Positions 1-34,650 of a DNA stretch of 34,650 bases are shown piece by piece. How positions within the stretch are numbered: the first letter of the stretch is position 1; each line of letters starts with the position of its first letter. Made by a program: the position numbers and the translations under genes. The notes beneath the pieces are model-generated. The model was not told the origin of the DNA. It made no database searches and saw only the letters and a list, made by a program, of their open reading frames with translations. This DNA comes from Candidatus Peregrinibacteria bacterium. GTDB lineage: Bacteria > Patescibacteriota > Gracilibacteria > UBA1369 > LOWO2-01-FULL-3. The stretch covers positions 1 to 34,650 of the forward strand of contig WJKE01000061.1 of the NCBI GenBank assembly GCA_014729275.1, in the 5' to 3' direction.

Positions 1-78
1 GCAGAAATTCCTTAAGATTGTGCTCATAGCATATTGGTGCTATTTTGTGCTAGGAAAATATTTGATAATTTAAATTTT

Positions 79-720
79 ATGTCTTTGGAGAAAGAAATTG
101 CTGAAAATTTACTAAACAAAGAGGCTGTGAAGGTGAGTATTGAACCGCCTTTTACATGGGTGAGTGGTATAAAGTCGCCGGTTTATTGTGATAATAGGAA
201 AATGATTTCTTTTCCGGAAGAGAGGAAGGCTGTTGTTGAAGGATTTAAAACTTTGCTTGAAGAGAAGGGCTTAAAGCCGGATGTGCTTGGAGGAACTGCA
301 ACTGCGGCTATTCCGTGGGCTGCGTTTTTGGCTTATGAACTGGATCTTCCAATGATATATATTCGTCCGGAGAAAAAAGAGCATGGAGCAGGTAAACAAA
401 TTGAAGGTCATTTAGAGGAAGGGCAAAACGTTTTGATAATTGAGGATTTGATTTCTACAGGGGGATCAAGCGTGAAAGCTGCAGAAGCAGTACGCGAAGC
501 GGGAGCAAAAGTTGATGATATTTTTGCGATTGTGACTTGGGAAATTCCAAAATCCATATCAAGATTTGAGGAAGCGAATCTTTCTCTTAGTACTTTGACC
601 GATTACACAAACATTATAGGGCTGGCATCTGAAAAAGGTGTTATTCCTTCAGATCAGTTGGATGCTATTTTGCAATTCAAGGAGGATCCGGCTTCCTGGG
701 GAGAAAAAATGGGGTTTTAA
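79..720 (+). CDS. pyrE: Orotate phosphoribosyltransferase
   Basis: Transfers the phosphoribosyl group of PRPP to orotate to make OMP, the fifth step of UMP synthesis, in the cytoplasm. Numbered from ATG 79 (213 aa, normal family length), the PRPP-binding motif VLIIEDLISTGGSS lies at residues 118-131 and the mobile catalytic loop RPEKKEHGAGK at 96-106. I prefer ATG 79 to an in-frame TTG at 34: the 15 extra residues do not resemble the family N-terminus, while MSLEKEIAENLL does. pyrF follows after 18 bp, so the two are probably co-transcribed. A weak promoter-like pair (TTGTGC, 17 bp, TATTTT, 18-46) precedes the gene. Confidence 0.95.
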   Translation: MSLEKEIAENLLNKEAVKVSIEPPFTWVSGIKSPVYCDNRKMISFPEERKAVVEGFKTLLEEKGLKPDVLGGTATAAIPWAAFLAYELDLPMIYIRPEKKEHGAGKQIEGHLEEGQNVLIIEDLISTGGSSVKAAEAVREAGAKVDDIFAIVTWEIPKSISRFEEANLSLSTLTDYTNIIGLASEKGVIPSDQLDAILQFKEDPASWGEKMGF

Positions 721-738
721 ATTTTAACAATAATAATT

Positions 739-1683
739 ATGAAGAAAACATTTGCAGATAGACTGGTGGAAGCTGTTAAGGCTAAGGGGAATCCAATTTG
801 TGTTGGGCTTGATCCCAGGCTTAATCAGATTCCATCCTATATAAAAAGAAAAGCGCTTGAAGGGAAGGATGTGTCTCCAATGGCGGCTGCAGCTGATAGT
901 ATTTTGGAATTTAATAAAGGAATTATTGATGCGGTCGCAGATATTGTGCCTGTGGTGAAACCGCAAATAGCTTTTTATGAGATTTTTGGGTATGAAGGTG
1001 TGCGCGCTTACGAAGAAACTTTGAAATACGCAAAAGAAAAAGGACTTATAACAATTGCGGACGCAAAAAGAAATGATATTGGTTCAACTGCGACCGCCTA
1101 CGCCCAAGCTTTTTTAGGTGAAGTTGAAATGTTTGAAGATGAAAATGAAGTTATTTCTCCAATTTTTGACGCGGATAGCATTACCCTAAACGCTTATCTT
1201 GGAATTGATGGCATTAAGCCTTTTATTACAGAGGCTCAAAATTATGATAAAGGAATGTTTATTCTGGTAAAAACTTCAAATCCTTCGAGCGGTGATCTTC
1301 AGGATTTGGAAATGAAAGATGATTCAAAGATTTATGAAATAATGGGCTACTTGGTAGATAGTTGGGGCGCAAATGAAATAAGTGATAGCGGATACAGTAG
1401 TGTAGGCGCGGTTGTGGGTGCAACTTATCCGGAACAGGCTGCTACGCTTCGAAAAATTATGCCAAATTCAATCTTTTTAGTTCCCGGCTATGGAGCTCAA
1501 GGCGGGGGAGCAAAAGATGTAGCGCCTTGCTTTAATGATGATGGACTTGGTGCGGTGGTAAATAGCAGTCGTGGAATCATTTTTGCTTACGAAAAACTGG
1601 ATGGATTTGATGAAACCAGTTATGCAGAGGCTGCGGCACAAGCTGCAAAAAATATGCGTGATGATTTGGCTTCAATATTTTAG
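739..1683 (+). CDS. pyrF: Orotidine 5'-phosphate decarboxylase
   Basis: Decarboxylates OMP to UMP, the last step of de novo pyrimidine synthesis. The 314-residue length and the motif ADAKRNDIGSTATAYA (about 107-122), with the catalytic Asp-Lys-Asp set D108, K110 and D113, place it in the longer type 2 PyrF group. VGLDP (22-26) and KPQ (74-76) are further conserved barrel motifs, and VPGYGAQGG is the phosphate-binding segment. It forms a unit with pyrE. Its TAG stop shares bases with the TAA stop of the convergent gene on the other strand, so no terminator separates them. Confidence 0.95.
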   Translation: MKKTFADRLVEAVKAKGNPICVGLDPRLNQIPSYIKRKALEGKDVSPMAAAADSILEFNKGIIDAVADIVPVVKPQIAFYEIFGYEGVRAYEETLKYAKEKGLITIADAKRNDIGSTATAYAQAFLGEVEMFEDENEVISPIFDADSITLNAYLGIDGIKPFITEAQNYDKGMFILVKTSNPSSGDLQDLEMKDDSKIYEIMGYLVDSWGANEISDSGYSSVGAVVGATYPEQAATLRKIMPNSIFLVPGYGAQGGGAKDVAPCFNDDGLGAVVNSSRGIIFAYEKLDGFDETSYAEAAAQAAKNMRDDLASIF

Positions 1684-3752
1684 GCAACCCGAGAGATTTT
1701 TTTAACGGATCTATATTTTGATCCGGGCTGAAGTAATGAAGGATTGTTAGTAACCTTAATAGTTACTATTCTTGGAGGATTATTGTTGTAGTTTGGGTAG
1801 CTGATTGTCTGCACAAGAGAATATCGACCTTTATTTTGCACACCCATTACAATTGTTGAGTGATTAAATTTTTTGTTTCCGGGCGCGTGTGTATAAATCC
1901 AATCTCCTTTCTTAAGTAAATCGGGGGAAGCATTACCTCTTGTATCATCAAAACGAGTTCCTTTTGAGTAACGGAAGATTGTGTGTTTACTGTAGTAGCC
2001 CACGGCAAATTCATATACCGCCATGGCCCAGGAATAACAGTGATATCCTTTAACTTTGTATTCCATAAAGGTAACTGCGGTTTCTATAATTTTTTGAGCC
2101 GGATCGAGTCCCTGTATTCTTTTGTGTAATGCAGCAAGCTTTTCTGGTGGAATCTTTTCACTAATTTCCCTTGCTTGTCTTATTGCTAACCGACTTCTTT
2201 TTGATGAAGGATTTTTCTTTATTTTACGGTCAATTCTGGTTTCAGTTTTTCTAAATGGATTAATTCTTAAATTTTTATAGTCCATGAGCGACCTTTTACT
2301 CATTACAGCATAATTCCTACTTTCATCATTTTTATCGCGGTAGTCTTCATATTGAAAACAAGAATTTGAGTTCATGCAGTCGGTTGAAGTCCTTTCAAAA
2401 ATTTTGGATTTTTTGATATTTGAAGTTTTGGGAGCAAAAAGTTTATCTATAAGCGCGTTAACAGAAATTGGATCTGAAGATGATTCAAGTTCGCGAAGTA
2501 TTTTTTTGAATTTTTGAGGATATAATTCTGTGAGTCTGTGAAAGGTTCGGAGATGATATAGTTTTAAGTGGTAAGTTTCGGAAATATTAAAATGATACAT
2601 TTTTCCTAGAAATTCAAAATTTTCAGTTTTCTCTATTGCGCGTAAAAAGTTTATCAAATTATTAGGTTTAAGATCTTTTTTTAAAATTTCATTCAAATTA
2701 GCTTCGCCTTTTATAAGTTTTTCTTGCATTTTTTTTGTGAATCCCAACATTTCCGGTCCTGAAAGTGAAGATCTGCTCAAATTTAAAACAACCCGTCCAC
2801 CATCAATTTCGTTTCTTGTATGCAGCTTGATTCCGTAAAAAGCGAAAATGGATTTCATTATTTCCCAGTCGCTTTTTACTTTTTCGGTTTCTTTAGATTC
2901 TGGTACTGATTCTTCCAAAGAACTTAATGACCTTATGCGACTGTTTTCTCCACCAGTTTCGTCATTATATTCTATGTTTTGATAATCCTGTGCTTGCTCT
3001 TTAATATTTTTAAAGAATTCAGTTTCTTCTGTAACTTGCTTTTCATATAGATCGCTTTGTTCGCTAATTGTTTCTTCCGGGATAATTAGGTAGTTATTGT
3101 AAATTTCCATGTAACCTTTGGCATCAAAATATCCGTAAACTCCGTTTCGTTCCTGGCGGATACCTGTTCTTTTGTTTCCCTGAGTGTCAACTATAGAGAC
3201 TTTAGTATAACTTGGGGGAATAACATGGGCTGCGCCAATTACATATTTTGTATTATCCCTTAAATTTTGAACTTTAAATCCGTTTTCTGTTTTTTTGAGG
3301 TAAACTTGAGCACGCCTTTGGTAAATATCCAGATTGTCGGGATTTTTTAGTTTGGAAAGGTAATATCCTCCCTGTAAATCAATCATAGAGGCGTGGTCGG
3401 CAACTTTAAGGTGATTACTTAATTCTTCCCCGGAAGGTAATTTTTCGAAACTCTTTAGATAATTTTTGGTGTCCGGGTTTTCAAAAAGGCTTTCTCCTAC
3501 AGCCTCCTGTGCATTTGCGGTTGAGGGGGTAAGCATTTCTTTAACACTTTCTTTTTCGCTTTTTTTTCTTTCTTTAAGTGCTTGTAGTCGAGTTTCCAGA
3601 GCTTTAACTTCTTTTTCTTTATTGGCTTCACGCGCTTGTTTAAGCGCTAGCCTAATTTCTTTTTCTTCTTCATTAAAGTTTTCGGGATTCTTAAAAATCA
3701 GGCGTGAGGCCTTAAAATTTTCTTTCAAATTTTTGAGTAATTTTAGTAACAT
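1680..3752 (-). CDS. Large protein of unknown function with C-terminal Cys/His hydrolase-like domain
   Basis: I do not recognise this 690-residue protein as a whole. Residues about 25-75 are very rich in Lys and Glu and probably form a coiled coil. No hydrophobic signal peptide or membrane segment is visible, so how it would be exported, if at all, is unclear. The C-terminal part has Cys572 in GYHCYSWAMAVYEF, a GDW turn at 616-618 and His631 in NHSTIVMG. The order Cys-helix, then GD-turn, then His-strand resembles the papain-like NlpC/P60/CHAP amidases that cut peptidoglycan peptides. This is an inference from motif order only. The middle (about 100-560) matches nothing I know. A promoter candidate lies just upstream at 3782-3811. 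Confidence 0.75.
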   Translation of the reverse strand: MLLKLLKNLKENFKASRLIFKNPENFNEEEKEIRLALKQAREANKEKEVKALETRLQALKERKKSEKESVKEMLTPSTANAQEAVGESLFENPDTKNYLKSFEKLPSGEELSNHLKVADHASMIDLQGGYYLSKLKNPDNLDIYQRRAQVYLKKTENGFKVQNLRDNTKYVIGAAHVIPPSYTKVSIVDTQGNKRTGIRQERNGVYGYFDAKGYMEIYNNYLIIPEETISEQSDLYEKQVTEETEFFKNIKEQAQDYQNIEYNDETGGENSRIRSLSSLEESVPESKETEKVKSDWEIMKSIFAFYGIKLHTRNEIDGGRVVLNLSRSSLSGPEMLGFTKKMQEKLIKGEANLNEILKKDLKPNNLINFLRAIEKTENFEFLGKMYHFNISETYHLKLYHLRTFHRLTELYPQKFKKILRELESSSDPISVNALIDKLFAPKTSNIKKSKIFERTSTDCMNSNSCFQYEDYRDKNDESRNYAVMSKRSLMDYKNLRINPFRKTETRIDRKIKKNPSSKRSRLAIRQAREISEKIPPEKLAALHKRIQGLDPAQKIIETAVTFMEYKVKGYHCYSWAMAVYEFAVGYYSKHTIFRYSKGTRFDDTRGNASPDLLKKGDWIYTHAPGNKKFNHSTIVMGVQNKGRYSLVQTISYPNYNNNPPRIVTIKVTNNPSLLQPGSKYRSVKKISRVA

Positions 3753-3781
3753 TCAAAAATCAGGTTCGGTTATATCCAAGT

Positions 3782-3811
3782 ATTATAACATGATTTAGCC
3801 TTTTATGCCAG
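3782..3811 (-). promoter_or_regulatory. Candidate sigma-70 promoter for the 690-residue protein
   Basis: On the minus strand CTGGCA (3806-3811) and a perfect TATAAT (3782-3787) are separated by 18 bp. The start would fall near 3775, about 20 bp before the ATG. The -35 box overlaps the 3' end of rsmA, so the unit could be uncoupled from the upstream operon. Confidence 0.45.
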
Positions 3812-4568
3812 AAATTGCTTTAGATAAAGCGTTATAATCTTCTATACTTAAATTCTGAGGGCGAATGTTTTGTGGAAGGTTTAAAGTTTCAAAAATTGTT
3901 TCAAGCTTTGAAAGAGGCAAGTCTAAATTTTTTGCCAGTGTTCGAATAAGTTTTTTTCTTTTTTGTGAGAAGGCTGTTTTAATTATTTTTTCAATTTTTT
4001 CGGCTTCTTCACTACTGAATCGATTAATTGTTTTTATATGGATAATTGCTGAATCTACCTTAGGTCTTGGATAAAAAGCCGTATTTTTAACCTTTTTTAT
4101 GTATGTGGCATCTCCGTATAATTTTACCTGAAGATTTAATACGCTACTTTGCTCCTTGTCGCAGATTTTTTTAGCAACTTCGTATTGAATTAAGAGCGTT
4201 AAGGAGTCGGGTTTATTGGCATTTTTTAGAAAGAAATTTATAAGTGGAGAAGTTATGTTGTAGGGGATATTCGCTACAACTTTATATTTTATTTGAGGAA
4301 TGTGATATTCAAGCGCATCGATATTTATTAATTTAAAACCAGGCTTTTTAAAAAATTTTTCTTCCAGAATAGGTATAAGGTCTCGATCTTTTTCCAGGCA
4401 GACAACTTTTTTTGCTTCTTGTAATAAATGCTCTGTTAAAGCGCCTTTGCCGGGTCCAACTTCAATTATTGTTTCTTCTGGTGAAATATCTGCAGTGCTA
4501 ATAATTGTGCGTAAAATATTTTTATCTTTTAAAAAATTTTGTCCGAATCTTTTTTTTGCTTTAAACAT
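3795..4568 (-). CDS. rsmA: 16S rRNA (adenine(1518)-N6/adenine(1519)-N6) dimethyltransferase
   Basis: KsgA/RsmA dimethylates two adjacent adenines in helix 45 of 16S rRNA using S-adenosylmethionine, late in 30S assembly. Visible signatures are the N-terminal KKRFGQNFLKD, the SAM-binding motif EVGPGKGALTEHLL (36-49), the acidic ribose contact LEKD (58-61) and the catalytic NIPY at 100-103. At 257 residues it is full length. Its start overlaps the end of the DUF167 gene by 8 bp, pointing to translational coupling and co-transcription with the trmD operon, another RNA methyltransferase. Confidence 0.96.
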   Translation of the reverse strand: MFKAKKRFGQNFLKDKNILRTIISTADISPEETIIEVGPGKGALTEHLLQEAKKVVCLEKDRDLIPILEEKFFKKPGFKLINIDALEYHIPQIKYKVVANIPYNITSPLINFFLKNANKPDSLTLLIQYEVAKKICDKEQSSVLNLQVKLYGDATYIKKVKNTAFYPRPKVDSAIIHIKTINRFSSEEAEKIEKIIKTAFSQKRKKLIRTLAKNLDLPLSKLETIFETLNLPQNIRPQNLSIEDYNALSKAISGIKG

Positions 4569-4812
4569 CCTCGATTTTTATTAATTTTAACTTTTCAGTC
4601 CTGCCGCTTAAAATTTTTATCCGTTCTGTTCCAATTTTAAGTTCTTTTGCCAAGAATTTTATAAGTTCCTTATTTGCTTTGTTTTTTTCCGGTGGTGCAG
4701 CAATTCGAATTTTTATGGTTTCATCAGCCATAATTTCGCTTATACAGGTTTTTGGACTGCCTGGAATAACTTTAATCCTCAGATACCCGGTTTTTGGTAA
4801 TTTTAAGTGCAT
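4561..4812 (-). CDS. DUF167 (YggU) family protein
   Basis: This 83-residue protein matches the YggU/DUF167 fold family. It shows the KVIPGSPKT start, the central IRIAAPPEKNKANKELIKFLA and the final IKILSGRTEKLKLIKI. The molecular function of the family is not established. The start overlaps the 3' end of the P-type ATPase-like gene by 41 bp, and the 3' end overlaps rsmA by 8 bp, so it is embedded in a compressed operon. The overlap at the 5' end is long; a shorter form cannot be excluded, but the family match begins almost at this Met. Confidence 0.85.
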   Translation of the reverse strand: MHLKLPKTGYLRIKVIPGSPKTCISEIMADETIKIRIAAPPEKNKANKELIKFLAKELKIGTERIKILSGRTEKLKLIKIEDV

Positions 4813-6520
4813 TTTTAATCAAAAATTTGATGATAATATAGCTCACAAAAATATATGCAATTATTTCCCATTCAATTTTTCTTAATTCCGTAAGATTGAA
4901 GATGTTTTGGAAGAGTTGAATGCTTGTTAGGCTGTAAGCAAGTAGGAGAGAAATTATTCCGGTGAAAATTAAATAGATGTTTTTAAGTTTATACTTAATT
5001 GTTTCAAAGGCTTTGTTAGTTTGAAAAATTATAAAGAGGACTAAAATTAAGCTGACTGAGCTTAAACTTATCATTTCTTGTGGGGGAAGAGCTTCTCCGG
5101 GTTCCCAGCCGAGGCGTAAAGAGTTCCAGGTAAGAAGGCAGAGGCCTATTAGGCCCAATGTAACCCCATGTATTAAGGTGTTTTTAATGAATGGACGTGA
5201 GAAGATTTTTTTATTAAGGTCAGCGTTTGAAATTTCTTTAGATTCGGTTTCGCGAAGTGCAATTTCGTTTAACAGATTTATTACCAGGTCTATTATTAAT
5301 ATAGAGCTTATGGTAAATGGTAGAGGGGCTTTTAAGATAAGGGCAAATGCAATAAGTATTATTTGTGCAATTTTGCATGAAAGCGAATGGAAAAATATTT
5401 TTTCAAAGTTTGATATTACGGATCTGGCTCTGAAAATTCCTTCAATTAAATTTATTAAACTTTGGGGATTCCTTTTTTTAATTGTTACTACGTTTTCTTC
5501 CATATCCCTTAAAACCTCTTCCAATAGAGCTTTATCTTTTTGTTGTAATTCGGCAAAAAGAAAATCTTTTTCAGTATTTTGAAGCATTTTTTCAATCTTT
5601 TGCTTGGATAAAGTACGCAAATATTTACCTGTTATGACTTCAAAATATTGGGGGTTTATGAGGTTAAACTCTTTGGCAATTGCAACAGCATTCCGTTCTT
5701 TAATTTTTGTGGCGACATTAATTTTTATGCCTTTATCTTTTAATTCCTGAATATGTTTTTTTGCTTTTAAGTTTAGGGGAGTGGCGGTTCCAATCAGGCC
5801 CAGAAAAATTAGATCCTGTTCAGTAAAATTTTCAGTGTATTTGTCCAGTATTTTGTAGGGCAGCCCTTTATAGGCAAATGCTGTAATTTTTTGGCCTTTT
5901 TGATTTAAAACTTTAATTCTTTTTCGAAGTTTTCTTTTAATTTTTTCAGTAAGTTCAACTTTTTCATTATTAATTATAATTCTGGTGCATTTTTCCAGTA
6001 TTTTTTTGGGATGTCCTTTTGAAAGTGCAAACACCTCTTTTGTGTCGATTTTTTTTACGACAGATGTCGAGAGCTTTTTTTCAATTGTTGTAGGGATTTT
6101 TGCAATTAGTTTGTAATCGTTTTTAAATTTTTGGATTCCGAGCCTTAGTCCGTTAAAAAAATTCTTAATTACCGACTCTGTTTTTTCGGCTTTGGAAAAA
6201 TTTGTGTAAAGAGTTATCACCGAGATCAATTTTAATATTTGGTCTTTTCTTAAATGGTCTTTATCTACTGACATTATTTCGTTGTTGTCGTAGTTAAGAA
6301 TATCAACCATTTTTTTGTTTTCTTTGAGGCTTATTTTATATTTATCAAGAAGAATACTTTTAACAATACCGTAATCTTTGGTAAGGACATTTCGAATGCT
6401 TGTTAAAATTCTTGTGGTATAAGCGAGTTTTAAATTTTGTGATGAAAAAACTTTAATTATTATTAAACTTAAAGGAAGGAAAGCGAGAGCTATAATAATT
6501 GCTAAACTTAAAAGATCCAT
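4772..6520 (-). CDS. Degenerate P-type ATPase-like membrane protein, predicted inactive
   Basis: This 582-residue protein aligns by eye with the second half of the P-type cation ATPase at 7193-9766. KGHPKKILEKC (168-178) matches its KGAYEEVLKKC; DLIFLGLIG (236-244) matches ALTFVGLVG; VITGKYLRTL and LFAELQQKDK match the VVTGQEI and IFARTSPQHK region; LINLIEGIFRARSVISNFEK matches the helix before M5. Several hydrophobic segments follow. The TGES actuator motif, DKTG, TGD and GDGxNDAP are all absent; DYG (49-51) stands roughly where DKTG should be, and IKKRNPQS replaces the hinge motif together with a deletion of about 25 residues. M1-M3 and the A domain are missing. The frame is open throughout, so it looks like a maintained pseudoenzyme rather than a fresh pseudogene. 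It starts 6 bp after trmD. Confidence 0.8.
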   Translation of the reverse strand: MDLLSLAIIIALAFLPLSLIIIKVFSSQNLKLAYTTRILTSIRNVLTKDYGIVKSILLDKYKISLKENKKMVDILNYDNNEIMSVDKDHLRKDQILKLISVITLYTNFSKAEKTESVIKNFFNGLRLGIQKFKNDYKLIAKIPTTIEKKLSTSVVKKIDTKEVFALSKGHPKKILEKCTRIIINNEKVELTEKIKRKLRKRIKVLNQKGQKITAFAYKGLPYKILDKYTENFTEQDLIFLGLIGTATPLNLKAKKHIQELKDKGIKINVATKIKERNAVAIAKEFNLINPQYFEVITGKYLRTLSKQKIEKMLQNTEKDFLFAELQQKDKALLEEVLRDMEENVVTIKKRNPQSLINLIEGIFRARSVISNFEKIFFHSLSCKIAQIILIAFALILKAPLPFTISSILIIDLVINLLNEIALRETESKEISNADLNKKIFSRPFIKNTLIHGVTLGLIGLCLLTWNSLRLGWEPGEALPPQEMISLSSVSLILVLFIIFQTNKAFETIKYKLKNIYLIFTGIISLLLAYSLTSIQLFQNIFNLTELRKIEWEIIAYIFVSYIIIKFLIKNALKITKNRVSED

Positions 6521-6526
6521 TGAGTT

Positions 6527-7171
6527 TTATTTTAAATTTTTTCTGCGCCAGGTTTCAATTTTTTTGTGATTTCCGGATAATAGAACTTCCGGCACTTTTT
6601 TCCCCATAAAATCAGCAGGCCGAGTGTATTGCGGATATTCTTTTTTTCTTTTTAGGTTTTTTGAGAAGGATTCTTCATTTAAAGATTCTTTTTCACCCAA
6701 AACGCCCGGTACAAGCCTTGATATTGCGTCTACCATTACCATTGCCGGTATCTCTCCTCCGGTTAGAATGTAATTTCCTATTGATATTTCATGGTCAACC
6801 AGCATATCGCGTATTCTTTGATCGATTCCTTCATATCTTCCACAGAGCAGTATTAATTCGTCGAATTTTGCGAATTTTTCAACTTTGGTTTGAGTTAAAG
6901 TTTGTCCCTGAGGAGTCATAAAAATTACCGGCCCTTTGTTTTTCTTTTTAATTTTAGTGATTGAATCGTAAAGAGGTTGTGGTGTCATAAGCATTCCGGG
7001 GCCTCCACCAAAAGGTAAATCGTCAACTTTTTTATGCCTGTTTTTTGAGTATTCGCGGATATTGTGAACTTTGATATTTATTAGATTTTCATCAAGAGCA
7101 CGTGCCATTATGCTCTCCCGAAAATAAGATTCAAATATATCCGGAAAAATTGTAAGTATATCGAAGCGCAT
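6527..7171 (-). CDS. trmD: tRNA (guanine(37)-N1)-methyltransferase
   Basis: Methylates G37 next to the anticodon, preventing +1 frameshifting. The SPOUT trefoil-knot signatures are clear: FGGGPGML (54-61), CGRYEGIDQR (110-119) and IGNYILTGGE (131-140). Length, 214 residues, is slightly short for the family. The active-site loop differs from the usual form: ESFSKNLKRKKEYPQYTRP has Glu167 where E. coli has the general base Asp169, and the usual Gly-Leu-Leu is replaced by a Lys/Arg-rich stretch about three residues longer. It sits between an intact and a degenerate P-type ATPase gene, with gaps of 21 and 6 bp. Confidence 0.95.
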   Translation of the reverse strand: MRFDILTIFPDIFESYFRESIMARALDENLINIKVHNIREYSKNRHKKVDDLPFGGGPGMLMTPQPLYDSITKIKKKNKGPVIFMTPQGQTLTQTKVEKFAKFDELILLCGRYEGIDQRIRDMLVDHEISIGNYILTGGEIPAMVMVDAISRLVPGVLGEKESLNEESFSKNLKRKKEYPQYTRPADFMGKKVPEVLLSGNHKKIETWRRKNLK

Positions 7172-7192
7172 AAATTAAGTTTACTATAAGTT

Positions 7193-9766
7193 TCAAAATT
7201 TTTGTAAAAGTTTTTTGAAAAAGGTAGTTGCTTTTGGAACAAGTAAGGCGGGACTTGCAAGTACAAATAGTAACACCCATTCTGTGAAACTTAATGGAAC
7301 TGTTTTAAATACCGATTGCATGAACGGAGAGTAGATCATGAATAACTGTAGTATGAATGAAATAAATACAGCTCCAATCAGAAATTTATTTGAGAATAGT
7401 GATTTTATTGTGACAGATTTTTCTTCTTTACATACAAAGGCAAAAAGTAATTCGAATACTACAATTTCAGTGAAAACCAATGTTCGGGCATGTGAAGCTA
7501 AATCCATGTTGCGGACGTTTGTTCCTAAAGATAAATCCAGATTTAAGCCGTAAAAATATACTGCTATGTTTGCAATTATCTGGAAGAAAACTGCAATTGA
7601 AATAAATAAAAAGAATTTTTTGAAAATTTTTTCATTTTTTGGATGGGGAGATTCTTTCATAATTCCTTTGTCTGCTTTGGATTTTCCCAGTGCAAGTGCG
7701 GGCAAGGAGTCTGTTGCAATATTAATCCATAAAATTTGAAGGGGAAGGATTGGTAAAGGGAAACCCAGAATTGTCAGAATTCCTACGGACATTATGGTGT
7801 CGTAATTGGCGGATAGCATGTACTTAGTGAATGAAAGAATGTTTTTATATACTCTACGCCCTTCTTTTATTGTGTTTACTATAGTGGTGAAATTGTCGTC
7901 TTTCAAAATTATATCGGCAACTTCTTTGGTTGCTTCTGTTCCTTTTATCCCCATGGCGATTCCAACTTCAGCATGTTTGAGCGCGGGAGCATCGTTTACG
8001 CCGTCTCCAGTAACTGCTGTAACCTCTCCGGTAGATTGAAGAAGGTCAACTATCCTATATTTATGTTGCGGCGATGTACGAGCAAATATTGCGGTCTCGT
8101 TAAGTACTTCTTTAAGTTTTTTGTCATCCATTTTATCGATTTCTTGTCCGGTTACAACTTTATCTTCCGCTACACCAATTTTTTTTCCGATAGCCAGTGC
8201 AGTTACCGGATTATCACCCGTGATTATTTTTACTTTAATTCCCGCATCGTATGCTGCTTTTATAGAGCTTTTTACAGTCCTTCTTGGAGGATCCTGCATA
8301 CCAACCAGTCCCACAAATGTAAGAGCTTTTTCTTCAAATTTTCCTTTATGTTCTTTATATGCAAATGCCAACACACGAAGTGCTTCCTTTGAATATGAAA
8401 TTGCAATGCGTTCGATTTCTTTTTTGTCTTTTGCGGTTAATTTTTTAACTTTGCCGGCTTTAAGTATATGCGTACATTTTTTCAAAACTTCCTCGTATGC
8501 TCCTTTAGTATAGATTTCTTTCTTTTTACCGGTATCAACCAAAACACTCATCATTTTTCTTTCGGATGTGAATACTTTTTCATCAAGTTCTTTATATTTT
8601 TTAGACTTGGATACTTTTCGATTTAGAATTTTTAAAGCAATTTCAGTGGGATCACCAATAATATTTTTTTCTACAAATGAGTTGTTGCAGTTTTCGCATA
8701 TTTCAAAAAGCTTGTCTTCTATTCCTTTTTTTGGTTTTATTTTTTTTCTGATGCGATATCCTTCTCCGCTTATTGTTTGTTCAGTAAATCCTGTATTAAT
8801 TTTGGTTACTGTCATTTCGTTTAGCGTCAGGGTCCCGGTTTTATCTGAACAAATAACAGTTGTGGCGCCAAGGGTCTCGATTGCATTCATTTTTCTTACA
8901 ATTGCTTTTTTTCGCGCAATTATTTGAACACCCATTGCCAGAGTGAGGGTAACTATTATGGGCATTCCTTCCGGAATCGCGGAGACTCCCAGGGCTACAG
9001 CTGTAATGAACATGTTGAAAATGGGAACCCCACGCAATAAGCCCAATATGAAAATAATTAATACCAATCCCAATACTATGAGTGCAATTTTTTTCCCCAA
9101 TTGGTTCATCTGCCTTGTTAGGGGAGAGGCGGTTTCTGTTTGTTTGGAAACCAGATTTACAATTTTTCCAAATTCAGTTTCCATACCAATTGATTGAACT
9201 TTACACTTTGCTCTTCCGGTAGATACAATTGTTCCTTTAAATAGCTGTCCGCTTTTGTCTTTGGCTCCCGCTTTTTTATCAACGGGTACGCTTTCTCCGG
9301 TTAAAACAGCTTCTTCTACTTTTAGTGAAAAGGCTTCTAAGATTTCCAAATCTGCCGGTATTTTGTCTCCTTCATTTATTAAAACTATGTCGTCGGGTAC
9401 CAATTCACGTACTGGTAGTTCTTTTTTTTCTCCATTTCTGATTACAACTGTTTTCGGAACTATCATTTTTTTTAATGCTTTGACTGCATTTTCCGCCTTG
9501 TATTCCTGAGAAAATCCAATTGCAGCATTAATTAAAATGATTACAAATATTGCCAGGCCATCGGTAATTTCGCCAAGTAATAAGGAAATACTTCCGGCAA
9601 CAATTAGTACAATCACCAAAAAAGACGTGAATTGTGAGAATAGAATTTTTAGTATTCGGAATTCTTTAGCTGTCTTAAACTCGTTATATCCAAATTTTGC
9701 ACGCTGGGTTGAAACTTGTTTAGTGGAAAGTCCAAAGTTTTTGTACTCTTTAGAAGTTTTTGGCAT
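7193..9766 (-). CDS. P-type cation-transporting ATPase, type II (Ca2+-like)
   Basis: This is an 857-residue ATP-driven cation pump of the plasma membrane. All catalytic motifs are intact: TGES at 156-159 (actuator), the phosphorylated Asp308 in DKTGT, KGA at 421-423 (ATP site), TGD near 516 and GDGVNDAP at 587-594. IPEGMP in M4 (264-269) and NIATDSLPA in M6 (682-690, Asp686) are ion-binding signatures of the SERCA/PMR1-like type II group, so Ca2+ export is likely, though Na+ or Mn2+ cannot be excluded from sequence. The N-terminal cation-ATPase domain (FGLSTKQV) is present. It is the first gene of the operon continuing through trmD to rsmA and lies just after the rpsI terminator; I saw no convincing promoter of its own. 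Confidence 0.93.
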   Translation of the reverse strand: MPKTSKEYKNFGLSTKQVSTQRAKFGYNEFKTAKEFRILKILFSQFTSFLVIVLIVAGSISLLLGEITDGLAIFVIILINAAIGFSQEYKAENAVKALKKMIVPKTVVIRNGEKKELPVRELVPDDIVLINEGDKIPADLEILEAFSLKVEEAVLTGESVPVDKKAGAKDKSGQLFKGTIVSTGRAKCKVQSIGMETEFGKIVNLVSKQTETASPLTRQMNQLGKKIALIVLGLVLIIFILGLLRGVPIFNMFITAVALGVSAIPEGMPIIVTLTLAMGVQIIARKKAIVRKMNAIETLGATTVICSDKTGTLTLNEMTVTKINTGFTEQTISGEGYRIRKKIKPKKGIEDKLFEICENCNNSFVEKNIIGDPTEIALKILNRKVSKSKKYKELDEKVFTSERKMMSVLVDTGKKKEIYTKGAYEEVLKKCTHILKAGKVKKLTAKDKKEIERIAISYSKEALRVLAFAYKEHKGKFEEKALTFVGLVGMQDPPRRTVKSSIKAAYDAGIKVKIITGDNPVTALAIGKKIGVAEDKVVTGQEIDKMDDKKLKEVLNETAIFARTSPQHKYRIVDLLQSTGEVTAVTGDGVNDAPALKHAEVGIAMGIKGTEATKEVADIILKDDNFTTIVNTIKEGRRVYKNILSFTKYMLSANYDTIMSVGILTILGFPLPILPLQILWINIATDSLPALALGKSKADKGIMKESPHPKNEKIFKKFFLFISIAVFFQIIANIAVYFYGLNLDLSLGTNVRNMDLASHARTLVFTEIVVFELLFAFVCKEEKSVTIKSLFSNKFLIGAVFISFILQLFMIYSPFMQSVFKTVPLSFTEWVLLFVLASPALLVPKATTFFKKLLQKF

Positions 9767-9768
9767 AG

Positions 9769-9804
9769 GAAAAAGAGGCTAATATTTTCTTTTAATATAT
9801 TAGC
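9769..9804 (-). terminator. Rho-independent terminator after rpsI
   Basis: On the minus strand GCTAATAT and ATATTAGC (9797-9804 and 9778-9785) form an 8-bp stem with a 10-12 nt AT-rich loop, followed by CTCTTTTTCC. It lies between rpsI and the P-type ATPase and marks the end of the ribosomal transcription unit. Confidence 0.65.
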
Positions 9805-9838
9805 AAAATCCATTTTTAAAAGGAATACTCTTTTACTA

Positions 9839-10294
9839 TTAACGTTTCGAGAATTGTGGCCCTCTTCTAGCTCTTTTAAGACCAAACTTCTTTCTTTCCT
9901 TTGTTCTAGAGTCTCTTGTTAAGAATCCTCCTTTCTTTAAAATTACTTTGTTTGTAGGGTCAGCTTCGGTTAGTGCTCTGGCAATACCGTGTTTAATTGC
10001 ATCTGCCTGTGAGTGCACACCTCCGCCTTCTACTTTTACAGTAACATCATAAGTTTTGTCAGTTCCTGTAAGTTTAAGGGGGGATTTAATTAATCCAATA
10101 TATTCTTTTACTGAGCAGAATTCCTTTATTGTTTTGTCGTTGATAGTAATTTCTCCTGAACCTTTATATAGTCTTACTCTTGCAATTGAATTTTTTCTAT
10201 TACCTTTACTATAAAAATATTTTCCACTTGGTGACGCTTTAGTAGGTTTAGCCTCAGTATCAGTTTTTTTAGTTTTCTTTTTTGCTACTGGCAT
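9839..10294 (-). CDS. rpsI: 30S ribosomal protein S9 (uS9)
   Basis: S9 contacts the P-site tRNA with its C-terminal tail. The core GNRKNSIARVRLYKGSGEITIN and the terminal RRGPQFSKR are canonical. At 151 residues it is longer than usual because of an N-terminal extension of about 25 residues rich in Lys, Thr and Ala. It follows rplM after 10 bp, the classic rplM-rpsI pair, here fused to the end of the alpha operon. Confidence 0.97.
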   Translation of the reverse strand: MPVAKKKTKKTDTEAKPTKASPSGKYFYSKGNRKNSIARVRLYKGSGEITINDKTIKEFCSVKEYIGLIKSPLKLTGTDKTYDVTVKVEGGGVHSQADAIKHGIARALTEADPTNKVILKKGGFLTRDSRTKERKKFGLKRARRGPQFSKR

Positions 10295-10304
10295 TTTAAA
10301 TTAA

Positions 10305-10736
10305 TTAAATATCTAGTTTTTCAGGGTTTTGAGCAGTGTGTGGGTGCTCCTCTGTTGGGTATATTTTTAGCTTTTTCATGAATACATCCCTTAATCTGTT
10401 TTTTGGAAGCATTCCTCTTACAGCCAATTCAACTACTTTATTGGGTTTTCTCTCCATTAGATCTCGTGCGCTGATTTTTTTAAGTCCTCCGGGAAATCCC
10501 GAGTGTCTGTGGTAAAGTTTTTTATCCATTTTTTCTCCACTTAATGAAACTTTGGTTGCGTTTGTAATAATTACAAAATCGCCGGTATCCATGTGGGGAG
10601 AAAAGGTAGGCTTATCTTTACCTCTCAATTTATCAGCAACTTTAGTTGCCAATTTTCCAAGAGTTAGATCTTTGGCATCAACTATATACCACTTTTTTTC
10701 TATGTCTTTGGGGTTTACTATTGTAGTTTTATTCAT
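10305..10736 (-). CDS. rplM: 50S ribosomal protein L13 (uL13)
   Basis: An early-assembly 23S rRNA-binding protein. It is recognised by KWYIVDAKDLTLGKLATKVA near the N-terminus, the YHRHSGFPGGLK segment and AVRGMLPKNRLR. At 143 residues it is the usual size. Only 1 bp separates it from rplQ. Confidence 0.97.
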   Translation of the reverse strand: MNKTTIVNPKDIEKKWYIVDAKDLTLGKLATKVADKLRGKDKPTFSPHMDTGDFVIITNATKVSLSGEKMDKKLYHRHSGFPGGLKKISARDLMERKPNKVVELAVRGMLPKNRLRDVFMKKLKIYPTEEHPHTAQNPEKLDI

Positions 10737-10737
10737 T

Positions 10738-11091
10738 TTAAGTTAGTTCAATTTGTACATAAGGAGCATTGTCACCTTTTCGGTTTCCCAGTTTTGTTAT
10801 TCTGGTGTAACCGCTAGTTCGGTCTTTATATCTATCGAGCAATACTTCCAGTATTTTTTTTGAGCTGCTGGTATGTTGTAATAAATCGTTGATTCTTCTA
10901 ATTGCTTCTCTTTTTTCTTTTCTTTTTGCGATTGATATAAGGTTTTCAACGAAAGGTTGAACAGCTTTTGCTCTGTGAGCAGTGGTTTTTATTTTTTCGT
11001 GAATGATTAATGACATAGCCAGATTTCGCATTACTGCGGTTGTGTGGTCTTTATCTGAACCTAATTTTACTTTTTTAACTTTGTGTCTCAT
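10738..11091 (-). CDS. rplQ: 50S ribosomal protein L17 (bL17)
   Basis: L17 lies near the peptide exit tunnel. The N-terminus MRHKVKKVKLG, the AVMRNLAMSLI helix and the C-terminal GYTRITKLGNRKGDNAPYVQIEL are diagnostic; 117 residues is the normal length. Gene order rpoA-rplQ matches the standard alpha operon. Confidence 0.97.
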   Translation of the reverse strand: MRHKVKKVKLGSDKDHTTAVMRNLAMSLIIHEKIKTTAHRAKAVQPFVENLISIAKRKEKREAIRRINDLLQHTSSSKKILEVLLDRYKDRTSGYTRITKLGNRKGDNAPYVQIELT

Positions 11092-11115
11092 AAGGCGCTT
11101 ATCTTATATTTAATT

Positions 11116-12090
11116 TTATTCTTCCGCAAGTGAAAGTCCTTTTTTCTCTAATGCGTTTCTTACTTCGGTTAAAGCCTTTTTACCAAATCCACGCAGGTTG
11201 GATAATTTGCTTTCCGTACATTTAGATAGTTGTTCAATTGATCCAATACCTCCGTTAATAAGAGCGTTAAGTGTTCTTGGAGAGAATCCCAGAATTTCAA
11301 TCGGTGTGTAAGATTCCTGAGTAGGTTTAGCTGCTTCCTGTTCTTTTTCTTTTTCAATGATAGATTTAATGTCTGCCATGAATTCTTCTTCTACCATAAT
11401 ATTTTCAACATTAAATAGATTGAAATATGATTGAAGAATGTTGGATGCGAATTTAAGCGCATCTTCAGGTGTAATTGTTCCATTGGTCAGAATTTCCAGT
11501 GTAAGCTTATCAAGATTTGTCATTTGTCCTACACGAGTATCCTCCACGTCGAATCGAATCTTTTTGATAGGCGAGTAAAAGGCATCAACCAGAATCATGT
11601 TTGAATCAGTTTCCTGCTTTTCCATTTGTGCTACTGTTGTATAACCTACTCCTTTTTCAACTCTGATTTCCATTTTAAGCTTTGCTGCTTTAGTTAGAGT
11701 TGCAATGTATTGCTCCTTATTCAGGATCTCAACATCTGACGGGCATTTGATGTTTTTACCGGTTACTTCCCCCTTAGAATTTGCTTCGAGTGTAATTACC
11801 GATGGTTCCAGTGTTTCCTTCTTGATATGTAGTAATTTCAGATTCAGGATAATATCCAGAATGCTTTCTTTAACCCCCTCAATAGTAGAGTATTCGTGAC
11901 TAACCCCATCTATCTTTACACCGGTAATTGCTGCACCGGGTAAGGAAGATAAAAGAATTCTTCGTAAGGAATTTCCAATAGTAACACCATAGCCTGTAGG
12001 AAGAGGGCTAATTGTGAATGATGCATGGTGGTCGGCATGCTTTTCCGTTTTGATTTTGGGTATGCCGATTTCCGCTTGAATAATATGCAT
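11116..12090 (-). CDS. rpoA: DNA-directed RNA polymerase subunit alpha
   Basis: The alpha dimer scaffolds RNA polymerase assembly and its C-terminal domain binds UP elements and activators. The 324-residue protein has both parts: an N-terminal assembly domain (GYGVTIGNSLRRILLSSLPG, about 34-53) and a helix-hairpin-helix C-terminal domain (FSPRTLNALINGG and LRGFGKKALTEVRNAL). The Arg corresponding to E. coli R265 is present in SPRTLN. It sits 11 bp after rpsD. Confidence 0.97.
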   Translation of the reverse strand: MHIIQAEIGIPKIKTEKHADHHASFTISPLPTGYGVTIGNSLRRILLSSLPGAAITGVKIDGVSHEYSTIEGVKESILDIILNLKLLHIKKETLEPSVITLEANSKGEVTGKNIKCPSDVEILNKEQYIATLTKAAKLKMEIRVEKGVGYTTVAQMEKQETDSNMILVDAFYSPIKKIRFDVEDTRVGQMTNLDKLTLEILTNGTITPEDALKFASNILQSYFNLFNVENIMVEEEFMADIKSIIEKEKEQEAAKPTQESYTPIEILGFSPRTLNALINGGIGSIEQLSKCTESKLSNLRGFGKKALTEVRNALEKKGLSLAEE

Positions 12091-12101
12091 AGTTGTGGTG
12101 T

Positions 12102-12719
12102 TTATTTAGAATAAAATTCAGTGATAAGTTGGTGGTCGATAACATTTTCAATGTCACCTCCTTCAGGTAGGGTAGTTATCTGCCCTTTAAGCCCTTTTGG
12201 ATCAAAGCTAATCCAGCGGGGAGTGCGAACTTTTGCTTTTTTAATTTCATCAAACATCGGTGATTTCTTATTTTTTTCTCTTACTTCAAAATTATCTCCT
12301 TCTTTAACCTGTATTGATGGTGTTTTTACTACTTTACCGTTTAAGGTTATTAATCCGTGGCTCACCATTTGTCTTGATTGTTGTCTTGAGTTAGCCATTC
12401 CAGCTCTGAAAACAACGTTATCCAGTCTTCTTTCAAGGAGAATAAGGTAGTTTACACCTGTAATACCTTGTTTATTTCTGCTTGCTTTATCGAAATATTT
12501 TTTTGATTGTTTTTCGTTTATTCCGTATAGAACTCTTGCTTTTTGTTTTTCTCTTAACTGCTTGTTGTATTCCGATAATTGAGAAAATCTTTTTTGGCCG
12601 TGCTCTCCGGGTTTATAGTTTTTCTTTTGATATGCTTTTAATTTACTTTGACCATTTGCAAATAATATAACTCCAAGTCTTCTGGATAGTTTTGTTATTG
12701 GTCCTCGATATCGTGACAT
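12102..12719 (-). CDS. rpsD: 30S ribosomal protein S4 (uS4)
   Basis: A primary 16S rRNA binder that nucleates 30S assembly; in E. coli it represses its own operon. The S4 RNA-binding domain is visible in LERRLDNVVFRAGMANS and RQMVSHGLITLNGKVVKTPS. The N-terminus lacks the CxxC zinc site, so this is the zinc-free form, unlike S14, L24 and L36 here. 205 residues. Confidence 0.97.
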   Translation of the reverse strand: MSRYRGPITKLSRRLGVILFANGQSKLKAYQKKNYKPGEHGQKRFSQLSEYNKQLREKQKARVLYGINEKQSKKYFDKASRNKQGITGVNYLILLERRLDNVVFRAGMANSRQQSRQMVSHGLITLNGKVVKTPSIQVKEGDNFEVREKNKKSPMFDEIKKAKVRTPRWISFDPKGLKGQITTLPEGGDIENVIDHQLITEFYSK

Positions 12720-12744
12720 AGTAAAGTTAAATTAATTAATAATA

Positions 12745-13137
12745 TTAAACGCGTCGTTGTTTTTTCTTCCTGCATCCATTGTGGGGGATTGGAGTAACAT
12801 CGCTAATAGATATTAAATCCAGTCCGTTTCCAGTTAGCCCTCTGATTGCTTGATCTCTTCCCGCTCCTATTCCTTTCACATAAACATTAATTTTTTCCAG
12901 TCCGAATGCTTTTGCTTTTTCTGCCGCAGCTTCAGCAGCAACTTGTGCCGCATATGGAGTTGCCTGACGTGCTCCTTTAAATCCGGAAGCACCTGCAGAT
13001 CCCCATGCAATAACATTACCGTTTGCTTCAGTTAAAGTAACTATAGTATTGTTGTAGGAAGCTTTAATATATGCATTGCCTATAGGTACGTGCTTTCTTT
13101 TAATTTTTTTGCCAGTGCGTTTTTTTTCTTTAACCAT
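12745..13137 (-). CDS. rpsK: 30S ribosomal protein S11 (uS11)
   Basis: A platform protein near the mRNA exit. GNAYIKASYNNTIVTLTE, the SAGASGFKGARQATPYAAQ segment and the C-terminal ISDVTPIPHNGCRKKKQRRV are canonical; 130 residues. It starts 2 bp after rpsM. Confidence 0.97.
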   Translation of the reverse strand: MVKEKKRTGKKIKRKHVPIGNAYIKASYNNTIVTLTEANGNVIAWGSAGASGFKGARQATPYAAQVAAEAAAEKAKAFGLEKINVYVKGIGAGRDQAIRGLTGNGLDLISISDVTPIPHNGCRKKKQRRV

Positions 13138-13139
13138 TA

Positions 13140-13514
13140 TTATTTAGTTACTGTTTTTTTATTAGCAATTGTCTTCTTTTTACCTTTTCGTGTTCGGCAG
13201 TTGTATCTTGTTCTTTGTCCTCTAACGGGTAGTTTTTTTTTGTGTCTAAATCCTCTGTAGCATCCAATTTCCTGGAGCCTTTTTACATCAAGAGCCATTT
13301 TTCTTTTAAGGTCTCCTTCGGTTGTCATTTTTGAAATAATTTCACGAAGAACAGTGATGTCTTTTTCAGTCAAATTACTTACTTTAGTATCTTTATCGAT
13401 TTTTGCTTCTTTTAAGATTCGTGCACTTAAGCTTCTGCCAATGCCATAAATTGCAGTTAATGCTGCTTCGATTCGTTTTTCTTTAGGTAGGTTTATCCCG
13501 GCTATACGTGCCAT
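13140..13514 (-). CDS. rpsM: 30S ribosomal protein S13 (uS13)
   Basis: S13 forms intersubunit bridges and touches the P-site tRNA. MARIAGINLPKEKRIEAALT, YGIGRSLSARIL and RGFRHKKKLPVRGQRT identify it; 124 residues. The 86 bp upstream are unusual: a long stem-loop (13543-13604) occupies most of them, followed by an AT-only stretch and the ATG with no Shine-Dalgarno sequence. Confidence 0.97.
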   Translation of the reverse strand: MARIAGINLPKEKRIEAALTAIYGIGRSLSARILKEAKIDKDTKVSNLTEKDITVLREIISKMTTEGDLKRKMALDVKRLQEIGCYRGFRHKKKLPVRGQRTRYNCRTRKGKKKTIANKKTVTK

Positions 13515-13542
13515 AATATTTAAATAGTTAATTAATTTATTA

Positions 13543-13604
13543 GATTAAGCTCAGAGTAGCCAGCATCCTTGGGGGGATGAATACTGACTACTCAGAACTT
13601 AATC
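13543..13604 (-). other. Long RNA stem-loop between rpmJ and rpsM
   Basis: The minus-strand RNA arms 13604-13584 and 13563-13543 pair over 21 positions: 18 Watson-Crick, 2 G-U and one U-U mismatch. Inside, CAUCC and GGAUG (13579-13575 and 13568-13564) form a second helix with a CCCCAA loop and a four-base UAUU bulge on the 5' side. The 5' arm begins inside the rpmJ stop codon. There is no U-run after the stem, so it is not a simple terminator. It occupies the position of the S4-binding leader of the E. coli alpha operon; a control or processing role is inferred. Confidence 0.75.
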
Positions 13605-13716
13605 AGCCCTGACGTTGTTTATGACGTGGGTTTTCACAAATAATTCGCAAAACACCTTTTCTACGAATTCTTTTACATTTATCACATCTTTTTTTTATTG
13701 ATGGTCTTACTTTCAT
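13603..13716 (-). CDS. rpmJ: 50S ribosomal protein L36 (bL36)
   Basis: A 37-residue zinc-ribbon protein of the large subunit. Reading from ATG 13716 gives [14 protein letters not shown], with Cys11, Cys14, Cys27 and His32 as the zinc ligands, and it ends in RHKQRQG followed by TGA. TGA directly after the standard L36 C-terminus shows that UGA works as a stop in this genome. The gap to infA is 2 bp. Confidence 0.96.
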
Positions 13717-13718
13717 AA

Positions 13719-13937
13719 TTATTTATGTCTATAGGTTATTCGTCCTTTTTTAAGTTCGTAAACGCTTAATTCCACTGTAACTTTATCACCCGGAAGAATT
13801 TTAATGTAGTGCATTCGCATTTTTCCGGATAAATGGGCATCAATTATACTTCCATTTTCCAATTCGACTTTAAATACGCCGTTTGGCAGAGGTTCTATTA
13901 CTGTTCCTTCTGTTTCAATAGTGTCCTCTTTTCCCAT
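13719..13937 (-). CDS. infA: Translation initiation factor IF-1
   Basis: IF-1 blocks the A site during initiation. The 72-residue OB-fold protein shows [19 protein letters not shown], the [19 protein letters not shown] core and the RITYRHK end. A good promoter lies in the 104-bp gap upstream (13980-14008), so infA-rpmJ-rpsM and later genes can be transcribed independently of the spc part. Confidence 0.97.
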
Positions 13938-13979
13938 AGTTATGCCTTTTTTTATAGTTATCTAGGTATAAGCGGTTGG

Positions 13980-14008
13980 ATTTTACATTAGATATTGCTC
14001 TGATGCAA
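13980..14008 (-). promoter_or_regulatory. Sigma-70 promoter candidate for infA and the alpha operon
   Basis: On the minus strand TTGCAT (14003-14008) and TAAAAT (13980-13985) are separated by exactly 17 bp. The start would lie near 13973, giving an AT-rich leader of about 35 nt. It sits in one of the few sizeable gaps in the cluster. Confidence 0.6.
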
Positions 14009-14041
14009 TAGATTTTTTGCTTTTCAATTAATCAAATCGTT

Positions 14042-14797
14042 TTATGCTTTTGTGAGCGTTTCGTTTCCTGTTTTTGTTATAAGAATGGTGTTTTCTACTT
14101 GTATTGCATCTGAGTCGTCTGCGGTTACCAATGTCCAATTATCTTTTTGGGTAATCATTTTGTCTGTTCCTACTGCAAATATTGGTTCAATTGCCAATGT
14201 CATGCCCGGAGTTAGTTTTGCCCCCTCATTTCCATCGAAATAATTATTGATGATAGGTGCTTCATGTAATTTTTTTCCCACTCCATGTCCTGTTAAATCG
14301 CGTATTACATGGTATCCTTTATTTTCTACAATACTTTGTATTGCTTTGCTGATGTCGGAGACTCTGTTGCCGGAAATTGCAACCGCAGTTGCTGCGTTTA
14401 ATGCTTTTTCAGCAGTTTTTAGTAGCTCATGTCTATTGTTTGGGCCTTTACCGCCAACTATGCATGATCTGGCAGCATCAGTGTGCAGCCCCTCAAAATA
14501 AACACCACAATCAATTGTAAATAGATCCCCTTTTTTTAAAATGTCTTCTTTTTTGGGAATGCCGTGAACAATGCCGGAATTAATCGCAGTGCAGATTGTT
14601 CCCGGGAATCCCTGATACCCTTTAAAAGAGGGGAGTGCGCTATGATCTTTAATGAATTTTTCAGCAAATTGGTCTAAATCGTAAACACATGTCCCCGGAT
14701 TAGCTTTATTAATTAATGCTTCAAGTAATTTTCCCAAAATTTGCCCCCCCTGGCGCATGGTATTAATTTCTTCTTCGTTTTTAATAATAATTGTCAT
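14042..14797 (-). CDS. map: Methionine aminopeptidase, type I
   Basis: Removes the initiator Met from nascent proteins. The five metal ligands of the pita-bread fold are visible at D96, D107, H171, E204 and E235, and the substrate-contacting His79 in GIVHGI is present. At 251 residues, with no N-terminal zinc finger, it is a type Ia enzyme. Its ATG directly abuts the adk stop codon, the standard secY-adk-map-infA order. Confidence 0.97.
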   Translation of the reverse strand: MTIIIKNEEEINTMRQGGQILGKLLEALINKANPGTCVYDLDQFAEKFIKDHSALPSFKGYQGFPGTICTAINSGIVHGIPKKEDILKKGDLFTIDCGVYFEGLHTDAARSCIVGGKGPNNRHELLKTAEKALNAATAVAISGNRVSDISKAIQSIVENKGYHVIRDLTGHGVGKKLHEAPIINNYFDGNEGAKLTPGMTLAIEPIFAVGTDKMITQKDNWTLVTADDSDAIQVENTILITKTGNETLTKA

Positions 14798-15433
14798 TTA
14801 TGTTTCCATTATTGGTGCCAAAGTTTTATATGCGATTTTACGAACTTCGTCGATACTCGGTTCGCCGTCTATTTCAATTAATTTATCTTTATAAATTTCC
14901 ATTGCAGGAATTGTTTCCTTTTTGAAAGCTTTTAGTCTGGTTTTTATTGCCGTGGGATTGTCGTCCGCGCGGGTAAATAATTCTCCCCCACATTTTTCAC
15001 ATTCTTCTTTTTTATAATAAGCAGGATAAACTTCTTTGCAGTCTTTACATATTTTTCTGGTTGTTAATCTTTTAAGCGCTGTTTCTTCAACAATTTTTAG
15101 TAGTACCGCTTTGTAATCGCGATCGTATTTATCGAGTAGAGCATTTAAAGTTTTAGCTTGTTCAACGGATCTTGGAATACCATCGAAAATAATTGCTTTG
15201 TTTTCTTCAGTATTTTTCATAAAATCTTCAACAATTTCCATAACAACTTCGTTTGATACAAGATGTCCGGCTTCAATAATTGATTTTACTTTTTGTCCCA
15301 GTTCACTGTCCTGATTTGCCAGTCGCCTTAGGACCGCTCCTGTTTCAAAATATTCCGTGTTGAATTTTTCAGCCAATGCTTTACCTACAGTTCCCTTTCC
15401 AGAGCCCTGCATACCAAATAATATCAAATCCAT
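14798..15433 (-). CDS. adk: Adenylate kinase
   Basis: Interconverts 2 ADP with ATP and AMP. The P-loop is GMQGSGKGT (7-15), slightly different from the usual GPPGSGKGT. DGIPR (84-88) is the AMP-site motif. The LID carries a zinc-type Cys4 set: C129, C132, C145 and C148. 211 residues, full length. Confidence 0.96.
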   Translation of the reverse strand: MDLILFGMQGSGKGTVGKALAEKFNTEYFETGAVLRRLANQDSELGQKVKSIIEAGHLVSNEVVMEIVEDFMKNTEENKAIIFDGIPRSVEQAKTLNALLDKYDRDYKAVLLKIVEETALKRLTTRKICKDCKEVYPAYYKKEECEKCGGELFTRADDNPTAIKTRLKAFKKETIPAMEIYKDKLIEIDGEPSIDEVRKIAYKTLAPIMET

Positions 15434-15450
15434 ATTAATTAAAGTTATTT

Positions 15451-16752
15451 TTAGTAGAATTTACTGTAATCGTGCATTATCAATTGCGCATTAATTTGTC
15501 GGATAAGTTCCAGCACAACTCCCACGATAATGATGATTCCGGCTCCGGAAATTAATAAAGGCACTGAACCAATAGCTGCGCTTTGGAAGATAATTTGAAT
15601 TGCCATTGGTGAGATTGCAATAAATGCAAGGAAAAGTGCTCCAAATAAAGTAAGCCTTTTTGAAACTTTTCCAAGATATTCGCTTGTTTGTTTTCCCGGC
15701 CTGATTCCAGGAATGTACCCACCTCTTTTTTGAATATTTTCAGCTACCTGCACGGGATTGAATGTAATTGAAACATAGAAGTATGTGAAACCGATTACGA
15801 GCAGGAAATAGAATAAAAGATAAAGGGTTGTTCCTGCCTGGAAAAGTGCAGTAACTGTTGAGCCAAAGGTTTGAAGGCTTTCAGATTTTGCGGATGCGAG
15901 GAAGGAGCCAAGAATTCCGGGGAAGCTTATTAAAGCGACCGCAAAGATAATGGGAATCATTCCCGCCTGGTTTATTTTCATTGGCAAATATGCCTGTTCG
16001 GTTTTTGCTTTAACGCCTCTGCCTGCATAAGTTAATGGTATTCGTCTTTCCGCTTCAGTAAATAGAACCACAATCACCAGTAGTATTAGAGTAACAAGTA
16101 CCATTAATATAAAAGGCATGAGCTTGGTTTCGTCGTCTTGCGCAAGATATAGGCTTTTTCCAACCATAGTTGGAACACGTGCTAAAATACTCGCAAAAAT
16201 TATAAGTGAAATTCCGTTTCCAATTCCTTTTTCAGTTATTTGTTCTCCAAGCCATACAAGAAGAATAGTTCCCGCGGTAATTGTGAGCATTGCGGGTAAA
16301 ATTACTCCGGGATTATTGATATCGGCGATGATTGGAATTTGTGCCTGTGAATTCAGAAGTAAAATCATTCCATATGATTGTAGGAATGCAAGCGGCAATG
16401 TAAGCCATCTTGTGTATGAGTTGATTTTTTTTCTTCCTTGTTCTCCTTCTTTGGAAAGATTCTCCAATCTCGGGATTACAACCGTTAATAATTGGATGAT
16501 GATTGAAGCGTTGATGTATGGAGATATCCCCATTAATACAATTGAGAAGTTTTCGGTTCCGCCACCGGTTAGAAGGCTGAACATATCGAGTAGGTCAGAG
16601 CTTTGTTGCGACATTGCCTGAAGTGCTTCTATGTCAGCTCCGGGTACTGTTATGTGCGCCAAAAATCTATAAATAATTAGAATTGCTAAAGTGAAAAGAA
16701 TTTTTTTTCTTAAGTCCGGAGAATTCCAGATCTGGGTTAAATATTTTAACAT
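15451..16752 (-). CDS. secY: Protein translocase subunit SecY
   Basis: The central pore of the Sec translocon in the plasma membrane. The 433-residue protein has about ten hydrophobic segments, an N-terminal LRKKILFTLAILIIYRF segment, the plug-proximal GISPYINASIIIQLL and the cytoplasmic loop motif KRGGYIPGIRPGKQT needed for SecA and ribosome docking. It is 2 bp downstream of rplO, as in most spc operons. Confidence 0.97.
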   Translation of the reverse strand: MLKYLTQIWNSPDLRKKILFTLAILIIYRFLAHITVPGADIEALQAMSQQSSDLLDMFSLLTGGGTENFSIVLMGISPYINASIIIQLLTVVIPRLENLSKEGEQGRKKINSYTRWLTLPLAFLQSYGMILLLNSQAQIPIIADINNPGVILPAMLTITAGTILLVWLGEQITEKGIGNGISLIIFASILARVPTMVGKSLYLAQDDETKLMPFILMVLVTLILLVIVVLFTEAERRIPLTYAGRGVKAKTEQAYLPMKINQAGMIPIIFAVALISFPGILGSFLASAKSESLQTFGSTVTALFQAGTTLYLLFYFLLVIGFTYFYVSITFNPVQVAENIQKRGGYIPGIRPGKQTSEYLGKVSKRLTLFGALFLAFIAISPMAIQIIFQSAAIGSVPLLISGAGIIIIVGVVLELIRQINAQLIMHDYSKFY

Positions 16753-16754
16753 TT

Positions 16755-17243
16755 TTAATCTTTTTTAGGATTTTTTGGTTTTTCAGTTTTTTCTTTTTTT
16801 ACTGAGGGGAGAATAACTTTGCCTTTAGCCTTTTCTACTTGTTTAATTGCAGAAGCTGAAGCTCGATCAACGCTAATGGTTATGGATTTTTTTAATTCTC
16901 CTTTTCCACCTAATAATTTAACAGGTTTATCTTTTTTGGATACCAGGTTTTTTTCCAATAATTCTTTGATTGTTACTTCCGCTTTATCGTCGAAAATTTC
17001 AAGATCTCCAACATTTACCACTTGATAATCAACATAATTTGGATTTTTAAATCCTTTTAGTTTAGGCATTTTTCTTAAAAAAGGTGTTTGACCTCCTTCG
17101 AATCCCGGTCGTCTTTTTCCGCCTGTTCTTGCTGTTTGTCCTTTCATTCCTTTACAACTGTATGTTCCCATTTTAGAACCGTTTCCTCTCCCGATTCTTT
17201 TCTTCTTTTGGGTAACTTTAGATTTTAGATTGTGTAATGTCAT
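16755..17243 (-). CDS. rplO: 50S ribosomal protein L15 (uL15)
   Basis: A late-assembly 23S binder. Recognised by RIGRGNGSKMGTYSCKG, the GGKRRPGFEGGQTPFLRK stretch and the PKLKGFKN motif. The 162 residues include a C-terminal Lys/Pro/Glu-rich tail. Only 5 bp separate it from rpsE, so rpmD (uL30), which normally lies here, is absent. Confidence 0.97.
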   Translation of the reverse strand: MTLHNLKSKVTQKKKRIGRGNGSKMGTYSCKGMKGQTARTGGKRRPGFEGGQTPFLRKMPKLKGFKNPNYVDYQVVNVGDLEIFDDKAEVTIKELLEKNLVSKKDKPVKLLGGKGELKKSITISVDRASASAIKQVEKAKGKVILPSVKKEKTEKPKNPKKD

Positions 17244-17248
17244 CTTAT

Positions 17249-17926
17249 TTAGGATTTACTGTTAGTAGTTTTTTTGTGTGCTGTTTTTTTAGAAGCGGCT
17301 TTTTTTGGAGCAGATTTTTTAGGAGTGTTTTTTTTGGAAGCGGCTTTTTTATTTGCTGCTTTGGGGTTAGCTCCTTTATTATGTTCTGTCGCTTTTTTTT
17401 GTGCCGCAGATGCTTTTTTTGCTTCAGCCTTTTTTCTTTTTACCATTACCGGCGTTTCTCTTAATAATTTCAGAGCTTCGTATGTTGCCCGGCTATTGTT
17501 TAATTTATTATTGGTTCCGAATGATTTACTTAAAATATCTTTAATTCCTGCAAGTTCCAGTACTTTTCTGATTGGGCCTCCAGCTATAATACCAGTACCA
17601 GGTCCTGCCGGAAGGAAAACGATTTTTGCAGATTTATATTTAATTTTAAGATCGTGGGGGATAGTGGATCCATCAAGTGGAACCTTGATTAGCTCTTTTT
17701 TTGCTGAAGCGATTGCTTTTTTGATAGCTCCGGTAACTTCGTGCGATTTACCTACACCAATACTTACTTTATTTTTTTTATTCCCAATTGCCACAGTAGC
17801 TCTAAACCTAAGTTTTCGTCCACCTTTCACCACTCTTGTAACTCTATCAATTTGAATTACTTCTTCTTCGAACTCTTTAGGTTCTCTTTTGTGAAATTTA
17901 GATTTACGGTGTGCTCTTTTAGCCAT
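17249..17926 (-). CDS. rpsE: 30S ribosomal protein S5 (uS5) with Lys/Ala-rich tail
   Basis: S5 lines the mRNA entry channel and influences decoding accuracy. The N-terminal double-stranded RNA-binding-like domain (RVVKGGRKLRFRATVAIGN) and the C-terminal domain (LPAGPGTGIIAGGPIRKVLELAGI) are normal up to residue 162. Residues 163-225 form a tail built almost only from Lys, Ala, Ser, Thr and Pro, with repeated KKAASKK and KKSAPKK units like a histone H1 tail. The tail is read in the same open frame, so it is part of the product. Confidence 0.96.
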   Translation of the reverse strand: MAKRAHRKSKFHKREPKEFEEEVIQIDRVTRVVKGGRKLRFRATVAIGNKKNKVSIGVGKSHEVTGAIKKAIASAKKELIKVPLDGSTIPHDLKIKYKSAKIVFLPAGPGTGIIAGGPIRKVLELAGIKDILSKSFGTNNKLNNSRATYEALKLLRETPVMVKRKKAEAKKASAAQKKATEHNKGANPKAANKKAASKKNTPKKSAPKKAASKKTAHKKTTNSKS

Positions 17927-17939
17927 AATTAGTTATATA

Positions 17940-18287
17940 TTATATTTTTAGTCCTCCTTCACGAGCTGCCTCTGCCAAGGCTTTTACGCGACCGTGATAT
18001 TTATATCCATTTCTATCAAATGATACGGATTCAATTTTAAGTTCTTTTGCTTTTGAAGCAATTTCTTTTCCGACTTCTACCGCTTTTTCAGTTTTAGTTC
18101 CTTTTTTCTTTGACTTTAGGCCTGAAGCCTGGGCCAAAGTTTTTCCCGTTTTATCATCAATAATTTGCGCATAAATGTTTTTAAGGCTTCTGAATACAAC
18201 CAGTCGTGGACGAGTTGGATTAGCCAGAATTTTTTTTCTGGTGCGAGTGTGTCTTCTACTTCTTTTTAATTCTTTTACTTTAGACAT
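17940..18287 (-). CDS. rplR: 50S ribosomal protein L18 (uL18)
   Basis: Binds 5S rRNA within the central protuberance. [20 protein letters not shown] and the C-terminal [24 protein letters not shown] are canonical; 115 residues. It lies 13 bp before rpsE in the standard spc order. Confidence 0.97.
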
Positions 18288-18308
18288 TTTGTAGTTAATT
18301 TATTATAT

Positions 18309-18863
18309 TTACGCAGCCTTTGCCGCCGCAGCTTTACCTGCTTTTCTGATGATTCTCTCATCAATGTATTTAATACCTTTTCCTTTATAGGGTTCAGGTT
18401 TTCTGTATGATCGGATTTGTGCCGCTACTTCTCCAACAAGTTCTTTGTCATATCCTTCAATAATTAGGATGTTCTTATTTTCTTCATCAAATTTTATTTC
18501 GATTCCCTCGGGTAGTATGTATTCAATAGGGTGAGAGTAGCCAAGAGACAAAGTTAATTTTTTACCTCCTACATTTGCTCTGTATCCAACTCCAACAATT
18601 TCCAGTTTTTTTGTGAATCCGTTTGAAACTCCTTCCACCATATTCGCTATTAAAGATCTTGTTAATCCATGTAGGGATTTGTTTAGTTTAGAATCGTCCG
18701 ATCTGCTTACCAGGATTTCGTTTTCTTTTATTTCCACTTTCATATTTGGGTGAAGCTCTCTTTTAAGTTCTCCCTTAGAACCTTTTACACTTATATTATG
18801 TCCGTTTAGTTCTACGGTTACTCCTGATGGTATACTAATTGGCAATTTTCCTATTCGTGACAT
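18309..18863 (-). CDS. rplF: 50S ribosomal protein L6 (uL6)
   Basis: L6 supports the sarcin-ricin loop region. [20 protein letters not shown] at the N-terminus and the late motif [22 protein letters not shown] identify it. 184 residues with a short alanine-rich C-terminus. Confidence 0.97.
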
Positions 18864-18875
18864 TTTTTTACGTTA

Positions 18876-19259
18876 TTAATATATTTCACAGATTATTTCT
18901 CCTCCGAGACGCAGTTTTGAAGCTTCAACATTGGACATTACACCTTTATGTGTAGAAATTATTCTTATTCCAAGTCCGCTTTTAATTGGTTTTAAGTCTT
19001 TAGATGCGGTAAACAGTCTTTGTCCGGGTTTTGATATTCTTTTAAGTGTGAGGTCTTTTCGCTTTTCATTAAGGCTTATTGTTATAACTTTTTTCTTATT
19101 GTTTTCAGTTACTTTGTAGTCATCAATGAATCCATATTGTTTAAGAACTCCGGTAATACCTTCTTTAATATTTGAATGTGGGACGCGGACTTCCTGGTGG
19201 GAAGCTCTAAGTCCGTTTCTTATTCTTGTCAGTAAATCTGATATTGTGTCTGTGTACAT
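18876..19259 (-). CDS. rpsH: 30S ribosomal protein S8 (uS8)
   Basis: Binds helix 21 of 16S rRNA; in E. coli it is the regulator of the spc operon. DTISDLLTRIRNGLRA near the start and the GLGIRIISTHKGVMSNVEA region near the end are typical; 127 residues. Confidence 0.97.
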   Translation of the reverse strand: MYTDTISDLLTRIRNGLRASHQEVRVPHSNIKEGITGVLKQYGFIDDYKVTENNKKKVITISLNEKRKDLTLKRISKPGQRLFTASKDLKPIKSGLGIRIISTHKGVMSNVEASKLRLGGEIICEIY

Positions 19260-19286
19260 TGTTTAGTTGTTATATTTAAGTGAATC

Positions 19287-19511
19287 TTACCAGCTGCTTT
19301 TTTTAACTCCCATTATTTTTCCTTGAGACGCCAGTTCTCTGAAACAGATTCTGCAAATTTTAAACCTTCTCATGTATCCTCCGATTTTTCCGCATTCTCT
19401 GCATCTATTGTAAAGTCGTGTCGGTTTTGTGATTTTTTTACCGGCTTTGAACTCTGATAGAGCTTTCTTGTGGTTTTTTCTGTTTTTTACGAGAAGTGCT
19501 GTTCTAGCCAT
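19287..19511 (-). CDS. rpsN: 30S ribosomal protein S14, zinc-binding type (uS14)
   Basis: Type Z S14 with Cys37, Cys40, Cys53 and Cys56 as zinc ligands (CREC, CRIC) and the C-terminal [11 protein letters not shown]. At 74 residues it is about 13 longer at the N-terminus than the common 61-residue form. Position between rplE and rpsH is standard. Confidence 0.96.
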
Positions 19512-19523
19512 ATTAAATTAAGA

Positions 19524-20084
19524 TTATTTTTCTTTTTTAAACGGGAATCCCATTGCTGCAAGCAGTTTATATGCATGTTCGTTATCTTCAGCCGTAGTAC
19601 AGATATTTACCTGCACACCGTGTAGCTTTATTACATCATCCGGGCTGATTTCAGGGAATACAATGTGTTCTCTGAACCCAACCGAATAATTTCCACTTCC
19701 ATCAAACGCTTTGCGCGATAATCCTCGGAAGTCCCTTACACGGGGGAATACAATGTTAATCAATTTATTTAAGAAGTCATACATTCTTTTTCCTCTTAAT
19801 GTTACTGATAATCCTACAGGATCTCCAACTCTGATTTTAAAGTTTGATATTGCTTTTTTTGCTTTGTTGACTACGGGTTTCTGGCCGGTAATAGCTGCCA
19901 TGTTTTCTACAATATTCGAGAAATCTTTATTTCCTTGTGCTTTTGTATAGCTTCCTATTCCGACATTCACAACTATTTTCTTAAGTGCGGGCACAGCCAT
20001 AACATTGCTTACTTTAAGATCTTTTTTGAGTTTGGGATGGATCTCTTTTTTTACTCTGGTTTGTAAATCTACTGGATTAGCCAT
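19524..20084 (-). CDS. rplE: 50S ribosomal protein L5 (uL5)
   Basis: Part of the 5S ribonucleoprotein, contacting the P-site tRNA. KKIVVNVGIGSYT, the GQKPVVNKAKKAISNFKIR segment and LPRVRDFRGLS-like FPRVRDFRGLS are diagnostic; 186 residues. It starts 2 bp after rplX. Confidence 0.97.
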   Translation of the reverse strand: MANPVDLQTRVKKEIHPKLKKDLKVSNVMAVPALKKIVVNVGIGSYTKAQGNKDFSNIVENMAAITGQKPVVNKAKKAISNFKIRVGDPVGLSVTLRGKRMYDFLNKLINIVFPRVRDFRGLSRKAFDGSGNYSVGFREHIVFPEISPDDVIKLHGVQVNICTTAEDNEHAYKLLAAMGFPFKKEK

Positions 20085-20086
20085 AT

Positions 20087-20392
20087 TTATAGTGATTCGT
20101 TACATTTTTTACAGATTCTTAACTTTTTACCTTTGTCGGTTTTTTTGTATCCTACGCGTGCCGCTTTGGAGCAATTTGGACAGATAACCATTACGTTTGA
20201 GCTGTTTAATGCCGCTTCGTAGGTTATTCTTTCTCCCGGGCGTTGTGTAGTAGCTTTAATATGTTTTGTTCGCATATTAACTTTTTCTACCACTACGCGG
20301 TTTTTATTTTTTAAAGTTTTAAGAATTTTTCCTTTTTTACCTTTATCTTTTCCGGTTGTGACGACAACTGTGTCGTTAACTTTTACTTTCAT
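20087..20392 (-). CDS. rplX: 50S ribosomal protein L24 (uL24), zinc-ribbon form
   Basis: An assembly initiator at the tunnel exit. The KOW motif is seen in VVVTTGKDKGKKGKILK (8-24). The C-terminal half carries a Cys4 ribbon (C71, C74, C94, C97), the zinc-binding variant of L24. 101 residues. Confidence 0.96.
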   Translation of the reverse strand: MKVKVNDTVVVTTGKDKGKKGKILKTLKNKNRVVVEKVNMRTKHIKATTQRPGERITYEAALNSSNVMVICPNCSKAARVGYKKTDKGKKLRICKKCNESL

Positions 20393-20395
20393 AAT

Positions 20396-20764
20396 TTATA
20401 ATACTTCAGATGCTAATGATATAATTTTTTGGAAGCCCCGGTCTCTTAATTCTCTTGCAACCGGCCCAAATACACGAGTTCCTTTTGGCTGCTTATCTTT
20501 ATCTACAATTACAATTGCGTTTTCATCGAAACGAATGTAGCTTCCGTCTTTTCTTCCGAACTCTTTTACCTGTCTAACAACAACCGCTTGTACCACTGTT
20601 TTTTTCTTAATAAGTCCTCTCGGTGCAGCTTCTTTAATTGAAACTACGATAGTGTCGCCAATACGTGCATATCTTCTTTTAGACCCACCCAGCACTTTAA
20701 TACATTGCGCGGTTTTTGCTCCGGTGTTGTCAGCTACTTTTAATTTACTTTCAGGTTGTATCAT
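20396..20764 (-). CDS. rplN: 50S ribosomal protein L14 (uL14)
   Basis: Intersubunit-bridge protein and docking site of the silencing factor Rsf[21 protein letters not shown] and [20 protein letters not shown] are standard; 122 residues, no extensions. Confidence 0.98.
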
Positions 20765-20767
20765 GAT

Positions 20768-21016
20768 TTATTTGGTTGCTTCTTTATTTTTTGGACTTTC
20801 AACTGTCCATTTTTTTAGCTTACTTATGGGACGCGTTTCGTAGAATGTTACTTCGTCTCCAATTTCATACTTTTTTCCTTCAGGATTATGTACATGAAAT
20901 TTCTTGGAAATTCTATACCTTTTTTTATATTTTGGATGTGACACGTACCTGTGTACGGTAACAACCAGTGTTTTCTCTTGCTTATTTGATGTAACTGTTC
21001 CTTTTTTTTGTCTCAT
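20768..21016 (-). CDS. rpsQ: 30S ribosomal protein S17 (uS17)
   Basis: OB-fold 16S binder. KQEKTLVVTVHRYVSHPKYKK and YEIGDEVTFYETRPISKLK are typical; 82 residues. Its ATG overlaps the rpmC stop as ATGA, indicating translational coupling. Confidence 0.97.
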   Translation of the reverse strand: MRQKKGTVTSNKQEKTLVVTVHRYVSHPKYKKRYRISKKFHVHNPEGKKYEIGDEVTFYETRPISKLKKWTVESPKNKEATK

Positions 21017-21228
21017 ACAGCTTGATTGTTAGGAGCTAATAATTCTCTCTCTTTTTTAAGTGTGTGAACTCTTGCAATTTGTTTTTTTAAGAGTCCGATT
21101 TTGTGAATATTCTTAGATTGTCCGTTATCTACTTCAAATTTTACTTTAAATAGGTCTTTTATAAGACTTTTAAGTTCGTCTGTAAGTTTCTGGTCGTCCA
21201 GTTTTTTTAGCTCTTCAAGTGTTTTCAT
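21013..21228 (-). CDS. rpmC: 50S ribosomal protein L29 (uL29)
   Basis: Small helical protein at the peptide exit, near the trigger-factor site. LKDLFKVKFEV-type helix and KKQIARVHTLKKERE identify it; 71 residues. Gaps of 2 bp before and a 4-bp overlap after show tight packing. Confidence 0.96.
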   Translation of the reverse strand: MKTLEELKKLDDQKLTDELKSLIKDLFKVKFEVDNGQSKNIHKIGLLKKQIARVHTLKKERELLAPNNQAV

Positions 21229-21230
21229 AA

Positions 21231-21650
21231 TTATTTCTCAAGAGTGTTAATGAATTTACATTTTACGGGAAGCTTGTGGGCAGCCAATCTCATAGCTTCT
21301 TTTGCGGTATTGGGGTCAACTCCTTCCATTTCAAATATTACTCTTCCCGGTTTTATTGTTGCTACGAAATGATCCGGTGCACCTTTACCACTACCCATAG
21401 GTACTTCTGATGATTTTCTGGTAACGGGTTTGTGGGGGAATATAGTAATCCAGATTTTTCCTCCTCTTTTTGTATATCTTGTCATTGCTCGTCTTGCCGC
21501 TTCAATTTGTCGTGAAGTAATTTCACCTCTGCTAACGGCTTTTAGACCGAATGTTCCGAATGATATTTTAGTTCCTCTTGTCGCAATCCCTTTGGTTGCG
21601 CTTCTTCCCCGGAATACCTTTCTATGCTTTTGCTTTTTAGGTTGTAACAT
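21231..21650 (-). CDS. rplP: 50S ribosomal protein L16 (uL16)
   Basis: L16 positions A-site tRNA at the peptidyl transferase centre. [16 protein letters not shown], the [20 protein letters not shown] block and [16 protein letters not shown] are canonical; 139 residues. Confidence 0.98.
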
Positions 21651-21653
21651 ATT

Positions 21654-22334
21654 TTAAGATTCTTTAATTTCTTCAATTTGTTGTTGTAATTTTACTTTCA
21701 GGTCTTTTTCGAATACTTCTCTTTTGTAAATCCAGACTTTTATACCAATTTTTCCGTATGTAGTGTTAGCCGGTAATTTAGCAAAATCTATGTCAGCTCT
21801 GAAAGTATGTAAAGGTATTTTACCTTTTGAAAAGAATTCTCCTCTTGAAATTTCAACTCCGTTTAATCGTCCTCCCAAATAAATTTTTACTCCTTGCGCT
21901 CCCGATTCCATAACTTTGTCTATTGCCACTTTTGCAGCTCTTCGGTATGAAATTCTTTTTTCTATCTGCCTAGCGATGCTTTCTGCGACAACCATTGCAT
22001 CAAGCATAGGCTTTTTAATTTCTTTAATATTAATCGCGAATGTTTGGTTGAATTTTTTTGAAAGCGTATCTTTTAGCTTTTCAATGACCTCTCCACCTCT
22101 ACCAATTATTAATCCGGGTTTTGCAGTGTTGATATTGATTAAAATTTTTCCTTGGGTTCTTAATATTTCGATTTTTGAGATTCCTTCTGTTGGTAGCGAG
22201 CTTCTAATTGCTCTTTCAATGTCCAGGTCCTGACCGAAAAGTTTTGCATAATCACCTTTTCCCGCGTACCATTTTGCATCCCAGTCTTCTGTGATTCCTA
22301 TTCTAATACCTTTTGGATGTACTTTTTGTCCCAT
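21654..22334 (-). CDS. rpsC: 30S ribosomal protein S3 (uS3)
   Basis: Forms the mRNA entry site with S4 and S5. The KH domain motif PGLIIGRGGEVIEKLK and the C-terminal GVKIYLGGRLNGVEISRGE are clear; MGQKVHPKGIRIGI is the standard N-terminus. 226 residues. Confidence 0.97.
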   Translation of the reverse strand: MGQKVHPKGIRIGITEDWDAKWYAGKGDYAKLFGQDLDIERAIRSSLPTEGISKIEILRTQGKILININTAKPGLIIGRGGEVIEKLKDTLSKKFNQTFAINIKEIKKPMLDAMVVAESIARQIEKRISYRRAAKVAIDKVMESGAQGVKIYLGGRLNGVEISRGEFFSKGKIPLHTFRADIDFAKLPANTTYGKIGIKVWIYKREVFEKDLKVKLQQQIEEIKES

Positions 22335-22356
22335 TTTAACTTAATTGGTTAGATAC

Positions 22357-22824
22357 TTATTCTTTCTTGGCTTTTTTAGTGGCAGTTTTTTTAGCTGCCG
22401 GCGCTTTTGTTTTTACTTTTGCTTCGGATTTTGTCGCGGACTTTTTTTCGTCGCTTTTTTCAGATTTTGTCGATGTAGATCCTACCGCTTTTGCTTCATC
22501 TTTTAAAGCCAATGATACTGTAATATGTGATGTTCTTTTCAGAAGCGGGTGAACCCGTCCTCTTGATACCGGAATTCCTCTTTTGTATGTGGGGCCTTGA
22601 GTTACGATAATTTCTTTAATATATAGATCGTCTTTATTCTGTTGAAAATTGTTTTCCGCGTTTGCGGCAGCTGATTCGATAAGCTTTTTTAATACCGGTG
22701 CGGGTTTTTTATTGGTAAATTTTAATATGTCAACTGCTTCATTTATGCTTTTGGTTCTGACTAAAGCTGCAATGAGATTCGCTTTTTTTGGTGATATTCT
22801 AACTTGTCTTAGTATTGCTTTCAT
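22357..22824 (-). CDS. rplV: 50S ribosomal protein L22 (uL22) with Lys/Ala-rich tail
   Basis: L22's loop lines the exit tunnel (macrolide site). The core, residues 1-108, has RISPKKANLIAALVRTKS and the loop GRVHPLLKRTSHITV. Residues about 110-155 add a tail of Lys, Ala, Ser, Thr and Glu with no recognisable fold, similar in style to the S5 tail. Confidence 0.96.
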   Translation of the reverse strand: MKAILRQVRISPKKANLIAALVRTKSINEAVDILKFTNKKPAPVLKKLIESAAANAENNFQQNKDDLYIKEIIVTQGPTYKRGIPVSRGRVHPLLKRTSHITVSLALKDEAKAVGSTSTKSEKSDEKKSATKSEAKVKTKAPAAKKTATKKAKKE

Positions 22825-22841
22825 AATTTGTCAGTTGATTA

Positions 22842-23114
22842 TTATGTTTTAGCCAACTTACCTCCGTGGCCTTTAAATAGTTTAGTAGGGGAGAATTCTC
22901 CGAATTTATGACCAACCATGTTTTCGTTTACGAATACAGGGATGAACTGCTTTCCGTTGTGAACCGCGAAGGTATGTCCAACGAATTCAGGTGCAATATC
23001 TGATTGTCTTGACCATGTTTTTATTGGCCTTTTTTCTCCTTTTTCATTCAGAGCTGCAACTTTTTTTAGCAGTTTCGGGTCTACGTATGGTCCTTTTTTT
23101 GAGCTTCTACCCAT
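22842..23114 (-). CDS. rpsS: 30S ribosomal protein S19 (uS19)
   Basis: Head protein paired with S13. [19 protein letters not shown], then [19 protein letters not shown] and the end [15 protein letters not shown] are standard; 90 residues. Confidence 0.98.
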
Positions 23115-23130
23115 GGTTAATTATAAGTTA

Positions 23131-23964
23131 TTATTTTCTTCTTCGATCTTTTACGATCATTTTATTAGTATAGTGTCGTTTGCGTGTTTTAAATCCCAGT
23201 GCCGGAAGTCCCCAAGGTGTTTTTGGATTTTTGAGTCCGATGGGGCTTCCTCCTTCACCACCCCCATGTGGGTGATCTACCGGGTTCATGGCTTTACCTC
23301 TTACTTGTGGTCTTCGTCCCAAATATTTTTTTCTTCCCGCTTTACCAATTTTAACATTATCGTGTTCAATGTTGCTTACTATTCCGATAGTAGCGTAACA
23401 TTCTTTGTTTACAAGTCTAATTTCTCCGGATGGCATTTGAATTTGTGCGTGATCTCCTTCAAGAGAAATTAATTTTATGGCAGATCCGGCGCTTCTTCCC
23501 ATTTGTCCGCCTTTTCCTTTGTGCAGTTCAACATTGTAGATGTTGTATCCAACGGGAATATTTTTAATTAATAACCTGTTACCATTTTTGATTCTGGTTT
23601 TTTCTCTTGTTTCAACCGTGTCGCCAACTTTAATTCCTTCAGGAGCAATATGATATCTCTTTTCTCCGTCAGAATAATTCACAAGTATGATGTAAGCAGT
23701 TCTGTATGGATCATATTCAATTGCTTTTACTTTTCCAACTACATTTAGTTTATCAGTTCGTTTAAAATCCATAACTCTGTATTTTCTTTTTACGCCTCCA
23801 CCTCTGTGGCGAACCGTAATTCTTCCCGAGTTGTTTCTACCTGTTACTTTTTTTACTTTTTTAAGTAGTGATTTTTCGGGTTTCGTTTTTGTTACTTCAT
23901 CAAATGAAGCGATTGTCATTTGTCTTCGTCCCGGTGTAACTGGTTTAAACTTTTTTACTGCCAT
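23131..23964 (-). CDS. rplB: 50S ribosomal protein L2 (uL2)
   Basis: Essential for subunit association and peptidyl transfer. The catalytically important histidine motif HPHGGGEGG is present, with [19 protein letters not shown] near the N-terminus. 277 residues, full length. Confidence 0.98.
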
Positions 23965-23969
23965 TTTAT

Positions 23970-24305
23970 TTACTTCTTAGATTTAGATTTAGTCTTTGCT
24001 TTAGCGGATTTGCCATCTTTTAAAGCATTTGGGTCAATAGTTTTATTATCTTTAAGTGTGACTATTGCTTTTTTGTGAACCGGTCTCTTTGTAAATTCGT
24101 GTCCGCGTCCGATTATTCGTGTTTTTTTAGGTACTACCATTGTTTTTACTGTTGCTACTTCTACCCCGTATAGGGTTTTTACAGCATTTTTGATGTCAAT
24201 TTTAGTGCTATCTTTCTTAACAAGAAAGGTGTATTGACCGGAAGCTTGCTGATCAGAGCTTTTTTCAGTTATTATTGATTGTATTATTGTTGAGTAATCT
24301 TTCAT
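23970..24305 (-). CDS. rplW: 50S ribosomal protein L23 (uL23)
   Basis: Exit-tunnel protein that docks trigger factor and [22 protein letters not shown] and the [17 protein letters not shown] block mark it; 111 residues including a short Lys/Ser-rich tail. Starts 10 bp after rplD. Confidence 0.95.
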
Positions 24306-24315
24306 TGTTCTTTAT

Positions 24316-24942
24316 TTACTTTAGAAAAGTTTCTTTTAGTTTATCGACTGCGTCTTTAAAAATAACTATTGTTCGATATTTTTGTAGATCGTGAATGTTT
24401 AGGTAGGGAGCTAAAATTGTTTTAGCGTTAGGTAGGTTGCTGCTTGATTTTTGAATTACCGCGTTTTTTTCAGGAATAACTATTAGTGTGTTTCTTTCTA
24501 TTGGTAGCTTTTTTAGCATTTCGTTGAACTCTTTTGTCTTTGGCGCGTCGGCATTGAATCCTTCGAGCCCGATTATTGCATTGTTTTTAGCTTTATATGA
24601 TAGGGCAGAGAATAATGCTGCTCTTCGTTGCTTTTTTGGCATGTTTTTACAGAAGTTTCTGTCATTTCGAGGACCAAATGTTACTCCACCGCCTTTCATG
24701 TGTGGAGATCTGATTGATCCCTGGCGCGCTCTACCTGTTCCTTTTTGTCTGAATGGTTTTCTTCCTCCACCTCTTACTTCGCCTTTTGTTTTAGTATGGG
24801 CAATTGCTACTCTTTTGTTTGCAAGTTGCCTAATTAAAGCCTGATGTATTAAATCTTCATTGTATTTAACTTCAAAAATTTCTTTCGGTAGGGTAAGGCT
24901 ACCATTTTTTTCACCTGATTGTGTGTATAGATCTACTTTCAT
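24316..24942 (-). CDS. rplD: 50S ribosomal protein L4 (uL4)
   Basis: L4 has a long loop reaching the tunnel constriction; in E. coli it regulates the S10 operon. The loop motif GGGRKPFRQKGTGRARQGS and the RSPHMKGGGVTFGPR stretch are intact; 208 residues. Confidence 0.97.
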   Translation of the reverse strand: MKVDLYTQSGEKNGSLTLPKEIFEVKYNEDLIHQALIRQLANKRVAIAHTKTKGEVRGGGRKPFRQKGTGRARQGSIRSPHMKGGGVTFGPRNDRNFCKNMPKKQRRAALFSALSYKAKNNAIIGLEGFNADAPKTKEFNEMLKKLPIERNTLIVIPEKNAVIQKSSSNLPNAKTILAPYLNIHDLQKYRTIVIFKDAVDKLKETFLK

Positions 24943-24943
24943 T

Positions 24944-25528
24944 TTAATATTTTCTTATGGTGATAAGTCCTCCGTTTGGGCCCGGAACCGGTCCTTTAAG
25001 GCAAATAATGTTCTTTTTTTTATCTATTAATATTACTTGTTTGTTTAGTGTGACTGTTGCGTTCCCCATTCTTCCGGGGAGTTTTTTTCCTTTGTGGATT
25101 CTTCCGGGTTTTGTACATGCTCCTATTGCTCCGGGTTCTCTGTGATGGTGTGAACCATGAGATTCGGGACCTCTAGAGAAATTGTATTTTTTGATTACCC
25201 CCTGGAATCCTTTACCCTTTGAGGTCGCGCTAATTTTTACCTTTTCATTTTCTTCCAGTGCGTCCAGAGTAACTTTTTCTCCTTTTTTATAGCTTTCGAG
25301 TTCTTCTTCCGCAACTTTGAATTCTTTAATATATTGGAATTTTTGAGTCTTTTTTTGCTTTTTTAGCTCTTTTAGACCCAAAACAACAGCACAGTAGCCG
25401 TCTTTTTCAGAATTTTTGACCTGTGTAATTTCGTTTGGTTCACAAAGTACTACAGTAACGGGGACAGCCATCCCATCGTCCTGTATTAATCTGGTCATTC
25501 CTACTTTTTTTCCTAAAATTCCTGACAT
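24944..25528 (-). CDS. rplC: 50S ribosomal protein L3 (uL3)
   Basis: An assembly initiator near the peptidyl transferase centre. MSGILGKKVGMTRLIQDDG, SRGPESHGSHHHREPGAIG and KLPGRMGNATVTLNKQV are canonical; 194 residues. Here it is the first gene of its transcription unit because rpsJ has been separated; a strong promoter lies at 25628-25656 with a structured leader of about 93 nt. Confidence 0.97.
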   Translation of the reverse strand: MSGILGKKVGMTRLIQDDGMAVPVTVVLCEPNEITQVKNSEKDGYCAVVLGLKELKKQKKTQKFQYIKEFKVAEEELESYKKGEKVTLDALEENEKVKISATSKGKGFQGVIKKYNFSRGPESHGSHHHREPGAIGACTKPGRIHKGKKLPGRMGNATVTLNKQVILIDKKKNIICLKGPVPGPNGGLITIRKY

Positions 25529-25561
25529 GTGTTTTAGAGGTTAATCGCTTTAAATTGCGAG

Positions 25562-25593
25562 CTCTGTGAAGATTCTTTTGAACCCGAACAGAG
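25562..25593 (-). promoter_or_regulatory. Stem-loop in the rplC leader
   Basis: In the minus-strand RNA CUCUGU pairs with ACAGAG, then a 3x3 internal loop (UCG and UUC), then GGUUC pairs with GAAUC around an AAAA loop. It lies about 35 nt before the rplC start, inside the 5' leader. No U-run follows, so it is not a terminator; a ribosomal-protein binding site is one possible role. Confidence 0.5.
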
Positions 25594-25627
25594 AATTTAA
25601 CTTAAATCTAACTAATTTTGCCGTTAG

Positions 25628-25656
25628 ACTATACAAATCCAAATTTGCTTAGTCAA
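25628..25656 (-). promoter_or_regulatory. Sigma-70 promoter for the rplC operon
   Basis: TTGACT (25651-25656), 17 bp, TATAGT (25628-25633) on the minus strand. Seven bases after the -10 box comes CAAAATTAGTT, identical in sequence and distance to the rpsJ promoter. Predicted start near 25620. It lies in the divergent region shared with the sigma factor gene. Confidence 0.75.
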
Positions 25657-25706
25657 TAGTAAATTTGAAAAAAATGCCTTTTAAATGGAAAAATTATGTG
25701 CAAATA

Positions 25707-25735
25707 TTGGATTCCTAAAAATAACTATTTATATT
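25707..25735 (+). promoter_or_regulatory. Sigma-70 promoter candidate for the sigma factor gene
   Basis: TTGGAT (25707-25712), 17 bp, TATATT (25730-25735) on the plus strand, with a start expected near 25742. If used, it lies downstream of the earliest in-frame ATG (25685), which supports the later start at 25808. Confidence 0.5.
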
Positions 25736-25757
25736 TTGGAGATAAATACTGAAAGGA

Positions 25758-25811
25758 ATGATGGCGAAACCGGCTATACCTTGCCAAATGACAGGTGTGG
25801 TCTTGTTATGA
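25758..25811 (+). CDS. Possible 17-codon leader peptide overlapping the sigma factor start
   Basis: A short frame opens with two adjacent ATGs (25758, 25761) preceded by GAAAGG and ends in TGA at 25809-25811. That stop overlaps the ATG at 25808 as ATGA. The encoded peptide is MMAKPAIPCQMTGVVLL. The arrangement suggests translational coupling to the sigma factor, but the frame is short enough to arise by chance. Confidence 0.3.
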   Translation: MMAKPAIPCQMTGVVLL

Positions 25812-26536
25812 GTGCCGAATCTATCGTTGAATATCATGCGAAGAGGGTTTGGCAGAAAAATAGAGGCTTTGATTTAGATGATATTATGCAAGAGGCCAGG
25901 ATGGGAGCTATTAGGGCAGCAATAAAATTTGATCCGGATAAGTCTTCTTCTTTTAACACTTACGTTTCTTATTGGGTAATAAATATGATTTCCAGATGGA
26001 TCAGATCCAACCTTTCCGTATTAACAGTGCCTGATCATTTAATGGCAAGAGCAGGTATATATAGGCGTGAAGTTTTTAAGGAAGAATCTCCATCTGTTGA
26101 TGAATTAATTGAAATGTTTGGAGTTTCAAAAGTGACTGCTGAAAAAGTTAAGCAGATAATTGACAATGTTGGTTTTGAAACTTCGATAGATGCTCCGATT
26201 AAATTAGATGAAAATATGTCTTTGAAGGATGTTATTGGAGAGGATTGTGTAGTTTTGGATAAAACTGAAGAAGTAAGGGATAGGGGAAGATTGTTAAATT
26301 TAATAAGGGAAAAGTATTTTACTAATTATAAAAAGAAATTTTTGGAGCGAGATTGGGATATTTTTATAAATCGTTTTGGTTTTAATGAAGATCAAGAAGT
26401 GTTGACTCTTGAGCTTTTGTCTGAAAAACATGGCTTGTCACGTCAAGGGGTTCAATATATTGAAAAGAAAATATTAGCTAAAATATCATCAGATTCTGAG
26501 ATAGTTGAAATGTTGAAAGATTTAGTTGGCCATTAG
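25808..26536 (+). CDS. Sigma-70 family RNA polymerase sigma factor (alternative)
   Basis: Directs RNA polymerase to a promoter subset. From ATG 25808 it has 242 residues. Region 2 is clear: DLDDIMQEARMGAIRAA (core-binding 2.1-2.2), then FDPDKSSSFNTYVSYWVINM and ISRWIRSN (2.3-2.4). Region 3 follows (SVDELIEMFGVSKVTAEKV), and region 4 has a helix-turn-helix, LTLELLSEKHGLSRQGVQYIEKKIL. Region 1.1 is missing, so it is more like a group 2/3 factor than the housekeeping RpoD. The frame is open from ATG 25685, but the first 41 residues do not look like a sigma factor and a promoter candidate lies inside them. The TAG stop shares bases with the TAA of the convergent exchanger gene. Which genes it serves is unknown. 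Confidence 0.88.
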   Translation: MSAESIVEYHAKRVWQKNRGFDLDDIMQEARMGAIRAAIKFDPDKSSSFNTYVSYWVINMISRWIRSNLSVLTVPDHLMARAGIYRREVFKEESPSVDELIEMFGVSKVTAEKVKQIIDNVGFETSIDAPIKLDENMSLKDVIGEDCVVLDKTEEVRDRGRLLNLIREKYFTNYKKKFLERDWDIFINRFGFNEDQEVLTLELLSEKHGLSRQGVQYIEKKILAKISSDSEIVEMLKDLVGH

Positions 26537-27498
26537 ATTAGGTGGAAGGTTTTTCCAATGAAGGCTGCGTAAAGTAGAAGTAGGGTCATGCCTTCCCATT
26601 TTGAAATTTCTTTATCCATAGTCACAAACACATAGAGGATTGTGATGAATACCAATGCCGGAATGGTGAAGGTGATGAATTCTTCAGGGATTGTGAGCGT
26701 TCCGAAGAAAGCGGGAATTCCCATTACTCCCAGCGCATTAAAGATATTGGATCCCGTAATGTTTCCTATTGCGATTCCTGCGTTACCTTTTCTGGCAGCC
26801 ACTACAGAGGTTACCAATTCGGGCAGGGATGTTCCGATTGCGACAGCAGTAACTGCGATTATTTCTTTACCAATGTTTAAAATTTCCGATAAGCGAATTA
26901 CTGAAGTGATTGTGAAATCGGCAGAAAGTATGATTGCGATTCCGGATATAATTAAAATTGCGGGGTATTTTATTCCTATGCGGTTTCGTTTTTTTTCTTC
27001 CTTCCTTTCTTTTTTTATGTCCTTTAAATCCTTGGCTTCAACTTTACGTTCGGATTTGATGTTGTAGAGAACGTATGTGAGTAAGGCCAGGAGGCAAAGA
27101 ATTCCGTCAATGTATGTGAAGATACCGTCTAAAGTGGTCAGGAACAAAAGTATTACTGAACCCATTAAAATTGGAAGGTCGATTTTAATTATGTCCTTGT
27201 CTACGTTTAGAGTTTTTCCTACAATGGCGGCAATCGCTAATACTAATAGGATGTTGGCCAGATTTGATCCGGTTACGTTTGCGATAACGATTTCTGAGTT
27301 CCCGGCAAGTACAGCGCTTACAGATGTTGCGATTTCGGGGAGTGAGGTTCCTACAGCTACTATTGTAACCCCGATAATGAAGGAGGGAATCTTAAATATT
27401 AAACCGATTTTTTCCGCTGTATCTGTAAAGTAGTCTGCGGCTTTTATTAATATGGCTAATGAAGCTACAAAGGCTACTGTCCAAAGTAAAATATCCAT
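26533..27498 (-). CDS. Na+/Ca2+ exchanger family protein (CaxA/YrbG-like)
   Basis: Membrane cation antiporter of the CaCA superfamily. Two inverted alpha repeats are plain: VGTSLPEIATSVSAVLAGN with ANVTGSN (about 49-79) and IGTSLPELVTSVVAARKGN with GNITGSN (about 221-251), each with the ion-binding GTSLPE Glu. About ten hydrophobic segments flank a charged cytoplasmic loop (148-172). 321 residues, normal. With the P-type ATPase at 7193-9766 it gives the window two candidate Ca2+ export routes. It has a full-consensus promoter and sits inside what is normally the rpsJ-rplC junction. Confidence 0.93.
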   Translation of the reverse strand: MDILLWTVAFVASLAILIKAADYFTDTAEKIGLIFKIPSFIIGVTIVAVGTSLPEIATSVSAVLAGNSEIVIANVTGSNLANILLVLAIAAIVGKTLNVDKDIIKIDLPILMGSVILLFLTTLDGIFTYIDGILCLLALLTYVLYNIKSERKVEAKDLKDIKKERKEEKKRNRIGIKYPAILIISGIAIILSADFTITSVIRLSEILNIGKEIIAVTAVAIGTSLPELVTSVVAARKGNAGIAIGNITGSNIFNALGVMGIPAFFGTLTIPEEFITFTIPALVFITILYVFVTMDKEISKWEGMTLLLLYAAFIGKTFHLI

Positions 27499-27524
27499 TT
27501 TGTTTTTGTTAGTTTGATGTGGTT

Positions 27525-27553
27525 ATTATAAATTTTAGTGTTGGGGATGTCAA
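27525..27553 (-). promoter_or_regulatory. Full-consensus sigma-70 promoter for the exchanger gene
   Basis: TTGACA (27548-27553), exactly 17 bp, TATAAT (27525-27530) on the minus strand: twelve of twelve consensus bases. Predicted start near 27518, leaving about 20 nt of leader. The -35 box partly overlaps the U-run of the rpsJ terminator. Confidence 0.75.
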
Positions 27554-27582
27554 AAAAGCATGCCGGGGGACGACATGCTTTT
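27552..27582 (-). terminator. Rho-independent terminator of rpsJ
   Basis: On the minus strand AAAAGCATG and CATGCTTTT (27582-27574 and 27562-27554) form a 9-bp stem with an 11-nt C-rich loop and the T-run continues to TTTTTT. It lies 22 bp after the rpsJ stop and ends a single-gene transcript. Confidence 0.85.
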
Positions 27583-27604
27583 AATATGTGAATGTGTACA
27601 AGAA

Positions 27605-27931
27605 TTAAACTTCCTGCAACATTTTGATTTCGATTTCTACTCCGGCAGGCAGGCTTAGGTTTGAAAGTGATTCGATTGTTTTTGGAGTTGTTTCACTGAT
27701 GTCGATAAGTCGTGCGTGTGTTCGCATTTCAAACTGTTCACGTGAAGTTTTGTGAACGAATGTTGATTTATTTACTGTAAATTTTTCGATTTTAGTTGGA
27801 AGGGGGATTGGTCCGGCAACGATTGCTCCGGTTCTTTCTGCTGTATCGATAATTAGTTTTGAAGTTTCGTCGATTACTTTGTGATCAAAAGATCGAATTT
27901 TGATTCTGATTTTTTGTTTAGCTTGTGCCAT
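27605..27931 (-). CDS. rpsJ: 30S ribosomal protein S10 (uS10, NusE)
   Basis: S10 is a 30S head protein and, as NusE, a transcription antitermination factor with Nus[22 protein letters not shown], the [17 protein letters not shown] segment and the [21 protein letters not shown] region are canonical; 108 residues. Unlike the usual operon-leading position, it stands alone: its own promoter at 28068-28096, an attenuator in the leader (27947-28019) and a terminator at 27552-27582. rplC lies about 2.1 kb away, beyond the sigma factor and exchanger genes. Confidence 0.97.
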
Positions 27932-27946
27932 ATACGGTAGGGGGTT

Positions 27947-28019
27947 AAAAAAATACCGAGTGGGAAGCTCGGTATAAATATCGATTGAAAAATTGCGATT
28001 TGCATTTTCGAGCTGTCCC
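27947..28019 (-). promoter_or_regulatory. Transcription attenuator in the rpsJ leader
   Basis: Terminator form: AUACCGAG (27975-27968) and CUCGGUAU (27960-27953) make an 8-bp stem with a 7-nt loop, followed by seven U (27953-27947), 16 nt before the rpsJ ATG. Antiterminator form: GGGACAGCUCG (28019-28009) pairs with CGAGCUUCCC (27971-27962) over ten base pairs with one bulged C. The two use the same CGAG bases and exclude each other. The trigger is unknown; S10 itself or NusB-S10 is a natural candidate. Confidence 0.7.
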
Positions 28020-28067
28020 GTTGTTACGAGTAATTTCCTAAAAGCAGGAAACTAATTTTGTACTAGG

Positions 28068-28096
28068 TTTATAGCGGGGATTAGCGGGAAAGTCAA
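28068..28096 (-). promoter_or_regulatory. Sigma-70 promoter for rpsJ
   Basis: TTGACT (28091-28096), 17 bp, TATAAA (28068-28073) on the minus strand. Expected start near 28060, giving a leader of about 130 nt. CAAAATTAGTT begins seven bases after the -10 box, as at the rplC promoter. Confidence 0.75.
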
Positions 28097-28099
28097 GAA

Positions 28100-28115
28100 T
28101 TTTCTGCGCAGAAAA
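28100..28115. promoter_or_regulatory. 16-bp perfect palindrome upstream of the rpsJ promoter
   Basis: TTTTCTGCGCAGAAAA is a perfect inverted repeat without spacer, three bases upstream of the rpsJ -35 box. Position and symmetry fit a dimeric regulator site; no regulator is identified. Confidence 0.45.
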
Positions 28116-28238
28116 ATTTTAGTTGTCGTTTTTTTGATGATTATGTGAAATTTTGTTCAGCTATAATAGCATTTCGGCCCGGGCCGGCGGGGGGCGTAAG
28201 ATTTTTTGTTGATGGTGTAGTTCGGTAATTTTTTGCGT

Positions 28239-28270
28239 AAAAAAACCACCTGATTGCTCAGGCGGCTTTT
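28239..28270 (-). terminator. Rho-independent terminator of tuf
   Basis: On the minus strand AGCCGCCTGA and TCAGGTGGTT form a ten-pair stem (two G-U) closed by a GCAA tetraloop and followed by seven T. It lies 27 bp after the tuf stop and separates the str transcript from rpsJ. Confidence 0.88.
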
Positions 28271-28296
28271 TAAGCTTAACATTTTCTGCGAAATAA

Positions 28297-29490
28297 TTAC
28301 TTAATGATCTTTGTCACAATTCCTGCTCCTACTGTTCGTCCTCCTTCACGGATAGCGAATCTTGTTCCTTCGTCCAGAGCGATTGGGCATCCAAGACGTG
28401 CAACCAGATTTACTTTATCTCCGGGCATAACCATTTCTACGTCAGCCGGAAGTTCAACCTCACCAGTTACGTCAGTTGTTCTAATGTAGAATTGAGGTTT
28501 GTATCCTTTGAAGAAAGGAGTGTGTCGTCCACCTTCTTCTTTATTTAATACGTATACTTCACATTCAAATTCTGTATGTGGAGTAATTGATCCAGGTTTA
28601 GCCAAAACTTGTCCTCTTTCAATTTCTTCTCTCTCAATACCTCTAAGTAGAAGACCAACATTGTCTCCGGCTTCACCTCTATCCAGAGTCTTTTTGAACA
28701 TTTCAACTCCTGTGACTACAACTTTTCTTGTGTCATTAATACCAACAATTTCAACTTCATCGTTTGAGTTAATTACACCCTGCTCGATTCTTCCCGTAGC
28801 AACAGTTCCTCTACCTTTAATTGAGAATATATCCTCAACAGGCATTAGGAATGGTTTATCAAGGTCTCTTTTTGGCTCGGGAATGTACGAATCAAGAGTT
28901 TCAAGAAGTTCAACGATTGGCTTGGTAGCTTCTTCGTCATCAGGATTTTCGAGGGCTTTAAGCGCAGATCCTTTAATAATTGGAGTGTCATCTCCAGGGA
29001 ATTCATATTTGTTAAGAAGGTCGCGTACTTCCATTTCTGAGAGTTCAGCGATTTCAGGGTCTGCCATGTCCATTTTATTGAGAAATACAATAATGTGTGG
29101 AACGTTAACCTGTCTTGCAAGTAGAATGTGTTCACGAGTTTGTGGCATTGGTCCGTCAGCAGCAGATACCACTAAAATAGCACCGTCCATTTGCGCCGCA
29201 CCTGTAATCATGTTCTTTACATAGTCGGCATGCCCCGGACAGTCAACATGGGCATAGTGTCGGTTTGCAGTTTCGTACTCCTGGTGAGAGGTTGCAATTG
29301 TAATACCTCTTTCTTTTTCTTCAGGTGCGTTGTCAATTTGATCAAAGGCAACTCCCTTGTTTGTTCCACCGAATTTTTTTGCCGCAACAGTTGTTATTGC
29401 AGCTGTAAGAGTAGTTTTACCGTGGTCTACGTGACCGATGGTACCCACATTTAAGTGTGGTTTACTCCTATCAAATACTCCGTCAGCCAT
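28297..29490 (-). CDS. tuf: Elongation factor Tu
   Basis: GTPase that delivers aminoacyl-tRNA to the ribosome. G1 GHVDHGKT (19-26), G3 DCPGH, G4 NKMD and G5 GSALKA are all present, and domains 2 and 3 are complete (397 residues, ending in [10 protein letters not shown]). The switch I segment reads [14 protein letters not shown], with ATSHQ where most bacteria have STAHV; this variant may help place the lineage. It follows fusA after 107 bp that include a promoter candidate. Confidence 0.98.
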
Positions 29491-29516
29491 AATAAATTTT
29501 GTTTAAAATTTAGATA

Positions 29517-29544
29517 AGTTTATATTATGCTTGATTTTTGTCAA
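29517..29544 (-). promoter_or_regulatory. Candidate promoter for tuf
   Basis: A perfect TTGACA (29539-29544) with TAAACT (29517-29522) 16 bp downstream on the minus strand, in the fusA-tuf gap. The -10 match is only four of six, so this may be a secondary promoter within the str operon. Confidence 0.4.
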
Positions 29545-29581
29545 AGCGGGTCGAATACTATATCAATTTTTTATTTTACGC

Positions 29582-29599
29582 AAGCAATTTTTATTGCTT
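29582..29599 (-). other. Small stem-loop at the fusA stop codon
   Basis: AAGCAAT and ATTGCTT form a 7-bp stem with a four-base A loop on the minus strand, starting in the last two bases of the fusA TAA. No U-run follows directly, so termination is doubtful; a processing or stabilising hairpin is possible. Confidence 0.4.
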
Positions 29600-31688
29600 A
29601 GCCTGCACGGTTTGCAGCAATTTCTTCAGCAATATTGCCGGGTACTTTTTGATAGTAACCAAATTCCATTGAATAGTTACCACGTCCCTGGGTCATTGAT
29701 CTTAGGTCGGTTGCGTATCCGAACATTTCGGATAGAGGAATATCCGCTTTAATGAATTTAATCATTCCGCGATCACCACTTTCCTGGATTTGACCTCTTC
29801 TTGAACTGATATTTCCCATAACGTCTCCGAAGTAATCTTCGGGAACGGTAACTTCAACTTTCATTACAGGTTCCAGTAAAACTGCAGAAGCTCTTTTACA
29901 TGCATTCTGAAAACAGATAGAAGCTGCAATTTTGAATGCCATTTCAGATGAATCAACATCGTGATATGAACCATCATAAAGTTCAGCTTTTATATCTACC
30001 ATTGGGTATCCGGCAATAATACCTTTGCTCATTGCTTCCTGAATACCTTTATCAACGGCCGGAATATATTCTTTTGGTATTTTACCTCCCACAATAGAGT
30101 TTACAAATTCGTAGCCTTCTCCCGGTTCTTGAGGAGTAAGGCGTAGATATACATGCCCGAATTGTCCACGTCCACCGGATTGTTTTGCATATTTTTCTTC
30201 CATTTCGATTGGAGTTGTAATTGTTTCCCTGTATGCAACCTGGGGAGCACCAATATTCGCTTCAACTTTAAATTCGCGTTTCATACGATCAACAATAATG
30301 TCGAGGTGAAGCTCACCCATACCTGCGATAATTGTTTGACCTGTTTCTTCATCTGTATTTACTCTGAATGTTGGATCTTCCTGAGCAAGTTTTTGTAGAG
30401 CAAGTCCCATTTTTTCCTGATCAGCTTTGGTTTTTGGTTCAACCGCAATTCTGATTACAGGTTCAGGGAAAATGATTGATTCGAGTAGTACAGGGTGATT
30501 TACATCTGTAAGGGTGTTTCCCGTAGTAGTGTTTTTTAGTCCAACGATTGCCGCAATATCTCCGGCTTTTACAGATTTGATTTCTTCACGAGAATTTGCG
30601 TGCATTTGAATTAAACGTCCAACTCTTTCTTTATTTCCCGTTGATGCGTTTAATACATAGGATCCTGAATCGAGTGATCCCGAATATACCCGGAAATAAC
30701 ATAAATTTCCTACAAATGGATCAGTAGCGATTTTAAATGCCAAAGCTGAGAATGGTTCTGAGTCTTCTGATTTTCGAGTAATTTCTTCTTCGGTTTTTAT
30801 ATCAATTCCTTTTACGGGAGGGATGTCCTTTGGGCTGGGAAGATACCAACAAATCGCATCCAAAACTAATTGAACACCTGTGTTTTGTAGGGCTGAGCCT
30901 GCCATAACAGGATAAATTTGATTTGCGATTGTAGCATCACGGATTCCTTTTTTTAATTCAGGAACTGAAATTTCTTGCTCTTCTAAAAATTTTTCCATTA
31001 ATTCTTCGGAATTTTCCGCAACTTTTTCAACCAATAATGCTCTGTATTCTTCAACCTTGTCTTTCATGTCTTCAGGAATATCGATTTCTTCAATCGTGTT
31101 ACCCATAGTTCCTGTGAACTTGTAAGCTTTTTTTTCAATAAGATCAATAACTCCGCTTAATTCGCTTTCTGAACCGATTGGGAGTTGGATTGCGATGGCA
31201 TTTGGATTTAATCTCTCATGGATGCTGCTTAAGCTTTTGTAAAAGTCCGCACCCATTTTGTCCATTTTATTGATGAAGGCGATTCGCGGTACTTTGTATT
31301 TGTCCGCCTGGTGCCATACTGTTTCGGATTGAGGCTCCACTCCCATAGCACCATCGAAAACAACAACACCTCCGTCAAGTATACGAAGTGAACGTTCTAC
31401 TTCTACTGTGAAGTCTACGTGTCCGGGAGTGTCGATGATGTTGAATCTGTATTGAGTATCCGGTTCGCTTTTTGTTTTCCAAAAACAAGTTGTTGCCGCT
31501 GAAGTGATTGTAATACCTCTTTCACGTTCTTGATCCATCCAGTCCATTTGAGATTCTCCGTGATGTGTTTCACCAATTTTATGTGTTTTTCCCGTGTAAT
31601 ATAGTACACGTTCGGTAACTGTGGTTTTTCCCGCATCAATATGTGCGATGATTCCGATATTTCGTAAATTTGATAAATCTTCTGCCAT
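29598..31688 (-). CDS. fusA: Elongation factor G
   Basis: GTPase that drives translocation. [15 protein letters not shown] (P-loop), [10 protein letters not shown] (switch I), [17 protein letters not shown] (G3), [10 protein letters not shown] (G4) and the domain IV motif [13 protein letters not shown] are intact; 696 residues, full length. Conserved str-operon order rpsL-rpsG-fusA-tuf, with a 30-bp gap after rpsG. Confidence 0.98.
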
Positions 31689-31718
31689 TTTTAAATATTA
31701 TTTATTTGAAATAAAAGT

Positions 31719-32189
31719 CTAGTATTTTGCAAAATGAGCAAATGCTTTGTTTGCTTGCGCCATCCTGTGTGTTTCTTCTTTTTTCTTGAAAGCGTTACCT
31801 TGTTTGTTTGCGGCTTCAATAAATTCGTTTGCAAGTTTTTGTGCCATTGGTGCACCTTTTCCGTTTCTTGCTGAAGTAATAATCCATCTAAAAGCGAGGG
31901 ATAGTTGTCTATCCGGTTTTACTTCTCTTGGAACCTGATAAACCGCACCACCAATTCTTTTGGCTTTTACTTCCATGTTGGGTTTTACGTTGTCTATCGC
32001 TTGTTTGAAAACTTTTTCAGGGTCGGAAGCCATTTTTTTGCTAACTATTTTTAGAGTTTCATTGAAAATTTTTCTGGCAGTGGTTTTTTTACCATCAACC
32101 ATCAGATAATTTATAAATTTTTCATTTACGGGAGAAGATTCTTCCGGAATGAATTTTTTAAATTTTTTGAATCTCATTTTTCGTTTCAT
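31719..32189 (-). CDS. rpsG: 30S ribosomal protein S7 (uS7)
   Basis: Nucleates the 30S head domain; in E. coli it represses the str operon. KFINYLMVDGKKTTARKIF, then KRIGGAVYQVPREVKPDRQ and AIRWII-like AFRWIITSARNG identify it; 156 residues. Confidence 0.97.
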   Translation of the reverse strand: MKRKMRFKKFKKFIPEESSPVNEKFINYLMVDGKKTTARKIFNETLKIVSKKMASDPEKVFKQAIDNVKPNMEVKAKRIGGAVYQVPREVKPDRQLSLAFRWIITSARNGKGAPMAQKLANEFIEAANKQGNAFKKKEETHRMAQANKAFAHFAKY

Positions 32190-32201
32190 AGTCTATTTAG
32201 A

Positions 32202-32615
32202 TTATTTAGGTTTCTTGGCTCCGTATTTTGATCGCCCTTGTTTGCGGTCCTGAACACCCTGGGTATCCATATTTCCACGAACAATGTGATATCGCACACC
32301 GGGTAGATCTTTAACTCTTCCGCCTCTAATTAATACAACCGAGTGTTCTTGCAGATTGTGGCCTTCACCGGGAATGTAAGCGTTAACTTCAATTCCGTTT
32401 GTAAGCCTTACTCTTGCAACTTTTCGTAGTGCTGAGTTGGGTTTTTTGGGTGTCATGGTCGTAACTCTTGTACAAACACCTCTTTTTTGAGGACATTTGA
32501 TTTTAACAGGAATGTTATTTAAGGTGTTAAAGCTATATTCCATTGCAGGGGATTTGCTCTTTTTCTTGGGAGTTCTTCGACCTTTTCCTTTAATTAATTG
32601 ATTAATTGTTGGCAT
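32202..32615 (-). CDS. rpsL: 30S ribosomal protein S12 (uS12)
   Basis: Decoding-centre protein. [20 protein letters not shown] and [20 protein letters not shown] with [14 protein letters not shown] are canonical. The lysines associated with streptomycin sensitivity (PKKPNS and GGRVKDLPG) are the usual ones. 137 residues, slightly extended at the N-terminus. Confidence 0.98.
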
Positions 32616-32646
32616 ATGTTTTTAATTCATTAAATTGTGCTTGCCT

Positions 32647-32675
32647 AATTTATATTAACTTCCTCGCAATTGCAA
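32647..32675 (-). promoter_or_regulatory. Candidate promoter for rpsL
   Basis: In the 68-bp rpoC-rpsL gap, TTGCAA (32670-32675), 17 bp, TAAATT (32647-32652) on the minus strand. The transcript would begin near CACAATTT, partly resembling the rpsJ and rplC starts. The -35 overlaps a small inverted repeat (CCTTGC and GCGAGG). Confidence 0.4.
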
Positions 32676-32683
32676 GGGGTAAA

Positions 32684-34650
32684 TTAAATCATGGGGAGCA
32701 TATTTTCGTATGCAGATTCTTCTTCAACTTTTTCTTCTTCCGGCTTTTCTTTAATCTCAACTCCCAATTCGGGATGTTTTTTGATGTATGTGTCGCCGGC
32801 TGGGATTAATTTACCAATGATAACGTTTTCTTTAAGTCCCTCAAGTTGATCGAGCTTATTTGTTGTTGAGGCTTCGACAAGAACTCTTATTGTTTCCTGG
32901 AATGATGCAGCAGATAGCCAAGAGTTTGTTTGAAGTGCGATTCTTGTTAGTCCAAGAAGTAGTCTTTCACCGCTTGCGGTTTTTTTCTTAGCTGCAGTAA
33001 GCTCTTCATTTACATTGTTGAAGTGAATGAAATCTACAACTTCGCCAGGTAGGAAATTTGAATCACCGTTATCTATGATTCTGATTTTTGAAAGCATTTG
33101 TTTTGCTATAATTTCAACATGCTTGTCATTGATGCTTTGACCTTGAGACACATAAATAGTTTGCACTTCGTTAACTATGTATTTTTCCACAGTGTAAATG
33201 TCCGTGAGACTCATTAATTCTTTAAGATCCAGATGACCTGTTGTTAATGGTTGACCTTTTGTAACTTTGTCTTTGCTTTTTATTAAGAGTGATTTTCCTT
33301 GTGGAACTTTGTATTCTTTCGTGATTGGGCCTGAACTTATAACTGTAATTTCTTCGTCGCTTACAGCTGTAACTTTTCCTTCTTCAACAGCTTTGATTGC
33401 TCCTTTTTGAGTTTCACCTTTGGCAATTGTCATTTTTGGTTTTACTTTGTCTCCTTTTTTTACAACCGGATTTACTTCGCCGTGTAAGGTATAAACTGTT
33501 TGGATGGGTTCGTCGGAAGTTACAGAGAGTTCAGCGGTTTTTCCTTTTTGATGAACTTTAACCGTGCCGTCAATTTCTGAAATGATAGCGGGTGATTTTG
33601 GAGTTCTTGCTTCGAAAAGCTCTTCTACTCTGGTTAGACCTTGGGTAATATCTCCGCCTTCCGCAACACCACCCATATGGAAGGTACGCATGGTAAGCTG
33701 AGTACCAGGTTCACCGATTGATTGCGCAGCAATAATTCCCACTGCGGTTCCAAGGCGAACTTTTTTGTTTGTTCCAAGATCTTTACCGTAACATTTTACA
33801 CAAATCCCATTTTCTACTTTACAAGTCATAACTGATCTTAGTGTAACCTCGTTAACCTCGTGTTGGTTTATTAGGTTGATAGTCTCTTTTTCGATAAGTC
33901 TATCTTTCTTTTCAACGATTTCTCCTGTTTTGGGATCAACAACATCTTCTGCAAGAGTTCGTCCGTAAATTCTATTTTCGAATTTTTCACCAAGTTCTTC
34001 AGATTCTTCTCTGGTGATACGGTGGAATGCTTTTGTTCCGCAATCTTCTTCTTTAATAACAATATCCTGACATGCGTCCACAAGCCTTCGGGTAAGATAA
34101 CCTGCTTCCGCGGTTTTAAGGGCTGTATCTGATTTACCTTTACGTCCGCCATGTGTCGCAATGAAGTACTCAAGAATGGTGAACCCTTCCTTAAGGTTTG
34201 ATTTAATTGGAAGTTCAATTGTTTTACCCGCCGGATTTGCAACCAGTCCTTTCATTCCGCATAATTGAGTGATTTGTCCCCAATTACCACGAGCACCCGA
34301 GTCGATCATGTAGTATATATTGTTGTCATCTCCAATGGAGTTAACCATAATATTTGTAATTTCGGATTTTGTGTTACTCCAGATGTTGATTGTGTGCATG
34401 TATCTTTCTTCGTCTGTTATAAGGCCTTTCCAGAATTGGTTGTTAATTTTTTTGACAACTTCGCTGGCTTCTTCGATGATTTCTTCTTTCTTTTTTGGAA
34501 TAGCCATATCTGCCTGTGAGAAGGATATTCCTGATTTTGTAGCAAAACGGAATCCGATTTCTTTGAAATTATCTGAAAGGATTGCAGTTTGCGCGGACCC
34601 AACTTTTTCGAAACATTCTTTAACGATTTTTGATAGATCTTTTTTCCCGA
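32684..34650 (-). CDS. rpoC: DNA-directed RNA polymerase subunit beta' (3' part)
   Basis: The frame runs off the right edge of the window, so only the last 655 or so codons are seen. Upstream of the internal Met at 34507 the same frame stays open and reads GFRFATKSGISFSQADM, a standard beta' sequence, so the gene does not start there. The second zinc site (EEDCGTK, then CKVENGICVKCYG), the trigger-loop region GIIAAQSIGEPGTQLTMRTF and the C-terminal SAASFQETIRVL are intact. It precedes rpsL as in standard rpoBC-str clusters. Confidence 0.97.
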   Translation of the reverse strand, partial: GKKDLSKIVKECFEKVGSAQTAILSDNFKEIGFRFATKSGISFSQADMAIPKKKEEIIEEASEVVKKINNQFWKGLITDEERYMHTINIWSNTKSEITNIMVNSIGDDNNIYYMIDSGARGNWGQITQLCGMKGLVANPAGKTIELPIKSNLKEGFTILEYFIATHGGRKGKSDTALKTAEAGYLTRRLVDACQDIVIKEEDCGTKAFHRITREESEELGEKFENRIYGRTLAEDVVDPKTGEIVEKKDRLIEKETINLINQHEVNEVTLRSVMTCKVENGICVKCYGKDLGTNKKVRLGTAVGIIAAQSIGEPGTQLTMRTFHMGGVAEGGDITQGLTRVEELFEARTPKSPAIISEIDGTVKVHQKGKTAELSVTSDEPIQTVYTLHGEVNPVVKKGDKVKPKMTIAKGETQKGAIKAVEEGKVTAVSDEEITVISSGPITKEYKVPQGKSLLIKSKDKVTKGQPLTTGHLDLKELMSLTDIYTVEKYIVNEVQTIYVSQGQSINDKHVEIIAKQMLSKIRIIDNGDSNFLPGEVVDFIHFNNVNEELTAAKKKTASGERLLLGLTRIALQTNSWLSAASFQETIRVLVEASTTNKLDQLEGLKENVIIGKLIPAGDTYIKKHPELGVEIKEKPEEEKVEEESAYENMLPMI

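Follow-up and report, generated by a model that had tools for sequence, protein, structure and literature searches.

Does the RNA that precedes the gene for ribosomal protein S10 in a member of the Peregrinibacteria control transcription of the gene behind it? The initial annotation of a 34,650-nt stretch of DNA from Candidatus Peregrinibacteria bacterium (contig WJKE01000061.1; hereafter, the window) proposed that it does, by attenuation through two mutually exclusive helices. We addressed this question by folding the leader RNA and by comparing it with rpsJ upstream regions from relatives of the window's family and order.

The rpsJ locus and its leader

On the minus strand of the window, tuf ends at 28297 and the rpsJ ATG lies at 27931, with a promoter and a leader of ~130 nt between the two (Table 1). 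An identical promoter, at an equal distance from the ACAAAA that begins the leader, is found in most relatives. Because rpsJ has its own terminator directly 3′ of the gene, it forms a one-gene transcript in the window, and the same order of rpsJ, terminator, and Na/Ca exchanger gene occurs in several relatives. Clear terminators 3′ of rpsJ are also present in other members (e.g. L002, L008, L019, and L025), though not in all. The exchanger gene is next after rpsJ in many relatives. At 27581-27525 of the window, the rpsJ terminator has a U run that overlaps the TTGACA of the exchanger's perfect consensus promoter. The exchanger gene and a plus-strand gene for a sigma-70 region 2 protein, together at 25685-27498, separate rpsJ from rplC.

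Table 1. Features of the rpsJ locus in the window
Feature	Position	Strand	Basis
Sigma-70-type promoter, TTGACT-17-TATAAA; expected transcript start ~28061	28068..28096	minus	read from sequence
Whole rpsJ leader RNA	28061..27932	minus	
Leader 5′ end, ACAAAA	28056..28061	minus	nearly invariant across 33 leaders, column counts
Hairpin P1	28031..28054	minus	two-sided changes in all 9 pairs; loop conserved
P1 loop, GCUUUU (consensus GNUUUU)	28045..28040	minus	loop of strong hairpin
Hairpin P2, CUCGU/ACGGG (consensus CUCGC/GCGGG)	28017..28030	minus	two-sided changes in 4 of 5 pairs
Antiterminator 5′ strand, overlapping the P2 3′ strand	28009..28019	minus	comparison and folding
Conserved ACA inside the antiterminator 5′ strand	28016..28014	minus	column counts
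Antiterminator 3′ strand, overlapping the terminator 5′ arm and loop	27962..27971	minus	comparison and folding
Intrinsic terminator, 8-bp stem and U run	27946..27975	minus	folding and comparison
rpsJ, ribosomal protein S10 (NusE), 108 aa	27605..27931	minus	Pfam PF00338, E 1.4e-34
Intrinsic terminator 3′ of rpsJ	27552..27581	minus	read from sequence, terminator evidence
Promoter of Na/Ca exchanger gene, TTGACA, 12/12 consensus	27553..27525	minus	after rpsJ terminator

The predicted fold of the leader is more stable than those of 200 out of 200 dinucleotide shuffles (z −3.6). Its most conserved part consists of P1, P2, and the sequence GGGACA; the promoter, P2, and this core are additions to the initial annotation. 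The ACAAAA 5′ end and the U-rich loop of P1, which might be imagined to form a pseudoknot, are both nearly invariant, and variants of the loop generally occur without compensation.

Two helices that share one strand

The 8-bp terminator that had been described just before the rpsJ ATG is borne out by our analysis: the stem-loop ATACCGAG-CUUCCCA-CUCGGUAU spans 27975..27953, and its U run ends ~15 nt 5′ of the start codon. The proposed antiterminator likewise stands, with GGGACAGCUCG (28019..28009) and CGAGCUUCCC (27971..27962) forming ten pairs and leaving one bulged C. Both helices use the strand CGAGC and are therefore mutually exclusive. Their predicted energies are −24.0 kcal/mol for the antiterminator state and −26.9 kcal/mol for the terminator state. 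When we folded growing prefixes of the leader, P1 and P2 appeared earliest, the antiterminator formed from about nucleotide 96 and reached ten pairs at nucleotide 101 with P2 opened, and the terminator state became the lowest in energy from nucleotide 108, so that the antiterminator is predicted to precede the terminator during RNA synthesis. Opening of P2 is unnecessary in most relatives, where the antiterminator begins at the ACA directly after P2.

Judged from the single sequence, the antiterminator pairing is only moderately unlikely: it is equalled by 7 of 3000 shuffles. Of 3461 stretches of the window, the site itself counted, 32 pair equally well. The antiterminator becomes convincing through comparison, since other genera and families have retained its pairing with compensating changes.

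A variable stretch separates the GGGACAGCUCG strand from the terminator. It bears on an alternative mechanism, leader-peptide attenuation, in which translation of a short reading frame would set the fold. In the window, an AUG directly after the first antiterminator strand does open a frame into the terminator region, but the length and sequence of this stretch vary freely and conservation lies instead in P1 and P2. We rejected this mechanism, which we regard as highly improbable, because no start codon there is common to the relatives.

Covariation across relatives

In an alignment fitted to the covariance model, with relatedness partly removed, 95% of the cells of P1 and P2 are paired and 13 of the 14 pairs show changes on both sides. 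The covariation score of the two hairpins in the model-fitted alignment is 0.62, compared with 0.19 in shuffles, and a MAFFT alignment gives a like picture (9 of 14 pairs). For the antiterminator and terminator, paired cells and two-sided changes in a hand-made alignment of 32 leaders both exceed those in 1000 column shuffles, relatedness again being partly removed. The two helices covary on their common middle strand, and one antiterminator position displays four pair types; in L023, one base of the middle strand is mismatched in both helices.

Because the 32-leader alignment was made by hand, we added an alignment-free test with segments of fixed length. The antiterminator strand pairs with the terminator arm of its own leader at a mean duplex energy of −12.5 kcal/mol versus −9.0 kcal/mol with the arms of other species, a difference for which none of 20,000 permutations was as low, relatedness being partly removed. 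The advantage of the own arm also holds within the 14 most divergent leaders alone. Covariation in the rpsJ leaders of relatives, which the initial annotation had named as a check, was thus found for P1/P2, the antiterminator, and the terminator; the antiterminator arm is present in relatives; and the covariation of both helices, together with the own-arm pairing test, strongly supports attenuation through helices that exclude each other.

The ACA inside the antiterminator strand is kept even in leaders whose terminator arm offers it no partner, which would fit a role in recognition.

Distribution of the leader

The rpsJ upstream regions of relatives in the family and order display these elements in many genera. 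We built two covariance models, R1 from 20 leaders within the family of the window and R2 from 33 leaders. R1 finds matches in 28 of 89 genomes in the order. It also finds leaders upstream of rpsJ in other families (L028, 2e-8; L117, 4e-8; L123, 4e-7; L133, 5e-7; L125, 8e-6). R2 matches 35 of the 353 genomes searched in the class, once per genome, always at rpsJ and always within the window's order; 10 of 379 genomes spread over the phylum match as well, all again in that order. Tested on 77 rpsJ loci from other bacteria, Clostridia included, R2 gave no match (best E 3.9), and no Rfam 15 family matched the leader at either the gathering score or a relaxed E-value. Within the sampled genomes, detection goes with the spacing of tuf and rpsJ: the leader is nearly always there when the gap between tuf and rpsJ is at least 165 nt, and none was detected where rpsJ begins no more than ~110 nt after tuf.

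Like ribosomal-protein leaders in general, this RNA is structured, conserved, and located in the 5′ UTR of a gene for a ribosomal protein, and the sequence comparison shows that its mutually exclusive terminator and antiterminator have been kept across species, as is expected of an attenuator. Judged against Rfam 15 and the 77 other rpsJ loci, it apparently represents a new RNA family. A literature search that left out most subscription journals found no published ribosomal leader for Peregrinibacteria.

A model for autogenous attenuation

We consider it probable (about 0.68) that the leader belongs to the ribosomal-protein leader RNAs and attenuates rpsJ transcription in cis, with S10 in excess causing termination. 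Sequence comparison and folding show its anatomy, conservation, helix exclusivity, covariation, and restriction to rpsJ; that S10 is the ligand, where it binds, and which way control runs are what we infer. P1, P2, and the ACA that follows would constitute the sensing domain. In the default state, the segment 3′ of P2 would pair with the terminator's 5′ arm once this is made, permitting read-through and production of S10. Once S10 outnumbers nascent 16S rRNA, it would bind the P1/P2/ACA domain and hold the antiterminator strand, whereupon the terminator could form and transcription would stop 5′ of rpsJ. Many ribosomal-protein leaders mimic rRNA; neither a covariance model nor a loop scan yielded a match for mimicry of 16S rRNA in this leader.

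S10 is the likeliest ligand because rpsJ is alone in its transcript and the leader is found only at rpsJ. The same attenuator might instead respond to something other than S10 alone, such as another ribosomal protein, an assembly factor, or a non-protein signal. Some leader-bearing members have rplC and rplD close behind rpsJ, and the E. coli S10 operon is controlled by L4 (PMC10931766), but in the window and several relatives the transcript encodes no ribosomal protein besides S10, making a different ligand unlikely. With S10 as its probable ligand, the leader would offer a compact RNA for asking what this protein recognizes outside the ribosome, and it gives a candidate-phyla lineage a well-supported case of regulatory RNA acting on ribosome supply.

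The P1 loop and boxA

The initial annotation had also noted a GCUUUU loop near 28040 that faintly resembled a boxA. The loop is where it was placed (28045..28040); its reading as a boxA is not supported. The published boxA consensus is GYTCTTTAANA with a critical C4 (PMC5725501), and the rRNA leaders of 15 genomes of the order carry a boxA that resembles GNYCUUUAACA and has C at position 4. The GNUUUU loop has C at the corresponding position in only 1 of 30 leaders, lacks the AACA, and lies inside a stable covarying hairpin; on these grounds we rejected it as a boxA. In the rRNA leaders (e.g. L140, L147, and L150), a block like AUUUAGARUGUAAUAGAGAA beyond boxA is strongly conserved upstream of 16S.

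The same evidence weighs on the idea that the P1 loop serves NusB-S10 as a boxA on which an antitermination complex is assembled, giving positive or Nus-type feedback. All 16 genomes searched encode NusB, so the NusB-S10 complex can exist; the GCUUUUA of the loop loosely resembles boxA, and a putative boxA has been reported near rpsJ in three genera (PMC5725501). The usual site of the complex is nevertheless absent from the leader, and we judge this mechanism very unlikely. It is quite doubtful, too, that S10, alone or with NusB, recognizes the GNUUUU loop as a structured relative of boxA. If it did, an antitermination factor would time its own synthesis through a terminator switch, and rRNA antitermination and S10 supply would be linked in Peregrinibacteria.

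Comparison with known leaders

Leaders at the S10 gene have been established or proposed in Firmicutes. The RLC-47-1 rpsJ motif of Peptostreptococcaceae is a candidate ribosomal leader for which S10 autoregulation has been proposed (PMC11109978). By that description, it resembles the leader studied here in lying upstream of rpsJ and in its proposed autoregulation, but it is limited to three genera of one Firmicutes family, and R2 had no match at the Clostridia rpsJ loci sampled. The S10 r-leader of Firmicutes (Yao et al. 2007, as cited in PMC7247131) is by description also a ribosomal leader at rpsJ, but belongs to another phylum; the RNA described here is another rpsJ leader, in a separate lineage. 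The leader of the E. coli S10 operon likewise acts at rpsJ, partly through an intrinsic terminator (PMC10931766), although its ligand is L4 and it governs an 11-gene operon, unlike the lone rpsJ of our transcript. The B. subtilis rplJL leader, where L10(L12)4 exerts autogenous control by transcription attenuation (PMC4538822), shares the type of control, with a different protein and RNA.

Variant leaders

The switch is not universal, since three genera (L008, L010, and L021) keep P1, P2, and GGGACA and lack the terminator. In these leaders, the P1/P2/GGGACA element sits ~36-39 nt before the rpsJ start codon, which suggests translation control or a lost switch. L018 and L024 carry the leader after tuf without its own promoter and ACAAAA, retaining P1, P2, and the covarying switch. 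In L016 the promoter and the opening bases of P1 lead into a truncated remnant, an apparent loss. The tuf-rpsJ regions of L114 and L122 are diverged and leader-like, with similar P1 loops, UGAUUUUA and UGCUAUUA, and were missed by the models. L003, L015, and L019 each have a short reading frame placed between the terminator of the leader and rpsJ, so that an extra small gene would come under control of the leader.
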